A DNA stretch of 64,000 bases from Mesorhizobium japonicum MAFF 303099. GTDB lineage: Bacteria > Pseudomonadota > Alphaproteobacteria > Rhizobiales > Rhizobiaceae. Of the stretch, positions 1 to 64,000 are shown one piece after another. The translations under genes and the position numbers were made by a program. Each line of letters starts with the position of its first letter. Within the stretch, counting starts at the first letter, position 1. Location: positions 6,480,001-6,544,000 of the forward strand of contig NC_002678.2 in NCBI RefSeq assembly GCF_000009625.1. The letters are read 5' to 3'. Under the pieces are notes generated by a model that had not been told where the DNA came from, made no database searches, and saw nothing but the letters and a program-made list of their open reading frames with translations.

Positions 1-836
1 TTGCGCACCTCGTAGACGTTGCGGCCTTCGACCGAAGAATCCGGCCGGGCGAAATAGACATATTCAAAGATGCAGAAGCGGGTCTTCTGCGGTTCGAACG
101 GGAACAGGCTTTCAATGCCCTTGGAGGTGACGACGACCATCTCGCCGGGTTTCAGGTCGCGCACGAAACGCGCGCCGATAATGTCGAGCGCGCAGGTCTC
201 GGAAGCGAGAATCCAAGCGCCGTCGAGGTCGCCGAGCACCAGCGGCCGGATGCCGAGCGGATCGCGGCAGCCGATCATCTTCTTGGCCGTCATCGCCACC
301 AGCGAGAAGGCACCTTCGACCTGCCGCACGGCGTCGATGAAGCGTGAGTTGAGGTCGCGTTCCTTGCTGGTCGCAACCAGATGCAGGAGCGTCTCGGTGT
401 CGGAGGTCGAGGAGAAGATCGCGCCCTGCTTCTGCAGCGCGCGCTGCACCGTCATGGCGTTGGTCAGATTGCCATTATGGGCGACGGCAAAGCCGCCATC
501 GGCGAGCTCGGCGAAGAAGGGCTGGATGTTGCGCATGCCGGCGCCGCCCGTCGTGGCGTAGCGCGTATGGCCGATGGCGCGGTTGCCTTGCAGGCTGTCG
601 ATAACGCGCTGCTTGGTGAAAGTGTCGCCGATCAGGCCGACATGGCGTTCGACATGGAACTGGCTGCCGTCATAGGAAACGATGCCGGCCGCTTCCTGGC
701 CGCGATGCTGCAGCGCATGCAGGCCGAGTGTGACGATGGCCGCTGCGTCCTGCCGGCCGAAAATGCCGAAAACGCCGCATTCGTCGTGGAAATGGTCGTC
801 GGCCTCGGCGGAAAGCACGTCGTCTGCGTCTGCCAT
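1..836 (-). CDS. purF: Amidophosphoribosyltransferase (PurF), N-terminal part, runs off the left edge
   Basis: PurF makes 5-phosphoribosylamine from PRPP and glutamine, the first committed step of purine synthesis in the cytoplasm. I translated the minus strand from the ATG at 834-836; 278 codons are present, covering the glutamine amidotransferase domain and the start of the synthase part. The nucleophile is Cys20 in ECGVFGIFG, preceded by a 19-residue propeptide of the kind normally removed. Other Ntn-hydrolase motifs are RGQEAAGIV, GHTRYATTG, NGNLTN and SDTETLLHL. The PRPP-binding C-terminus lies outside the window. cvpA lies just upstream in the same direction, a classical purF neighbour. 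Confidence 0.96.
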   Translation of the reverse strand, partial: MADADDVLSAEADDHFHDECGVFGIFGRQDAAAIVTLGLHALQHRGQEAAGIVSYDGSQFHVERHVGLIGDTFTKQRVIDSLQGNRAIGHTRYATTGGAGMRNIQPFFAELADGGFAVAHNGNLTNAMTVQRALQKQGAIFSSTSDTETLLHLVATSKERDLNSRFIDAVRQVEGAFSLVAMTAKKMIGCRDPLGIRPLVLGDLDGAWILASETCALDIIGARFVRDLKPGEMVVVTSKGIESLFPFEPQKTRFCIFEYVYFARPDSSVEGRNVYEVR

Positions 837-939
837 CTTAAGCTCCGCTAAAATCGCCATATAATGCGGGTTCGCGTCGAAAGCAACGCGCGCCATGCAG
901 TCGTTCACACCATCGTCTGTTCAGACGCCCTTTTGGGGG

Positions 940-1608
940 TCAGTTTGCCGGCGCTGCTGGTGCGGCCGGTGCTGGCTTGGCTGTGTTGTCCGCCGGGCCA
1001 GCGTCATTGTCGTCCGGGGCCGGCGCATTGGCATCGTCACCTGTTGCCGGCACATCCGCCGCTGGCGCATCCGGAGCGGCCGGAGTCTCGCCACCCGATT
1101 TCGGGCTGAGCTTCTTGAGGATTGCGTTTTCGGTGTCGGCGGGCAGCAGGTTCTCGATCTTGGCGCCGATCGATTCCAGCAATGGCCGTGATTTGGCGTC
1201 CGTCACCCAGGCCGGGGCCTTGGCGCCGGCCAGCCAGTTGAAGAACAAAAGCGCCACCGCGACGACCAGGATGCCGCGCGCGGCGCCGTAGAGGAAACCG
1301 AGCGTGCGGTCGAGCGCGCCGATGCGCGAATCGATGATCCAGTCGGCGAGCTTCATGGTGATGACCGAGACGACGATCAGCGCGATGATGAAGACGACGC
1401 CGGCGGAGGCCGCCATGGCAATCTTTTCATTCTCGATGTAAGGCTTCAGATAGGGCAGGACCGGCTTGTAGAAGAAGAAAGCCGCCGCCGCCGCCGCCGC
1501 CCACGAGACGACCGACAGGACCTCGCGCGAAAAGCCGCGAACCATGGCGAGCATCGCCGAGACCAGGGTGAAGCCGACCAGGATTCCGTCAAGCAGCGTA
1601 ATCGGCAT
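940..1608 (-). CDS. cvpA: CvpA family membrane protein
   Basis: CvpA is a small inner-membrane protein first linked to colicin V production; its exact role is unsettled, with links to envelope stress in other bacteria. The 222-residue protein starts MPITLLDGIL and has about four hydrophobic segments in residues 3-125, with the conserved early GFSREVLS stretch and the DRTLGFLYGAARG loop. From about residue 165 it becomes a Pro/Ala/Asp-rich, probably disordered tail, longer than in E. coli CvpA (about 160 residues). It lies between radA and purF, all on the minus strand, 47 bp downstream of radA. Confidence 0.93.
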   Translation of the reverse strand: MPITLLDGILVGFTLVSAMLAMVRGFSREVLSVVSWAAAAAAAFFFYKPVLPYLKPYIENEKIAMAASAGVVFIIALIVVSVITMKLADWIIDSRIGALDRTLGFLYGAARGILVVAVALLFFNWLAGAKAPAWVTDAKSRPLLESIGAKIENLLPADTENAILKKLSPKSGGETPAAPDAPAADVPATGDDANAPAPDDNDAGPADNTAKPAPAAPAAPAN

Positions 1609-1655
1609 GTCTTTCGCCCCACTCCGATTCTTTTTTCACGGCTCGGCGAGCCGCG

Positions 1656-3059
<1,404 letters not shown>

Positions 3060-3125
3060 CAGGCGTGGCCTGCCGTCAGATACGCGCACAAAGGTGCTGG
3101 AAGGGTCGAGGCCTGTCTCAAAAGG

Positions 3126-4616
3126 TCACTCAAACCTCTCCGCAATATGATGCTCTTCCGCCAGATCGGAGAAGCGGGTGAATTCGCCGTGGAAGGCGAG
3201 CGTTACCGAGCCCGTCGGGCCGTGGCGCTGCTTGGCGACGATGACCTCGGCCTTGCCGCGCATCTCGTTCATCTCGTTTTCCCACTTGACGTATTCCTCG
3301 GTGCCAAGCTTGGGCTCGCGGTTCTTGAGATAATACTCTTCGCGGTAGACGAACATCACGACGTCGGCGTCCTGCTCGATCGAACCGGATTCACGCAAGT
3401 CGGAGAGTTGCGGGCGTTTGTCTTCGCGGCTTTCGACCTGACGCGACAGCTGCGACAGCGCGATGATCGGCACGGCGAGCTCCTTGGCCAGCGCCTTCAG
3501 GCCTGTGGTGATCTCGGTGATTTCCTGCACGCGGTTCTGCGAAGCCCTGGCGGATGAACCCTGCATCAGTTGGATATAGTCGATGACGATCAGGTCGAGG
3601 CCGCGCTGGCGCTTCAGGCGACGCGCGCGGGCGGACAGCTGCGCAATGGAAATACCGCCGGTCTGGTCGATGAAAAGCGGGATCTTCTGCATGGTCTGCG
3701 AACAGGCGACCAGCTTTTCGAAGTCCATTTCGCTGATTTCGCCGCGGCGGATTTTTGACGACGAGATTTCCGTCTGCTCGGAAATGATACGGGTCGCTAG
3801 CTGTTCGGACGACATTTCGAGCGAAAAGAAGCCGACGACGCCGCCATTGGCCGCCTTGAACGAACCGTCGGCCTGCTGCGCTGGCACGTAGGCTTCGGCG
3901 ATGTTGAAGGCGATGTTGGTGGCGAGCGACGTCTTGCCCATGCCCGGGCGTCCGGCAAGCACGATCAGATCGGACGATTGCAGGCCGCCCATGCGGCGGT
4001 CGAGATCGCGCATGCCGGTGGCAAGACCCGACAGGTGGCCGTCGCGCATATAGGCGGCGTTGGCCATGTCGACAGCGGTCTTGACCGCGTCGGTGAAGCT
4101 CTCGAAGCCACCATCGTAGCGGCCGGTTTCGGCCAGTTCGAACAGCCGGCGTTCTGCGTCCTCGATCTGCTCGGAGGGCGACATGTCGACCGGCGCGTCA
4201 TAGGCGATGTTGACCATGTCCTCGCCGACGGTGATCAGCGCGCGGCGCGTGGCAAGGTCGTAGATGGCGCGGCCATAGTCGGTGGCGTTGACGACGGTGA
4301 CGGCTTCGACCGCCAGGCGCACGATATATTGCGCCACCGTCATGTCGCCGACCTTTTCGTCGGCCGGCAGGAAGGTCTTCAAGGTGATCGGCGTCGCCAC
4401 CTTGCCCATACGGATGAGCTCGGCCGCGATCTCGAAGATCCTGCGATGCAGGGGTTCGTAGAAATGGCCCGGCTTCAGGAAGTCGGAGACGCGGTAGAAG
4501 GCATCGTTGTTGACGAGGATCGCGCCGAGCAGCGCCTGCTCGGCCTCGATATTGTTCGGTGCCTCGCGATAGAGCGGTTGCTCCGCCACACCGAATTTCC
4601 GCGCTGCCTCTGCCAT
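3126..4616 (-). CDS. dnaB: Replicative DNA helicase DnaB
   Basis: DnaB is the hexameric 5'-3' helicase of the replication fork. I choose the ATG giving MAEAARKFGVAEQ (496 residues); the longer in-frame extension of 31 codons is not family-like. The N-terminal primase-interacting domain (NNIEAEQALLGAIL) is followed by the RecA-like domain with Walker A GRPGMGKTSL and Walker B LIVIDYIQLM, then the arginine-rich motif region SQLSRQVESR and SGSIEQDADVV. No intein is seen. radA follows 66 bp downstream on the same strand. In relatives I recall an alanine racemase gene between these two; there is no room for it here. Confidence 0.97.
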   Translation of the reverse strand: MAEAARKFGVAEQPLYREAPNNIEAEQALLGAILVNNDAFYRVSDFLKPGHFYEPLHRRIFEIAAELIRMGKVATPITLKTFLPADEKVGDMTVAQYIVRLAVEAVTVVNATDYGRAIYDLATRRALITVGEDMVNIAYDAPVDMSPSEQIEDAERRLFELAETGRYDGGFESFTDAVKTAVDMANAAYMRDGHLSGLATGMRDLDRRMGGLQSSDLIVLAGRPGMGKTSLATNIAFNIAEAYVPAQQADGSFKAANGGVVGFFSLEMSSEQLATRIISEQTEISSSKIRRGEISEMDFEKLVACSQTMQKIPLFIDQTGGISIAQLSARARRLKRQRGLDLIVIDYIQLMQGSSARASQNRVQEITEITTGLKALAKELAVPIIALSQLSRQVESREDKRPQLSDLRESGSIEQDADVVMFVYREEYYLKNREPKLGTEEYVKWENEMNEMRGKAEVIVAKQRHGPTGSVTLAFHGEFTRFSDLAEEHHIAERFE

Positions 4617-4816
4617 GATATCCCCGATTTCAAAACCCACCTTGCCGTAGCAGACCACGTTAAGGGCGGGTGAAGATTCGTCGTCCTCTCCTGCTTGTTC
4701 ACAGCACAAAAAAATCGGTGGAAAGAATCCCGATTGACTCGAATCAGGCGGCTAACCGTAGCGAATCCGCATCAGGAACAAAACAGGAAAATACACTGCC
4801 GCAAGGTCGGACGAGT

Positions 4817-6070
4817 CTAGTCGCGCAGGGTGCGATGTTCGGCGAGTTGATCGAGACGAGTCTTTAGGAAACGTCGTTCTGCCGGCTGGCGGGTCAGGTC
4901 CAGCGCCTGCTGGTAAGAGGCGCGTGCGGCTTCAGTCAGGCCTAGTCTGCGCAACATGTCGGCGCGCGCCGCGTGCGCCAGATGGTAGCCGTCGAGGCCA
5001 CCCTGTTCCAGTGCCGCTTCGATCGCCGTCAGACCGGCTTGCGGCCCGTCGCGCATGCCAAGGGCGGCGGCACGGTTCAGCGTGACCACCGGGGAGGGGG
5101 CGACGCGCCTCAGCACGTCATAAAGTGCAACGATCTGGGTCCAGTCGGTGTCCACCGTACCCGCCGCTTCCGCGTGGATGGAGGCAATGGCCGCCTGGAG
5201 GATGTAGGGTCCAACCCGTCGTGAAGCGAGCGCCCGCCCAATGAGGCCGTTGGCTTCGCTTATCAGCCCGCCGTCCCACAGCGACCGGTCCTGATCCTCA
5301 AGCAGGACGATGTCGCCATTGGCATCGACCCGCGTCGCGCGCCTTGCCTCATGCAACAGCATCAACGCCAGCAGCCCGTGTGCTTCGGGCTGGTCGAGCA
5401 AATCCACCACCAGTCGGCCGAGGCGGATCGCCTCTGCGCACAGATCCGCCCGCGTCAGGCTTGGTCCCTGCGTTGCCGCGTAACCCTCGTTGAAGATCAG
5501 GTAGATCACCTGCAGCGCACTTTCGAGGCGTGCCGGCAACGCGCTGCGGTCGGGCACTTCGTAGGGGATGGCCTCGTCGCGGATCCTTGCCTTGGCCCGC
5601 ACGATGCGCTGGGCAATGGTCGGCGCCGGCGTCAGATAGGCGCGGGCAATCTCTTCGGTAGTCAAGCCGCCCACCTCGCGCAGCGTCAAGGCAATGCGTG
5701 CGTCCGGCGCCAGTGCCGGATGGCAGCAGACGAAGATGAGCCGCAGTTGATCGTCCGCTATGTCTTCAGGCGTGATCGGTTCCGCTATCTGTTCGCTCAA
5801 GGCCAACAGTTCCGGCAAAGTGCCGGCCAGCCGCGCTTCCCGGCGCCAGCGATCGATGGTTCTGAAGCGGCCGGCCGAGACCAGCCAGGAATAGGGATTG
5901 GCCGGCAGGCCTTGGCGCGGCCACCGCTCGGCGGCGGCGGCGAAGGCCTCATGCAAGGCCTCCTCCGCCGCGTCGAACCCGCCGAGCAGGCGGATCAAGG
6001 TCGCCAGCACGCGCCGTCCCTCGGTGCGATACACCGTCGCCAGGCAGGCATGCGTGCTGGCGGCGCTCAC
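4817..6070 (-). CDS. ECF-type sigma factor with DUF6596/TPR C-terminal extension (ECF42-like)
   Basis: This is an extracytoplasmic-function sigma factor of the group that carries a long C-terminal extension instead of pairing with an anti-sigma factor. The 417-residue protein has sigma region 2 (AAEEALHEAF, then RFRTIDRWRR), region 4 (LTLREVGGLTTEEIARAYL with a helix-turn-helix) and the DUF6596 signature VIYLIFNEGY near residue 195, followed by a helical TPR-like tail. Start is GTG at 6068-6070, overlapping the YCII-gene stop by four bases (GTGA), so the genes are translationally coupled. Family knowledge: ECF42 genes sit beside YCII/DGPF genes, as here. Targets are unknown. Confidence 0.9.
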   Translation of the reverse strand: MSAASTHACLATVYRTEGRRVLATLIRLLGGFDAAEEALHEAFAAAAERWPRQGLPANPYSWLVSAGRFRTIDRWRREARLAGTLPELLALSEQIAEPITPEDIADDQLRLIFVCCHPALAPDARIALTLREVGGLTTEEIARAYLTPAPTIAQRIVRAKARIRDEAIPYEVPDRSALPARLESALQVIYLIFNEGYAATQGPSLTRADLCAEAIRLGRLVVDLLDQPEAHGLLALMLLHEARRATRVDANGDIVLLEDQDRSLWDGGLISEANGLIGRALASRRVGPYILQAAIASIHAEAAGTVDTDWTQIVALYDVLRRVAPSPVVTLNRAAALGMRDGPQAGLTAIEAALEQGGLDGYHLAHAARADMLRRLGLTEAARASYQQALDLTRQPAERRFLKTRLDQLAEHRTLRD

Positions 6071-6432
6071 AGTACCGGCCGGGGCTGGCTGAAGTCGACG
6101 ACCGGACGGACTTCGATGTGCCCGATCGTGGCCAATGGATGTCCGCTTGCCACCCGCACGGCCTCGTTGAGGTCACGGGCCTCGATGACGATGATCCCGC
6201 CCAGGACCTCCTTGGTCTCGATGAACGGGCCGTCGACCGTCGACATCTTGCCGTCGCGGACCTGCAAGGTCATCGCTTCTTCCGGCAGCACCAGGGCTTC
6301 GGCGGTGACGAAATGGCCGCTGGCCTTGAGCACCTCGTCATATCCGGCGCACTCGGCAAGCGCGGCATCGGCCTGCGGACTTCCCCCGAACAGTGTCTGA
6401 GGGTGATAGTAGATGAGACAGGCATAGCGCAT
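6067..6432 (-). CDS. YCII-related (DGPF) domain protein
   Basis: A 121-residue YCII-fold protein with the diagnostic VDGPF at residues 64-68 (STVDGPFIETKEVLGG). These ferredoxin-like-fold proteins form dimers; no reaction is established, though they accompany ECF sigma factors in many genomes. I start at the ATG giving MRYACLIYYHP, the usual family start; the longer in-frame reading overlaps the upstream gene and has no homology features. The stop overlaps the sigma-factor start, and the DUF1428 gene ends 28 bp upstream, giving a three-gene operon transcribed leftward. Confidence 0.9.
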   Translation of the reverse strand: MRYACLIYYHPQTLFGGSPQADAALAECAGYDEVLKASGHFVTAEALVLPEEAMTLQVRDGKMSTVDGPFIETKEVLGGIIVIEARDLNEAVRVASGHPLATIGHIEVRPVVDFSQPRPVL

Positions 6433-6460
6433 GATGGTTTCCTGGTCTTGATTTGCGCGG

Positions 6461-7174
6461 TCAGGCGTCGAGGATCGGCGCGAAGCCGCCATGGACCCTT
6501 CGTCCGTTGTCATAGGGCTTGATGTCGGCATACATGCGCGGATCGGAAATCACCTTCTTCCAGCCTTCGTCACGAACCTGCTTCGACGGCCATTCCACCC
6601 AGGAGTAGACGATGGCTTCCCCGTCCGTCGCCTTCACCGCTGTCCTGTAGTCGGTGACCTCGCCGTCGGAGATGTCTTCGCCCCAGGCTTCGACGATGCG
6701 GGTGGCGCCGAATTCCTTGATCACGGCGGCATGCTTTGACGCCACGGCCAGGTAGGCGGCCTTGTTGGCGATGGGAACCGGCACCAGCGAGCCGTCAATA
6801 TAGCCGGGCTTGCCGGAAATTCCCTCGTCGATGATCGATGCGAAGCCGCCTGTCATCATGCGCTGGCCGTCGAAGGGCATGGTTGCGACGATCTTCGCCA
6901 GACGCGGATCGCTCATCATCGTGTGGTAGGCGGCGTCCGCTGCTGCCTTGTCGGGATATTCGTGCCACGAAAAGATGACGACCTCGTCCGACGTTGCCTT
7001 CACGGCGCGCTTGAAGTCGGTGGTCTTGCCGCCGGGCACGTCGTCACCCCAGGCTTCGACCATCCGGGTCGTGCCGAATTCCTTCAGCACCGATGCCGCC
7101 TCGGTGACATGCCTGCGATAGGCTTCCTTGCTGGCGGCGGGGACGGCGGCGACAAATCCTGCGATATAGTTCAT
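6461..7174 (-). CDS. Tandem DUF1428 protein (two fused copies)
   Basis: The 237-residue protein is an internal duplication: residues 1-118 and about 123-237 each form one DUF1428 unit. Both repeats share the same landmarks: EFG(T/A)TR(M/I)VEAWG, TD(F)(Y)xRAVKAT, (I/V)(F/Y)SW and SDPR, with a final R(M/V)(M/H)(T)GGFA. DUF1428 has the dimeric alpha-beta barrel fold, so a fused pair could form the barrel within one chain; that is inference. The usual family length is about 115-120 residues. It leads the YCII-sigma operon, suggesting a role in the same, unknown, response. Confidence 0.88.
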   Translation of the reverse strand: MNYIAGFVAAVPAASKEAYRRHVTEAASVLKEFGTTRMVEAWGDDVPGGKTTDFKRAVKATSDEVVIFSWHEYPDKAAADAAYHTMMSDPRLAKIVATMPFDGQRMMTGGFASIIDEGISGKPGYIDGSLVPVPIANKAAYLAVASKHAAVIKEFGATRIVEAWGEDISDGEVTDYRTAVKATDGEAIVYSWVEWPSKQVRDEGWKKVISDPRMYADIKPYDNGRRVHGGFAPILDA

Positions 7175-7294
7175 TGTCCTTCTCCTGTTGGCGTCCCGGA
7201 AGGTCCGAGAACGCCAATGGTCGAACGGCGCAGCTTGGATTCGACATCGCCCCCAAATTTTTCTTGGCCGGCGCCGTCTGGATGCCGTTGCGCT

Positions 7295-8266
7295 CTATTC
7301 GGACGCCAGCCTGTCGCCCCAGTCCAGCCGCCGGGCCAACTTGAAGTCCGCGCCGTCACGCTTGGTGAAGAGTTGCTCCGTGGCCGTGCCGTCTTCCTGG
7401 CAAAGCTTGAGCAGAACCTTGCCCGAACCGGATTTCGGCGGTGCGATGACCCGCGCGGCATGGGAGGCGGCCGGCTGGCGCGACGCGGCGACAAAGATGA
7501 ACTTCTCGTCTTCCCACGGCACATCAGCATCCTTGGCCAGCCGGTGCAGGCGCGAGCGGGCGACGCGGCGGGAAAAGTGGCACCAGTCGGGTGGGGTAAG
7601 CGGGCAGGGCGCCTCGTGCGGACAAGGCGCCAGCAGATGCGCCCCGGCGGCGATCAACTGCGCGCGCACCGCCAAAATGCGCTGCCAGCCCGCCGGCGTG
7701 CCCGGCTCGACGATCAGCAGCGTGTCTGTCGTCAGCTGCCACAACCGGTCGACCATCTTGGGCAGCGATGCCGGCACGATCTCGTCCAGCACATAGGCGC
7801 AGGTGACGAGGTCTGCCGGCTGAAGGTCGGCAAGGTCCATTGTGACATCGCTGGCCCGCCAGACGGTTCGGGCTGTGATGGCGTCGGCGGCGAGCGTCTC
7901 GCCGACCTTGCGCACCGCCGCACTCGCCTCCAGCAAGATCGCCTGTTCGAGATCAGGCCAGAGACCGTTGGTGGCCCAAAGCACCGTGCCAGGACCGGCG
8001 CCGACATCGAGCAAGGTTTTCGGCGCGAAATCCGGCCGGGCCGCGTTCAGCGCGTCGAGGCTGGCACGGACCGCGGCATAGGTCGCCGGTAGCCGCGTTG
8101 CCAGATAGGCCTTGACCGCCATGTCCTGTGCCATGTGCAGACGGCCGTCGCGCAGTTCGGCGCGGTAGCGGTCCGACAGGGTTTTCGCCGCCTGCTTGAG
8201 CTCAGGCAGCGGAATTTTTTCCAGGATGCGATCGACGGCTTGTCGAAGGGGGGCCGGCAGTTCCAC
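7295..8266 (-). CDS. Rsm22-family small-subunit rRNA methyltransferase-like protein
   Basis: A 323-residue SAM-dependent methyltransferase of the Rsm22 family (mitochondrial small-subunit assembly factor relatives). Motif I is LLDVGAGPGTVLWA at about residues 94-107. The second half carries the family Cys/His cluster, CPHEAPCPL...DWCHF followed by RSRLHRLAK, which binds an iron-sulfur cluster in studied homologues. It starts with GTG only one base after the ynfA stop, so both are probably one transcript. Whether bacterial members methylate rRNA or act as assembly factors is not settled. Confidence 0.88.
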   Translation of the reverse strand: MELPAPLRQAVDRILEKIPLPELKQAAKTLSDRYRAELRDGRLHMAQDMAVKAYLATRLPATYAAVRASLDALNAARPDFAPKTLLDVGAGPGTVLWATNGLWPDLEQAILLEASAAVRKVGETLAADAITARTVWRASDVTMDLADLQPADLVTCAYVLDEIVPASLPKMVDRLWQLTTDTLLIVEPGTPAGWQRILAVRAQLIAAGAHLLAPCPHEAPCPLTPPDWCHFSRRVARSRLHRLAKDADVPWEDEKFIFVAASRQPAASHAARVIAPPKSGSGKVLLKLCQEDGTATEQLFTKRDGADFKLARRLDWGDRLASE

Positions 8267-8267
8267 G

Positions 8268-8591
8268 CTATGCTCCTCGCGGTGCGAGCAGGATGAGCGA
8301 AGCGCCCGCTATGCAGAGCGCGGCGCCAGCAAGATCCCAGCGGTCGGGCCGCACGCCTTCCACCAGCCACAGCCAGGCAAGCGAGGCAGCGATGTAGATG
8401 CCGCCATAAGCTGCATAGGCGCGGCCCGCCGCATTGGTGTCGACCAGCGCGAGAAGCCAGGCGAACAAAAGCAGCGAGACGAAGCCTGGCGCCAGCCACA
8501 AGGGCGATCTTTCCAGCCGCCACCAGGCCCATACCGAAAAACAGCCGGCGATCTCGGCGAGCGCCGCGGCGGTATAGAAGAGATAAGTCAT
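8268..8591 (-). CDS. YnfA/UPF0060 family small membrane protein
   Basis: A 107-residue membrane protein with four predicted transmembrane helices, of the UPF0060 (YnfA) family. Members have been linked to small-multidrug-resistance-like export, but the substrate here is unknown. The protein starts [18 protein letters not shown], with the family motifs [16 protein letters not shown] and GRAYAAYGG(I)Y. The start codon sits one base after the T-tract of a strong terminator hairpin, and the only Shine-Dalgarno-like GAGG lies inside the hairpin arm. The rsm22 gene follows after one base. Confidence 0.9.
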
Positions 8592-8627
8592 GAAAAAAGG
8601 CCTCGCGACGATCACGAGGCCTTTTTC
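8592..8627 (-). terminator. Rho-independent terminator after cfa, overlapping the ynfA leader
   Basis: A GC-rich inverted repeat (AAAAAAGGCCTCG ... CGAGGCCTTTTTC) with a loop of about nine bases has T-runs on both strands, so it can terminate in either direction. It lies downstream of cfa. Its 3' arm on the minus strand also holds the GAGG nearest to the ynfA start. Confidence 0.85.
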
Positions 8628-8672
8628 AGGGCAGGGGCCGGGATTGGCAAGCGCCAATGGCGAACGGCGTGT

Positions 8673-9965
8673 CTACTCCGCCACCTTGCGGCGGCGGGCG
8701 GGCTTGACGGGCTTCTCGACGGGAGCCGCTTCGCGGCGGCCCATGTCGCGCATTTCCAAGGCCTTTTCGCATTTGGCCATATAGTCGCGGGTCATCGGCA
8801 GCGTGTCGTTCTTCTTGGCAATCTGGAACTGGAAGATGACTAGGTCCTGCCAGCGGAAGGCAGCTTCCGAAGCGGCCAGATAGAATTCCCACATGCGGCA
8901 GAAGCGTTCGTCGTAGATGGCCTTGGCCTTGTCGCGATTGGCGGCGAAGCGCTGGCCCCAGTGCTTCAGCGTGTCGGCATAGTGAAGCCGCAGGATCTCG
9001 ACGTCGGTGACCACGAGGCCGGACTTCTCGATCGCTGGCAGCACTTCCGACATTGCGGGTATGTAGCCGCCCGGGAAAATATACTTGCGGATGAAGGCGC
9101 TGGTCGCCCACGGCACGCCTGAGCGGCCGATCGTGTGCAGCAGCATGACGCCGTCAGGCTTCAGCAATGTCGCCGCCTTGTCGAAGAAGGTACGGAAGTG
9201 GTTGACGCCGACATGTTCGAACATGCCGACCGAAACGATGCGGTCGAAGCGTTCGTTGAGTTCGCGATAATCCTTCAGCTCGAAATGGACGTGGCTTTCC
9301 AGGCCTTGCGCATGCGCCCGGTCTGTGGCCACGCCATGCTGTTCGGTCGACAGCGTCACGCCCTGGACGTCGACGTCGAACGCCTTGGCCAGATAGAGGC
9401 CGAGCCCGCCCCAGCCGGAGCCGATGTCGAGCACCGTCTGGCCGGCCTTCAGCCTGAGCTTGGCGGCGATATGGCGCTTCTTGGCAGCCTGCGCCTCGTC
9501 CAGCGTCATATCAGGCTGTTCAAAATAGGCGCAGGAATACTGCATGTCCTCGTCGAGGAAGAGCCGGTAGAGATCGCCCGACAGATCGTAGTGGCGCTGC
9601 ACGTTGCGGCGCGAGCGCGAGGTGGTGTTGATCTGCTGCAGGCGGCGGAAGGCGTGGCGCAGGCCTTCGATGGCTTTCGACCAGGTCGCGTCGATGCCAC
9701 CGCTGCCCATGTTCTGGAAGGCGATGCGCATCAGGCCGAGCACGCCACCTTCGAGAATGTCGAGCTCGCCGTCCATGTAGGATTCAGGCACCGCCAACAT
9801 CGGATCGAAGGTGATGGCGCGTTCGGCATGCCGGGTCTTGATGTGCATGTGCACCGGCTCGCCACTGCCGTCGCCGAAGATGACTGTCGAGCCTTTTGGC
9901 CCAGTTACCTTGAGATTGCCCGTGCGCACCAGGCGGTCGAGAACGCGCTTCAGCAGAATGTTCAT
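8673..9965 (-). CDS. cfa: Cyclopropane-fatty-acyl-phospholipid synthase
   Basis: The enzyme adds a methylene group from S-adenosylmethionine across the double bond of membrane phospholipid acyl chains, a stationary-phase and acid-stress adaptation. I choose the ATG giving MNILLKRVLDRL (430 residues); the longer in-frame 5' extension is low quality and crosses the rplI terminator. The SAM motif is VLDIGSGWGGLGLYLA at about 195-210. QYSCAYF carries the cysteine equivalent to the E. coli active-site Cys139, and MFEHVG is also conserved. The tail is basic (KPVKPARRRK). It has its own terminator 3' and the rplI terminator 5', so it is probably monocistronic. Confidence 0.95.
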   Translation of the reverse strand: MNILLKRVLDRLVRTGNLKVTGPKGSTVIFGDGSGEPVHMHIKTRHAERAITFDPMLAVPESYMDGELDILEGGVLGLMRIAFQNMGSGGIDATWSKAIEGLRHAFRRLQQINTTSRSRRNVQRHYDLSGDLYRLFLDEDMQYSCAYFEQPDMTLDEAQAAKKRHIAAKLRLKAGQTVLDIGSGWGGLGLYLAKAFDVDVQGVTLSTEQHGVATDRAHAQGLESHVHFELKDYRELNERFDRIVSVGMFEHVGVNHFRTFFDKAATLLKPDGVMLLHTIGRSGVPWATSAFIRKYIFPGGYIPAMSEVLPAIEKSGLVVTDVEILRLHYADTLKHWGQRFAANRDKAKAIYDERFCRMWEFYLAASEAAFRWQDLVIFQFQIAKKNDTLPMTRDYMAKCEKALEMRDMGRREAAPVEKPVKPARRRKVAE

Positions 9966-10046
9966 AACCAAATGTCCCCTCACGGTCAGACTGGCTGCCT
10001 TAATTCTGCAACAATATATAGGGGTTCGAAAAGTTCCTTTTGGCAT

Positions 10047-10076
10047 AAAAATGCCCGGGCGAGAGGCCCGGGCATT
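10047..10076 (-). terminator. Rho-independent terminator of the rpsF-rpsR-rplI operon
   Basis: An 11-bp perfect stem (AATGCCCGGGC / GCCCGGGCATT) with a GAGAG loop is followed on the minus strand by a run of T. It lies 65 bp beyond the rplI stop. Confidence 0.9.
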
Positions 10077-10140
10077 GGTCCACAAAGGTGGGATTACGAC
10101 AAAGTGATCGGAGCGCTGCTCCGACGCCCGTCTTGCGCGA

Positions 10141-10725
10141 TCAGGCGTTGTCTTCGCCGCCGTCGAATTCGGCATTCGGATCGAAGAAGTTTTCCGGACG
10201 CGCATTGTCGTTGATGTCGTCGCCATAGATGGCTTCGGCGGTGGTCAGCGTTTCGCCCTTGGCCTGGCGCTCGGCTTCGTCGGCCGTGCGGGCGATGTTG
10301 AGCGTGACGGTGACCTCGACTTCCGGATGCAGCGCGATCGCCACATTGGTCAGGCCGATGGTCTTGATCGGCTGGTTGAGCAGGATCTGGTTGCGGTTGA
10401 CCGAAAAACCTTCCGCCGTCAGCAACTCGGCGATGTCGCGCGTCGACACCGAACCGTAGAGCTGGCCGGTTTCACCGGCGGAGCGCACGGCGATGAAGCT
10501 CTTGCCGTCGAGCTTTTCGGCAACCTGGCTGGCTTCCGACTTGCGCTCGAGATTGCGGGCTTCGAGCTGGGCGCGCTGGCCTTCGAACTTCTTCTTGTTG
10601 GCTTCGTTGGCGCGCAGCGCCTTGCCCTGCGGCAGCAGGAAATTACGGGCAAAGCCGTCCTTGACCTTGACGGTATCGCCCATCTGGCCGAGGCGGGAAA
10701 CGCGTTCGAGAAGAATGACTTCCAT
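10141..10725 (-). CDS. rplI: 50S ribosomal protein L9
   Basis: L9 binds 23S rRNA near the L1 stalk. The 194-residue protein begins [19 protein letters not shown] with the L9 signature ([19 protein letters not shown]) and then the long connecting helix and C-terminal domain. It exceeds E. coli L9 (149 residues) by an acidic tail (about residues 155-194, [19 protein letters not shown]) that I recall as usual for Rhizobiales. It is third in the rpsF-rpsR-rplI operon. Confidence 0.97.
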
Positions 10726-10898
10726 GGTTTTGTTCCTTTAAGGTTAGGCGTAGACGCCGAATTCTCTGGAACAGGTCAGGAAGCTTGAGCGCCTTGAGCG
10801 CCGGTGTCGCTGTCCTGCCTGTCGCGGCAGTTAGAGGTCTTTGACCTCAACTCGGGATTTGACGGCTGAACCGGTCATGCCCGTCATGGCCGGTAAAA

Positions 10899-10924
10899 GG
10901 AACGGGCGGCGAACCGCCCGTTCT
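10899..10924 (-). terminator. Hairpin between rpsR and rplI, possible partial terminator
   Basis: A perfect 10-bp stem GAACGGGCGG / CCGCCCGTTC with a four-base loop lies just after the rpsR stop. On the minus strand it is followed by CTTTTACC, a weak T-tract. It could cut rplI transcription relative to rpsF-rpsR or stabilise the upstream message. Confidence 0.55.
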
Positions 10925-10930
10925 GGAGAA

Positions 10931-11179
10931 TTAGCGGACCACGTAGGGCAGCAGGCCGAGGAAGCGGGCGCGCTTGATCGCCTTGGCGAGTTCACGCTGC
11001 TTCTTCTGGCTGACGGCGGTGATGCGCGACGGCACGATCTTGCCGCGCTCCGAAATGTAGCGCTGCAGCAGACGCACGTCCTTGTAGTCGATCTTGGGCG
11101 CGTTGGCGCCGGAGAACGGGCAGGTCTTGCGGCGACGATGGAACGGGCGCCGGGTCGGGATCTGGTTGATGTCGACCAT
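10931..11179 (-). CDS. rpsR: 30S ribosomal protein S18
   Basis: The 82-residue protein has the S18 core with [16 protein letters not shown] and [22 protein letters not shown] sequence (here [13 protein letters not shown]). S18 pairs with S6 on the 30S platform, and the rpsF stop overlaps this start by one base (TAATG), so synthesis is coupled. A basic N-terminal segment ([11 protein letters not shown]) precedes the core. Confidence 0.97.
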
Positions 11180-11679
11180 TATTCTGCACCCCCTTCAAAG
11201 CCTTCGCGCGGACGGCGCGGACCACGATCGCCACCGGCGTCGCCGAACGAACGCGGCGGACGATCGCCACGGTCGCCGCGATCGCGGTCGCCGAACGAAC
11301 GCGGGCCACGATCGCCACGGTCGCGGTCGCCGAAGCTGCCGCGCTCGGAGCGCTCTTCGCGCTTTTGCATCATGGCCGACGGACCTTCCTCATGCGCCTC
11401 GACCTTGATGGTCAGGAAACGCAGGACGTCCTCGGACAGACCCATCTGGCGCTCCATTTCGTTGAGCGCTGCCGGCGGGCAGTTGAGGTCCATGAGCGTG
11501 TAGTAGGCCTTCCGGTTCTTGTTGACCCGGTAGGTGAGGGACTTCAGTCCCCAGTTCTCGACCCGGCCGACGGACCCGCCATTCGCGGAGATGACGCCCT
11601 TGTACTGTTCGACAAGCGCATCGACCTGCTGCTGCGAGAGGTCCTGCCGGGCAAGAAACACATGTTCGTAAAGAGCCAT
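11179..11679 (-). CDS. rpsF: 30S ribosomal protein S6
   Basis: S6 is the S18 partner on the 30S platform. I choose the ATG giving [15 protein letters not shown] (166 residues), the family start; 80 further upstream codons are in frame but non-coding in character. The first 100 residues are the S6 fold ([22 protein letters not shown]). The C-terminal extension is a repetitive, charged tail with three variants of [15 protein letters not shown] sequence, encoded by near-direct DNA repeats. Confidence 0.96.
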
Positions 11680-12143
11680 TATGTCTTCGTGCCTTTCTTC
11701 GTTTCTCTCCCGGTTCCCGGCGGCAAAAGCCTCTGCAACTTCTCTGACCCGCTGGTCCCGGTTAAGGGGCGGGGAAGAAAGGAGCATGACGAGACGGTCG
11801 AGAGCGGAGACACGGGAGGCGGAAGCACTTCTGGCGTCACACGAAGGCTTTGATAAAACCTCCGGCCCTCCGTTCAGCCCCCAGCTGGGACCGGCAGATT
11901 GGCGGCGTCTATACAGCAATCCGGCGATAAGGCAAGGGCAAGCGGCGTTCCCGATGTCGCAGGTCGCCGGAAAATCAGGCGACAGCGCCGGAATAGCCTG
12001 GCGATATCCGGCAAGCCGCCCTTAACCACAATGTCAGGTTGTACAGGTTGAGCCCTCGCCGTCAACGGTCGATTCATCAGGGAGGGCGCAAAAGCCCGGG
12101 CGATCCGCGCAGATCAAGCGGGCAAGCATTTCCGGGGGTAAGG
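11680..12143. other. Intergenic region, rpsF leader and TadG-like leader (464 bp)
   Basis: This divergent gap holds the promoters of the leftward ribosomal operon and of the rightward TadG-like gene. I see no convincing ORF, tRNA or repeat. The 3' end has GGGGGTAAGG just before the TadG-like ATG, a usable ribosome-binding region. Confidence 0.6.
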
Positions 12144-13790
12144 ATGCTTCTCAACAAATTCTGGCGCTCGAAGAGCGGCAATTTCGCGCTGCTGATGGGG
12201 CTCGGCCTGCCGGCCATCCTGTCGGCCGTGGCCTTCGCGGTCGACGTGTCCACCGTCATGCGGGCCAAGAGCAACCTGCAGAATGCACTCGACGCCGCAA
12301 ATCTTGCCTCCTCGCATCTCGGCGACCTCGACATTAGCCGCACCGATGCCTTCGATCGCTATTTTCAGGCCAACATCGCCGGGCATGGCGAACTTGCCAA
12401 CGCGCAGGCGACGCTGACCGTCGACAGGGGCGTCAACTTCATCAAGACCAAGGCGGTTGCGTCGGCCGACGTCAATTTGAACTTCGGTTTCCTCTTCGGC
12501 CACAACAGACACATCGCCGTCGATGCCTCGGCGGTCGAATCGGACAATCAGCTCGAAGTCGTGCTGGTGCTGGACAATACCGGCTCGATGGCCGGTGCCC
12601 GCATGACGGCGTTGAGGACGGCAACCAAGTCCTTGCTGGACACACTCGAGGCGACGAAATCGCCGACGCGCCAGATTCGCGCCTCCCTGGTTCCGTTCGT
12701 CACGGCCGTCAACGTCAATGGCGATGAATTCGACCCGTCATGGATCGACATGGACGGCAAGTCTTCCACCAACGGCGTCAATTTCCCCGTCATCGACGGC
12801 AAGCGTCCCAATCATATGGCGCTTTTCAAGCAGCTCAAGGACACCGGATGGACCGAGGCCGGATGGAACGGCACCGGGTGGAAAGGCTGTGTCGAGGCGC
12901 GGCCGGGCGCTTACAACATTTCCGATACCCCACCCGACCCGGACAAGCCCGACACGCTGTTCGTTCCGTATTTCGCGCCGGACGATCCGGAAGATGCCCA
13001 AAAGCCGTCTAGCTCCTATGGCAATGCGGCCAAATACTACAACAATTCCTATCTCGACGACGTCAGCGACAAGACCAAGACCGCCAAGCTGAAAGGCAAC
13101 CGTCTCGGTATCGATCTCAGCAGTCTGGCCGACCCTGTGCCACCGGCCGACAAGGATGCCAAGGAAAAGGTGGCCAAATATGTTGCGCCGACCAAGGCGC
13201 TCATCACCGAGACGGGTTCCCCCATCACCGTCGGCCCGAACCGCGCCTGCCCGACCCCCGTCGTCTCCCTGACCGACGATTTCGACAAGCTGCGCAAGGC
13301 AGCAAGCGAGATGACCGAGTGGAACGGTTCGGGCACCAATGTCTCCGAAGGCCTGTCATGGGGCATGCGAGTGCTGTCGCCCGCCGCGCCCTACACCGAT
13401 GGAGCGCCGTGGAAGACGCCCGGCATCAGCAAGATCGTGCTGTTGCTCACCGACGGCGAGAACGTCGTCTATGGCGCCAGCGAACAGCCGACGAAGTCCG
13501 ACTACACATCCTATGGCTATCTGGCGGGTGGCCGTTTCGGATCGGACGACCAGACCGCCGCGGCGCGCAATGTCGACGGCTGGACCAAAAGCGTTTGCAC
13601 TCAATTGAAGAACCAGGGCGTGCAAATCTACACCATGGTGCTGCAATCCGACACCGCCGCCAACCGCGCGCTTTACAGCGCATGTGCCTCGGACCCGAGC
13701 GGCTACTACGCCGTCAACGATCCGGCCAAATTGCCGGACGTTTTCCAGCACATCGCCAACAAGTTCTCAAGGCTGCAGCTGACCAACTAG
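12144..13790 (+). CDS. TadE/TadG-like protein with von Willebrand factor A domain
   Basis: A 548-residue Flp-pilus-associated TadG-like protein. I start at MLLNKFWRSKSGNF after a purine-rich leader; the longer reading adds 35 residues without features. Residues 8-40 are the TadE/G-type N-terminus, SGNFALLMGLGLPAILSAV with one membrane helix, followed by QNALDAANLA, typical of Tad minor pilins. The vWA domain starts near residue 135 with the MIDAS-like DNTGSM and includes LLLTDGENV. A large, poorly conserved insert lies between. No tad/cpa assembly genes are nearby, so the partner machinery is elsewhere or the protein acts alone. Confidence 0.85.
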   Translation: MLLNKFWRSKSGNFALLMGLGLPAILSAVAFAVDVSTVMRAKSNLQNALDAANLASSHLGDLDISRTDAFDRYFQANIAGHGELANAQATLTVDRGVNFIKTKAVASADVNLNFGFLFGHNRHIAVDASAVESDNQLEVVLVLDNTGSMAGARMTALRTATKSLLDTLEATKSPTRQIRASLVPFVTAVNVNGDEFDPSWIDMDGKSSTNGVNFPVIDGKRPNHMALFKQLKDTGWTEAGWNGTGWKGCVEARPGAYNISDTPPDPDKPDTLFVPYFAPDDPEDAQKPSSSYGNAAKYYNNSYLDDVSDKTKTAKLKGNRLGIDLSSLADPVPPADKDAKEKVAKYVAPTKALITETGSPITVGPNRACPTPVVSLTDDFDKLRKAASEMTEWNGSGTNVSEGLSWGMRVLSPAAPYTDGAPWKTPGISKIVLLLTDGENVVYGASEQPTKSDYTSYGYLAGGRFGSDDQTAAARNVDGWTKSVCTQLKNQGVQIYTMVLQSDTAANRALYSACASDPSGYYAVNDPAKLPDVFQHIANKFSRLQLTN

Positions 13791-13832
13791 CAGCCTATCA
13801 CGCGCGAGCCAGGCACCTCTAAGGATCACCCC

Positions 13833-15761
13833 TCAACTCATGTGAGCGACAACCTTGTCGACCGTCTCGGGGAAGAAGTCGGGCGCCGCGTGGCGCTTGC
13901 CGAACATCATGTCGTACTGGATGAGCTGGAAATCGCGGATCGCCGGGTCGATCTCCTTCTGGCGCGACCAGTCGGGCGTGGCCGCGCCGGCCGGCGTCAG
14001 AAGCAGGTTGCGGTCGACGACCCGGTAGCGTTCCCGCATCTCGCCCAGGAAGCCCGTATAGTAGGGATGGGTGATGCCGGCGGCAGTCAGGATATGATAG
14101 GGCAGGAATGCCGGGCTCACCGTGCCGAGGTCCGCGACCGGACCGGAACGGTTCGACCAGATGATCAGTGGCGTTTCGTGATGGTCAAGGGCGGCTTGCG
14201 GTGTCGGCTCCTTGCGCGGCGCGACATTGTCCTTCAGGAAGCCGGTTTCGACATAGACCGGCCCCAGCGGTGGCAGATGGTCGCCGAAGAAGGCGACAAT
14301 CGTCGGTCGCTCCCGCTTCTTGGCCCATTCGATCAGACGTTCAAGGCCGCGGTCCGCGTCGGCTGAACCTTCCGCATAACTCAACAGCGAGTCGCGCGCC
14401 CATTGGCTGATCGGCGCCTGCACCGCGTGGGTCGGGTTGTAATAACGGTTCGGTTCGTAGGGGCCATGGTTCTGCAGGCTGACCGCGAAGAAGAACACCG
14501 GGTCGTCGCTGGCGCCGGCTTCGCGGATGATCTCGTCGGTCATCGCCGCGTCGGATGCCAGCGGTCCGCGCTTTTCCATGGGCGGCAGCGTCTCTTCCGA
14601 CTTGAAATCGTCGAAGCCGAAATCGGCGTAGACCGCGCCACGGTTCCAGAACCAGTTGGTGCCGGGATGGATGGCGCGCGCCCTGTAGCCTTCGCTTTTC
14701 AGGAAGGTCGCCACGGAAGGCGTCGGCGTGCGCACATATTGCTGGTAGGGGATGCTGCCAGCCGGCAGGAAAGCGTTGGAAAAGCCGGTCAGCGCCTCGA
14801 ATTCGATGTTGGCGGTCATGCCGCCGAATTCAGGCGAGAACATCGAACCGGAACGCAATGCCCGCACGGTGGGAATCGGATCCGGCGTGATGGTGACGCC
14901 TGGCAGCTTGGTCGGATCCCAGAAGGATTCGCTCATGACGATAATGATGTCGGGCTTTTCATCGGGCACCGAGGCCGTCATCTGCGGCCGGTCGATCGCC
15001 GCGATCGCCTTGTCCGTATAGCCCGGCGGTGCCGAGACATGCGCCATCGGCACGTTGAGCGCGAAGGCGAGCGCAAAGCCGTTGGAGGCGTAGTTTTCCT
15101 TCTGGTCCCACATGATCGGGATGATCTGCAGCCGGTCCCTGGTCCAGGAGAAGGTGGCATAGTCCATGATCGAGACGAAGAAGGCGAGCAGCGGCACCGC
15201 CAGCGTCAGCCGGGCAAGGCGGCCCTTGTGGCTGAGCGCTGGAACCTTGCGGCGCCACAGCCGCCAGCCATAGACGAGCAGCGACAGGCCGGCGATGATG
15301 CCGGTGACCATGGCGAGCGCGGTCATCGGCCGCTCACGCACCAGAAGCGGCAGCAGCGCAAAGATCTGGCGAGCGTAGAGAAAGTCAGTCGGGTAGAGCG
15401 GATCGCCGAGATAATGCGATTTCTGATGGCCGACAAAGGCCAGCGCCAGCGTCAAGGGCGCGACGATCATCAGGCTCTGATGGCTGCGTCCCAGCAAGGC
15501 GTCGAGACCGATGAGGATCAGCGCGAACACAACGATGGTGGTCCAGCCCGGCTTGAGCGGCTGCAGGAAGAAGGAAACGGTGCCGGCAAAGTCGCCGCGC
15601 ACGATCAGTTCGATGGCAAACACCAGGATGGCAGAGATCGCCAGGCTTATCAGCCCGTAACGGACGACCGGCCATCTCCGGCCCGGCAGATAGCCGGTGG
15701 ACGGATCGTCTTCCAGGAATTGAGGCACGGCTTTACCCGCGCGTTTCGAACTCTTTGCCAC
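13833..15761 (-). CDS. LTA-synthase-family phosphoglycerol transferase (membrane sulfatase fold)
   Basis: The protein has about five N-terminal transmembrane helices (residues 30-200) and a periplasmic sulfatase-fold domain. Landmarks are IIVMSESFWD (metal-binding Glu), GGMTANIEFEALTG with the catalytic Thr, the FFAVSLQNHGPY region and FFGDHLPP near the end. The family moves phosphoglycerol or phosphoethanolamine groups from phospholipid to glycans or lipids. In rhizobia a relative, CgmB, decorates cyclic beta-glucans; that assignment is a guess here. Three GTG starts are possible (15794, 15767, 15761); I prefer 15761 because GGGAAG lies upstream. It converges with the TadG-like gene. Confidence 0.8.
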   Translation of the reverse strand: MAKSSKRAGKAVPQFLEDDPSTGYLPGRRWPVVRYGLISLAISAILVFAIELIVRGDFAGTVSFFLQPLKPGWTTIVVFALILIGLDALLGRSHQSLMIVAPLTLALAFVGHQKSHYLGDPLYPTDFLYARQIFALLPLLVRERPMTALAMVTGIIAGLSLLVYGWRLWRRKVPALSHKGRLARLTLAVPLLAFFVSIMDYATFSWTRDRLQIIPIMWDQKENYASNGFALAFALNVPMAHVSAPPGYTDKAIAAIDRPQMTASVPDEKPDIIIVMSESFWDPTKLPGVTITPDPIPTVRALRSGSMFSPEFGGMTANIEFEALTGFSNAFLPAGSIPYQQYVRTPTPSVATFLKSEGYRARAIHPGTNWFWNRGAVYADFGFDDFKSEETLPPMEKRGPLASDAAMTDEIIREAGASDDPVFFFAVSLQNHGPYEPNRYYNPTHAVQAPISQWARDSLLSYAEGSADADRGLERLIEWAKKRERPTIVAFFGDHLPPLGPVYVETGFLKDNVAPRKEPTPQAALDHHETPLIIWSNRSGPVADLGTVSPAFLPYHILTAAGITHPYYTGFLGEMRERYRVVDRNLLLTPAGAATPDWSRQKEIDPAIRDFQLIQYDMMFGKRHAAPDFFPETVDKVVAHMS

Positions 15762-16039
15762 TTTCACTTCCCACCCAGCGACAACCCAAGTCACGCGATT
15801 GTCATATAATTGTCACGCAAAGCTAGCGCCTGTGGCGGAAATAAGAAGAGCCAGCAAACGATTCGTGAGCGGTTTTCATCAGGAGTGATCGCCAAAAAGC
15901 CTTTTGGAACAGGCACTCGGCGCACGGTTCGGAGCTGGGTCCGGGGTGAACCGGGCTTGACTTGGCGGCCCGCCTTGCGCCACAGGCAGGGAAAATTCGT
16001 GTTATCAGCCAAGTAAAACCAGTCTTCGGGAGCCCTCGC

Positions 16040-16987
16040 ATGGCCGTCGCATTCACCTTTCCGGGACAAGGCAGCCAGGCTGTCGGCATGGGCAAGGACC
16101 TCGCCGATGCCTTTCCCGAGGCGCGCAGGGTCTTCCAGGAAGTCGACGACGCGCTCGGCGAGAACCTGTCGAAGCTGATCTGGGAAGGTCCGGAGGAGAC
16201 CTTGACGCTGACGGCCAATGCGCAGCCGGCGCTGATGGCGGTTTCGTTGGCGGCGATCAGGGCGCTGGAAGCGCGCGGTTTTTCGCTGAAGGACAAGGTC
16301 GCCTATGTCGCCGGCCATTCGCTGGGCGAATATTCGGCCCTTGCCGCAGCCGGCTTCGTTTCCGTCGCCGATGCGGCCCGGCTGCTGCGCATTCGTGGCA
16401 ACGCCATGCAGGCGGCGGTGCCGGCCGGCGAGGGCGCCATGGCGGCGATCATCGGACTGGAGCAGCCAGATGTCGAAGCCGCTTGCATCGAGGCCGCGCA
16501 AGGGGCCAGCAAGGTCTGCCAGATCGCCAATGACAATGGCGGCGGCCAGCTGGTCATCTCCGGCGCCAAGGCCGCGGTCGAGCTGGCTGCCAAATTGTGC
16601 ACCGAAAAGGGCGCCAAGCGGGCTCTGATGCTGCAGGTCTCGGCGCCCTTCCATTCGGCGCTGATGGCACCGGCTGCCAATGTCATGCGCGAGGCGCTCG
16701 CCGGTGTGACGAAGCATGCGCCGGGGGTGCCAGTGGTGTCCAACGTCACGGTGACCCCGACCAGCGATCCCGACGAGATCGCCCGGCGCCTGGTCGAGCA
16801 GATCACCGGCCGCGTGCGCTGGCGCGAAACAGTCGAATGGTTCGGCGCCAACGGCGTCACCACGCTTTACGAGATCGGCGCCGGCAAGGTGCTGTCGGGC
16901 CTGGCTCGGCGCATCAACCGCGACATCGCGACATCGGCCGTCGGCACGCCGGCCGATGTCGAGGCCGCGCTGGCCACATTCGCATAA
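16040..16987 (+). CDS. fabD: Malonyl-CoA:ACP transacylase
   Basis: FabD loads malonyl groups onto acyl carrier protein for fatty acid synthesis. The 315-residue protein starts MAVAFTFPGQGSQ after GGGAG. The nucleophilic serine is in GHSLGEYSAL, the second catalytic motif is SAPFHSALM, and PVVSNVTVTP is also conserved. An in-frame upstream extension lacks homology and a ribosome site. It heads the fabD-fabG-acpP-fabF cluster. Confidence 0.97.
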   Translation: MAVAFTFPGQGSQAVGMGKDLADAFPEARRVFQEVDDALGENLSKLIWEGPEETLTLTANAQPALMAVSLAAIRALEARGFSLKDKVAYVAGHSLGEYSALAAAGFVSVADAARLLRIRGNAMQAAVPAGEGAMAAIIGLEQPDVEAACIEAAQGASKVCQIANDNGGGQLVISGAKAAVELAAKLCTEKGAKRALMLQVSAPFHSALMAPAANVMREALAGVTKHAPGVPVVSNVTVTPTSDPDEIARRLVEQITGRVRWRETVEWFGANGVTTLYEIGAGKVLSGLARRINRDIATSAVGTPADVEAALATFA

Positions 16988-17046
16988 TCCACTGGCGATT
17001 TGACCCCACCCGTGTGAAGGGTGTTTTCTCAGATCAGGAGACGAAA

Positions 17047-17784
17047 ATGTTCGAACTGACCGGCCGCAAGGCGCTCGTCACCGGCGCATCGGGAGGCATC
17101 GGCGAGGCGATCGCCCGCGTGCTGCATGCGCAAGGCGCCATTGTCGGCCTGCACGGCACCCGCATCGAGAAACTGGAGGCCTTGGCGGCCGAACTCGGCG
17201 ATCGGGTCAAACTGTTCCCGGCCAATCTGTCGAACCGCGACGAGGTCAAGGCGCTCGGCCAGAAGGCGGAGGCCGATCTCGAAGGCGTCGACATCCTGGT
17301 CAACAATGCCGGCATCACCAAGGACGGCCTGTTCGTGCGCATGTCGGACGCCGATTGGGACTCCGTGATCGAGGTCAATTTGACCGCCGTTTTCCGGCTG
17401 ACCCGCGAACTCACCCATCCGATGATGCGCCGCCGTCATGGCCGCATCATCAACATCACCTCGGTGGTCGGCGTGACTGGCAATCCCGGCCAGACCAACT
17501 ACTGCGCCTCAAAGGCCGGCATGATCGGCTTCTCCAAATCGCTGGCGCAGGAGATCGCCACCCGCAACATCACCGTCAACTGCGTCGCTCCGGGCTTCAT
17601 CGAATCGGCGATGACCGACAAGCTCAACGACAAGCAGAAAGAGGCGATCATGGCGGCGATTCCAACGCGCCGCATGGGAACGGGTGCCGAGGTGGCGTCC
17701 GCCGTCGCCTACCTTGCCTCCAACGAAGCCGCCTACGTCACTGGCCAGACCGTCCATGTCAATGGCGGCATGGCCATGATTTGA
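17047..17784 (+). CDS. fabG: 3-oxoacyl-ACP reductase FabG
   Basis: FabG performs the NADPH-dependent reduction of beta-ketoacyl-ACP. The 245-residue short-chain dehydrogenase starts MFELTGRKALVTGAS after an AGGAG site. It has the cofactor motif GASGGIGEAI, the NNAG motif (LVNNAGITKDGL), the catalytic Ser in INITSVVG, and YCASK with Tyr and Lys. It ends VHVNGGMAMI as in most FabG. It lies 59 bp after fabD. Confidence 0.97.
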   Translation: MFELTGRKALVTGASGGIGEAIARVLHAQGAIVGLHGTRIEKLEALAAELGDRVKLFPANLSNRDEVKALGQKAEADLEGVDILVNNAGITKDGLFVRMSDADWDSVIEVNLTAVFRLTRELTHPMMRRRHGRIINITSVVGVTGNPGQTNYCASKAGMIGFSKSLAQEIATRNITVNCVAPGFIESAMTDKLNDKQKEAIMAAIPTRRMGTGAEVASAVAYLASNEAAYVTGQTVHVNGGMAMI

Positions 17785-17983
17785 CGGATGTGGCGGGGCT
17801 GTGAAAAGAGACCATTTCGCCTTGGACCTCAGCCATTTTTCGTGTAATGCGGCCCGCAACCCGGCGGTTCGGGCAAAAACCGGTTCGTAGCCGTTGCGTT
17901 TCCGGCAGGACCATCTTTCAGCTTGATTAGCGGCATTCTGCCCGCTAACGAAGACAGACAAACAAAAGACGAGGATGCCCCAA

Positions 17984-18220
17984 ATGAGTGACACCGCAGA
18001 GCGCGTCAAAAAGATCGTCATCGAGCACCTTGGCGTCGATGCCGACAAAGTGACGGAGCAGGCGAGCTTCATCGATGATCTGGGCGCTGACAGCCTCGAC
18101 ACGGTCGAACTCGTCATGGCGTTCGAAGAAGAGTTCGGCGTGGAAATTCCCGACGACGCGGCCGAGACCATCCTGACCGTCGGCGACGCGGTGAAGTACA
18201 TCGACAAGGCTTCGGCCTGA
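17984..18220 (+). CDS. acpP: Acyl carrier protein
   Basis: The 78-residue carrier has the phosphopantetheine serine in [10 protein letters not shown] (Ser37). I choose the ATG giving [10 protein letters not shown] because GAGG lies nine bases upstream; an ATG three codons earlier has no spacing to that site. The protein is acidic, as expected. A 200-bp gap after fabG probably holds its own strong promoter, usual for acpP. Confidence 0.97.
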
Positions 18221-18254
18221 CGCTTTCCGCAGTCATCACTGGGGAGGACCTGCG

Positions 18255-19517
18255 ATGAGGCGTGTCGTCGTCACGGGCCTTGGGTTGTTGTCGCCATTCG
18301 GCATGGGCTTCGAGCACAGCTGGAAGGAACTTCTGACCGGCCGCAGCGCGGCCAAGCGCATCACCGAGTTCGAGGTGGAGGATCTTGCCTGCAAGATCGC
18401 CCACGTCGTTCCGCGTGGTGACGGCAGCAATGCCACCTTCAATCCTGAATCCGTGCTCGAGCCGAAGGAATTGCGCAAGATCGGTGACTTCATCCTGTAC
18501 GGGATTGCCGCCGCCGACGAAGCGCTGAAGGATTCCGGCTGGGAGCCCAAGACCCACGAGGAGCAATGCGCCACCGGCGTGCTCATCGGTTCCGGCATTG
18601 GCGGCATCGAGGGCATCGCCGAGAACGCGATGATCCTCAAGGAACGCGGTCCGCGCCGCATCAGCCCCTTCTTCATCCCGGGCCAGATCATCAATCTCGT
18701 CTCCGGCCAGGTTTCGATCCGGCACGGGCTGAAAGGTCCGAACCATGCCGTCGTCACGGCCTGCTCGACCGGCGCGCATGCCATTGGCGATGCGGCCCGG
18801 CTGATCATGTGGGGCGATGCCGACGTCATGGTCGCCGGTGGCGCGGAGGCGCCGGTGACCAGACTTTCGATCGCCGGCTTCGCCGCCTGCCGGGCGCTGT
18901 CGACCGAGCGCAATGACACGCCGCAGACGGCGTCGCGTCCCTATGACCGTGACCGCGACGGCTTCGTCATGGGCGAGGGCGCCGGTGTTGTGGTGCTGGA
19001 AGAACTCGAGCACGCCAAGGCGCGCGGCGCCAAGATTTATGCCGAGGTGACCGGCTACGGCCTCACCGGCGATGCCTATCACATCACCGCACCGGCCGAA
19101 GACGGCGATGGCGCTTTCCGTTGCATGACCGCGGCGTTGAACCGGGCCAAGCTTACGCCCGCCGATGTCGACTACATCAACGCGCATGGCACCTCGACCA
19201 TGGCCGACACGATCGAACTCGGCGCTGTCGAGCGGCTTGTCGGCAACGCCGCGTCGAAGATTTCGATGTCGTCGACCAAGTCGTCGATCGGCCATCTCCT
19301 TGGTGCAGCGGGAGCCGCCGAAGCGATCTTTTCGATCCTTGCGATCAGGGACAATGTCGCGCCGGCGACCATCAACCTCGACAATCCAGAGCGCGAAACC
19401 GCGATCGACCTGGTGCCGAACAAGCCTCGCTCCCGCCAGATCGACGTTGCGCTCTCCAATTCCTTCGGCTTCGGCGGCACAAACGCATCGCTTGTGTTCC
19501 AGCGCTACAATGGCTGA
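18255..19517 (+). CDS. fabF: 3-oxoacyl-ACP synthase II
   Basis: FabF (KAS II) condenses malonyl-ACP with acyl-ACP. The 420-residue protein starts MRRVVVTGLGLLSPFG after GGGGAGG. The catalytic cysteine is in VVTACSTGAHAIGDAA, and the two histidines are in NAHGTST and SSIGHLLGAAG (the latter with the conserved Lys in STKSSIGH). It ends FGFGGTNASLVF. It lies 34 bp after acpP. Confidence 0.98.
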   Translation: MRRVVVTGLGLLSPFGMGFEHSWKELLTGRSAAKRITEFEVEDLACKIAHVVPRGDGSNATFNPESVLEPKELRKIGDFILYGIAAADEALKDSGWEPKTHEEQCATGVLIGSGIGGIEGIAENAMILKERGPRRISPFFIPGQIINLVSGQVSIRHGLKGPNHAVVTACSTGAHAIGDAARLIMWGDADVMVAGGAEAPVTRLSIAGFAACRALSTERNDTPQTASRPYDRDRDGFVMGEGAGVVVLEELEHAKARGAKIYAEVTGYGLTGDAYHITAPAEDGDGAFRCMTAALNRAKLTPADVDYINAHGTSTMADTIELGAVERLVGNAASKISMSSTKSSIGHLLGAAGAAEAIFSILAIRDNVAPATINLDNPERETAIDLVPNKPRSRQIDVALSNSFGFGGTNASLVFQRYNG

Positions 19518-19538
19518 TCGCCCGGCTGCCGGGCGATG
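19515..19538 (+). terminator. Hairpin overlapping the fabF stop, possible attenuator
   Basis: A perfect 9-bp stem ATCGCCCGG / CCGGGCGAT with a CTG loop begins at the last base of the fabF TGA. There is no T-tract, so it may act as a weak or Rho-aided stop, or as a 3' stabiliser, ahead of mltG. Confidence 0.4.
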
Positions 19539-19619
19539 CTTCGGCATGTCGTCAATTTTGCCATATTCGCCCCTACTCTGCCGCAGGGGATTCGTTGAGA
19601 GATCAAACGGTAGGGCGAA

Positions 19620-20900
19620 ATGAACACAAATCCGGCGGGCAACGGAGAAGTCGGGCAGCGGCCGACGAACAATACCGGACCGATCGTGCCGAAGACGGCC
19701 AGCGAGGCCTTGCGGCCGGAAGCCGGAACGCCGCCGCCGAAGCGCTCGCGCGCTTCGCGCAGCCAGGTCGTCGTGTTCATGAACTTCGTCATCTCCCTGG
19801 TGATGCTGATGGTTCTTGCCGCGGGCGCAGCACTTTACTTCGGCAAGCAGGAATTCATCGAACCCGGTCCTTCGGCCAATGGCGACACCTTTCTGGTCAA
19901 GCCGAACACCGGCGTCCAGGACATCGCCGACCAGCTTGAGCGCCGTGGACTGATCAGCGACGCCCGCGTCTTCCGCCTTGGCGTGCGTGCTTTCGGCAAC
20001 GATTCCGCGCTCAAGGCCGGCGAATACGAGATCAAGCCCCGGGCATCCATGCGCGACATCATGGAGCTTTTGAAAAGCGGCAAGTCGGTGATGTATTCCC
20101 TGACCATTCCGGAAGGGCTGACGGTCGAGCAGGCCCTGCAGCGTATCGCCGATGAACCCGCCTTGAGCGGCGACATGCCGGCGACAACGCCCCCGGAGGG
20201 CAGCCTTGCCACCGACACGCTGCGCTTCACGCGCGGTGCGACGCGCCAGCAGATGATCGACAAGCTGGTGGCCGATCAGAAGAAACTGGTCGACGAGGTC
20301 TGGCAGCGGCGTGCGCCGGATCTGCCGCTGGCCAATATCGAAGACTTTGTCACCCTGGCCTCGATCGTCGAGAAGGAAACCGGCAAGGGTGACGAGCGTT
20401 CGCGCGTCGCCGCCGTCTTCCTCAACCGCTTGGCCAAGGGCATGCGCCTGCAATCCGATCCGACCATCATCTATGGTCTGTTCGGCGGCAAGGGAAAGCC
20501 CGCGGACCGCCCGATCTACCAGTCGGACATCCAGAAGCAGACGCCTTACAATACCTATGTGATCAGCGGCCTGCCGCCGACGCCCATCGCCAATCCGGGC
20601 CGTGCAGCACTTGAGGCCGTGGCCAATCCATCGAAGACCGACGATCTCTATTTTGTCGCCGACGGTGCAGGCGGTCACGTCTTTGCCGCGACGCTCGACG
20701 AGCACAATGAGAACGTCGCCCGTTATCGTGCGCTGCAGAAGAAGCAGGCCGATGACGCGGCCAAGGCCGCCGCTGCCGCTGGTACAAACGGCAATGCCGA
20801 CAAGCCTGCTACCGACAAACCAGCTGCCGACAAGCCTGCCGACGGCAGCACCGGGGGCGACAATGGCGACGCCGGCGGCGACGCGGGCGATGCCCAGTAG
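19620..20900 (+). CDS. mltG: Endolytic transglycosylase MltG
   Basis: MltG cleaves nascent peptidoglycan strands at the inner membrane and so sets glycan chain length. The 426-residue protein has a cytoplasmic head, one transmembrane helix (about residues 50-72, VVFMNFVISLVMLMVLAAG), a LysM-like part and the YceG domain with ASIVEKE (catalytic Glu), LQSDPT and YNTY(V)I. A low-complexity C-terminal tail with DKPA repeats follows (about residue 380 onward), variable in relatives. Position after fabF and before yicC-gmk is conserved in rhizobia. Confidence 0.95.
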   Translation: MNTNPAGNGEVGQRPTNNTGPIVPKTASEALRPEAGTPPPKRSRASRSQVVVFMNFVISLVMLMVLAAGAALYFGKQEFIEPGPSANGDTFLVKPNTGVQDIADQLERRGLISDARVFRLGVRAFGNDSALKAGEYEIKPRASMRDIMELLKSGKSVMYSLTIPEGLTVEQALQRIADEPALSGDMPATTPPEGSLATDTLRFTRGATRQQMIDKLVADQKKLVDEVWQRRAPDLPLANIEDFVTLASIVEKETGKGDERSRVAAVFLNRLAKGMRLQSDPTIIYGLFGGKGKPADRPIYQSDIQKQTPYNTYVISGLPPTPIANPGRAALEAVANPSKTDDLYFVADGAGGHVFAATLDEHNENVARYRALQKKQADDAAKAAAAAGTNGNADKPATDKPAADKPADGSTGGDNGDAGGDAGDAQ

Positions 20901-21055
20901 GTGAAGAAAGGCGTTGCCCGGAGGGCGACAGCCTGACATTTGAAGGAACGCCATGCGTCCGATTTCGACGCACCTACGGCGTGGTTATTTTCAAGCAGCA
21001 CTTGCCCTGTCCGGAAACTGGTTTCGGGGTGATGCGCCAGGAATGTGCGGGCGAC

Positions 21056-21946
21056 ATGAATTTACAGAGCATGACCGGATTTGCGCGTGCCGTCGCCGAG
21101 CATGACGGCACCTCGATCGCCTGGGAGGTCAAGTCCGTCAACGGCAAGAGCGTCGAGGTGCGGCTGCGGCTGCCGCAAGGTTTCGAGCGTCTGGAGCCGG
21201 CGGTCAGGCAAACGCTGCAGAAGCGTTTCGCACGCGGCAATTTCCAGGCGACGCTGACCATCGGCCGCGCCGCCGGCGCGCAGGCGCAACCCGTCGTCAA
21301 CGAGGCGTTTCTGAAGGACCTTGCGGGTCTCGCCAAGCGGCTGCAGGAACAGTTCGGCGTTGCTCCCGCGACGGCCGATGGGTTGCTGTCGCTGCGTGGC
21401 GTGCTCGACATTCCCGAAACCGTGGAAACCGAAGAGGCGCGCGCCGCGCTCGACATCGCCATCATGGCTGCGCTCGACGTATCGCTGAACGGGCTGGAAC
21501 TGGCACGGCAAAGCGAGGGGGCGGCGCTGGCTTTGCTGCTGTCCGGCCATATCGACGCCATCGAGGCATTGACGCTGCGTGCGGAGGCGGATCCGTCCCG
21601 CGAGACGGCGGCGATCCGTGAACGCATCGCTGAGCAGGTCAGGCTGCTGATGGACGCGTCCGCCAACCTGGATGCGAGCCGGCTGCACATGGAAGCGGCA
21701 TTCCTCGCCACCAAGGCTGATATTCGCGAGGAGATCGATCGGCTGAAGACGCATGTCGCATCTGGCCGGGCTTTGCTTGAGGGCGGCGGCGCCGTCGGTC
21801 GGAAGCTCGATTTTCTGGCACAGGAATTTAACCGCGAATCGAATACGCTGTGTTCGAAGTCGAACGCCGCAGCCGTCACCGCGATCGGGCTGGAGCTGAA
21901 GGCGGTGGTCGACCAGTTTCGTGAACAGGTCCAGAATCTGGAGTAG
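21056..21946 (+). CDS. YicC/YloC family endoribonuclease
   Basis: A 296-residue member of the YicC family, shown in other bacteria to be an RNase that acts on small RNAs. The signature MTGFARA stands at residues 6-12 and is followed by EVKSVNGKSVEVRLRLP. The C-terminal half (IREEIDRLKTHVASGR, KLDFLAQEFNRESNTLCSKS) is the DUF1732 domain. I start at ATG 21056; the ATG at the signature (21071) is an alternative. gmk starts four bases after its stop. Confidence 0.92.
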   Translation: MNLQSMTGFARAVAEHDGTSIAWEVKSVNGKSVEVRLRLPQGFERLEPAVRQTLQKRFARGNFQATLTIGRAAGAQAQPVVNEAFLKDLAGLAKRLQEQFGVAPATADGLLSLRGVLDIPETVETEEARAALDIAIMAALDVSLNGLELARQSEGAALALLLSGHIDAIEALTLRAEADPSRETAAIRERIAEQVRLLMDASANLDASRLHMEAAFLATKADIREEIDRLKTHVASGRALLEGGGAVGRKLDFLAQEFNRESNTLCSKSNAAAVTAIGLELKAVVDQFREQVQNLE

Positions 21947-21949
21947 CCG

Positions 21950-22624
21950 ATGGTCGCCAAGGAACCGATGGTTCCCAGGGATTTGGGATCCCGCATCCGC
22001 CGCCGGGGGCTGATGCTCGTCCTGTCGTCGCCATCCGGTGCCGGCAAGTCGACGATCGCGCGCAACCTCCTGGAAAGCGATTCCAGCCTCGAATTGTCGG
22101 TCTCGGTCACGACCAGACCGCGCCGCGGCAGTGAGATCGAGGGGGTTCATTACCATTTCCGTACGATGCGCGAGTTCGAGCGGTTGCGCGATTCCGACGC
22201 TCTGCTCGAGTGGGCGGAGGTGCACGGCAATTGCTATGCGACACCGCGCGAACCTGCGGAACTGGCGCTGGCGCAGGGCCGCGACATGCTGTTCGACATC
22301 GACTGGCAAGGCGCTCAGCAGTTGAAGGAGAAGATGCGCGCCGACATCGTCTCGATCTTCATCCTGCCGCCGTCGATGAAGGAATTGAAGGCCCGCCTGA
22401 AGCGCCGCGCCGAGGACCAGGAAGCGGTGATCGAGACGCGGCTGAAGAACGCCCGCAACGAGATCGAGCACTGGAAGGAATATGATTTCGTCATCGTCAA
22501 TGACGATCTCGACCGTGCCTTCGCCGAGGTGCGGGGCATCGTCGTCGCCGAGCGGTTGCGCCGCGACCGCCGGCCGGGTCTCTTCGATTTCGTCTCGGGG
22601 TTGCTGGACGAGAAAACTGTCTAG
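21950..22624 (+). CDS. gmk: Guanylate kinase
   Basis: Gmk phosphorylates GMP to GDP. The 224-residue protein has the P-loop [10 protein letters not shown], the GMP-binding [17 protein letters not shown], and [13 protein letters not shown]. It is tightly coupled to yicC (three-base gap). Its TAG stop is also the first three bases of a dispersed intergenic repeat. Confidence 0.97.
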
Positions 22625-22750
22625 AGCAATTCCAGGAAAAGTGTGAGCGGTTTTCCCTGGAAAAGCGCGTAGCGCTTTCCCTTGGGAATTGCGTCAAAAC
22701 AAAGAGTTAGAGGGTTTCCGCGTTTCCAGGAAACGGTGAAACGCTCTGAC
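22622..22750 (+). repeat. Dispersed rhizobial intergenic repeat, copy 1
   Basis: The sequence begins TAGAGCAATTCCAGGAAAAG and contains two nested inverted segments (GGTTTTCC/GGAAAAGC and GCGTTTCCAGGAAACG), ending near GAAACGCTCTGA. A second copy with the same opening is at 50396-50490. Both sit directly on the stop codon of the gene upstream. It resembles a palindromic element I recall as frequent in Mesorhizobium genomes. Confidence 0.75.
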
Positions 22751-22755
22751 AGGCG

Positions 22756-23049
22756 TCATGGCGCTATGCCGTCGACAAGGATCAGATGGCGGCTGAGCGC
22801 GGCGTCGCGCACATCTAGCGCTGCAGCATACTCGGCGGATGCGTACCAGCGCCGTGCCTGCTCAATGTCAGGAAATTCGACAACGATCAGCGGCGTGGGA
22901 TGCCATTCGCCCTCCAGCGTATCCACCTGGCCGCCGCGTACGAGATAGCGCCCGCCATAATGGGCAATGGAAGCCGCGGCACGCGAGCGGTATGTCTGGA
23001 ATGCCTCTTGGTCGCAGATGGTGACATCGGAAATGATATAGGCAGGCAT
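22756..23049 (-). CDS. DUF1330 domain protein
   Basis: A 97-residue DUF1330 protein of the dimeric alpha-beta barrel fold; no reaction is known. Family landmarks are AYIISDVTI at the N-terminus, HYGGRYLVRGG, LEGEWHPTPLIVVEFPDIEQA, and the final HLILVDG. It is a single gene between the repeat and rsmA. Confidence 0.9.
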   Translation of the reverse strand: MPAYIISDVTICDQEAFQTYRSRAAASIAHYGGRYLVRGGQVDTLEGEWHPTPLIVVEFPDIEQARRWYASAEYAAALDVRDAALSRHLILVDGIAP

Positions 23050-23113
23050 TTAGGTTTCTCCGGCATGCTCGCCGAACTATCTATTCCTGCATCGTCGCAA
23101 TTCCAGGCCGGCG

Positions 23114-23953
23114 CTAAACAGAATTGGTCAGCCTGACGAATTCCTCGACGCTGAGCGTTTCAGCGCGGCGGGTCGGGTCGATGCCCGCGCGCTCGAGCAG
23201 GGCCTCGCCGCCAAGGCTTTTCACACTCTGTCGCAGCATCTTTCGGCGTTGGCCGAAGGCGGCTTCGGTGACGCGGCCGAGTTTCTTTACATCGGCCGGC
23301 AGGGGCGTCGCGCGCGGCTCCAGATGCACCACCGAAGAGGTGACCTTTGGCGGCGGCGTGAAGGCCTGGGGAGGCACGTCGAAGGCGATCCTGGCCTTCG
23401 TGCGCCAGCCGGCCAGCACCCCAAGCCGGCCATAGGCGTCGCTGCCGGGCTCCGCGACGATGCGCTGGGCAACCTCGCGCTGGAACATCAGCGTCATCGA
23501 CGCGTAGAAGGGCGGCCAGTCCACGACCGTCAGCCACCGGACGAGCAGTTCCGTGCCGATGTTGTAAGGCAGATTGGCCACGATCCGCACCTGACCGCTG
23601 GCTCCGCCGGCCGCGGAGGCGAGGGCGGCGAAGTCGGTTTTCAGCGCATCGCCGGAAACTACCTCCAGCCGGCCGGGATAGTGAGCGGAGACTTCGGCCA
23701 ATGCCGCCAGACAGCGCTCGTCGCGCTCGATGGCGACAACCCGGCGGGCGCCGTTGGAAAGCAGTGCTCTTGTCAGGCCGCCAGGTCCCGGCCCAACCTC
23801 GATCACGGCGGTGTTTGTCAGGTCGCCCGCGCTGCGTGCGATCTTGCCAGTCAAATTGAGGTCGAGCAGGAAATTCTGGCCGAGCGCCTTTTTCGCCTGC
23901 AGCCCGTGGCGCTCGATGACATCGCGCAATGGCGGCAGCCCGTCGATGCTCAT
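23114..23953 (-). CDS. rsmA: 16S rRNA (adenine1518-N6/adenine1519-N6)-dimethyltransferase
   Basis: RsmA (KsgA) dimethylates two adjacent adenines near the 3' end of 16S rRNA late in 30S assembly. I choose the ATG giving [17 protein letters not shown] (279 residues), which overlaps the pdxA stop by four bases (ATGA). Motifs: [23 protein letters not shown] (SAM site), and the catalytic NLPYNIG, matching the NLPY of the family. The order surA-pdxA-rsmA equals that of E. coli. Confidence 0.97.
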
Positions 23954-24966
23954 GCGGCCGCGGCCTTTTTGTCGGTGTCGGCGAGCGTTCTGGCGAGCTT
24001 CAAGGCGGCGATCAGGCTGTCCGGCCGTGCAATGCCCTTGCCGGCGATATCGAAGGCGGTGCCATGGTCTGGCGACGTGCGGATGAAGGGCAGGCCGAGC
24101 GTGACGTTGACCGCATCGTCGAAGGCCAGCGTCTTGGCCGGGATCAACGCCTGGTCGTGGTACATGCAAAGTGCTGCATCGTAGCCTGCCCGCGCCCGCG
24201 CATGGAACAGCGTGTCGGCCGCCAGAGGGCCGAAAGCATCGATGCCCTCGGCGCGCAGGATGTCGACCGCCGGCCGCACGATATGCTCGTCCTCCAGGCC
24301 CAGGGACCCACCTTCGCCGGCATGCGGATTGAGGCCGGCAATGGCCAGCCTCGGCCTGGCGATGCCAAAGCGGCCGGCGAGGTCGGCCGCGGTGATGCGC
24401 GCGGTCGCGACGATCAGTTCGGTGGTCAGGGCCTTCGGCACCTCGGCCAGGGCGATGTGGATGGTAACGGGAACCGTGCGCAGGTCAGGGCCTGCCAGCA
24501 TCATGACCGGCATTGCCTCGACACCGCTGTGCCGGGCCGCCAGATGCGCCAGATATTCGGTGTGGCCAGGAAAGCGGAAACCGGCATCATAGAGCGGCTT
24601 CTTGGCGATCGGACAGGTGACCATGGCGGCGGCGTCGCCGGCAAGGCAGGCGGCGACGGCGCGGTCGATCGCCTCGACGGTTCCGGCCGCGTTGGCCGGA
24701 TCCGGCCGGCCGGGGCTGTCGATGAACCGGGCCGCCAGTGGAACGATCGGCAAGGCGCGGGCGAAAACCTGCGCCGCCAGCGCCGGTGTCGTTTCGACGA
24801 TCGGCACCGACACGCCGAGCCGGCTTGCCCGTGAGGCGATCAGCGCCGGATCGGCCAAAAGATAAAAGGCCGGCAGGCCGACTGCCTCGCGCGCCAGGAA
24901 GGCGGCGATGGCGATTTCGGGGCCGATGCCGGACGGATCGCCGACACTTAGTGCCAGCGCGGTCAT
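23950..24966 (-). CDS. pdxA: 4-hydroxythreonine-4-phosphate dehydrogenase
   Basis: PdxA oxidises 4-phosphohydroxythreonine in the DXP-dependent pathway to pyridoxal phosphate. The protein (338 residues from ATG 24966, [17 protein letters not shown]) has the family start and the metal-binding histidines in FPGHTEYLA and MYHDQALIP, plus [14 protein letters not shown] four codons further upstream, just after the surA stop, is an alternative but lacks a ribosome-binding site; AAGAG precedes the ATG. Confidence 0.96.
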
Positions 24967-24979
24967 TGCGCTCTTCACG

Positions 24980-25912
24980 TCAGCGCTTGACGATGCGGGC
25001 TTTCGCCTTCAGCTCGTCGACATATTTCTTGCTGAGATCGTCGGCGGCCTTGTCGTTGGAGCCTTCGCTCTGGAACACCATCTGGGCCGTCTTGTCGTCG
25101 GACACTTCGCGCGACGAGCAGATGCCGATGAACTCGACGCCGCGCTCGGTCTCGCGCGTGACGGTAGCGCCGCCGACCTTGGTAGCCTTGATCTGCTCGG
25201 CCCAGTCCGGCGGCAGCTGTGGCGCCAGCACCCGGCCCAGATCGCGAACGGTAACGTCGATCAGGCCTTTGGCGAACTCGCGCGTCGTGTTGCAGCCGTT
25301 GAAGCGGGCGCGCATGGCATCGGCCTCGCGCTTGCGCTTGGCCAGCGTCGCGCTGCGTTCAGATGCCGGGACGACGAAGATGACCTGCTGCAGCATGTAC
25401 TCGGTGGCGCTCGGTTTGGCCCCGCCCTTGTCGAGCATGCGCCTGACCGCATCCTGCTCGGTCACGCTGCCGCCTTCACCGGAACGGTAACGCGCACTCA
25501 AAGCCTGGTTCCAGGCCATCTGGGCACGGATGAATTCCTTGAAATGGTCCTTGCCGACGCCGGATTTTTCCATCACGCCGTCGAGTTGGCCGAGCTGCAT
25601 CTTGTTGTTGGTGGCAAAGCGCTGATAGGCCGCCTCGACCTGGGCGTCGCTGATGCGTATGCCAAGCCGCCTGGCTTCGGCAAGGCGCAGCGTCTGGTCG
25701 ATCATTTCCTGGGCGGCATCGCCCTTCTTGCGCTGCAGCTTCAAGAAGGCGGCGCGATGCGCGATATCGCCCGTCGTGATTGGTATGTCGTTGACGACGT
25801 ATTTGATCTCGCTGGCGAAAGCCGGCGGCGTCATGACGGTCATCGACACGGATGTCGCCGCCACAAGCAGCGCGAACCCTGCTGAAAAGAGGTATTTCCT
25901 CATCATTAGCAT
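24980..25912 (-). CDS. SurA-like periplasmic chaperone with diverged parvulin domain
   Basis: By position (between lptD and pdxA, as in E. coli) and fold this is the SurA orthologue, the periplasmic chaperone for outer-membrane proteins. Residues 1-34 are a signal peptide ending AFA-SE. Residues 35-160 match the SurA N-domain ([31 protein letters not shown]). The rest is only loosely parvulin-like ([17 protein letters not shown]...DLGRV), so prolyl isomerase activity is doubtful. At 310 residues it is shorter than E. coli SurA (428), with one rather than two such domains. Confidence 0.87.
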
Positions 25913-26002
25913 CCCAATTCTATCCCGGTTCCGCCCAATTTCGTCCTCTGCCGGGTGCGCGAATCCGTGCCAGCCCTATGCGGCGAAACGATGTCTCGCC
26001 GG

Positions 26003-28429
26003 CTACTGGATGGTGTCGACTGCGCTGGTCGACGAGCCGAAGTCGCCGAGGGTGCGGAACGACAGGTTGAAGCCGATGCTCTGGGTCACTTCCCTGGTGT
26101 TCAGGTCACGCGACTGCGAGTACGTCATCAGATAGGTGAAGCAGGAATCGTTGTAGGCAAAGCCGACCCCATCCTTGACCAGCAGGCTTTGCTGCAGATC
26201 ATAGGTTCCCGTCCCGAACACGCGCCAGTTTTCGGCAAGATGCGTGGACGCACCGAGCGTCACCTCATGCCGATCGGTCGTGAAACCGTAGAGCGGCTGG
26301 GCCTGGATGAAAGCGTACTTGGCGCTGAGCGACACCGGCAGGCCTGAGTAGGCTGCCTTCACCTCGGCGCGGCGAACCTCGAAAGTCTGTTCGTCGAAGC
26401 GGCCGCTGACGGAAGCCGCAAACCCATTCGGGCTGTTGATGCCAAACAGGCCGACGTAGTCGGACTTGGTTGTCTGAAGGCCGGAATTGGCACCGACATT
26501 GACCAGGTCCGGCGCGGCAAACGAGTTCTCGCCGCCAATCTGATAGGACTGGCCGAAAATGGCATTGGTGCCCCAGCCGTTGATGTAGGAGCCGGAATAG
26601 CGGAAGCCGACATTGGCGCGCGAACCGCCTTCGATGCGATCATAACCGGAGAATTTGTCACGTTCGAACAGGGTGGTCGCGTCGAACACCATGCTCTGGG
26701 CGTCTTCATTCGGAATGGCGAGACCGCCGACATATTGTTCGTTCGGACGCAGGAACAGCTGCGCCATCGGCTCGACGACGTGGCTGGACCCGCTGGCCAG
26801 CGAAAACAGCAGCGGCCAACGCATCTCGAGACCGGCGGTTGCCATGTAGCGGGCGAACGACGAGCGCATATCGTCGCTGGCATTTATAAGAGGGTTGGCT
26901 GCCATCTGGTTGACGGCGGCGAGCGAACCCGATGACGCGTTGACGTAGTCGACGTCGCCCTGCAGCGCCAGCAGCGGTGTCAGCACCAGCCCGTCATCGG
27001 TCACGAAAGTCCGCTTCCATTCGGCCTCGGTGGTGAGGCGCCCAGACTCACCTGCAATGCCGCGCACGCGCTGCACAGGTGTGAGGGAATTGTATGGGGT
27101 GTCGAAAGTCTCGTCGAGCTCGTTGCGGTGCAGGACGCGCGTGTTGACGTTGAGCGACAGCTGGCCACCGGCCACCGGCGTATCGGGGATATAGGCGTAG
27201 TCAAGCGACGGCAGCACCCAGGGCTGCTGGTTGCTGCGCGCGGCGATATTGCTGTTGAGTGTATTTTCCTGCACGTCGAAGTGCATGGCGCGCACATCGA
27301 AGTAGTTGCGGCCATTGAGCCCCGTCAGGTAGACCGTCGACTGATGGACGCTGCCATTGTACTTGTCGATCTTGTAGGTGCTCGAGAAGTTCTTGTCGGT
27401 CTGCAGCAGTACGTCCCAGCCGAAATTCCAGCGTTCGTTGATAGCGAACTGCCCTTGCGTGCCCATCATGCCGCGCAATTTGTTGGCATCGCCCGCCGTG
27501 CCCGAATCAACGTTGCGCCCGGCACTGTCGATAAAGGCGTCCGGATCGCGCTGCTGAATTCCGGCGATCTTCAAACTGTATTCGCCATTGTTGAAGCGCT
27601 GGCGCCACTCGGCCTCGCCGAGGAAACCCTGCTTGGTGTAGCCGCTTCCGGACACCGTCAGGTCGTAAGTTGGCGAAAGGGCGAAATAATAGGGAACCTT
27701 GACGCTGTATCCCAGATGGCTGTTGTAGCTGACGCCCGGGATCAGGAAGCCGCTCTTGCGCTTCACCGTCGGGTCGGCGATCTCGAAAGCCGGCAGGTAG
27801 GCGAGCGGAAAGCCGAAGAATTCGAAATTCGCATTCTCGAAGCGAACCGTCTTCTTTTCGCCATTCCAGATGATCTTCCTGGCTTTCACGCGCCAGGTGG
27901 GCGCCTTGTCAGGCTTGTCCTCGCACGGTTCGCAGGCGGTGTAGACGCCATTGTGGAAGGTGGTCAGCACGCCGCCCATGCGCTCGGCGCTTTCAGCGGC
28001 GAAATAGGCCTTGTCGATGGTTTCTACGCGCAGCGCGTTGACGAAACCGTCGGCGAAATCGTCGGTGATATCGATATGCTGCGAATTGATCTTGGTGCCG
28101 TCGCTGTTGACGATTTCAACATTGCCGGTGGCGACCATCCGCTTGGTGTTACGGTCGTATATGACCTTCTGGGCGACGAGGCGATTTCCGCCATAGTCGA
28201 TCTGCACACCACCGACGGCGGTCACCGTCTGATTGTCATTGTTGTAGACCAGCGTGTCAGCGGCCAGCAGCATCTGCGAACCGGACGGAACATTGGTCGC
28301 TATCTTGCCGACTTCCTGCGAGAATGCAGGCAACGGCACGGCGCAGGCAAGCAGGCACGCCAAGGCGCTCGCCGCATAAAGGCGCGCCAAATGGGCCTGC
28401 CTGTTGCTGGGCAAAAACGCCTCCCTCAC
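26003..28429 (-). CDS. lptD: LPS-assembly protein LptD
   Basis: LptD is the outer-membrane beta barrel that inserts lipopolysaccharide into the outer leaflet. The 808-residue protein has a signal peptide (to about residue 38, PLPAFS), an OstA/LptA-like N-terminal domain (LLAADTLVYNNDNQTVTAVGG, DGTKINSQHIDITDDF), a Cys pair in YTACEPCED, and the C-terminal barrel. GTG start; the lptG stop overlaps it by one base (TAGTG). Co-transcribed with lptF and lptG. Confidence 0.95.
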   Translation of the reverse strand: MREAFLPSNRQAHLARLYAASALACLLACAVPLPAFSQEVGKIATNVPSGSQMLLAADTLVYNNDNQTVTAVGGVQIDYGGNRLVAQKVIYDRNTKRMVATGNVEIVNSDGTKINSQHIDITDDFADGFVNALRVETIDKAYFAAESAERMGGVLTTFHNGVYTACEPCEDKPDKAPTWRVKARKIIWNGEKKTVRFENANFEFFGFPLAYLPAFEIADPTVKRKSGFLIPGVSYNSHLGYSVKVPYYFALSPTYDLTVSGSGYTKQGFLGEAEWRQRFNNGEYSLKIAGIQQRDPDAFIDSAGRNVDSGTAGDANKLRGMMGTQGQFAINERWNFGWDVLLQTDKNFSSTYKIDKYNGSVHQSTVYLTGLNGRNYFDVRAMHFDVQENTLNSNIAARSNQQPWVLPSLDYAYIPDTPVAGGQLSLNVNTRVLHRNELDETFDTPYNSLTPVQRVRGIAGESGRLTTEAEWKRTFVTDDGLVLTPLLALQGDVDYVNASSGSLAAVNQMAANPLINASDDMRSSFARYMATAGLEMRWPLLFSLASGSSHVVEPMAQLFLRPNEQYVGGLAIPNEDAQSMVFDATTLFERDKFSGYDRIEGGSRANVGFRYSGSYINGWGTNAIFGQSYQIGGENSFAAPDLVNVGANSGLQTTKSDYVGLFGINSPNGFAASVSGRFDEQTFEVRRAEVKAAYSGLPVSLSAKYAFIQAQPLYGFTTDRHEVTLGASTHLAENWRVFGTGTYDLQQSLLVKDGVGFAYNDSCFTYLMTYSQSRDLNTREVTQSIGFNLSFRTLGDFGSSTSAVDTIQ

Positions 28430-29511
28430 TAGCCGTCTTCCTTGTATAGCAGGAAAGTCACCCCGAAGAACATAGCTACCACGACCGGCACCCAGGCGGC
28501 TATGGCAGTCGGCACGAACCCCGCCACGCCGAATGCCTTCACCAGCACCGAAACGACATAAAGCAGAAACCCGGCAACGACGCCACCCAGAATCATCGTT
28601 GCCGATTGTCCCATCCTTGCAAATCGCATTGAAACTGTTGCCGCAATCAGCGTCATGGCGACGAGGAGGAACGGCAACGCCACCAGCGAATCAAACTGCA
28701 TGGCAAACGCATTTGCCTTGAGGCCGAAGGAACGGGCAACCTCGATTTTTCCAGGCAGGTCGTAGAACGGAATGGTCTCCGGGCGCGCCAGCCGTTCCTG
28801 CACGAATTCCGGCTTCAGATTGGTCGGCACACGGTCGCTTGCAGAGGGCTGAATGGTGCCGTTCCTGAAGGTCTTCACATCCTGCAATTCCCAATAGCCG
28901 TCCCGCAGGTAAGCGTGCGCGGCGTCCTTGCGCTCGACGATATTGCCTTGCTGGTCGAGGACGAAAAAGACGGCGTCGGACATCTCCAGGCCCTGGTTGA
29001 GGATGGCCCGCGCGCCGATGATGGTGTCGCCGGTGCTGGTCTTCTGGCGAATCCAGGGAGCGGCGTCGGCCGAAACCGTATTTGATTTGCCGGAGCGCAA
29101 CTGGGTTTCGATCTGTTCGGACAAGGAGAAGGCATGCGCGGCGAGCGGGTTGATGAGCCCGACCGACACAAAGCCGAACAGCAACGCCCCGATGCAGCAT
29201 GGCAAGAGGAATTGCCAGGCGGAAACGCCGGCCGACCGCGCGATGACCAGTTCGTAGCGGCGGTTGAGCGAAACCAGTGTCGCCATCGCCGAGAACAGGC
29301 CGACAAACGGCACGGTCTGCAGCATGATCATCGGCATGCGAAGGCCCGAAATGGCCACCGCCGTCCCATAGGTGAAGCCGGGCAGGCCGGTGGTGCGGCC
29401 GGACAGCTCGGTGAAATCGATCAGGAACACCAACGCCAGCAGGCCTAGGAAGAACCAGATCGTGATTGTCACATAGCGGAAGAAGAAATAGCGGCCCAGC
29501 GTCCAGCCCAT
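28429..29511 (-). CDS. lptG: LPS export ABC transporter permease LptG
   Basis: LptG is an inner-membrane permease of the LptB2FG complex that drives LPS along the Lpt bridge. The 360-residue protein has three N-terminal helices, a periplasmic jellyroll (about 130-260) and three C-terminal helices, typical of the YjgP/YjgQ family. Landmarks: GRYFFFRYV, NRRYELVIARSAGVS and RFARMGQSATMILGGVVAGF. Start overlaps the lptF stop by one base. Confidence 0.95.
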   Translation of the reverse strand: MGWTLGRYFFFRYVTITIWFFLGLLALVFLIDFTELSGRTTGLPGFTYGTAVAISGLRMPMIMLQTVPFVGLFSAMATLVSLNRRYELVIARSAGVSAWQFLLPCCIGALLFGFVSVGLINPLAAHAFSLSEQIETQLRSGKSNTVSADAAPWIRQKTSTGDTIIGARAILNQGLEMSDAVFFVLDQQGNIVERKDAAHAYLRDGYWELQDVKTFRNGTIQPSASDRVPTNLKPEFVQERLARPETIPFYDLPGKIEVARSFGLKANAFAMQFDSLVALPFLLVAMTLIAATVSMRFARMGQSATMILGGVVAGFLLYVVSVLVKAFGVAGFVPTAIAAWVPVVVAMFFGVTFLLYKEDG

Positions 29512-30713
29512 CAGCCGATCCCCTGACCTGAAGTGCCGCGTCTGGACCAGCGCAGTTTGAGGGCGTTCCAGCCGTCACCGACGCGGCTGGCCAGATTTGT
29601 CATCCAGTCCGCCCAGGCCACTGGAAGTTCCATGGTCCGGTTGGAGACGATGAACCAGATCGCCACCGCGGAAGCGACGATGGGCACGCCATAGACCATA
29701 TAGGCATATTGCGGCACTTCATCGGCCTTGCTTGCGGCAAAGAAACCCAGCCAGCGCACGAAGAGGGATATGGTGATGGCCGTGATCAAGGGATTGACGC
29801 GTGCCTCGCGATGCGAGCGCGCGTCCCCGGCGACCGCAAGTGCGATCAGCGCGAACACCATGGAATACAGCCATTCCGAAAACCGTTGGTCGATCTCGGC
29901 CCGGTATTGCTGAGGGGCCTGCTGATAAAGCTTGTCGTTGACGTTGGGATTGAGCAGGTACTGAGTGGTCTGGTCCTTCGGCAGCAGCGTCACTTCGGAG
30001 GCCGCCGCCATGAAGGCCGACATGTCGAAAGCATAGGAGGTGAAACGGATGACACTGAGGTCGCCGGTCAGCGTTTTGCGGTGGATGACGCCGTCATTCA
30101 TCATCAGCACCTTTTCACCGCCGCGTTCGACGACGCTGCCGGTCTTGGCGTAATAGACGAGATTGACGCCTTCCTCGCGCGAATCGGCGACGAAGATGCC
30201 GCCCAGCCGATTGTCTGGAAGCCGCTCGCCAATCTGCAGGAACAGCCCATCCTCGATCTTGCGGAATGTGCCCTCCTGGATGATCAGCGACAACAGATCG
30301 GCGCGCGATTGCGCCACCAAAGCGCGGTTCTTCTGCCGGGCATAGGGGTCGATGCCATTGTCGACGGCAAAGGAAAAAACGCTCGCCGCAAGGGCCAGAA
30401 GCATGATTGGCCGCACGATCGTCCAGCGCGAAGCGCCGGCGGCGTTGACGACGACGAGTTCGGAATCCGAATTCATGACACTGAGTGTCTGCGCGACCGC
30501 CACCACCAGCGCGAAAGGCACGACGATCGGAATGATCGAGGGAAGAATGAGCGCGGCGACCTCGAAGAAGGTCAGCGACGACTGGCCGCTGTCGGTAACC
30601 AGATCGATCTTGGCCAGCACCTGTGTGGTCCACACGATGGCCAGCGTCCAGACCAGCGCTGCCAGAAAGACCACGAAAGCGCGGCGCATGATGTAGCGTT
30701 CAACGACCTTCAT
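29511..30713 (-). CDS. lptF: LPS export ABC transporter permease LptF
   Basis: LptF pairs with LptG in the LPS export permease. The 400-residue protein starts MKVVERYIMRRAF and has the same six-helix plus jellyroll organisation, with NSDSELVVVNAAGASRW as the coupling-helix region, and QRFSEWLYSMVFALIALA before the last helices. It is the first gene of the leftward lptF-lptG-lptD-surA-pdxA-rsmA run. Confidence 0.95.
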   Translation of the reverse strand: MKVVERYIMRRAFVVFLAALVWTLAIVWTTQVLAKIDLVTDSGQSSLTFFEVAALILPSIIPIVVPFALVVAVAQTLSVMNSDSELVVVNAAGASRWTIVRPIMLLALAASVFSFAVDNGIDPYARQKNRALVAQSRADLLSLIIQEGTFRKIEDGLFLQIGERLPDNRLGGIFVADSREEGVNLVYYAKTGSVVERGGEKVLMMNDGVIHRKTLTGDLSVIRFTSYAFDMSAFMAAASEVTLLPKDQTTQYLLNPNVNDKLYQQAPQQYRAEIDQRFSEWLYSMVFALIALAVAGDARSHREARVNPLITAITISLFVRWLGFFAASKADEVPQYAYMVYGVPIVASAVAIWFIVSNRTMELPVAWADWMTNLASRVGDGWNALKLRWSRRGTSGQGIG

Positions 30714-31066
30714 GAAGGCTTTACTCGATTTTCTCGAACGGCATCATGCCACCAGCTAAGGGTAGCTGTCCGGCGACGCCCGCACAACTGGCTCCGATGC
30801 CTCGATCAGGCAGGCGATCCGGTTCCCGTCCCACGTCGCTTGCCGCAGTGGATCGGAGTGTCGGAGGGAATGGATAAGAAAGGGCGAACATCGATGGTTA
30901 ACAACAGGTTGCGGCATGAAGCGGGGCCGTGCCGCGACGAATCGCCATCGATTCCAACTGTCATATGGGTAGCCATTTTGGCAAAGTCTTGCCAAATGCC
31001 GGAAAACGACCAAATGTCGCGGATCGCTTCAAACGCTTCGCGCGCCATCCCCGAAAGCAGGACATG
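30714..31066. other. Divergent lptF/pepA promoter region (353 bp)
   Basis: No gene is supported here. The region contains a perfect inverted repeat at 30977-30996 and a GGTTAAC at 30895-30901. It must carry the promoters of the leftward lpt operon and the rightward pepA-holC pair. Confidence 0.6.
30977..30996. promoter_or_regulatory. Perfect palindrome TTTGGCAA-N4-TTGCCAAA upstream of pepA
   Basis: An 8-bp perfect inverted repeat with a four-base spacer lies about 70 bp before the pepA start. It looks like a dimeric-regulator operator. It superficially resembles a sigma-54 promoter, but the GG-GC distance is one base short. Confidence 0.5.
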
Positions 31067-32578
31067 ATGAACCCGAGACCATCGATCGCCTTTGCAAAAT
31101 TCGCCGCGCCTCAGACGGCGGCGAACAGGAAGGGCACGGTCTTCGTGCTGTCGGCGGATGACGGCGGCCTGAGCGATGCGGCCAGGGCTTACGATCCCGG
31201 CAAGACATTGGAACGAGCCTTTCCGGTGGCCGAATTCACCGGCAAGTTCGCCGGCGTCGTCGAGATACTGGCGCCGGAAGGAACGTCGCTCGACAGGTTG
31301 GTCGCGATCGGCGCGGGCAAGGCGGCCGGGCTCGATGAATATGCCTGGCTGAAACTCGGTGGCACCATTGCGGCGTCGCTGCGCAAGGCAACCGATGTCG
31401 CCGTGGTCCTCGACCTGGTCGGCGCTTCGATTGACGGCAAGGACGCCGCCAACCTTGCGGCAGGCATTCTCCTGCGCAGCTATTCCTTCGACAAATACAA
31501 GACCAGCAAGGACAAGGATGACGCAAAGGCCGATCCGAAGAAGCCGGTCAAGATAACCATCCACACCGCCGACCCGGCAGGCGCCAAGAAGGCCTTCGCC
31601 GATGCCGAGGCGGTGATCGACGGCGTGCTTCTGGCGCGCGACCTTGTCAACGAACCGGCAAATATACTGGGACCGGTCGAGTTCGCGGCCCGCGCCAAGG
31701 AACTCGAGACGCTCGGCGTCAAGGTCGAGATCCTGACCGAGAAGGAAATGAAGAAGCTCGGCATGGGCTCGCTGCTCGGCGTCGCGCAAGGCTCGCCGCG
31801 CGGCGCGCGCATGGCCGTCATGCAGTGGAACGGCGGCAAACCCAAGGACGGGCCGATCGCTTTCGTCGGCAAGGGCGTCACTTTCGACACCGGCGGCAAT
31901 TCGATGAAGCCGGCTTCGGGCATGGAGGATATGAAGGGCGATATGGGTGGCGCTGCCGCCGTGACCGGCCTCATGCATGCGCTGGCCGCGCGCAAGGCAA
32001 AGGCCAATGTCGTCGGCATTATCGGCCTGGTCGAAAACGCCGTCGATGGCCATGCCCAGCGTCCCGGCGACATCGTCACCTCGATGTCGGGCCAGACCAT
32101 CGAGGTGCTCAACACCGACGCCGAGGGGCGTCTCGTGCTGGCCGATGCGCTGTGGTACTGCAACGACCGCTTCCAGCCGAAATTCATGGTCAATCTGGCG
32201 ACGCTGACCGGCGCCATCATGGTCGCGCTCGGCCTGCACTATGCCGGCCTGTTCTCCAACAATGACGAATTGGCGGAGAGGCTTGCGGCGGCAGGGCAGG
32301 CGACGCAGGAGCGGCTGTGGCGCATGCCGCTCGGCGCCGAATACGACAAGCTGATCGATTCCAAGAACGCCGACATGAAGAACATTGGCGGCCGCTATGG
32401 CGGCGCCATCATCGCGGCACAATTCCTGCAGCGTTTCGTCAAGGACACGCCCTGGGCGCATCTCGACATTGCCGGCACGGCCATGGGCTCGCCGTCGAGC
32501 GAGATCAACCAGTCCTGGGGCTCAGGCTTCGGCGTGCGGCTGCTCGACCGGCTGGTGCGCGATCACTACGAGAGCTGA
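31067..32578 (+). CDS. pepA: Leucyl aminopeptidase
   Basis: PepA is a hexameric two-metal aminopeptidase of the M17 family; in E. coli it also binds DNA. The 503-residue protein starts [12 protein letters not shown], with AGGA four bases ahead. The N-terminal domain is followed by the catalytic domain: [10 protein letters not shown] (metal Asp, active Lys), [12 protein letters not shown], and the signature NTDAEGRL. A palindrome lies about 70 bp upstream. holC follows after nine bases. Confidence 0.96.
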
Positions 32579-32587
32579 CCCTGATCC

Positions 32588-33037
32588 ATGGCCGACGTGC
32601 TGTTCTACCATCTGACCGAATCGACCCTGGAGGAGGCGCTGCCAGGCCTGCTCGAGCGCAGCGTCGATCGTGGCTGGCGCGCCGTGGTGCAGACCGGCAC
32701 CGAGGAACGGCGCGACGCGCTCGACCAGCATCTGTGGACCTTCCGCGATGACTCCTTCCTGGCGCACGCGACCGATCGCGAGGCTTATCCCGACGAGCAG
32801 CCTATCCTGTTGACCACCAGCGACGGCAATCCCAATGAGGCCAAAATAAGGTTCCTGGTCGACGGCGCGGTACCGTCCGACCTTGCCGGCTACGAGCGTG
32901 CCGTGTTCCTGTTCGATGGCCATGACGCCGCCCAGGTCGAGGCGGCGAGGGGGCATTGGAAGACGATGAAGGACGCGGGCCATGCCGTGACCTACTGGCA
33001 GCAGACAGCGGACCGCCGCTGGGAGCGCAAGGCTTGA
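32588..33037 (+). CDS. holC: DNA polymerase III subunit chi
   Basis: The chi subunit links the clamp loader to SSB. The 149-residue protein starts MADVLFYHLTES, with the family features LLERSVDRGWRAVVQ, LDQHLWTFRDDSFLAH and PDEQPILL, ending in a tryptophan-containing basic tail. The pepA-holC neighbourhood is common in Gram-negative bacteria. Confidence 0.94.
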   Translation: MADVLFYHLTESTLEEALPGLLERSVDRGWRAVVQTGTEERRDALDQHLWTFRDDSFLAHATDREAYPDEQPILLTTSDGNPNEAKIRFLVDGAVPSDLAGYERAVFLFDGHDAAQVEAARGHWKTMKDAGHAVTYWQQTADRRWERKA

Positions 33038-33056
33038 TGCCATGCACGGAACAATG

Positions 33057-33100
33057 GCTGAAGCGCGTCGCATAAACCCATTCGATGCGACGCGCTTCAG
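33057..33100. repeat. Perfect 16-bp inverted repeat downstream of holC
   Basis: CTGAAGCGCGTCGCAT pairs perfectly with its inverse after an 11-base loop. There is no T-tract. Similar GAAGCGCGTCGC palindromes are, as I recall, common in Mesorhizobium intergenic DNA. It may stabilise mRNA ends or terminate convergent transcription. Confidence 0.6.
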
Positions 33101-33126
33101 CCGGCGATTTGCCGCGGACGATAGGG

Positions 33127-33645
33127 CTACTCTTGTGCCTTGATCCGTTTCTCTTTCCAGCTGACGTAGTCGCCGTGTTTCAAATTCATGAATTCGTCCC
33201 CCAGGTTGCGATGCGAACTTCGGAAGACGTACCAGTCGCCATCCGGTAATTTGCGCTGGTAGAGCACCCGGCCGGCCTGGCGATGCTCGAAGCAGGTGAG
33301 GGCGTTGGAGTCACCCCCCGCGCCATGCCATTTTGCCCGGAAGCAAAGCTTGCCGCCGCCGGGAATGAACCAGATCCCGTCACCATAACCCAGCTTGCCG
33401 TTGTCCGAAGTCCAGGCGCTGAATTGACGGCGCTGAACGGCAAAATAGCCCGCACCATTTCCACCCCAGAGCCATGAACGGTTCTGGTACATCTGGTAGA
33501 TGCCCTCGTCAGGCACCGCCTCGGCCTTCATGGCCAGGTCAGCGGTTTGCGACGCCGTCTTGGATGTTGCCGGAAGCTGGAAAGCCAAGACGGCTATGGA
33601 ACAGGCAAGTGCCGTTCCAATGGAATTCCCCAATACTCGTTTCAC
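33127..33645 (-). CDS. DUF995-like secreted protein (paralogue 1)
   Basis: A 172-residue exported protein with a hydrophobic N-terminal segment (ALACSIAVLAFQLPATS) and a C-terminal DUF995-type domain: SWLWGGNGAGYF, FSAWTS, GKLCFRAKWH, CFEHR, LPDGDWYVF and LGDEFMNLKHGD. Function unknown; in rhizobia such genes often lie in polysaccharide loci. I start at GTG 33645 after GGGG; a longer in-frame reading would remove the signal peptide from the N-terminus. It lies 67 bp after the GH26-like gene, probably in one transcript. A paralogue is at 38231-38830. Confidence 0.82.
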   Translation of the reverse strand: MKRVLGNSIGTALACSIAVLAFQLPATSKTASQTADLAMKAEAVPDEGIYQMYQNRSWLWGGNGAGYFAVQRRQFSAWTSDNGKLGYGDGIWFIPGGGKLCFRAKWHGAGGDSNALTCFEHRQAGRVLYQRKLPDGDWYVFRSSHRNLGDEFMNLKHGDYVSWKEKRIKAQE

Positions 33646-33712
33646 GACCCCACCCCTACAATTTACGCTACGCTCAGTTTTTACGCTTGTACTTGAACCT
33701 GACAAAGTACGC

Positions 33713-34636
33713 CTAGGGCAGGACGTGCTGGGTAACCCTCCAATCGGGCAGCCCATAGACGCCCAGCCATGGCCACACCTCCTTCTGGTTGAAGTAGACG
33801 ACCGAGGTCAGGGCCGGAAACTCCGAATAGGACTTGCGGGAATCGGCCTCCCATTGCGAAACATAGTCCTGCTTCCCGACATAGCCGAGTTCCGCCACCA
33901 CGACCGGCTTGTTGAAGCCCGCGACGCGGTCATATCCCGGCTTCAGGCTCTCCGCGAAGGTACGGTCACGGCCGGCCTCGTCATTGTCCTTTTTCTGCAG
34001 GCCGAATACCGACAGGCCGATGACGTCGACATAGTCGTCGCCGGGGTAATACTTCTCCAGACCCTCTTCGCCTTTGGGCGACCACATATATTTGGCGGCC
34101 GGAGCAGCCTTGCGGCAGAGATCGACCTCGCGCTTGTAGGCGGCGATCCAATCCTTGGGGGCCCAGTTGGCCCAGGTGAAGCGGCCGTTCTTGTCCTCCA
34201 TTTCCTGCGCCCAACGAATGGTGACGGGGCTCTTCATGGCCCCCACCAGGTCGCAGATCGCCTGCATGTTGGCGTCATATTTGCCGCTCAATATACCGTC
34301 GCGCAGTTCGTTCGGGGTGATACGCCAATCCTTTGACCAGGTCCAAGGCTCGATGGTGATCAAGAGCGACCGGTTTCGCTGAAGGGCATAGGCATCGGCC
34401 AAGGGAAGGGTCGCCAGATCGACGTCTTCCCAAGGTAGGAACAACTCCTCGATGCTGGCGGTCTTGTCGGCGCTGAAGTCGCCGTAAGGGTCATAGGATC
34501 CGAACGCCGACGCGGCGCTGCTCGTCTGAACGGGATCCGTCGCGGCTGCCGAGCCGGCGCCAGCCGAAGTCGACAAAGCGGCGCTGCCGCCCAAGGCCAA
34601 CGCGATCGCAAGCGCACTTACTGCGATATGTTTCAT
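33713..34636 (-). CDS. GH26-like secreted beta-glycanase
   Basis: A 307-residue clan-A glycoside hydrolase resembling family GH26 (beta-mannanase group). It starts MKHIAVSALAIALALGG after GGGAG, giving a signal peptide cut near residue 28. The acid/base Glu is probably in RWAQEMEDKNGRF and the nucleophile Glu in VVVAELGY; the aromatic IEPWTW and KYMWSPKGE segments fit substrate-binding strands. In a polysaccharide locus such an enzyme trims or releases the nascent polymer. It is transcribed divergently from the GT2 synthase, and its upstream region carries one copy of the TAAG-N6-YTAAT motif. Confidence 0.82.
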   Translation of the reverse strand: MKHIAVSALAIALALGGSAALSTSAGAGSAAATDPVQTSSAASAFGSYDPYGDFSADKTASIEELFLPWEDVDLATLPLADAYALQRNRSLLITIEPWTWSKDWRITPNELRDGILSGKYDANMQAICDLVGAMKSPVTIRWAQEMEDKNGRFTWANWAPKDWIAAYKREVDLCRKAAPAAKYMWSPKGEEGLEKYYPGDDYVDVIGLSVFGLQKKDNDEAGRDRTFAESLKPGYDRVAGFNKPVVVAELGYVGKQDYVSQWEADSRKSYSEFPALTSVVYFNQKEVWPWLGVYGLPDWRVTQHVLP

Positions 34637-34924
34637 GATAATCTCCCATGGCTTCGATATCCTGCGGAAGTCGAAGCCTCGCCCACGCGTCGACAAGTGG
34701 TCGACGCTACCATCCAAAACCCGATCGGCTTTATCGGCGGAATCTGCGGGATTTCGGAGCGACGATTGGCGGGAGTGCTGCGCACGGATTCCCGCCAAAA
34801 AAATCATCTCTCAAGACGCCGGCACGAGGAGCTCAAGAGAAAAGGTTCGCCGCGATACTCACAAATTCGCGTCATATTCCGATATATTATCCCGGGCTAA
34901 TTTAAGAGCCGATCGTCATAGAGA

Positions 34925-34949
34925 GTCAAGTACAATTAACGGTTGCTTA
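34925..34949 (-). promoter_or_regulatory. Shared locus motif, copy 1 (ahead of the GH26-like gene)
   Basis: Minus strand TAAGCAACCGTTAAT (34935-34949), then five bases, then TTGAC (34925-34929) as a -35 box; TTAAAT about 18 bases on is a plausible -10. The motif is about 300 bp before the GH26-like start. Confidence 0.65.
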
Positions 34950-35142
34950 ATCATGATTCGCTGGGCATGGTTAACGGGCCGGCCTTGCCTGAATCCCGCC
35001 GGGAGCCTTTGGCCCATCGGCTATTTTCCAACGCTGAAAAATTTCACCGAACGTCTATTCCGGAGCCGGCCATTGGCCCCCGTGCCGAAAGTTTGGGCTC
35101 CCGTTCAAGGGGTTAGGTTAACCAACGCTGAAGAAGCACGGT

Positions 35143-35166
35143 TAAGCAATATTTAATTTAGTTGAC
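35143..35166 (+). promoter_or_regulatory. Shared locus motif, copy 2 (ahead of the GT2 synthase)
   Basis: TAAGCAATATTTAAT (35143-35157), four bases, then TTGAC (35162-35166). The last 13 bases TAATTTAGTTGAC are identical to the copy ahead of uxs. It is 99 bp before the GT2 start. Confidence 0.7.
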
Positions 35167-35255
35167 ACTAACGGAGCGACGGCCGATTCTGCTGCGGGGA
35201 TTTAAGGGGCCTTGCGGCAATCGTTGGCTGCAGCCCTAAGTGGCGGCGTAAGGGT

Positions 35256-37130
35256 ATGGGTTTAGACGTAGGCATCATCAGCCGTACGATCAGACAGGCA
35301 AGGCGGCCCGGGTCAGTTCTGGCCGACTCGGCTGAGAAGGCTCCTTTTCTCGTGCCCGTACTCTCTCCGATCCAGCAATGGATCCTGCGGACAGGCCTGG
35401 CTTTCTGGTTCGTCACTCTCGGTTTTTTCTGGGTCTGGTGGCTAAAGCCGGAACATATCGAACACATCGGACCATTCACCTTTGCCACGCTCGTGCTGGC
35501 TTGGCTGACCCTGATGCCGATGTACTTCCTGCTCAACGTGCACGCGTCACGGAAACCTTCAAAGCTTTACAGCGTCCCGAAGAGTTCGCGAGTCGCCATG
35601 GTGGTGACCAAGGCTCCATCCGAACCCTTCGCCGTGGTCGCGCGCACGTTGGAAGCAATGCTCGCGCAGGATTATCCGCATGACACTTGGCTGGCCGACG
35701 AGGATCCTTCCGAGGAGACGGTTCGCTGGTGCGATGCCCGCGGCGTGCTGATATCGACGCGGCGCGGCAGGGAAGACTACCATCGCAAGACATGGCCGCG
35801 CCGCACGCGCTGCAAGGAAGGCAACTTGGCCTTCTTCTATGACCACTATGGTTATGAGCGTTACGATTTCGTCGCGCAGATGGACGCCGACCATGTGCCG
35901 ACGCCGACCTATCTCAGGGAAATCCTTTATCCCTTCGCCGATCCCGCGGTCGGCTATGTCTCGGCGCCGAGCATCTGCGACAACAATGCCGCCGAAAGCT
36001 GGTCGGCGCGCGGCCGGCTGTTTCCGGAAGGGATGTTCCACGGCCCCTTGCAATCCGGCCATACCGGCGGCGGGGCGCCGCTCTGCATCGGCTCACACTA
36101 TGCGGTGCGAACCAAGGCACTGAAGCAGGCGGGCGGTCTCGGCCCGGAACTGGCGGAGGACCATTCCACCTCGATGCTGATCAACGCGGCCGGATGGCGC
36201 GGCGTGCATGCGATGGACGCTATTGCCCATGGCGATGGCCCGCAAACCTTTGCCGATCTTGTCACCCAGGAATTCCAGTGGTCGCGCAGCCTGATGACGA
36301 TCCTGCTCGAATATTCGCCCACATACTTTCCCAAACTGTCGCCGAGACTGCGGTTCCAGTTCCTGTTCTGCCAGCTCTGGTATCCGCTGTTCGCCGTCTT
36401 TGCGCTGTTGATGTACGCAATGCCGACGTATGCGCTGTTCACCGGGCGCAACTTTGCCAACGTCATGTATGCCGACTTCCTCTTCTACTACCTGCCCAAC
36501 GCCGTCGCCCTGGTTGGCCTGGTCATGATGCTGAAGGCATTCGGCCTCTCGCGGCCGATGACGGCCAAGACGATAAGTTGGGAAGGCACGCTGTTCCTCT
36601 TCTTCGCCCGCTGGCCGTGGGTGCTGGTCGGCACGGTGTCGTCGGTGCGCGACTATCTGACCAAGTCGTTCGTGGATTTTCGCGTCACGCCAAAAGGCAG
36701 TGGCCCAAAGAGCCTGATTCCGTTGCGCGCCTTCGTTCCTTATGTGGTGCTGGCGGTCGGTGCGGCGCTGCCTGTCCTGCTCATCGACCACCCCTTCGAC
36801 GCCACCGGCTTCTACTGGTTCGCTGCCCTCAACGCCTTCCTCTACGGGCTTCTGGTGTTGGTCATCGTTGTAAGGCATGTCATCGAGAACCGGATCCCGC
36901 TGCGTGCCAATGCCGCGAAACTCGCCTTTCAGGCATCGCTCACTATGCTGGCGCTTGCCGTGCCGGCCATGGGTTTTTACGATCGTGGCATGGAGGGCGT
37001 CTACGGGCTGCAGCAGGGAGTGGGGGGCTTCCGCATCGTGCGCATCGCCTATGTGGTTTCCGGCGCCGGCCAGGGCAACATCGGCACCCGCAATTTCTAC
37101 TTCGATCCGGGTTGGGAAGCGCGGCGCTGA
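35256..37130 (+). CDS. GT2-family processive glycosyltransferase (cellulose-synthase-like, possible ApsS counterpart)
   Basis: A 624-residue membrane glycosyltransferase with two N-terminal helices (about 42-63 and 70-92), a cytoplasmic GT-A domain and about six C-terminal helices. Motifs: ADEDPS, DxD-type MDADH (nucleotide-sugar/metal), LAEDHST as the general-base motif, and QEFQWSRS in place of the usual QxxRW. No PilZ domain follows, unlike BcsA. It likely polymerises and exports a glycan. Neighbouring uxs-uxe genes suggest pentose donors; an arabinose-polysaccharide synthase such as ApsS of S. meliloti is the closest idea. ATG 35256 is preceded by TAAGGG. Confidence 0.85.
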   Translation: MGLDVGIISRTIRQARRPGSVLADSAEKAPFLVPVLSPIQQWILRTGLAFWFVTLGFFWVWWLKPEHIEHIGPFTFATLVLAWLTLMPMYFLLNVHASRKPSKLYSVPKSSRVAMVVTKAPSEPFAVVARTLEAMLAQDYPHDTWLADEDPSEETVRWCDARGVLISTRRGREDYHRKTWPRRTRCKEGNLAFFYDHYGYERYDFVAQMDADHVPTPTYLREILYPFADPAVGYVSAPSICDNNAAESWSARGRLFPEGMFHGPLQSGHTGGGAPLCIGSHYAVRTKALKQAGGLGPELAEDHSTSMLINAAGWRGVHAMDAIAHGDGPQTFADLVTQEFQWSRSLMTILLEYSPTYFPKLSPRLRFQFLFCQLWYPLFAVFALLMYAMPTYALFTGRNFANVMYADFLFYYLPNAVALVGLVMMLKAFGLSRPMTAKTISWEGTLFLFFARWPWVLVGTVSSVRDYLTKSFVDFRVTPKGSGPKSLIPLRAFVPYVVLAVGAALPVLLIDHPFDATGFYWFAALNAFLYGLLVLVIVVRHVIENRIPLRANAAKLAFQASLTMLALAVPAMGFYDRGMEGVYGLQQGVGGFRIVRIAYVVSGAGQGNIGTRNFYFDPGWEARR

Positions 37131-37430
37131 CGCCCAGCTTCATCCGCGCAAAGAGCTCTCCTGACTGCACTCACCTTGATGGACGGCTTCGATTGCAGGC
37201 CGGCGACGTGCCGCGGCTTCAGTCACGAGCAAATAAGATCAAATTTTAATAATATCCGATCGAGCGCTGAAAGGCGGCTCTGACCATGCCGTTTGCGCGA
37301 ATTTTAATAAGTATCCCCTAATATTCAGACATGATGTGAGTGGCGGTTGGCTGTTCACGCGGCGCGGAAGACACCAAAGAAAAATATCTCCGCGTCCAAT
37401 CGAATTGCATTTCTCGGCAGGGGATAGGTG
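37131..37430. other. Leader of lipoprotein 1 (300 bp)
   Basis: This AT-rich gap contains the shared motif at 37308-37322 and a 120-bp leader that resembles the one ahead of lipoprotein 2 (39130-39248). No gene seen. Confidence 0.6.
37308..37322 (+). promoter_or_regulatory. Shared locus motif, copy 3 (ahead of lipoprotein 1)
   Basis: TAAGTATCCCCTAAT, 123 bp before the ATG at 37431. The downstream -35 is weak (TCAGAC), fitting an activator-dependent promoter. Confidence 0.6.
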
Positions 37431-37841
37431 ATGAACAAGTTGATGAGGGATTTGGCTGCCAAAGGCAGAAAAAACGCCTGGTCTATAGTCGCCATTGCAC
37501 TGATGTCGATCGTTTCCGGTTGTCAGAGCATGGACGCGACCACGACCGGCTCACTCGCCGGCACGCCTGCGGTGCATGCATCCGCCAAGAAAATCCACGC
37601 CGTCGGCAAGAAGCAGGTTCGCGTGTTCCACCACAAGCGCCTCATGCAGATGACCAGCGTCACGCGCACGACCGAGACGGCCTACGCCGCCTTCGTGCGG
37701 CCGCAGCCGGCCAGGATCGTCGCGCCGGCGCCGGTGAAGGTTTCTTACAGGCCGGGCAATGCTGGCCCGCTCCTGGGCCATTCGCCCTGGATCTGCGGTC
37801 CAAGCGGATTTGGCCAGCGCGCGACATGCCGCGCCCGCTAG
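37431..37841 (+). CDS. Small lipoprotein 1 with CxPSGFGQxxxC tail
   Basis: A 136-residue protein with a lipobox (MSIVSGC, Cys about residue 27), then a low-complexity middle, and a C-terminal motif SPWICGPSGFGQRATC. I start at ATG 37431; a GTG lies directly before it. Two further proteins in the window (39249 and 42258) share both the lipobox and the tail, so this is a real family although I cannot name it. The two tail cysteines, 11 residues apart, could form a disulfide in the periplasm. Likely attached to the cell envelope near the polysaccharide machinery. Confidence 0.75.
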   Translation: MNKLMRDLAAKGRKNAWSIVAIALMSIVSGCQSMDATTTGSLAGTPAVHASAKKIHAVGKKQVRVFHHKRLMQMTSVTRTTETAYAAFVRPQPARIVAPAPVKVSYRPGNAGPLLGHSPWICGPSGFGQRATCRAR

Positions 37842-38230
37842 CAAGAGTTCAGTTGGGGGCCGGAATCCGGGCGTGAGAGGTCAGGCGGCACGGGTCGCGC
37901 CAGTCACCTCCTGCGCCCGGATTTCCATTCGCGCCCATACCAATCGACAAGCGTCTTCGGATCGTCTTCGATCGGCTCTCGTGGCCTGACGTCGAAGCCT
38001 CAGGCCGGCCTGGTTTACCGGGGCTTGTCGATCCCTCGGCCTGTGGCGCCTCTTTGCGGCGCAAAAGATTGACATCGGTCTTTGCCCGGCTGTTAATGCT
38101 CGCAAAGTCAACTGCTGACCGCGCGACCTGGGAAATCCAGCATTGTGTCGCTGGAGAGAACGCTTCGTAAGTGGGCGTCCTGCGTCATGGTCGTGTCGGC
38201 GCTATGCTGGATCGGGGTACGAAAACCGAA
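37842..38230. other. Intergenic region between lipoprotein 1 and DUF995 paralogue 2 (389 bp)
   Basis: No supported gene, shared motif or terminator. The DUF995 gene may be read from the lipoprotein 1 promoter or from an unseen one. Confidence 0.5.
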
Positions 38231-38830
38231 ATGCGACCGCTGATTGCGCTGACAGTTTCGACCGGATTGCCTTGGCCTTGCACAAATCGTGAGCGGGAAG
38301 GCGGCCAGTCTGCCAGGCGTTCCTGGCTTTTGCCCCTGCTGGTCGTTTGTGGTCAGTTGGCGCTTTCCGGAGCGGCTCAAGCGGCCAACGAAAAGAACGC
38401 CAAGCCTGCTGAAGCCGACGCTACCGTGCCGACGGCTTTCGAGGTGCAGCGTCTCTACACCGACCACACATGGCTGTGGAAAGATGGAGCAGCCTACTTT
38501 GGACGGACCGGCCGCCCCTTCCGGGCCTGGACTTCGGGGCAGGATTCAGCCTCTGTCGCCGAGGGCAGGTGGCTGGTGACGAAAGACGGCAAGATGTGCA
38601 TGGACGCCGCCTGGCGGTCCAAGAGCTACAAGGGCAAGCAGCAGCGGATCTGCTATAGCCACCGCGTCAGGGGCGGGACCATCGAGCAGCGCAAGGATCC
38701 GGACGGGGACTGGTACAGTTTCAAACGAACCCCCGAGGACCTTTCCGATGAATACCGGAAATTCGAAGTGGGCGACACCAAGGGCGCGCAGTTCGAAGAG
38801 ACCCGCAAGCTGATCGATTCCAAGAATTAG
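38231..38830 (+). CDS. DUF995-like secreted protein (paralogue 2)
   Basis: A 199-residue paralogue of the 33127-33645 product, with matching blocks TWLWKDGAAYF, FRAWTS, GKMCMDAAW, CYSHR, DPDGDWYSF and LSDEYRKFEVGD. A signal peptide ends near ALSGAAQA; the start is uncertain because the N-region before it is long, and upstream ATGs at 38204 and 38231 both lack a good ribosome site. Function unknown. Placement between two related lipoproteins and opposite the GH26 unit ties it to the polysaccharide locus. Confidence 0.78.
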   Translation: MRPLIALTVSTGLPWPCTNREREGGQSARRSWLLPLLVVCGQLALSGAAQAANEKNAKPAEADATVPTAFEVQRLYTDHTWLWKDGAAYFGRTGRPFRAWTSGQDSASVAEGRWLVTKDGKMCMDAAWRSKSYKGKQQRICYSHRVRGGTIEQRKDPDGDWYSFKRTPEDLSDEYRKFEVGDTKGAQFEETRKLIDSKN

Positions 38831-39248
38831 GTCGTATCTCCAGCCAAACTGAGCCCGATGGTGCCTTGCGGCGTGGCCGGATTGAAGTTGTCGCGGCTGG
38901 GTTTCGCGATCCTGCTCCGTCCCATTGTGGCGAGTTGGCAGACAGTCAAATCGGTCTCTGGTTCGACGGCAGGCTGCCGGTGGGAGCCTGTCCGGGAACT
39001 TACGAATCACTTATCGTGAAGGCTGAGGGTGGGGTCCGACCGGAGTTGCCGGCGCACCGATCTTCGATGAATTGCATTCAATCCTAAAAAAACGGCGAGA
39101 GGTTGCGCCTAACTGCACGGTTTGTTTAATAAGCACTGTCTAATATTCGGCGTGATTGTAAGTGGCAGGCGGCTACTCATGCGGCGTGAAGGCAACGACA
39201 GCATAGAATGCCGCACCTCGCCCTTGGCTTGATAAGAGGGGATACGTG
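38831..39248. other. Leader of lipoprotein 2 (418 bp)
   Basis: No supported gene. The 3' part is a diverged copy of the lipoprotein 1 leader, including the motif at 39130-39144 and a conserved GGGGATA-N-GTGATGA start region. Confidence 0.6.
39130..39144 (+). promoter_or_regulatory. Shared locus motif, copy 4 (ahead of lipoprotein 2)
   Basis: TAAGCACTGTCTAAT, 119 bp before the ATG at 39249, followed by ATTC as in copy 3. Confidence 0.6.
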
Positions 39249-39662
39249 ATGAGCAATTGCGCAATGGGCGCATTTCGTCCAGGCAAATACAGTCTATGCA
39301 TTGTTGCGGCCGCGGCGATGATCTCGGGGTGTCAGGCCCTGGATGCGACCAAAACCGATGCGGTCGCACTCAAGCCTGTGGTCCACGCGCTCCGCAGCAA
39401 ACCTGTGGTCCTGCCGGTCTACGTCATGTCCACGGTTCATTCGCTTAGAATCGAGCCTGAGCTTCTGACGACGAGCACGACAGGGTCGACCGAAATTGAC
39501 CACGCTTTCGTATCACCGCAGCCGATCAAAATCGGCACGCCGGGAGCCGGGAAGATCGCCTACAATCCGGCCATTGGTGGGTCGTTTCCGGGCAGTTCGC
39601 CCTATATCTGCAGCCCCAGCGGATTTGGCCAGCGCGCCAGTTGCCACCCGCGTTATTTTTGA
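39249..39662 (+). CDS. Small lipoprotein 2 with CxPSGFGQxxxC tail
   Basis: A 137-residue lipoprotein: lipobox AMISGC (Cys about residue 28), then QALDATKTDA, matching QSMDATTTGS in lipoprotein 1, and the tail SPYICSPSGFGQRASC. ATG 39249 follows a GTG, exactly as in lipoprotein 1, and the leaders are similar, so gene and promoter were duplicated together. Its TGA stop is one base from the stop of the convergent epimerase gene, with no terminator between them. Function unknown. Confidence 0.75.
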   Translation: MSNCAMGAFRPGKYSLCIVAAAAMISGCQALDATKTDAVALKPVVHALRSKPVVLPVYVMSTVHSLRIEPELLTTSTTGSTEIDHAFVSPQPIKIGTPGAGKIAYNPAIGGSFPGSSPYICSPSGFGQRASCHPRYF

Positions 39663-39663
39663 T

Positions 39664-40695
39664 CTAGCCAGCAGCGAGGGATGCTGCCGCCTTGCTTGGC
39701 GGCAATTCCATCGGTTTTGTCCGCAATCCGAAGAATGGCGCCGCCGTCCTGACGATCGTGTCGATGTCGGAAAGCTGCGGCACAAAGCCAAGATGCGCGC
39801 GCGCCTTGCCCGGATCGGCATAGAGCTCTGCCGGATCTCCCGGGCGCCGGTCTCTGAAGACGGCCGGAACCGGTCTTGAGGTTATCCGGCCGACCGCCTG
39901 TATGATCTCCCTGATGGATACGCCGCGCCCTGTGCCAAGGTTGACCGCCAGGTTTTGTCCGCCGCCCTCGAGGTGCTGGAGCGCCTTCAGATGGGCGCGG
40001 GCCAGGTCGCTGACATGGATATAGTCGCGCACGCAGGTGCCGTCCGGCGTGTCATAATCCGTGCCGAAGACTTCGATTTCGTCGATGATGCCGGACGCCG
40101 CCATCAGCACCCTGGGTACCAGATGCGTTTCGGGTGAATGCCACTCGCCGAGTTCGCCGTCGGGATCGGCGCCGCAGGCGTTGAAATAGCGCAGGATCGC
40201 GAATTTCATCCCATAGGCGGACGCATAGTCGCCGATGATCTGCTCTCCCATCAGCTTGGTGCGCCCGTAAGGGCTGATTGGATTTTGCAAGGAGGTCTCG
40301 CGAACGGGCAACGCCTCCGGCACACCGTAGGTAGCGCAACTGCTGGAGAAGATGATGTTGTCGATGGCGTGCGCGCGTGCCGCGTCGAGCACGGCGATGG
40401 TCCCGGTCACGTTGGTCGAATAGTAATCGGCCGGCTCTTGAACGGATTCCCCGACATAGGCCAGCGCCGCGAAGTGGATGACGGAAATCGGCCGGTACGT
40501 CCCGATCGCCGCCCGCAGCGCATCCCGATCCCGGATATCGCCGACGACCAGCGGACCCCAGGCGACGGATTTCCGGTTGCCGCGGCACAGATTGTCGAAA
40601 GCCACGGGCAGATAGCCGGCGGCGGCCAGCAGCTTGCAGGTGTGACTGCCGATGAAGCCCGCCCCACCTGTCACCAGGATCGCCGGTTGGCTCAT
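39664..40695 (-). CDS. UDP-sugar 4-epimerase (GalE/Uxe type)
   Basis: A 343-residue extended short-chain dehydrogenase of the GalE family. NAD site GGAGFIGSH, catalytic Ser in SSSCATYG and YGRTK with Tyr and Lys. It starts [11 protein letters not shown], overlapping the uxs stop by four bases (ATGA). As the partner of a UDP-xylose synthase it may be a UDP-xylose 4-epimerase making UDP-arabinose, as I recall for the S. meliloti uxs1-uxe pair, where the epimerase also acts on UDP-glucose/galactose. The motif alone cannot separate galE from uxe. Confidence 0.88.
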
Positions 40696-41732
40696 GAAGC
40701 CGCGGCCCCGGTGATCATCCGGCTGCCGTAGAGCAGGGTGTCGAAATAGTCGACGGTATGGGCGAGCCCCTGGGCCAGGTTGATCCTCGGCTCCCAACCG
40801 AGATTATCCCTGGCAAAGGAAATATCCGGTTTGCGCTGCCTTGGATCGTCGATCGGCAGCGGCCGATGCACGATTTTCGATCTCGAGTTGGTGTAGCCGA
40901 CGACCAGCGTCGCGAGTTCCATGATGGTGAATTCACCGGGGTTGCCGAGATTGACCGGATGGGCGGGCGCATGCGGCGCATTCATCAGCCGGATGAAGCC
41001 CTCGATCAGGTCGTCGGCGTAGCAGAAGGAGCGGGTCTGCAGGCCGCTGCCATACACGGTCAGGTCTTCGCCGCGCAAGGCCTGGACGATGAAGTTCGAG
41101 ACCACGCGCCCATCATCGGGCTGCATGCGGCGGCCGTAAGTGTTGAAGATGCGGGCAACGCGGATGTCGAGCCCATATGTCCTCGAATAGTCGAAGAACA
41201 GGGTTTCGGCCGAACGCTTGCCTTCATCATAGCAGGACCGTGGTCCATGCGTGTTGACGTTGCCGAAATAGCTCTCGGGCTGTGGGTGCACCAACGGGTC
41301 GCCATATACCTCCGAAGTCGAGGCCTGGAATATTTTGGCATTGCTCCGGCGCGCGAGTTCCAGAAGGTTCAGCGAACCGAGCACGCTTGTCTTGAACGTA
41401 TGGATCGGATCAGCCTGGTAGTGCGCCGGAGAGGCCGGGCAGGCGAGATTGTAGATCTCGTCGACCTCAAGGCCGGCAGGCAGCGGATCGACGATGTCGT
41501 GCTCGATGCAGGTGAATCTGGGATCGCGCAGAAGGGTGTTGAGATTGTATCTCTTGCCGGTGTGGAAATTATCCAGCGCGACGACGTCATACCCGTCCCG
41601 CAACAGGCGTTCACACAGATGCGACCCCAGGAAGCCTGCGCCCCCGGCAACCAGGGCGCGACGTCGTTTTTGGTGAGGCTCCCTTTGACCGATCCCGGAT
41701 CCCAGCTTCAGAACCTTGATGATCTTGCTCAT
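40692..41732 (-). CDS. UDP-glucuronate decarboxylase (UDP-xylose synthase)
   Basis: The 346-residue protein converts UDP-glucuronate to UDP-xylose and is NAD-dependent. Motifs: [10 protein letters not shown], the UXS signature [11 protein letters not shown] (catalytic Tyr/Lys), STSEVYGDP, and [10 protein letters not shown], all typical of bacterial and plant UXS. An N-terminal extension of about 20 residues precedes the Rossmann fold. It is first in the operon; a shared motif lies about 290 bp upstream of the ATG at 41730-41732. Together with the epimerase it supplies pentose donors to the GT2 synthase (inference). Confidence 0.9.
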
Positions 41733-42257
41733 GCTTTTCCCCTACGCAACCCGCACGCTATCGCCGCGCCGGGACAACAGCCCGGCGACGCCTTCAGAAA
41801 GTGACAAACCCTCCGCATCAGCGGATTCGCTGTTCATTGATGTGCGCTAATTGTTCTCTGGGTTCGCCGGGTCGGTGCCGCACGGTTTAAGTGCTGCCGC
41901 TCACCCGTCTCCAAGCCCCAAAATCGCGATCACACGTACAGTGCCATCATCGTCGATTGCTCGCCCAAATTGCACATCCCAACGCACTAAAAATATACCT
42001 GTGGAGATCATAGTCAACTAAATTAGTGGTTTCTTAACTATGGCAATTTGCGAATGGTTAACCTTCGATGGCTCGGCTTCGCAACGCCGGACTGTGAGCG
42101 TTCGGGGAGATATTCGTTGCAAGTCAATGGTTTGGGGCGGCCGCTGATGCAATGCCGGGGCAGCGGATGCCGAGGCCGCCACTCCATCGCGCGTCTCAGT
42201 CTGTGTCCGAGGAAATATACTTAGATGAAGAACAGAGCTAGGCGATCCCTGCGGGTG
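41733..42257. other. uxs upstream region (525 bp)
   Basis: No supported gene. It carries the shared motif at 42022-42036 on the minus strand, with TTGAC at 42013-42017, and an A+T-rich stretch around 41990-42060. The rest shows nothing I recognise. Confidence 0.6.
42013..42036 (-). promoter_or_regulatory. Shared locus motif, copy 5 (ahead of uxs)
   Basis: Minus strand TAAGAAACCACTAAT (42022-42036), four bases, then TTGAC (42013-42017). TATATT about 14 bases further is a short-spaced -10 candidate. It shares TAATTTAGTTGAC with copy 2. Confidence 0.7.
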
Positions 42258-42485
42258 TCAAATTTTCAGTTCACAATGAGACTGCTGGCCAAAGCCGCTT
42301 GGGCTGCAAACATAAACGTCGGGATGCGAATACTTTGCAAGTATTTCTCTGCGAAAATCGGAGGCATCGCAGCCATTTATAGCTAAGAGAAAGCCGAGAG
42401 CCAAAAACTGAATGGAGAACCGCTGCGTCAGGGCGGATTTTGACCGCGATTTTGTTCCATCGAACTGCTCGAAGGCTATGTGCAT
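42258..42485 (-). CDS. Small lipoprotein 3 with CxPSGFGQxxxC tail
   Basis: A 75-residue protein with a lipobox (LLAINGC) and the tail YVCSPSGFGQQSHC, the third copy of the family seen at 37431 and 39249. I choose ATG 42485 because GAGAGG stands six bases before it; ATG 42503 is an alternative. It is much shorter than its relatives: the middle region is almost absent. No shared motif is found ahead of it; instead a long hairpin lies about 180 bp upstream. Function unknown. Confidence 0.65.
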   Translation of the reverse strand: MHIAFEQFDGTKSRSKSALTQRFSIQFLALGFLLAINGCDASDFRREILAKYSHPDVYVCSPSGFGQQSHCELKI

Positions 42486-42796
42486 AAGGCCTCTCACTCG
42501 CATGGCGCGGATCGTCGGTCATTTGGTCAGAAAAGGCGCAAGTGTCCATTCCATGCCGTAACATCGATGATTTCCACAATGGCATTGAGCGCATAGGTAG
42601 AGAGCGCCGTCCATTGCGCGATCGCGTATGCACGCAACGGCACCTCGGCACAACCGGTCGTAAAATGCCTGAGCCAGAGGATGGTCGCATCTGCGGCCAT
42701 CCTCTGGCTCAAGCACGACAAAACGGTCGCATTGTTCTTTTGTCGGTTGGGCATGGATCGACCTGGAGGCGGCCGACCAGTTCCAGGTCGGACAGC
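42486..42796. other. Intergenic region with long hairpin (311 bp)
   Basis: No supported gene. It contains the 42-bp hairpin at 42670-42711 between the AhpD-like gene and lipoprotein 3. Confidence 0.5.
42670..42711. repeat. 42-bp near-perfect hairpin
   Basis: TGAGCCAGAGGATGG pairs with CCATCCTCTGGCTCA, and the inner bases CGCA/TGCG extend the stem to a two-base loop (TC) with one G-T pair. There is no T-tract. It may be a REP-like or miniature element or a 3' structure for the AhpD-like gene. Confidence 0.65.
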
Positions 42797-43267
42797 CTAC
42801 TGCCCGCCCATCTCCTTCTTGAATGTGTCGAAATCGACCTGCATGCCGTTGAAAATGGTGCTCCAATGGCGGGTCAGTGCAGCCATCGCCACGGCTTCCT
42901 GAATCTCCTCGTCGGTGGCGCCGGCGCGCTTGGCGTCCTGCGTATCCGACCAGACGCAATAGTTGCACGGAATCTGCGCCGCCACTGCAAGCGAGATCAG
43001 CGACTTGACCTTTGGCGGCAGCGCCGTCTTGTCGCTGAGCTCGATGGCCTTGACCTCGGCCCAGGCGCCGGGCAGACCGGCTTTGGGAAACTGCTTCACA
43101 AAACTCGGTACGCCGCCCATGGTCGACTGGATATCCTTGAGCGTTGCATCATAGTCGTCGGCAAAGGCAGGTGCCGCGACCAGGGCCAGCGCACAGCCGG
43201 CGGCGGCGAGCAGGCAGCCGCGGTGTATCGATGAAAGCACGGATGAAAGAATGCGATAATTAGACAT
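42797..43267 (-). CDS. Exported AhpD-like (carboxymuconolactone decarboxylase family) protein
   Basis: A 156-residue protein with a signal peptide (LALVAAPAFA) and an alkylhydroperoxidase-D-like domain. The redox pair is in QIPCNYCVWSD. In AhpD an upstream Glu and a His four residues after the second Cys complete the relay; here these positions are Gln and Asp, so peroxidase activity of the usual type is doubtful. Divergent from a TetR gene across a gap with two CTTAC-N3-GTAAG palindromes, so it is the likely repressor target. Confidence 0.88.
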   Translation of the reverse strand: MSNYRILSSVLSSIHRGCLLAAAGCALALVAAPAFADDYDATLKDIQSTMGGVPSFVKQFPKAGLPGAWAEVKAIELSDKTALPPKVKSLISLAVAAQIPCNYCVWSDTQDAKRAGATDEEIQEAVAMAALTRHWSTIFNGMQVDFDTFKKEMGGQ

Positions 43268-43292
43268 GACATTCTCCTCTGGTCTTTGTTAG

Positions 43293-43337
43293 CCTTACGA
43301 TGTAAGGTGGTGCGGAAAGTGAACCTTACAGTGTAAG
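43293..43337. promoter_or_regulatory. Twin TetR-type operators CTTAC-N3-GTAAG
   Basis: CCTTAC-GAT-GTAAGG (43293-43307) and CTTAC-AGT-GTAAG (43325-43337) have centres 31 bp apart, about three helical turns, in the gap between the AhpD-like and TetR genes. Both probably bind the TetR product and control both promoters. Confidence 0.75.
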
Positions 43338-43352
43338 TTGTCAAGCGGCGCA

Positions 43353-44030
43353 ATGGACACGTCAATCAAAAAAAAGCGAGTGCGCGGGCGCTTGTCGCGC
43401 GAAATGATCGAGGACGCGGCCTTCGAGGTGATCGAGAAGGAGGGGCTCGCTGGCTTTTCAATGCGCAAGCTAGCGGCGGCGCTCGGCTGCGAGGCGATGA
43501 GCATCTATCACCATTTTCCTTCGGTGGCGCATTTGCACGAAGCGCTGGTCGACCGGCTGGTCGGTGCGCTGGAAATGCCCGACGCCAGCCTTCCATGGCG
43601 GCAAAGAATGCGTATCGCCATCGAGGATTTTCGCAGCATCGGCCGCGACCATCCCGCCTATGCCACTTTCTTTGTCACCTACCGGATGAACTCGCCGATC
43701 TGCCTTGCATGGCTGAACGGCATTCTGAGCCTGTTCAGGGATGGCGGCTTTGACACCGAACTCAGCGCGCGGCTGTTTCGCGCCGTCGGCTATTATCTGA
43801 TGGGCGCGGTGTTGGATGAGAATGCGGGCTATGCCAAGGGTCCGTCGGCGGTGAACACGGTCAGCGACGAGCAACTGGCCCGGGATTTTCCCAATGTCAT
43901 GGCCGCCGGGCGCTTTTTCGGTACCGCCGAATTCGACAAGACATTCGAGCTCGGCCTCGACATGCTGCTGGACGAAATGGAACGCCTGCGCGACGGTGCC
44001 GACGCTGGCCAGTTGTCCGGCAAGGTGTGA
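43353..44030 (+). CDS. TetR family transcriptional regulator
   Basis: A 225-residue one-component repressor. The N-terminal helix-turn-helix is at about residues 12-60 (SREMIEDAAFEVIEKEGLAGFSMRKLAAALGCEAMSIYHHFPS). The C-terminal ligand domain (FRSIGRDHPAYATFF) is of the TetR_C type. I use ATG 43353; a TTG five codons upstream is less likely. It should control itself and the divergent AhpD-like gene through the twin palindromes. Confidence 0.92.
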   Translation: MDTSIKKKRVRGRLSREMIEDAAFEVIEKEGLAGFSMRKLAAALGCEAMSIYHHFPSVAHLHEALVDRLVGALEMPDASLPWRQRMRIAIEDFRSIGRDHPAYATFFVTYRMNSPICLAWLNGILSLFRDGGFDTELSARLFRAVGYYLMGAVLDENAGYAKGPSAVNTVSDEQLARDFPNVMAAGRFFGTAEFDKTFELGLDMLLDEMERLRDGADAGQLSGKV

Positions 44031-44049
44031 TGACGAGGTGGCTGTCTGA

Positions 44050-44655
44050 ATGCGCTTTCTGTTTGTCCTGATCCTGCTGGCCGGCACCGGCATCGGCCTC
44101 ATATATCCCTGGGCGATGACCAATTTTTCCGGCCGCGAGATCGGCACCTGGCGGGTCTATGAGCAAGGCCGCTTCAAGCCGTTGATCGTGTCGCTCTCGG
44201 GCCGCGACGCGCCGGTCCGGGTCCTTGTCGATCTCACCGCGCGGGCCGAACGCATCGTTTCGCAGCAGCGCACGGTGCTGACGCTGACCGCCGCCAGCAA
44301 TGGCCGCACGGTGCTTGCCTCGACGTTGCAGTTCAACCATGTCGACAATCCACGCCAGGCCAGTCCGCAGCTGCCCGACAAGATCTTTCGCGACGAGGCC
44401 GGCGTCATCGCCAGCGTCAATTCCGGTCCCTATGTCTTCACCGCCGGTCCGGGCGACGCAGAGGACATCCCGATGCGGGCGGTCGATCTCATCCTGCGCT
44501 CCGGTGTCGGCGAAACCGACCGGCGCGCGCGGCCGGTCGGCTTCGCTCTGATGGCGGTCGGCTTGATCGGCTTCCTGCTGTCCCTGCGTTCCGGTGGCGG
44601 CCGGCCGGACAATCCGAACTCGCAACCACCGCCGCCGCGTTGGGGCAGGGGTTGA
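44050..44655 (+). CDS. Hypothetical membrane-anchored protein with N- and C-terminal helices
   Basis: A 201-residue protein I cannot name. A hydrophobic N-terminus (FLFVLILLAGTGIGLIYPW) could be a signal anchor, the central 120 residues look like a soluble beta-rich domain (RVLVDLTARAERIV, TLTAASNGRTVL), and residues about 168-183 (FALMAVGLIGFLLSL) form a second helix before a Pro-rich end. It follows the TetR gene by 19 bp and may share its transcript. Confidence 0.75.
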   Translation: MRFLFVLILLAGTGIGLIYPWAMTNFSGREIGTWRVYEQGRFKPLIVSLSGRDAPVRVLVDLTARAERIVSQQRTVLTLTAASNGRTVLASTLQFNHVDNPRQASPQLPDKIFRDEAGVIASVNSGPYVFTAGPGDAEDIPMRAVDLILRSGVGETDRRARPVGFALMAVGLIGFLLSLRSGGGRPDNPNSQPPPPRWGRG

Positions 44656-44717
44656 CGCATGTCGCCAAAAAGTGTGCAGCGGTTTTGGGGTAACGACATG
44701 CGTAACGGCAACAGATC

Positions 44718-45566
44718 ATGAATTACCGCCACGCCTACCACGCCGGAAATTTCGCCGATGTCGTCAAGCATGTCGTGCTGACGCGGCTGCTCGACTATCT
44801 CAAGCAGAAGGACAAGGCTTTTCGCGTCGTCGACACCCATGCCGGCATTGGCCGCTATGATCTGTCGTCGCTCGAGGCGCAGAAGACCGGCGAATGGCAG
44901 GGCGGCATCGGCAGGCTGATCGATGCCTCGCTCGACGCCAGGGCGGGTGCGCTGCTGGCGCCCTATCTGGAAGCGGTGCGGTCGCTCAATCCCGGGGACG
45001 GCGTGAAGAAATATCCGGGCTCGCCGCTGCTCGCGCGCCATCTCCTGCGCAAGCAGGACCGGTTGTCGGCGATCGAACTGCACCCGAAAGACGCCGCCAG
45101 ACTGAAGGCGGAATTCGCCGGCGACTTCCAGGTGCGGGTGATGGAACTCGATGGCTGGCTGGCGCTCGGCGCGCATCTGCCGCCGAAGGAAAAGCGCGGC
45201 CTTGTGCTCATCGATCCGCCCTTCGAGGAGGAGGGCGAGTTCGGCCGCCTCGTCGAAGGGCTCATCAGGGCGCACAGGCGCTGGCCCGGCGGCATCTATG
45301 CGCTGTGGTATCCGATCAAGGACCGCAAGGCGGTGATCGCCTTCAGGAAGGCGCTGAAGCAATCCGGCATCCCGAAAATCCTCGACATAGAATTCGAGAT
45401 CAGGCCGGCATCTTCGGAGCCCAGCCTCGATGGCAGCGGCATGGTCGTGGTCAACCCGCCCTTCACGCTGGAAGGCGAATTGCGAACCGTGCTGCCGGCC
45501 CTGCACAAACTGCTCGCCGTGGAAAAGCCGGCGCACTGGTCACTGGAATGGCTGGCGGGGGAGTAG
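44718..45566 (+). CDS. rlmJ: 23S rRNA (adenine2030-N6)-methyltransferase
   Basis: RlmJ methylates A2030 of 23S rRNA. The 282-residue protein starts MNYRHAYHAGNFADVVKH, the family hallmark, and has VVDTHAGIGRYDL and the catalytic DPPF in LVLIDPPFEEEGEF, with MVVVNPPF near the C-terminus. It converges with the AraC gene. Confidence 0.95.
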   Translation: MNYRHAYHAGNFADVVKHVVLTRLLDYLKQKDKAFRVVDTHAGIGRYDLSSLEAQKTGEWQGGIGRLIDASLDARAGALLAPYLEAVRSLNPGDGVKKYPGSPLLARHLLRKQDRLSAIELHPKDAARLKAEFAGDFQVRVMELDGWLALGAHLPPKEKRGLVLIDPPFEEEGEFGRLVEGLIRAHRRWPGGIYALWYPIKDRKAVIAFRKALKQSGIPKILDIEFEIRPASSEPSLDGSGMVVVNPPFTLEGELRTVLPALHKLLAVEKPAHWSLEWLAGE

Positions 45567-45602
45567 GCGGGCATGGCTTCGGCCGGGTTGGCCGGGACGC
45601 CG

Positions 45603-46373
45603 CTATACTCCAGCGGCAACCAGCGCCGCCGGGGTGATGCCGGATAGCCGCCTGCTTTCGCGTATCAGATGGGCCTGGTCCGCATAGCCTGCCTCGATCG
45701 CCAACACTGCGACCGAGGTATCGCTGGATGCCTGCCTCAGACGTCGGTAGCGGTGAAAGCGCAGGATGCGGTCGAGCGTCTTTGGGCCGTAGCCGAAACT
45801 CCCCTCGAAACGCCGACGCAGCGTCCGCTCGCTCATATGCAAGGTGCGTAGCAGGAATGGCACCAGCGGCTTGTCGGCCGGCAGACCCCGGTCGATGACG
45901 TCAAAGGCAAAGCCCATGACGGCATCGGGCGCATGGTGGTGGTCTTGCGTGTGTGCGCCGATTGCCTTCTGCAATTGTCCCACCATGCCGGCGAGGTCGG
46001 GCACGGCGCGGACGTTGCCTGCCAGATGGCGCGCCCGCATACCCCAGAGGTCACCGAGGTCAAGGCGCTCTCCGACGATCTGGCTAGCCGGCACGCCTAG
46101 CCAGCCGGCGGCCGCCCCTGGCCGGAATCTCAATCCGACAATCGTCGTTCCTGACGGCAGTGTCTCGATCTGTGGCTCCCGGTCCGGTCCCGCGATCCGG
46201 AACCGGCCATCGATCCACTGCAAGTCGATCGTCGCATCCGGCGTTATCACGACCGGTGGAGCATCCCGGTCCCGCATGCGGTGGACCCAGACGGACGTGA
46301 AAACGGTAGCCAGCCGCCTGTCTGCGGGGCGTTCCTGGAAAAAGCCGGTGGTCTGCGCCAGTACAGCTTCCAT
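45603..46373 (-). CDS. AraC family transcriptional regulator
   Basis: A 256-residue regulator with an N-terminal DUF6597-like sensory part (TPDATIDLQWIDGRFRIAGP, VGLRFRPGAA) and a C-terminal AraC domain (LRTLHMSERTLRRRFEGSFGYGPKTLDRILRFHRYRRL, then AGYADQAHLIRESRRLSG). It is divergent from the VOC-DoxX pair, which it may regulate. The binding site is not evident. Confidence 0.92.
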   Translation of the reverse strand: MEAVLAQTTGFFQERPADRRLATVFTSVWVHRMRDRDAPPVVITPDATIDLQWIDGRFRIAGPDREPQIETLPSGTTIVGLRFRPGAAAGWLGVPASQIVGERLDLGDLWGMRARHLAGNVRAVPDLAGMVGQLQKAIGAHTQDHHHAPDAVMGFAFDVIDRGLPADKPLVPFLLRTLHMSERTLRRRFEGSFGYGPKTLDRILRFHRYRRLRQASSDTSVAVLAIEAGYADQAHLIRESRRLSGITPAALVAAGV

Positions 46374-46577
46374 CTTTTAAGCTTTCGTCAGTCTGCGCGG
46401 CCCTTGGTCTTCTCGTTGGCTCGTCATTCGGGTCCGGGCCATTTTGGCCGAAATCTTCAATGCATGCCGCTCCCGCCATGGCAAACCTGCACGAAGCTTT
46501 TCGGTGTCATCGCGGCCACATCGGCGCCGAGGTCACCGATGCCGTGCAAGCCCAGAATATAAAAAGGAGAAACCAAA

Positions 46578-47000
46578 ATGAAAGCTCGCATCAGTGTCAT
46601 CACGCTTGGTGTCGACAATCTGGAAACGTCGCTCGAATTCTACCGAAACGGACTGGGATTTCCGACCGAAGGCATCATCGGCAAGGAGTTCGAGCACGGT
46701 GCCGTCGCTTTCTTCGATCTGCGGAACGGCTTGAAGTTCGCGATCTTCGAGCGCTCCAACATCGCCCGTGACGCCGGCATCGCCCAAACCCGCCGCAGCC
46801 CGACCGAATTCACCATCGGTCACAATGTCACGATCGAGGCCGAAGTCGATGCCGTGATGGCGCAGGCCATTAGCGCCGGCGCGCGCCTCGTCAAGCCGGC
46901 CCAGAAGACGTTCTGGGGTGGCTATGCCGGCTATTTCCAGGATCCGGATGACCATCTCTGGGAAGTCGTCTTCAACCCTGCCTTTCTTCCCGAGGACTGA
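46578..47000 (+). CDS. VOC (glyoxalase/bleomycin-resistance fold) family protein
   Basis: A 140-residue vicinal-oxygen-chelate protein: VITLGVDNLETSLEFYRNGLGF, FFDLRNGLKFAIF, and the C-terminal GYAGYFQDPDDHLWEVVFNP with the usual Glu. AGGAG precedes its start. Substrate unknown. The DoxX gene follows after 30 bp. Confidence 0.92.
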   Translation: MKARISVITLGVDNLETSLEFYRNGLGFPTEGIIGKEFEHGAVAFFDLRNGLKFAIFERSNIARDAGIAQTRRSPTEFTIGHNVTIEAEVDAVMAQAISAGARLVKPAQKTFWGGYAGYFQDPDDHLWEVVFNPAFLPED

Positions 47001-47030
47001 ACCCTGCAGGCATCTGGTGGGAGGGTTGGC

Positions 47031-47393
47031 ATGCTCGCTCAAGCGGTTCAGGCGCTGGGCGCGCTTCTGATCGGCGGCGTGTTTGTATGGGCCGGCGTCG
47101 AACATTTCGTGAAGTTCAAGCCAATGACCGAGTATCTGGCTGCCCGGCAATTTCCGGCTCCGGCCTTCCTGCTCGCCGCGGGCTCAGCATTGGAGATCGT
47201 CGCCGGGTTGCTGGTTGCCGTGGGCATTGCGGTGCCTTTCGCCGCCGGCGCGCTGGTCGTGTTTACGCTGGCGGTGAACATGCTCCTGCTGCGGTTCTGG
47301 GCCTGTGAGGGCCTGGAACGGCAGACGTTGCGATCAGCCTTTCTGGTCAACTTCGCCGTTATTGGCGGATTGCTGCTTGCGGCAACCGTCTAG
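47031..47393 (+). CDS. DoxX family membrane protein
   Basis: A 120-residue protein with four helices: WAGVEHFVKFKPM is the DoxX-type first loop, ALEIVAGLLVAVGI the second and third helix region, and FLVNFAVIGGLLLAA the last helix. DoxX proteins are linked to oxidative stress and respiration, with unclear chemistry. It lies in the VOC operon. Confidence 0.88.
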   Translation: MLAQAVQALGALLIGGVFVWAGVEHFVKFKPMTEYLAARQFPAPAFLLAAGSALEIVAGLLVAVGIAVPFAAGALVVFTLAVNMLLLRFWACEGLERQTLRSAFLVNFAVIGGLLLAATV

Positions 47394-47482
47394 TCTCGTT
47401 CTGGAAACCATTGTTTCGGCAACCGCTTGACCGCCGCCAAGCGAATCCGCACAGTGCGCGCAATCGACCTTGAGAGGCTGCC

Positions 47483-47935
47483 ATGACTCGCTTCGCCAAA
47501 TCCGCACTTGCCGCCCTGATTTCGCTCTGCACCCCGCTTGCCGCGCCTCTCGGTATCACCCACGCGGCGCAAGCGGCCGACCTTGCCGTCTATTCCGATG
47601 ACGATGGCGGCGTCTGCGGCCAGCCCTGGGTGCTGAGCAAGATCACCAGCCGCTTCTCCCATCAGGTGCATCACGTGCCGCATCTGCCGGACGTGCAGAT
47701 CACCGATTTCCGGCGCATTCACCAGCACCGCTACCTGCCGGCCAACGACACCTGGCCGATCGGCCGCCGCTATTGCGGCGCCACTGTCAGTCTCTCCGAC
47801 GGACGCGACCGGACCATCTGGTACCTGATCGAGGAAGGCCAGGGCTTTGCCTCGATCGGCGACAATGTCGAATTCTGTGTCTCGGGCTTCGACCGCTGGA
47901 TGGTCTATAACGGCCGCTGCCGCGTCCTGCGCTAG
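47483..47935 (+). CDS. Exported hypothetical protein, four conserved-type cysteines
   Basis: A 150-residue protein with a signal peptide (LAAPLGITHAAQAAD). The mature part has four cysteines (GGVCGQPW, RRYCGAT, VEFCVSG, NGRCRVLR) and several His (HQVHHVPHLPDVQ), suggesting disulfides in the periplasm. No domain recognised. A strong terminator follows, so it is the end of its unit. Confidence 0.82.
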   Translation: MTRFAKSALAALISLCTPLAAPLGITHAAQAADLAVYSDDDGGVCGQPWVLSKITSRFSHQVHHVPHLPDVQITDFRRIHQHRYLPANDTWPIGRRYCGATVSLSDGRDRTIWYLIEEGQGFASIGDNVEFCVSGFDRWMVYNGRCRVLR

Positions 47936-47966
47936 ACGCAGCCTTCCATTCTCGATTTTGATGTGG

Positions 47967-47997
47967 CGCCTGCGGCTGGATCAGCCGCAGGCGTTTT
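47967..47997 (+). terminator. Rho-independent terminator
   Basis: A 12-bp perfect stem CGCCTGCGGCTG / CAGCCGCAGGCG with a three-base loop is followed by TTTT, 32 bp beyond the stop at 47935. Confidence 0.85.
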
Positions 47998-48041
47998 CTG
48001 TGCCGTGTTGACAGAAGGTGAGATTGGTCACATGAATATGG

Positions 48042-48053
48042 GACAGACCTGTC
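48042..48053. promoter_or_regulatory. Palindrome GACAG-AC-CTGTC before the TetR gene
   Basis: A perfect 5-bp inverted repeat with a two-base spacer lies seven bases before the TetR start. Its position suggests autoregulation. Confidence 0.6.
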
Positions 48054-48060
48054 TCATCAC

Positions 48061-48654
48061 ATGGTGCGCATCATGACGCCGTCACCTGTCTCCGACAAAC
48101 GCCAGCATGTCGTCGAAACCGCCTATGCGCTATTCAAGCGCGCCGGCTTCCATGCCACCGGCGTCGATCGGATCATCGCCGAGGCCGACGTGGCCAAGAT
48201 GACGATGTACCGGCATTTCCCCAGCAAGGACGAGTTGATCGTCGCGGTGCTCGACTACCGCGCCAGGCGTTTTGACGATCAACTCGACAAGCTTGCCCAA
48301 AAGAGCATCACGCCGGAGCAGAAGATCGCAGAGATTTTCGACTGGCATGGGCGCTGGTTCCGCAGTCCGGATTTCCACGGCTGTCTGTTCGCGCATGCGC
48401 TGGCCGAATTCGGCGATCCCGGGCATCCGGTGTTCCAGGCTGTCGCCAGGCAGAAGAATGGCTTGAGGCAGCGCATGCGGTCGATCCTGTCGGAGGTGAT
48501 GCCGCGCGGGCGGGCCGAGAACGTGGCGGCGACGCTGCTGATGCTGATCGAAGGCGCCACCCTGATGGCGCAGATGGGGCAGGCTGACACCGCCCTTCGT
48601 GAAGCCCGCAAGACCGCCCTCGACATCATCGCCGCCTCGCGCAGGCCGCAATGA
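48061..48654 (+). CDS. TetR family transcriptional regulator
   Basis: A 197-residue repressor with an N-terminal helix-turn-helix (VVETAYALFKRAGFHATGVDRIIAEADVAKMTMYRHFPSKDELI). ATG 48061 or 48076 could start it; neither has a clear ribosome site and the first may be leaderless. Its stop overlaps the DMT transporter start by four bases (ATGA), so the two are co-translated, and the transporter is probably its target. Confidence 0.92.
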   Translation: MVRIMTPSPVSDKRQHVVETAYALFKRAGFHATGVDRIIAEADVAKMTMYRHFPSKDELIVAVLDYRARRFDDQLDKLAQKSITPEQKIAEIFDWHGRWFRSPDFHGCLFAHALAEFGDPGHPVFQAVARQKNGLRQRMRSILSEVMPRGRAENVAATLLMLIEGATLMAQMGQADTALREARKTALDIIAASRRPQ

Positions 48655-49487
48655 GCCCGCTGGTCATCGGGCTCGCGCTTTTCGCGGCGATCCTGCACGC
48701 AAGCTGGAACGCTTTTCTGCGAACCGGCGCCGACAGGTTGTGGACAGTCACCGTCATGAGCTTCTCCGACACGGCGCTGGCCATTCCTCTCGCCATCTTC
48801 AACGGCTTTCCAGCCACGTCGGCCTGGCCCTATGTCGGGCTCTCGGCCTGCCTGCAGGTCGGCTACAGCGTGTTTCTGGTGGCTGCCTACAGATATGGCG
48901 AGTTGGGACAGGTCTACCCGATTGTTCGCGGCAGCGTGCCTCTGCTCGTCACCCTTGGCGGCTTCCTGCTCGCCGGCCAACAGCTTACCGTTCCGGAGAC
49001 CGTCGGTGTTGTCCTGGTCGGTGGCGGCATCATGGGTCTGTCGCTTGGACGCGGAAGAGCCGCCACGACATCGATCCTCTATGCCCTGGCAACGGGAGCA
49101 ATCATCGCCGTCTATGCGACGGTCGATGCGATCGGCGTCCGTGCGGCGGGCAATGTCGGCGCCTACACCGCCTGGGTGCTGCTCGCCTATGGAGCCCTGC
49201 TGCCGGCGACCTTCGTCGCTTGCCGCGGCCGGCTTCCTGTCGACCCGCGAGCGCCGGAAACCTGGAAGGCATTGGGCGGCGGCCTGTTCGCGCTTCTGGC
49301 CTACGGCGTCGTGGTCGCGGCTTTCGCGCTCGGGCCGGCCGGTCCGATCACCGCGATCCGCGAGACCAGTGTCGTCTTCGCGGCCTTCATCGGCCGGCTG
49401 TTTCTTGGCGAGACGCTGACGCCTCGGCGGGTTGGCGCCTGCGCCGTCGTCGCGCTCGGCGCCATCTGCCTCGGTTATCAATCGTGA
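48651..49487 (+). CDS. EamA/DMT-family membrane transporter
   Basis: A 278-residue protein with about ten hydrophobic helices in two EamA halves: LHASWNAFLRTGAD at the start, then ELGQVYPIVRGSVPLLVTLGG and the second-half TAIRETSVVFAAFIGRLFLGE. DMT proteins export metabolites or drugs. It forms an operon with the TetR gene upstream. Confidence 0.9.
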   Translation: MSPLVIGLALFAAILHASWNAFLRTGADRLWTVTVMSFSDTALAIPLAIFNGFPATSAWPYVGLSACLQVGYSVFLVAAYRYGELGQVYPIVRGSVPLLVTLGGFLLAGQQLTVPETVGVVLVGGGIMGLSLGRGRAATTSILYALATGAIIAVYATVDAIGVRAAGNVGAYTAWVLLAYGALLPATFVACRGRLPVDPRAPETWKALGGGLFALLAYGVVVAAFALGPAGPITAIRETSVVFAAFIGRLFLGETLTPRRVGACAVVALGAICLGYQS

Positions 49488-49492
49488 CGACA

Positions 49493-49707
49493 ATGCATGC
49501 GCAGGCCGCCAACCAGGCGCGCATCCATGCTCTCGATCCAACCGCGCGCAGCCGCCTGAACGCCATCTTCATGGCGACGATGATTCTCGGCGGCGCCTGC
49601 GGCTGGGATCTCGCGGGACTTGCCTATTCGGCGTGGGCTGGAGCGGCACCTGCCTGTTCGGCGCGGCATCCGCCGCGGCCGCGCTGCTGGTGTCACGGAG
49701 GCCCTGA
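49493..49707 (+). pseudogene. C-terminal fragment of an MFS transporter, frameshifted
   Basis: Translation from 49493 gives QAANQARIHALDPTARSRLNAIFM...ILGGACG, the last-cytoplasmic-loop pattern of a DHA1-type MFS exporter. Near 49635 homology moves to another frame, ending GWSGTCLFGAASAAAALLV with a stop at 49707. The first two thirds of the gene are missing; the piece starts right after the DMT gene. A decayed remnant. Confidence 0.6.
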
Positions 49708-49783
49708 ATTTTCAGGCTATCGCCGGCAGGCAAATCGGCTAACCTGGACACCCGAGAGCAACACATGACTTTCGGGAGCCTTC

Positions 49784-50398
49784 ATGGACCTTGCCACCAT
49801 CCTTGCTTTCGCGGCCGCCTTCTTCGTCTTTGCCGCCAGCCCAGGCCCCGACAACATGACCATCGTTGCCCGCACGATCTCCAGCGGCGCCGCGTCGGGC
49901 ATCGCCTATGGCGCCGGCACGGTGGTAGGCATTCTTATCTTCCTGATGCTCGCAGCCTTCGGCCTGTCGATCGTCGCCGCCAAGATGGCGATCGTCATGA
50001 CGTTGCTTCGCTATGGGGGAGCGGCCTATCTGATCTGGATGGGCGTCAAGCTCTGGACGGCCGTGCCCGTCGTGCCGGAGCTCCAGCCCGTCTCCGGCCG
50101 GCGCGGGCTGCTGACGATCTTCGCCACCGGTGTCGCGCTCAATCTCGGCAATCCGAAAATGCCGCTGTTCTATGTGGCGCTGCTGCCCAACGTCGTCGGT
50201 GCCTCGCTCACACCAGCGCATCTCGGCATCCTCGTCGCGGTGATCCTGGCTGTCGAGATTGTGGTGATCGGCGGGCATGTCCTCCTTGCCGGCCGCGCCC
50301 GCAGCCTGTTGCGCACGCCCAGGATCGTGCGCCGGGTCAACCGCGCGGCGGGGGGCGTCATGATCGGCGCCGGCGTTGCCGTGGTCGCCACGCGCTAA
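49784..50398 (+). CDS. LysE family amino-acid exporter
   Basis: A 204-residue membrane protein of the LysE/RhtB family with six helices: FFVFAASPGPDNMTIVARTISSG carries the SPGPD signature, then AAYLIWMGVKL and ALNLGNPKMPLFYVA. It exports an amino acid or homoserine-lactone-like solute; the substrate is not predictable. Its TAA stop is the first three bases of a dispersed repeat. Confidence 0.93.
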   Translation: MDLATILAFAAAFFVFAASPGPDNMTIVARTISSGAASGIAYGAGTVVGILIFLMLAAFGLSIVAAKMAIVMTLLRYGGAAYLIWMGVKLWTAVPVVPELQPVSGRRGLLTIFATGVALNLGNPKMPLFYVALLPNVVGASLTPAHLGILVAVILAVEIVVIGGHVLLAGRARSLLRTPRIVRRVNRAAGGVMIGAGVAVVATR

Positions 50399-50490
50399 AG
50401 CAATTCCAGGAACAATGTGAAACGGCTTTCCCGGGAAAAGCGCATAGCGCTTCGCCTTGGAAGGCGCGCCAACGCAAAGGGTTGGAGAGT
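50396..50490 (+). repeat. Dispersed rhizobial intergenic repeat, copy 2
   Basis: It opens TAAAGCAATTCCAGGAACAA and continues with GGCTTTCC/GGAAAAGC inverted arms, matching copy 1 at 22622 with substitutions. It starts on the LysE stop codon. Confidence 0.7.
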
Positions 50491-50504
50491 GCTCAATCGC
50501 AGCG

Positions 50505-50837
50505 CTATTTCCTGCGTTGCGCCGCCTCGGTCTGATCGATGATCTTGCGAAGAAAAGCGATGTGGCCGCGAAAGGCCCGCCGCCCGATCGTCGTTGCCTT
50601 GACCCGGGTCTGCGGCCGTCGCCCGACGAAAAGCTTTTCAACATCGACATAGCCCGCTCTGGCCAGCGTATCGATGTGCGCTCCGAGATTTCCATCGGTC
50701 GTTTCGATCATGGCCTTCAACTGGGTGAACTCCAGCGCCTCTCGCCTTTCCAACGTGTTCAGGATGGCCATGATCCTGAGCCGTGTGCTCTGATGGATGA
50801 TGTCGTCGGCGCTCACCGATAGGCTCCACTGCGGCAA
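50505..50837 (-). CDS. Winged-helix transcriptional regulator
   Basis: A 110-residue single-domain regulator of the HTH_34 winged-helix type: IIHQSTRLRIMAILNTLERREALEFTQLKAMIETTDGNLGAHIDTLARAGYVDVEK, then a wing with GRRPQTRVKATTIGRRAF. It is a MarR/ArsR-like fold with no metal-binding cysteines. Targets unknown; convergent with lysE across the repeat. Confidence 0.87.
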   Translation of the reverse strand: MPQWSLSVSADDIIHQSTRLRIMAILNTLERREALEFTQLKAMIETTDGNLGAHIDTLARAGYVDVEKLFVGRRPQTRVKATTIGRRAFRGHIAFLRKIIDQTEAAQRRK

Positions 50838-51368
50838 AGCCCTGGACTGTCGCTATATGGCCCGGCGATTGCGGGTCGCGGCTCCGTCAGTTGCCTCCGT
50901 GTGATCGAAATCAAATCGCCAGCTCCAGCTTCAGGCAGAATACTCTGCCTTGCAGAGTTGTCTGTCAATCTGCCGCGGGTGATGGAAGTACGCTTGACAA
51001 GGTGATCTTCAGATCGGTCGTCGCGTCGCGCTCGTTATCCGCATGGATCGTTCGCTCGTAGAAGATGATTGCTTCGATGAGGTGGCGGGTCGTGATATTC
51101 GCGGATGAAGATCGTGCGTGAAGCTGCTCGCTAATCTTCGTGGCTTCATGGCGGGTTCGCATCGAGAATGCCGGTGTGAAATCGCTGGCGATATAAGAAG
51201 ATCAGCAGCCGATTTTTGCGATGATGAGTGCGATCGTGTATCGATCTCAACCAAAATTTAAGCTGAGAAAATCATACCATTGCTTCGCTGGCTAGCGAGC
51301 CGCGAGTCAGATATGCATTGCGCGCCGGGGTCATTCACGGCCAACGGCACAACGTGAAGGGGCATGAC
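50838..51368. other. Intergenic region (531 bp)
   Basis: No convincing gene. A 65-codon minus-strand ORF at 50965-51162 lacks recognisable features. The stretch is less GC-rich than its surroundings. GGGG about five bases ahead of the H1-like ATG gives a weak ribosome site. Confidence 0.5.
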
Positions 51369-51845
51369 ATGGCTAAGCAGTCATCTAAAGCGCCGGCATC
51401 CAAGGTACCGGCAAAGAAAGCACCCGCAAAGGCAGTCGCGGCGAAGGCCGCAACAGCAGTGAAGAAAGCAGCGCCTGCGAAGGCGGCGGCAAAGCCCGCG
51501 GCCAAGGCAGCACCGGCCAAGAAGCCGGCGGCGGCCAAGGCTGCGGCAAAGCCCGCAGTGAAGAAAGCAGCGCCCGCCAAGGCCGCGGCAAAGCCGGCGG
51601 CTAAGGCAGCACCTGCGAAGAAGCCTGCGGCCAAGGCAGCGGCAAAACCCGCGGCCAAGAAAGCAGCGCCCGCCAAGGCCGCGGCAAAGCCCGCCGCGAA
51701 GGCAGCGGCAAAGCCGGCAGCGAAAGCAGCGGCAAAGCCGGCCGCGAAGGCAGCAGCGGCCGCGACGAAGCCCGCGGTGAAGAAAGCCGCCGCGCCGAAG
51801 GCCAAGGCAGCGCCTGCGAAGGCGAAGGCTCCGGCCAAGAAGTAG
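51369..51845 (+). CDS. Histone H1-like Lys/Ala/Pro-rich protein
   Basis: A 158-residue, extremely basic protein made almost only of Ala, Lys and Pro. Residues about 31-130 are three tandem, roughly 33-residue blocks of VKKAAPAKAAAKPAAKAAP-type sequence; the third is shorter. Such proteins resemble AlgP/HctB and eukaryotic H1 tails and probably bind DNA or RNA without sequence preference. I start at MAKQSSKAPASK; further upstream codons are non-coding in character. The repeats may vary in number between strains. Confidence 0.8.
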   Translation: MAKQSSKAPASKVPAKKAPAKAVAAKAATAVKKAAPAKAAAKPAAKAAPAKKPAAAKAAAKPAVKKAAPAKAAAKPAAKAAPAKKPAAKAAAKPAAKKAAPAKAAAKPAAKAAAKPAAKAAAKPAAKAAAAATKPAVKKAAAPKAKAAPAKAKAPAKK

Positions 51846-52256
51846 ACCGGTCGTTGGGGCGTCGCGTATCCGCAAGGACGCTCTGACGCTCTGGATCGAA
51901 GCTGTCCGGCAGCGGGTTCAGCCCTGAGGGCTGAACATCGGGGATGGGACCTAGGGGGCAAGCAAAGCGAGGCGCCGGTTGGCTGCCTCGCTCGCCCTTT
52001 GGATTGTCTGCTTTGCCGCGGCCGGCGAAGGCCCGGGTGCGATGCCTGGGTTCGTGAGATGCGAATGCAGGTTTGAATCCCGTCAACCTGCCGTCGTCGC
52101 TCGCTCGTGGTTCCAGCGTACCAGTCTGCAGGCTTGTCCGTGATGTCTGGAGCGGAAACCGCAAGCGGTTTCTGGCTGCTGTTTTTTCGCGCTCTGGCGG
52201 TTGATCGCAAGCGCCTGTCCAGTCGACACTGGGCGCCTGCAAACAGGAAGCCGATC
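51846..52256. other. Intergenic region with several hairpins (411 bp)
   Basis: No gene. Perfect inverted repeats include GTTCAGCCC-TGA-GGGCTGAAC (51916-51936), GCGAGGC/GCCTCGC (51967-51991) and GAAACCGC-AA-GCGGTTTC followed by a T6 run (about 52154-52197), plus a T-loop-like GGTTTGAATCCC near 52070. It may hold a terminator and possibly a structured RNA. Confidence 0.45.
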
Positions 52257-52853
52257 ATGCCGAAGCTGCTCTATGCGTCCACCTCTCCCTACAGCTCCAA
52301 GGTAAGGATGGCCGCGGCCTATGCCGGGGTCGCGATCGATCTGGTGCCGGTTAAGACCGAGGACAAGCCGGCCGAACTGATCGGCGCCAATCCGCTCGGC
52401 AAGATCCCGGTGCTGGTGCTCGACGATGGCCGATCTATTCACGACAGCCGCGCCATCACCCAGCACCTCAACCGGATTTCGAAGAACGCGTTGTTCCCGC
52501 GCAATCCCGACAAGCGGCTGGAAGCGGAAGTGCTGGAGGCGCTGGCCGACGGTATCTGCGATTGCGCGCTGTCGATGGTTTATGAGCGCCGCACCCGGCC
52601 CGACGAGATGGTCTATCAGCCCTGGCTCGACCGGCAATGGGCGAAGATCACCGCCGCGCTCGATCTGCTCAACGCCAACCCGCCGAAACTGCCGAAGAAG
52701 ATCACCGCCGGTCAGATGGCGCTGCGCGCCTGCCTTGGCTATCTCGCACTGCGCTTTGCCGGAAAATGGGAGAAGGGCCGTGGCCGGCTGACCCGCTGGG
52801 CGGCGCGTTTCGACGAAAAATTCCCAGAGCTGAAGCCGGCGGTGCCGGCGTAA
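52257..52853 (+). CDS. Glutathione S-transferase family protein
   Basis: A 198-residue GST. The N-terminal thioredoxin-like domain starts MPKLLYASTSPYSSKVR, with NPLGKIPVL and the DGRSIHDSRAITQHL motif for the gamma-glutamyl group; the C-terminal helical domain follows. I start at ATG 52257 (AGGA upstream); the extended in-frame 5' part is non-homologous. Substrate unknown. Confidence 0.9.
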   Translation: MPKLLYASTSPYSSKVRMAAAYAGVAIDLVPVKTEDKPAELIGANPLGKIPVLVLDDGRSIHDSRAITQHLNRISKNALFPRNPDKRLEAEVLEALADGICDCALSMVYERRTRPDEMVYQPWLDRQWAKITAALDLLNANPPKLPKKITAGQMALRACLGYLALRFAGKWEKGRGRLTRWAARFDEKFPELKPAVPA

Positions 52854-52967
52854 CGTAACGCGTTCAACGTTGGCGATTGGCGAAGGCCAGCGTGACAGCG
52901 CGCACCTCACTCTCCACCTTGAACCGCTGCCTGCTTCCGTGCTTGCCTGTAGCCACACAATTGCGGA

Positions 52968-53360
52968 GTGTCGAGCATCGCGAAGTCCGTCACCAAAACC
53001 AGCGTGGCCTCCGATCCCATGGTCGAGCGCCTGCGCGCCGCCCTTGGTCAGCGCGCCTTCACCGAACAGAAGATGTTCGGCGGCACCTGCTTCATGCTCA
53101 ACGGCAACATGCTGATCGGAACCTCGAAGCGCGGGCTGTTGGTCCGCGTCGGCAAGGCCGCGCATGCAGAGGCGGCCTTGCGTCCCCATGCGCGACCGAT
53201 GGAGATGGGCGGGCGTTCGATGGAGGGCTACGTCCATGTCGCGCCGGAAGGCACAATGACTGAAACGGATCTCGCAGGTTGGCTCGATCGCGCGCTGACC
53301 TTCGTCGAGACGCTGCCGCCGAAATCGAAGCCAGCCAAGGTCGCAAAGCGGCGTGCGTGA
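52968..53360 (+). CDS. TfoX/Sxy N-terminal domain protein
   Basis: A 130-residue protein with a TfoX_N domain: VERLRAALGQRAFTEQKMFGGTCFMLNGNMLIG, RVGKAAHAEA and MEGYVHVAPEG. Despite the name, most single-domain members have no shown role in competence. GTG 52968 is used; GTG 53004 or ATG 53019 are alternatives. A basic Lys-rich tail (KPAKVAKRR) ends it. Confidence 0.85.
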   Translation: MSSIAKSVTKTSVASDPMVERLRAALGQRAFTEQKMFGGTCFMLNGNMLIGTSKRGLLVRVGKAAHAEAALRPHARPMEMGGRSMEGYVHVAPEGTMTETDLAGWLDRALTFVETLPPKSKPAKVAKRRA

Positions 53361-53672
53361 GCCGGTCGCCCAGCCGATTTTCTCGCGGGGCGAAGTCGCT
53401 CGACCCGTTGCCGTCGATCCCGACCCCGTGACAGTTTCCAGGAAAGGCCATCGGTCCAACCGAGTGCTGAAACGCTCTGAGGTCCGGGCGAGGCGCCGAG
53501 ACGGCAGCGAAGCCCGCGCTTGCAGGTTCGCCATGCAGTTTTCAAGCCTAGAAGCGTGCAACGGCTATTTTGCGGCTTCTCCTGCCCCACAAGGGGAGAA
53601 GGGTCGGGGGAGTACAGGCAATAAAAAAGCCGGGCGCGAGGCCCGGCTTTTTCGTGTCGTGGCTTGAACGAC
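53361..53672. other. Intergenic region with omp terminator and a decayed repeat (312 bp)
   Basis: No gene. TTTCCAGGAAA and CTGAAACGCTCTGA near 53435-53480 look like remains of the repeat family at 22622 and 50396. The omp terminator is at 53623-53653. Confidence 0.5.
53623..53653 (-). terminator. Rho-independent terminator of the porin-like gene
   Basis: A 12-bp stem AAAAAGCCGGGC / GCCCGGCTTTTT with a GCGAG loop has T-runs on both strands, 20 bp past the minus-strand stop. Confidence 0.9.
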
Positions 53673-54329
53673 TTAGAACTTCATACCGACGCCGAAGGTG
53701 ACGCGGTTGTCGGTGGCCTTGACCTTGCCGATACCGTCGAAGCTCTTGCTGCCGAAGTCGGTATAGCGATACTCGACACGGCCGAAGACGTTGTCGGTCA
53801 GCTTGATGTCGGTGCCGACGCCGGCGGTCCAGCCGAGCATCGTGGCGCGGTCGCTGACGCCGAGGACGGTGTCTTCCACCTTCAGGCTTCTGCCGGCGAG
53901 ACCGCCGGTGCCATAGAGCAGGATTTCCGGGGTCACGGCGTAGCCGAGACGGGCACGCAGCGAGCCTTCGAAGCCGGCCTTGGAATTGATGCCGTTATCG
54001 TCGCCCTTGACGCCGTTGTAGCCGAGTTCGGCTTCACCGCCGTACACGAAGTTCTCCTGCTGCCACTGATAGCCGCCGAAGACGCTGCCGACGAAACCCT
54101 TGGTGTCGGTCGAAACGTCGAAATCCTTCTCCTTGGTACGGCCGCTGAAGCCGTAGCCAACGTTAAGACCAGCATAGGGGCCGGCCCAGGATGCGACAGG
54201 CAGTTCGGCAACCGGTGCGGGTGCCGGGGGCTCTTCCTGGACGACGTCTGCGGCATAGGCAGTACCACCGAGGGCGAAGAGCCCGAGCGCAACGGCCAGC
54301 GGCCGTGCGAATTTGAGATTGGCTTGCAT
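53673..54329 (-). CDS. Outer-membrane beta-barrel protein (Omp25/Omp31 type)
   Basis: A 218-residue outer-membrane protein typical of Rhizobiales. Signal peptide ends GGTAYA-AD. A Pro-rich linker (EEPPAPAPVAELP) leads to an eight-strand barrel with WAGPYAGLNVGYGF, SVFGGYQWQ, RARLGYAV and the final VRVTFGVGMKF-type strand (NRVTFGVGMKF) with terminal Phe. In Brucella relatives are major surface antigens. Its strong terminator and monocistronic position fit high expression. Confidence 0.92.
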   Translation of the reverse strand: MQANLKFARPLAVALGLFALGGTAYAADVVQEEPPAPAPVAELPVASWAGPYAGLNVGYGFSGRTKEKDFDVSTDTKGFVGSVFGGYQWQQENFVYGGEAELGYNGVKGDDNGINSKAGFEGSLRARLGYAVTPEILLYGTGGLAGRSLKVEDTVLGVSDRATMLGWTAGVGTDIKLTDNVFGRVEYRYTDFGSKSFDGIGKVKATDNRVTFGVGMKF

Positions 54330-54741
54330 TGTTCTTTACTCCTTAAGCCACAGGACACAGGCTTGTTTCTCACGATCGCCATCAACCCGTCCGGGGGGTG
54401 AAACGGATCTGGCGTTCGTCGGTTCCAAATGTCGTGTCAAAATGCGGCTGAAGCGAACCTGAACTTGGGTCATTACCCGGCGCGAATGAGGCGGAACCTT
54501 GACGTTGCATCTTCGCAACAGCGAAATGTCAGCAGCCATTTCATGCTGCGCTGCACACCGCTTGGTGCAAGGAGTCCAGCGTCCTATATTGCTTCCGGCG
54601 GTTCCGACTCCGAGACGAGTCGGCATGCCGAACCGGGCGTTTCGCCACAATGCTGCCCCAAGTGCGAATGCCGTTTAACGCATGCCGGGCCATATTTCGT
54701 CGGCGTCGTGTTTTCGGGCCGAAATTGAGGATTGACAGCAG
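54330..54741. other. Divergent omp/SDR upstream region (412 bp)
   Basis: No gene. It must contain the omp promoter (leftward) and that of the SDR-uvrC unit (rightward). I see no clear operator. Confidence 0.5.
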
Positions 54742-55506
54742 ATGAGCAAAGCCACTGCCGCGGCCCTGGTGACGGGCGGGGCGAAACGGATCGGCAAGGC
54801 AATTGTCGAAGACCTCGCCGGCCATGGTTTTGCCGTCGCCATCCACGCCAATCGCTCGCAGGGCGAGGCGGATGCCTTGGCGGCGGGGATCAACCAGTCT
54901 GGCGGCCGCGCCACCGTGGTTGGGGCGGACTTGACCGACACGAATGCTGTCGCCGGCCTCGTTGGTCAGGCGGAGGCCGCGTTGGGGCCGATCTCGCTGC
55001 TGGTCAACAATGCTTCGCTTTTCGTCGATGATTCGATCGAGGATTTCGATTGGCAGGCCTGGGACCGCCACTTTGCCATCCACGTGAAAACGCCGGCGCT
55101 GTTGGCGCGGAATTTCGCCCGCGCCTTGCCCGAAGGGCGCGAGGGGCTGATCGTCAACATCATCGATCAGCGCGTCTGGCGCCCGACGCCACGCTACTTC
55201 TCCTACGCGCTGTCGAAGTCGGCTTTGTGGACCCAGACGCAGATGCTGGCGCAGGCGCTCGGCCCGCGCATTCGTGTCAACGCGATCGGTCCTGGCCCGA
55301 CACTGAAGAATGTGCGCCAGGACGATTCCGATTTTGACGCACAGCTCGCTGGCCTGATCCTGAAGCGCGGCCCGGAATTGCCGGAATTCGGCGCCACCAT
55401 CCGCTATCTCTGGGATGCGCGCTCGGTCACCGGTCAGATGATCGCGCTCGATGGCGGCCAGCATCTTGCATGGCAGACGCCCGATGTGACAGGCATGACG
55501 GAATGA
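54742..55506 (+). CDS. Pteridine-reductase-like short-chain dehydrogenase
   Basis: A 254-residue SDR with the arginine-bearing cofactor motif [10 protein letters not shown] and NNAS. The usual catalytic Ser is replaced by Asp in NIIDQR, with Tyr and Lys in YALSK, so the triad is Asp-Tyr-Lys as in pteridine reductase PTR1 and FolM-type dihydromonapterin reductases. That suggests NADPH-dependent reduction of a pterin or dihydrofolate; this is family inference. The stop overlaps the uvrC start by four bases. Confidence 0.87.
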
Positions 55507-57569
55507 GTCCTTTAGACCAAAAGAACAAGCCGCGTGGCGGGGCCGATGACCTGCCTCCCGAAATCGACCTTGAGGATGAGGCGCTGGAGGAGATCGTCGA
55601 ACCGACAGGTCCGGATGTCGCCTTCACGGCCATCGACTGGACGCCGCATGCCGGGGATGCCGAAGGCATGGTCGGCGCCGAGGTGATCCAGACCTTGGTC
55701 AAGCGGCTGCCCAACGCGCCCGGCGTCTACCGCATGATGAACGCCGCAGGCGACGTGCTCTATGTCGGCAAGGCGCGCAGCCTGAAGAAGCGCGTCACTA
55801 ACTACGCGCAAGGCCGGTTCCACACCAACCGTATCGGCCGCATGGTGCGCGAGACGTCGACGATGGAATTCGTCGTCACCCGCACCGAGATCGAGGCGCT
55901 GCTGCTCGAAGCCAATCTTATCAAGCGCCTGCGGCCGCGATTCAACGTGCTGATGCGCGACGACAAGTCGTTCCCCTATATCCTTTTGACTGGCGACCAT
56001 GTCTCGCCCGGCATCTACAAGCATCGTGGCGCGCGGTCGCGAAAGGGCGATTATTTCGGCCCCTTTGCCTCGGCCGGCGCCGTCGGCCGCACCATCAATT
56101 CGCTGCAGCGCGCCTTCCTGCTGCGCAGCTGCACCAACTCGTTCTACGAAAACCGCACCCGGCCATGCCTGCTCTATCAGATCAAGCGCTGCGCCGGCCC
56201 CTGCACCGGCGAAATCTCGCATGAGGGCTATGCCGAACTGGTCGCCGAGGCGAAGGATTTTTTGTCCGGCCGCAGCCAGAAGGTGAAGACCGAGATTTCG
56301 GCCGCCATGCAGCAGGCCTCCGAGGACCTCGATTTCGAACGTGCCGCCATCTATCGCGACCGGCTGGCCGCCCTGTCGCATGTGCAGAGCCATCAGGGCA
56401 TCAATCCCGCGACCGTCGACGAGGCCGATGTCTTCGCCATCCATCAGGAAGGCGGCCAGGTCTGCATCCAGGTGTTCTTCTTCCGCACTGGCCAGAACTG
56501 GGGCAACCGCGCCTATTTCCCGAAAGCCGATCCGGCCCTGGAAGCGGCCGAGGTATTGGGCTCGTTCCTGGCGCAGTTCTACGACGACAAGCCGACGCCG
56601 CGGAACATTCTGCTGTCGCGCGGCGTCGAGGACCAGGAATTGCTGGGCGAGGCGCTGTCCACCCGCGCTGGCCGCAAGGTTACGATCTCTGTGCCGCAGC
56701 GCGGCGAGAAGAAGGACCTGACCGACAATGCCTTGCAGAACGCCCGTGAGGCGTTGGGCCGCAGGCTGGCCGAAACCTCGACGCAAGGACGGTTGCTTGC
56801 CGGTTTCGCCGAGACCTTCGGCCTGGCCAAGCCACCGGTGCGCATCGAGGTCTACGACAACTCGCACATCATGGGTACCAATGCCGTCGGCGCCATGGTT
56901 GTCGCGGGGCCGGAAGGGTTTGTGAAAAACCAGTACCGGAAATTCAACATCCGCTCGACCGAGATCACGCCGGGCGACGATTTCGGCATGATGCGCGAGG
57001 TGATGGAGCGGCGCTTTTCGCGACTGCTCAAGGAGCATGGCGATGTCGCGCCCAACGACGCGGCCTCGGCGGAAGCGGGTGATGATATCGAAGACGACAT
57101 CTCCGGCAGCTTCCCAGCCTGGCCCGACGTCATCTTGATCGATGGCGGCCAGGGCCAGATGACGGCGGTGCGCAAGATTCTCGCCGATCTCGGCATTGAG
57201 GACCGCGTCGTGGCGATCGGCATCGCCAAGGGCCAGGACCGCGATGCCGGCCGCGAGCGCTTTTTCGTCAAGGGCAGGGATTCTTTTTCGCTGCCGGTGC
57301 GCGACCCTGTTCTCTATTTCGTCCAGCGGCTGCGCGACGAGGTCCATCGCTTCGCCATCGGCTCGCACCGGGCGCGGCGCAAGAAGGAGATGGTCAAGAG
57401 CCCGCTCGACGAGATCGCCGGCATCGGCCCCGGCCGCAAGCGGGCGCTGCTGCTGGCATTCGGCACCGCCAAGGCCGTCAGCCGTGCCGCGATCGAGGAT
57501 CTGAGGAAAGTCGACGGTATTTCCGAACAGGTCGCCAAACTGGTCTACAATCATTTCCACGAAAGTTGA
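55503..57569 (+). CDS. uvrC: Excinuclease ABC subunit C
   Basis: UvrC makes both incisions in nucleotide excision repair. I choose the ATG overlapping the SDR stop (ATGA), giving 688 residues. An N-terminal acidic extension of about 60 residues precedes the GIY-YIG domain ([18 protein letters not shown]). The UVR motif is near residue 270, the RNase H-like endonuclease has YDNSHI (Asp) and LIDGGQGQM (Asp), and the end has the tandem helix-hairpin-helix ([13 protein letters not shown]). Confidence 0.97.
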
Positions 57570-57665
57570 AAATTCGGCACTTTCCGCTGGTCAGTCGAAT
57601 CTGGCCTGTTGACCCCCTACATTGGCTTCTGATTTGAGTACGCAGGCAGAAAGAGTCCACCAGAC

Positions 57666-58262
57666 ATGGCCCAGCGCGCGTTCAACCTGCCCAACATGCT
57701 GACCTACGCCCGCATCATCGCGGTGCCGCTGGTGGTGCTGTGCTTTTTTCTCGAAGGTCATCTGAAATCGAGCGACTTCGCCCGCTGGTCGGCGCTGGTC
57801 ATTTTCCTGCTGGCGTCCGTCACCGATTATTTCGACGGCTATTTTGCGCGCGCCTGGCAGCAAACCTCCAACATCGGCAAGATGCTCGACCCGATCGCCG
57901 ACAAGCTACTGGTCGCGACCTGCCTTTTGCTGCTGGCGGCCGACACCGATCGCCATGCCGGCATTGCCGGCTGGTCGCTGTGGGCGGCCATCATCATCCT
58001 GTGCCGCGAGATCCTGGTTTCTGGCCTGCGCGAATATCTGGCGGCGCTCAAGGTCTCGGTGCCGGTGACGCAGCTTGCCAAGTGGAAGACCACTATCCAG
58101 ATGGTCGCCATCGCCTTCCTGCTGGCGGGACCGGCCGGCGACAAGATCTTCCCGCTGACGACGCAGACCGGCCTCGTTTTGCTGTGGATAGCCGCACTCG
58201 TCACGCTCTACACCGGCTACGACTATTTCCGCGCCGGCCTCAAGCACATCATGGACGAGTGA
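57666..58262 (+). CDS. pgsA: CDP-diacylglycerol-glycerol-3-phosphate 3-phosphatidyltransferase
   Basis: PgsA makes phosphatidylglycerophosphate, the precursor of phosphatidylglycerol and cardiolipin, in the inner membrane. The 198-residue protein has the CDP-alcohol phosphotransferase motif D-x2-DG-x2-AR-x8-G-x3-D-x3-D in DYFDGYFARAW...GKMLDPIADK, and multiple helices. It starts 97 bp after uvrC; moaD starts two bases after its stop. Confidence 0.95.
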   Translation: MAQRAFNLPNMLTYARIIAVPLVVLCFFLEGHLKSSDFARWSALVIFLLASVTDYFDGYFARAWQQTSNIGKMLDPIADKLLVATCLLLLAADTDRHAGIAGWSLWAAIIILCREILVSGLREYLAALKVSVPVTQLAKWKTTIQMVAIAFLLAGPAGDKIFPLTTQTGLVLLWIAALVTLYTGYDYFRAGLKHIMDE

Positions 58263-58263
58263 A

Positions 58264-58521
58264 ATGACGACCCGCCTCATCTATTTTGCCTGGGTGCGCG
58301 AACGGATCGGCACGTCAGAGGAAGACGTCGAATTGCCCGCCGACATCGAGACCGTCGCCGACCTCTTGCGCTGGCTGCAATCGCGCGGCGAGGGCTACGA
58401 ACATGCGCTGCAATATCCCGACGTGATCCGCGTTGCCATCAACCAAGAACATGTCGACCACCGCGAAAAGATAGCGGGCGCGCGCGAGATCGCGCTGTTC
58501 CCGCCGATGACCGGAGGCTGA
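58264..58521 (+). CDS. moaD: Molybdopterin synthase small subunit
   Basis: MoaD carries the sulfur for molybdopterin formation as a C-terminal thiocarboxylate. The 85-residue ubiquitin-like protein ends in the required Gly-Gly (LFPPMTGG). It is translationally linked to pgsA and followed by moaE after five bases. Confidence 0.95.
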   Translation: MTTRLIYFAWVRERIGTSEEDVELPADIETVADLLRWLQSRGEGYEHALQYPDVIRVAINQEHVDHREKIAGAREIALFPPMTGG

Positions 58522-58526
58522 CACCC

Positions 58527-59006
58527 ATGTCGGCCGTCCTGGCGCCGACCGTGCGCATCCAGCGCCAGGATTTCGACGTCGCCGCCGAGATCGCTGCGCT
58601 GACCCAAGGCCGCGCGGACGTTGGCGCGGTGGTTTCTTTCTCCGGCCTCTGCCGCGATGAGCAGGGCGCGCTCTCGGCACTGGAGCTCGAACATTATCCC
58701 GGCATGGCGGAGGCCGAGATCGGCCGTATCGCCGCCGAGGCGGTTGAGCGCTGGCCGCTGCAAGGCCTCACCGTCATCCACCGCCATGGCAAGATTCGTC
58801 CGGGCGAAAACATCGTGCTGGTGGTGGCCGCCTCGGCCCATCGCCAAGCCGCGTTCGAGGCGGCGAACTTTCTCATGGATTACCTCAAATCGCGCGCGCC
58901 CTTCTGGAAGAAGGAGCATCGCACCGATGGTTCCGAAGGTGGCTGGGTCGAGGCCAAGGAAACCGACACCCAGGCGGCAAAGCGCTGGAAGTCATCGTCC
59001 GAATAA
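58527..59006 (+). CDS. moaE: Molybdopterin synthase large subunit
   Basis: MoaE is the catalytic subunit that inserts two sulfurs into precursor Z. The 159-residue protein has GAVVSFSGLCRDE, LELEHYPGMAE, the HRHGKIRPGENIV segment and KSRAPFWKKE with the active lysines. It has a hydrophilic tail. Confidence 0.95.
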   Translation: MSAVLAPTVRIQRQDFDVAAEIAALTQGRADVGAVVSFSGLCRDEQGALSALELEHYPGMAEAEIGRIAAEAVERWPLQGLTVIHRHGKIRPGENIVLVVAASAHRQAAFEAANFLMDYLKSRAPFWKKEHRTDGSEGGWVEAKETDTQAAKRWKSSSE

Positions 59007-59076
59007 ATCCCGTCGCAGCCATGTATTGACCGCAATCCTTTGGCCAATTGCGTGAGGTTGATCAGCCCAGGGCATC

Positions 59077-59115
59077 GGCGGCCAGGGCACTGGCAGCCCG
59101 GGCACTGGCAGCCTG
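59077..59115 (+). repeat. Imperfect tandem repeat GGGCACTGGCAGCCC
   Basis: Two near-identical 15-bp units and a third diverged one (GGCATCGGCGGCCA) lie in the leader of the META gene. Confidence 0.6.
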
Positions 59116-59132
59116 GGGCAAGGGAGGTGGTC

Positions 59133-59897
59133 ATGCTGAGCAGGCTCGCGGAGTTCTTCGTCTTCGGTTTCGTGCCTCTGGTCGTCAGCGTCCTGGCGGT
59201 GCCGGAACTGTCCGTGGCCGCTGAAAAGGCGGTGAGGGGCGAGGTGATCTATCGCGAGCGCATCGCCCTGCCGCCCAGCGCCGTGCTTTCGGTCCAGCTT
59301 GCCGATGTCTCGCTGGCCGATGCACCGGCCAAGATCATCGGCGAGCAGACTATCAAGCCGGCTGGCCAGGTGCCGATCAGCTTCGAGATCAAATTCGATC
59401 CGTCGGTGATCCGGTCGCAGATGACCTATGCGCTGCAGGCGCGGATCACCGTTGACGGCAAGTTGATGTTCATTTCCGATGTGCGCCATCAGCTCGACCC
59501 GCTGACCGACACGCCGCAGACCATCATGCTGAAGATGGTGGCGTCAGGTACCGAGCCGACGGCCTCCGTCTTTGGTCAGCTCTGGGTGGTCGATTATGTC
59601 GATGGCATCGGCGCCATCACCGCGCCGCAGGCGACGTTCAGGGTCAGCGAGGCCGGCAAGGCCGGCGGCAGCGGCCCCTGCAACACTTATTTCGCCACCG
59701 CGAAAATCGATGGCCAGGCGATTGCGATCAGCGACATCGGCTCGACCTACAAGGCCTGCGCGCCTGAGGCGATGGCCGAGGAAAAGGCCTTGTTCGATGC
59801 TTTGGCCAAGGCGGCGTCCTACAAGGTCGATGCCGGCAAGCTCACCATATCGGACAAGAACGGCCGCGAAATCCTGCGCTTCAGCGCCGCGAGCTGA
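59133..59897 (+). CDS. Exported YbaY-like plus META domain protein
   Basis: A 254-residue envelope protein: signal anchor (FFVFGFVPLVVSVLA), a YbaY/lipoprotein-like domain (RIALPPSAVLSVQLADVSLADAPAKIIGEQ), then a META/HslJ domain from about residue 145 (GPCNTYFATAKIDGQAI, YKACAPEAMAEEKALFDAL). The combination is common in proteobacteria; the role, possibly stress or antibiotic tolerance, is unclear. ATG 59133 follows GGAGG. Short tandem repeats stand upstream. Confidence 0.88.
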   Translation: MLSRLAEFFVFGFVPLVVSVLAVPELSVAAEKAVRGEVIYRERIALPPSAVLSVQLADVSLADAPAKIIGEQTIKPAGQVPISFEIKFDPSVIRSQMTYALQARITVDGKLMFISDVRHQLDPLTDTPQTIMLKMVASGTEPTASVFGQLWVVDYVDGIGAITAPQATFRVSEAGKAGGSGPCNTYFATAKIDGQAIAISDIGSTYKACAPEAMAEEKALFDALAKAASYKVDAGKLTISDKNGREILRFSAAS

Positions 59898-59906
59898 TCG
59901 CCAAAT

Positions 59907-59935
59907 GAAAAGGCCGGCGAAGCGCCGGCCTTTTC
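59907..59935. terminator. Bidirectional terminator between the META gene and ndk
   Basis: A 12-bp stem AAAAGGCCGGCG / CGCCGGCCTTTT with a three-base loop has T-runs on both strands and lies between two convergent genes. Confidence 0.9.
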
Positions 59936-59959
59936 CACATCAGACTTGATGATATCGGC

Positions 59960-60382
59960 TCAGCCGACGATCTCGGTGTCCGAGAACCAGTACTTGATCT
60001 CCTGCGCCGCGGTTTCCGGCGCGTCGGAGCCGTGCACCGAATTCTCGCCGATCGACAGCGCGTGCACTTTGCGGATGGTGCCTTCGGCGGCGTTGGCCGG
60101 GTTGGTGGCGCCCATCACTTCGCGGTTCCTGGCAATGGCGTTCTCGCCTTCCAGCACCTGGACGATCGTCGGAGCCGACGACATGAACTCGACCAGTTCG
60201 CCGAAGAAAGGGCGGTCCTTGTGGACGGCGTAGAAACCTTCCGCCTCACGGCGGCTCATCCAGACGCGGCGCGAAGCGATGACGCGCAGGCCGGCGTCTT
60301 CCAGCATCTTGGTGATGGCGCCGGTGAGGTTGCGCCGGGTAGCGTCCGGCTTGATCATGGAAAAGGTGCGTTCGAGCGCCAT
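59960..60382 (-). CDS. ndk: Nucleoside diphosphate kinase
   Basis: Ndk equalises nucleoside triphosphate pools through a phospho-histidine. The 140-residue protein starts [18 protein letters not shown] and has the active His in [13 protein letters not shown]. Length and motifs are canonical; an in-frame upstream extension is non-coding in character. Confidence 0.98.
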
Positions 60383-60586
60383 GGGTCGTCCTTGTCTGAG
60401 AATGGAATTGAGAGTGGCGGGCTCTATACAAGCCGCCCGGCCCATTGCCAAGGGGTGAGGAGCGGTCCGCGAAGCGAACGCCCGGAGCGCGAGCAGGGAG
60501 ACGACATCAGATGGCTGCACAGCAACATTTTGCTTGCTATAGTCACGTGTCGGCGCCGCGCTGAAGTCGGCCCGAATGGAGACAAC

Positions 60587-60856
60587 ATGACCATGGCAGA
60601 CGATCGTCAGGAGCGCATTCGCAACCGCGCACATCAGATCTGGCAGGAAGAGGGGCAGCCGGCCGGTCACCACGAACGCCATTGGCACCAGGCGGCAGCC
60701 GACATCGCTCGGGAGGATGCGGGCAAGCCGGCGGCCAAGAAGCCGGCCAAGAAGGCAGCCGGCGTCAGTAAGGCCAAAGCCGCTCCCAAGGAAGAAAAAG
60801 CTGCCGCGAAAGCCAGCAAACCGAAGACCAGCAAGCCAAAGAAGGCGGCCAAGTAG
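60587..60856 (+). CDS. DUF2934 protein with basic Lys/Ala-rich tail
   Basis: An 89-residue protein. Residues 5-45 are DUF2934 ([30 protein letters not shown]), typical of rhizobia and of unknown function. The rest is a Lys/Ala/Pro-rich tail ([13 protein letters not shown]), like the H1-like protein at 51369, so nucleic-acid binding is possible. ATG 60587 has GGAG five bases upstream; a second ATG is at 60593. Confidence 0.87.
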
Positions 60857-60942
60857 GTAGGCCCGCTATCCCGCCGCTGATTTTCGCCACGGATTGACGG
60901 CGCGCCAACCTGCCATGCGGGCAGGGCAGGCGCTTGCGGCCG

Positions 60943-61635
60943 TCAGGCCGCCGCGGCAACCTTTCGTCCCAGCCCGCCATGCAGATCGAGGCAGCGGGCG
61001 AACCATTGCGCCACGACGTCGCTGTCTTCAAGCAGCTGGTAGGGCGTTGCGATGCGTGCCCATTGCAGCGCGCCGAAGACGATATAGTCCGCAAACAGCG
61101 GCGCAGCGCCGCCGATGAAAGGCTGATAACCCAGCGTCGAACGCAGCGGCTCGAGCGAAGCCCGAAACGCCGCCAGGCCGGCATCGCGCGCCGCGACGAC
61201 ATCTTCCAACTGCCTACCGAAGCGCTGCTCCCGGCTCTGTCGGAAATACACGGCGTTCTCGTCGTCCTGCATGCCATGGAGGTCGATGAGTGCTGCGGTG
61301 GTGACGTAGGGGTGGATGGTCAATTGCGACCAGCGCTCGATGAAGCGCGCCATCGTCTTGCCGCCTTCGCCGCCAAACAGCGTCGGCCGGTCCGGATAGG
61401 CGTCCTCGAGATAGAGCGCGATGGCGAAGGAATCGATGACGACCTTGTCGCCGTCGCGGATCACCGGAACGGTTTTCGAAGCGCCGCCCTCGATGGTGGG
61501 CACCTCGAGAAAACGCGTCGGCGCGGTCGAGATATCAAGCCCCTTGTGGGCCAGCGCCATCGTCGCCTTCCAGCAATGCGGACTGAACGGACGGCTCGCG
61601 TCACGCCCGACGAGCTCATAAAGCAGAATGGTCAT
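60943..61635 (-). CDS. Glutathione S-transferase family protein
   Basis: A 230-residue GST with the N-terminal domain MTILLYELVGRDASRPFSPHCWK, KTVPVIRDGDKVVIDSFAIALYLE (glutathione-binding), and a C-terminal helical domain with PLFADYIVFGALQWA. Only about 18% of its positions match the other GST in this window by eye, so they are not recent duplicates. Substrate unknown. Confidence 0.9.
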   Translation of the reverse strand: MTILLYELVGRDASRPFSPHCWKATMALAHKGLDISTAPTRFLEVPTIEGGASKTVPVIRDGDKVVIDSFAIALYLEDAYPDRPTLFGGEGGKTMARFIERWSQLTIHPYVTTAALIDLHGMQDDENAVYFRQSREQRFGRQLEDVVAARDAGLAAFRASLEPLRSTLGYQPFIGGAAPLFADYIVFGALQWARIATPYQLLEDSDVVAQWFARCLDLHGGLGRKVAAAA

Positions 61636-61702
61636 TGGCGCGGGTCTCTTTGCGGTCTAGGTATCGCTCGCGACACCCCGAAACGGGGGGGCGGGAGAAA
61701 AG

Positions 61703-62215
61703 ATGAAACAGCACTTCATGATGTTTGCGGCGTATAATCAATGGGCCAATGGCCGCATCTATGATGCCGCCGCGGACCTCGATGACGAGGAATTCAATCG
61801 CGATGTCGGCGCCTTCTTCGGCTCGCTGATGGGCACCCTCAACCATCTGCTTGCCGCCGATCGCATCTGGATGAAGCGCTTCACCGGCGAGGGCGACGCG
61901 CCGACGGCACTGGACGCCATACTGCATCGGGCCTTTCCCAAGCTGAGGACGGCGCGCGAGGCGGAGGACCGGCGGATCATCGACTGGCTTTCCGGCTTGA
62001 GCGACAAGGCGCTGTCGGGCCGCTTCACCTATATGACGCTGTCGGATATGCGCACCGTCTCGCAGCGCCTTGCGCCTGCGCTGGCGCATGTCTTCAACGA
62101 CCAGACCCATCATCGCGGCCAGGCGCATATGATCCTGACGGTTCTGGGCCGTCCTTCCGTGCTGCTCGATCTGGCGCATTTCCAGCGTACCGAAGAGGGC
62201 AGGGCTTTCGCCTGA
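61703..62215 (+). CDS. DinB family protein
   Basis: A 170-residue four-helix-bundle protein of the DinB/YfiT fold. Metal-type histidines stand in LNHLLAADRIW and NDQTHHRGQAHMIL. Such proteins bind a divalent metal; some are thiol transferases for non-glutathione thiols. Divergent from the GST gene. Confidence 0.9.
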   Translation: MKQHFMMFAAYNQWANGRIYDAAADLDDEEFNRDVGAFFGSLMGTLNHLLAADRIWMKRFTGEGDAPTALDAILHRAFPKLRTAREAEDRRIIDWLSGLSDKALSGRFTYMTLSDMRTVSQRLAPALAHVFNDQTHHRGQAHMILTVLGRPSVLLDLAHFQRTEEGRAFA

Positions 62216-62293
62216 TCCAGGTAAGCGGCCCGCGCCGACTATCGCCGCATCTTCTGCAGAAGCATGGCCTTCACGTCAGGCCATTCGGCAATT

Positions 62294-63253
62294 TCAGACA
62301 GCTTCGGTAGCCAGGTCGCGGATTTCACTGTCCAATTGGCGTTGCGTCAAAGCCGCTTCCGCCATGACCCATTGTTTGAACAGCAGAACCTTGCGTGCGG
62401 CAAGGCACTTGTGGGGAGACACGAAATACCAGCCGGCGCTATTGGGATGGTGGACGGCAAAGGGAGCGACCAGCTTTTCGGCGCGAATGTCGCTGGCCAT
62501 ATAGGCACGGTTGGCCACGGCAAAGCCCATTCCTGCATTGGCCGCCTCGTAGGACATCATGCACGAGTCGAAATAGATGCTTTTGGTTTCGCTGAGCACG
62601 AAGCTGGCGCCGGCGAAACCAAGCCAGGATTGCCAGTTCTGGGTGCAGGTGTCGGAATGCAGAAGCGTGAAGTGCCTGAGATCGTCCGGCTCCACCTTGG
62701 ACACCGGCTTGTCGCCGAGAACCTCATGGAACAATTTGCGGCTGCACACCGGTGTCAGGTCTTCCCGAAACAGCAGATCGGATGGCAGCCCGTTGAAATG
62801 GCCGTCGCCATAGCGGATTTCGAGGTCGAAATCGGAGGTCGAGAACTCATGCGTCGCGTAGGAGGTCGAAACCCGCATCACGATATCGGGATATCGCCGC
62901 TGGAACTCCGGCAGGCGCGGAAACAGCCAGCGCGCGGCGAAGGTCGGCAGCACGGATATCTTCAGCACATGTTCCTGCGATTGTCCGGTCGCTTCCATGC
63001 TAGCGGCGACGATCCGCTCCAGCGCCTCGCGAACGCGCGAGACATAGGTCTCGCCTTCCGGCGTCAGCGACACCGCATTGCCGCCGCGCTGGAAAATCTT
63101 GAAGCGCAGCTGGTCTTCCAGGCTCTTGACGCGCTGGCTGACCGCTGAAGCGGTGATGAACTGTTCCTCGCCGGCTCGCGTGAAATTCCCGTGGCGCGCA
63201 GCACTCTCCACGATTTTCAGCGAATTGAGGTTGACCTGACTGAGCAAACGCAC
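62294..63253 (-). CDS. LysR-type (GcvA-like) transcriptional regulator
   Basis: A 319-residue LysR regulator. N-terminal helix-turn-helix: LKIVESAARHGNFTRAGEEQFITASAVSQRVKSLEDQL, of the GcvA/AmpR sub-type; the rest is the substrate-binding domain (RVSTSYATHEFSTSDFDLEIRYGDG). GTG start. It is divergent from the 2OG-Fe(II) oxygenase gene, so that gene is its likely target. Confidence 0.93.
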   Translation of the reverse strand: MRLLSQVNLNSLKIVESAARHGNFTRAGEEQFITASAVSQRVKSLEDQLRFKIFQRGGNAVSLTPEGETYVSRVREALERIVAASMEATGQSQEHVLKISVLPTFAARWLFPRLPEFQRRYPDIVMRVSTSYATHEFSTSDFDLEIRYGDGHFNGLPSDLLFREDLTPVCSRKLFHEVLGDKPVSKVEPDDLRHFTLLHSDTCTQNWQSWLGFAGASFVLSETKSIYFDSCMMSYEAANAGMGFAVANRAYMASDIRAEKLVAPFAVHHPNSAGWYFVSPHKCLAARKVLLFKQWVMAEAALTQRQLDSEIRDLATEAV

Positions 63254-63365
63254 GGGCTTCGACCTTAAGCTGGGCTTACACTAGCACCAGCATTCCTAAT
63301 TTTACAGGGGGGGCTAATTCAATCGACTGTTAACTAAGTGTTTGCCCCCCACTTGGAGAAGTACA
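63254..63365. promoter_or_regulatory. Divergent LysR/oxygenase control region with G7...C6 inverted repeat
   Basis: GGGGGGC (63308-63314) and its inverse GCCCCCC (63344-63350) flank an AT-rich 29-bp core (TAATTCAATCGACTG...TAAG). It is a candidate operator or cruciform region for the divergent promoters. Confidence 0.5.
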
Positions 63366-64000
63366 ATGAACGCACATACCATACCCGAACTGCGCTATGC
63401 GATGAGCCGTGAGGCCATTATCGGCCACGAAACCGCCTGGAAAGTGTCGAGTTTCGGCGTTGCACAGTATCTGCATGGCTATGACCCGGCACTGCTCGCC
63501 GCAATCGAGGAGGCCGCGCTGAAGCTCAAGGACAGTCATGCCGTGCACAAGCACCTCGACCTGACCTTCATCACCGGCGCCGACCGTTTCATCCCCGAAA
63601 TCAAGGAGTTGCTGCACGACAAGCTGCGCCTGGAGCGGCTGTCCGACATGATGGGCACGAAGCTGGAGCCCTATCCGCTGTCGATCGTCGGTTCGACCGT
63701 CACCTTCATGAATCCCAGGGACGGCGCCGTCGAATGGCATTGCGACGGCGTTCCGGTCACCGAGCTTATTCCTTTGTCGATCAGCAATCCGCTGGTCGGG
63801 GGCCATCTCGAAATCTATTGCGACGATTCCGAGACCGGCCGCGCCATCCTCGAATCCGGCCGCGAGATCCCGCGCAACCGCATCATGCGCATCGATCACA
63901 AGATGAACTACGCGACACTCGGACAGTTTCTTGGCGTGCTGCATCGCACCGCCCCGATCCAGTACGGCGAGCGCGTCACCCTGGTGCTCAACCAGCGTTC
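63366..64000 (+). CDS. 2-oxoglutarate/Fe(II)-dependent oxygenase-like protein, runs off the right edge
   Basis: I translated 211 codons from ATG 63366 (GGAG six bases before). The iron facial triad is visible: EWHCDGVP supplies His-x-Asp, and a distal His is in GVLHRTAP, followed by the 2OG-binding Arg candidate in YGERVTLVL. His-x-Asp, not His-x-Gly, points to a hydroxylase rather than a halogenase. Substrate unknown. The C-terminus lies outside the window. Confidence 0.75.
   Translation, partial: MNAHTIPELRYAMSREAIIGHETAWKVSSFGVAQYLHGYDPALLAAIEEAALKLKDSHAVHKHLDLTFITGADRFIPEIKELLHDKLRLERLSDMMGTKLEPYPLSIVGSTVTFMNPRDGAVEWHCDGVPVTELIPLSISNPLVGGHLEIYCDDSETGRAILESGREIPRNRIMRIDHKMNYATLGQFLGVLHRTAPIQYGERVTLVLNQR

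Follow-up and report, generated by a model that had tools for sequence, protein, structure and literature searches.

A conserved paired promoter module at an APS-type polysaccharide locus of Mesorhizobium japonicum, a probable target of the cell-cycle regulator CtrA

A polysaccharide locus of Mesorhizobium japonicum MAFF 303099 has its genes scattered over several transcription units, and the question it raises is which regulator, if a single one, governs their promoters. The locus lies in a stretch of 64,000 nucleotides (NC_002678.2, positions 6,480,001 to 6,544,000), called here the window, to which all coordinates refer (Table 1). Judged by protein similarity, it is homologous to the arabinose-containing polysaccharide (APS) operon of S. 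meliloti, with identities of 53%–68% for the uxs, uxe, GT2, and GH26 products and of 31%–53% for the DUF995 proteins. The S. meliloti genes are described as one CuxR-controlled operon, uxs1-uxe-apsS-apsH1-apsE-apsH2, with a divergent cuxR (PMC7902896), whereas here there are several units in both directions, a promoter module, and no adjoining cuxR. The true start of the GH26-like gene may lie near 34636, as indicated by a signal-peptide-like stretch and the start of the relatives' alignments. The window also contains an AraC gene of the DUF6597 type (45603-46373).

Table 1. Genes and promoter elements of the polysaccharide locus (window coordinates).
Feature	Position	Strand	Basis
DUF995 gene, apsH-like, 53% to apsH2	33127..33756	-	PF06191
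GH26-like gene, apsE-like, 53% to S. meliloti apsE	33713..34807	-	Pfam PF02156, blastp
TTGAC, -35-like box, 5 bp past GH26 module	34925..34929	-	sequence
Composite module before GH26-like gene, distal TTAACCA and proximal TTAAGCAACCGTTAAT, 24 bp apart	34935..34974	-	exact pattern match
Composite module before GT2 (apsS-like) gene	35118..35157	+	exact match
TTGAC, -35-like box, 4 bp past GT2 module	35162..35166	+	sequence
GT2 glycosyltransferase, apsS-like, 60% to S. meliloti apsS	35256..37130	+	Pfam, blastp
Class B element, leader of lipoprotein-like gene 1, AATAAG-N6-CTAATATT, not the module	37308..37322	+	17 leaders aligned
Small gene 1, lipoprotein-like by eye	37428..37841	+	ORF; no Pfam family matched
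Second DUF995 gene	38171..38830	+	Pfam
Class B element, leader of lipoprotein-like gene 2, paralogous to gene 1 element	39130..39144	+	17 leaders aligned
Small gene 2, lipoprotein-like by eye	39246..39662	+	ORF; no Pfam family matched
uxe-like epimerase, 62% to S. meliloti uxe	39664..40797	-	Pfam, blastp
uxs-like UDP-glucuronate decarboxylase, 68% to S. meliloti uxs1	40692..41732	-	Pfam, blastp
TTGAC, -35-like box, 4 bp past uxs module	42013..42017	-	sequence
Composite module before uxs-uxe	42022..42061	-	exact match

The 15-bp motif and the two kinds of elements behind it

The initial annotation of this DNA had placed one 15-bp motif, TAAG-N-A-N4-YTAAT, ahead of five transcription units (GH26-like, GT2, the two lipoprotein-like genes, and uxs-uxe), and took it for the mark of an undescribed regulon with one activator. 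A pattern search of the window confirmed the coordinates and strands of all five copies, each oriented to its gene, and TTGAC follows three of them after 4–5 bp. The motif is indeed rarer than once by chance, with 0.01 copies expected in the window and five copies in none of 100 shuffles; the assumed G+C content of about 62% agrees with the measured 62.4%. The 13 bases TAATTTAGTTGAC are common to the GT2 and uxs copies, and the 11-bp geometry had been correctly noticed, this period being shared with CtrA sites. The check on random genome hits goes against the bare 15-mer: 11 matches were found in the 7.6-Mb genome, six of them outside the window versus four for the reversed control pattern, and the bare 15-mer is therefore near chance outside the locus. 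The cluster of five is real; the bare 15-mer is powerless elsewhere in the genome and was rejected as a regulon marker.

Sequence comparison divides the five copies into two kinds. Those before GH26, GT2, and uxs-uxe are cores of a larger composite module, and the proposal of a shared site with an adjoining -35-like box stands for these three units. It fails for the two lipoprotein leaders, which carry a different, paralogous element (class B). Aligned in 17 leaders of 12 genomes, class B reads AATAAG-N6-CTAATAT (TAAG is replaced by CAAG in one case and by TTAG in three) and agrees with the CtrA consensus at only 5–6 of 10 positions. The two leaders of the locus, which to the eye resemble each other for more than 50 bp, are not independent since they are paralogues. 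That one regulator nevertheless targets all five copies is very improbable. The 15-mer pattern does fit all of them, the lipoprotein element itself is kept in the 17 leaders, and 7 of these hold TTAACC-N18-TTAA with two mismatches, its TTAA directly preceding the class B element, which is a point against a clean two-class split. However, the lipoprotein elements read TAAG, continue into CTAATAT, have no GG in front, and score low against CtrA, while the weak pair occurs chiefly in orthologues of the first lipoprotein-like gene. The initial annotation had thus joined two unlike classes and overlooked a distal partner 24 bp away. A search of the leaders for structured RNA gave five Rfam matches, all under the gathering scores.

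Architecture and conservation of the composite module

The true unit at GH26, GT2, and uxs is larger than the 15-mer: a 40-bp module that consists of TTAACCA and GGTTAA[C/G]-N6-YTAATT and is followed by TTGACT. From the TTAA start of TTAACCA to the proximal TTAA there are 24 bp. Mismatch-free copies of the module exist at only three places of the 7.6-Mb genome, all in the polysaccharide locus. When two mismatches were allowed, TTAACCA-N17-TTAA-N7-YTAAT gave five matches in the genome versus one for the reversed control; beyond the three exact copies these were two overlapping registers at a single inter-flagellin place (one and two mismatches), and neither lipoprotein copy was among them. GANTC sites are kept in two of the module promoters.

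The orthologues of uxs were searched in 31 genomes of the genus, and the 15 closest besides our own (79%–96% identity) were taken with their surroundings. The module core precedes all 15 without mismatch (16 of 16 counting our own), while no module match was found at the uxs-like gene of 14 less similar loci (L028-L041, 28%–69%). The module also precedes GT2 in 11 relatives and GH26 in 11, so that the conservation in orthologous leaders asked of the motif holds for the composite module in the genus. Among the 12 GH26 promoters, the 24-bp spacing is found in nine, 25 bp and 23 bp in one each, and one has no distal part. In L054, L056, and L057 a second module precedes a sulfatase-domain ORF, in two cases with a xylan-binding CBM60; GT2 and GH26 were not found in these three loci by tblastn. 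At locus L053, neither GT2 nor GH26 nor a second module was found within the 13.5 kb taken. In the alignment of 43 promoters (16 uxs; 15 GT2-type, with the three sulfatase promoters counted here; and 12 GH26, two of the latter off register by one), the TTAACC, TTAA, and TAAT columns are kept in 39–43 promoters and the spacer varies freely. A regulator gene was sought in the 4-kb insert of relatives, with L051 as the one covered, and was not found there: the three main ORFs of this insert match a glycosyltransferase, LPG_synthase_TM, and PMT_2.

The distribution of the module is narrow. Together with TTGAC, at up to two mismatches, it was present in 17 of the 31 genus genomes and its reversed control in none; two of the matches listed, in G014 and G030, are not at the polysaccharide locus. 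The exact module occurred in 3 of 347 genomes of the order (G000, G015, and G030), a sample with nine genus genomes or fewer. A search of 84,980 species genomes gave 83 exact stretches, 80 of which were fetched: 45 lie before uxs and 28 before GT2 (together 73), three are too close to the stretch end for gene assignment, and four belong to Winogradskyella (three records) or Atribacteria (one record). Three others aside, the remaining fetched stretches are from Mesorhizobium. On these alignments and counts, the element and its conservation may be called nearly certain.

Candidate regulators of the module

A CuxR-like AraC activator, as in the Sinorhizobium APS operon, is the regulator that homology of the locus would suggest and one of the candidates that the initial annotation had named. 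M. japonicum encodes a protein with 51% identity to S. meliloti CuxR that matches structure 5nla (E 1e-122) and keeps the stretch RRWPR; RxxxR is the c-di-GMP motif. Its gene is not beside uxs but about 1 Mb away, adjoining a GGDEF-EAL gene. Among the 31 genus genomes, CuxR-like proteins (E ≤ 1e-40) were found in 13 and the module in 17, with eight genomes having both, nine the module only, five CuxR only, and nine neither. Presence of CuxR and presence of the module are thus dissociated, which argues that the module does not depend on CuxR. Moreover, G005, G007, and G020 have the S. meliloti-like cuxR-uxs arrangement and no module, the cuxR-uxs1 gap of S. meliloti itself lacks the module, and the 24-bp pair occurs also at flagellin genes and pal. 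CuxR as the regulator of the module is largely refuted, and we regard it as extremely unlikely.

The sequence of the module points to a different protein, the response regulator CtrA, which the genome encodes (NF045991, 424.8 bits versus a cut-off of 350). The alphaproteobacterial CtrA consensus is given as TTAANNNNNNGTTAAC (PMC7003649) and that of S. meliloti as TAA-N7-TTAAC (PMC3616915); described variants include the half-site TTAACCAT and TTAA alone, with activating sites near -35 (PMC6180460), and also TTAA-N7-CTAA (PMC11264516). The proximal site agrees with TTAANNNNNNGTTAAC at 8–10 of 10 positions in 43 of 43 promoters, a partly circular score because the sites were found via TTAA and YTAAT; a score of at least 8 was reached by 0.3% of random 20-mers of the same loci and by 2.9% of AT-rich ones. 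Of the 16 uxs promoters, 11 have the match on the reverse strand, as do 14 of the 15 GT2-type ones; at GH26 it is the forward strand that matches, in 11 of the 12 promoters. Read as a full CtrA site, the distal part is weak, scoring 7–8 at uxs, 8–9 at GT2-type, and 3–7 at GH26 promoters. The module resembles known CtrA full and half-sites (TTAA-N7-TTAA) in half-site sequence, 11-bp period, position near -35, and occurrence at flagellin and ctrA promoters. It differs in the second half-site fixed 24 bp upstream, in the -35-like box downstream, in a proximal half that is often CTAA, and in its targets, the APS-type polysaccharide genes. The downstream box, present at all three promoters of the locus, is unlike most CtrA-induced Caulobacter promoters, where the site is described at the -35 position itself (PMC11264516). 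Since the site matches a described CtrA binding site, the claim of an undescribed regulon is doubtful.

As a less circular test, the pair GTTAACC-N18-TTAA-N7-YTAA, with up to one mismatch, was searched in five genomes and then in 14 genus genomes without the APS module. Of the 28 matches in the five genomes (reversed control 4), 15 belong to the APS locus, one of them off register, seven are at flagellin genes, three at pal, and three elsewhere, with flagellin genes adjoined in all five genomes and pal in three. The 14 further genomes gave 23 matches versus three controls, adjoining flagellin in 10 (one with a mismatch) and pal in six, and four of them had no pair at this threshold. Flagellin genes are thus adjoined by the pair in 15 of 19 genomes examined, and its retention in genomes without the APS module suggests that the factor using it is probably there whether or not a genome has the APS module. 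In S. meliloti, the flaA promoter is reported to be bound and activated by CtrA, whose listed direct targets include flaA, flaB, and flaC (PMC4433202). At flagellin and pal, however, the polarity of the module relative to the gene is opposite to that at the locus. Upstream of ctrA itself, GGTAACCATTCG...GTTAATCAT, with 24 bp from TAAC to TAAT, is identical in 21 of 21 genomes, as is the full stretch GGTAACCATTCGTTTACGGGCATTGTTAATCAT; the ctrA promoter of S. meliloti is described as having verified CtrA sites (PMC3616915, PMC4433202).

A spacing-free search of our own genome, made when the 24-bp spacing was already known, found 18 distinct places with TTAACC-N10..32-GTTAA, six of which have the 24-bp spacing (P 8e-5); with the APS places removed it was 4 of 15 (P 0.003). 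Four of the six are at GT2, uxs, flagellin, and pal; a fifth lies between a pair of outer-membrane beta-barrel genes, and the sixth precedes an amidase gene. Over all spacings there was no excess in this genome (23 versus 32 reversed controls).

Another OmpR-family response regulator, such as a Rem/FtcR-like protein, CenR, or ChvI, would also account for several of these features, and we consider this unlikely though clearly less so than CuxR. Rem/FtcR-like proteins are flagellar regulators. Members of the family typically bind direct-repeat half-sites with a period of about 11 bp, the genome encodes further members (the next best with 37% identity to CtrA), and the other places of the pair, at flagellin, pal, beta-barrel, and amidase genes, partly concern envelope functions. 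CenR was compared by its described motif and BvrR by some quoted boxes. CenR sites share with the module an 11-bp direct repeat near envelope-gene promoters, but their motif is TGA-N8-TGA (PMC9275681), whereas the module keeps TAA in 39–43 of 43 promoters; a candidate inverted repeat in S. meliloti differs too, and Rhodobacter CenR is described as acting at tolQRAB, not at pal (PMC9275681). CenR was accordingly rejected, as was BvrR/ChvI, none of the boxes compared among those quoted in PMC10538546 having TTAACC. The pair in the promoter of ctrA itself speaks for CtrA over other members of the family. Brucella CtrA, in turn, is reported at promoters of division, wall, and outer-membrane genes (PMC10787603).

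Taken as a whole, it is probable, on sequence grounds, that the three APS-type promoters carry a paired binding module for CtrA. The opposite polarity at flagellin and pal, the lack of an excess over all spacings, and the presence of other OmpR-like regulators grade the parts of this reading: the element is nearly certain, CtrA is the likely binding protein, and activation in a cell-cycle phase is an interpretation of the position of the sites. From these data we infer the cooperation of the two sites, the identity of CtrA, activation, and timing alike.

A possible link of polysaccharide synthesis to the cell cycle

In the proposed mechanism, the proximal GGTTAA[C/G]-N6-YTAATT would be a full CtrA site with TTAA-N7-TTAA geometry, ending 4–5 bp before TTGACT, and the distal TTAACCA, 24 bp upstream, would be a CtrA half-site. 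Phosphorylated CtrA might occupy both, with the distal site aiding the proximal one, and at the module would act on RNA polymerase at -35. CtrA is described as capable of repression as well (PMC7003649). The uxs-uxe genes for nucleotide-sugar supply, the GT2 synthase, and the GH26 and DUF995 proteins would then be switched together in one cell-cycle phase.

We lean, by a narrow measure, towards the broader view that the APS-type locus of Mesorhizobium is wired into the CtrA circuit at three scattered promoters, whereas Sinorhizobium uses c-di-GMP via CuxR. None of the titles and abstracts searched reports CtrA control of such a locus. If this wiring is true, the polymer would be made in one cell-cycle phase or in one daughter cell. 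Through the GANTC sites of two promoters, CcrM methylation could act as a second input from the cell cycle, and the module before sulfatase genes in some species suggests that new polymer-modifying genes may be recruited under the site. The 24-bp pair would provide a precise site model for finding CtrA targets in Mesorhizobium. The locus thus offers a testable case of regulatory rewiring, in which homologous polysaccharide genes are under a c-di-GMP-sensing AraC activator in one lineage and apparently under a cell-cycle master regulator in the other.

GANTC sites and sulfatase genes at module promoters

TTGACTC, which holds a GANTC site, was counted by eye in the promoter alignment in all 12 GH26 promoters and in 13 of the 15 GT2-type promoters, the window's own GT2 promoter being without it, and the same count placed GATTC at the -10 region of 14 of the 15 GT2-type promoters. 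CcrM methylation could be relevant at these sites. At three fetched loci, a sulfatase-domain ORF follows the module in place of GT2, that of L057 (462 aa) being shorter than the others; such an ORF may be a further polymer-modifying gene sharing the module site with APS-type genes.

Features located in the window and in fetched loci (L)
Feature	Position	Remarks
Class B element, AATAAG-N6-CTAATAT	window 37308-37330, 39130-39152	lipoprotein-like leaders 1 and 2
Sulfatase-domain ORF, module upstream	L054 6697-9328	with CBM60
Sulfatase-domain ORF, module upstream	L056 8234-10862	with CBM60
Sulfatase-domain ORF, module upstream	L057 10661-12154	
Conserved block TGTGCAATTTGGGCGAGCA	window 41958-41976 (-)	uxs leader, 3' of -10 region
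GANTC sites	window 34923-34929, 35185-35189	own promoters; counterparts in relatives
CuxR homologue and adjoining GGDEF-EAL gene	L069 6230-9466	own genome, ~5.50 Mb

Conserved leader elements

Across 12 genomes, 17 leaders of lipoprotein-like genes carry the class B element, and its distance to the start codon is 88-116 nt; three lip2 copies contain an inverted repeat, ATTAG-N6-CTAAT. The uxs block is almost invariant across 16 leaders (each ~250 nt), and the uxs leader matched no Rfam family at or above the gathering score.

CuxR and APS loci

No APS protein matched within the 18 kb surrounding the own CuxR homologue. Loci in three other Mesorhizobium genomes (L028-L030 of G020, G007 and G005, respectively) resemble the S. 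meliloti APS operon in their cuxR-uxs-uxe-apsS order, with uxs at 72-74% to S. meliloti uxs1, and represent a second kind of APS locus within Mesorhizobium.
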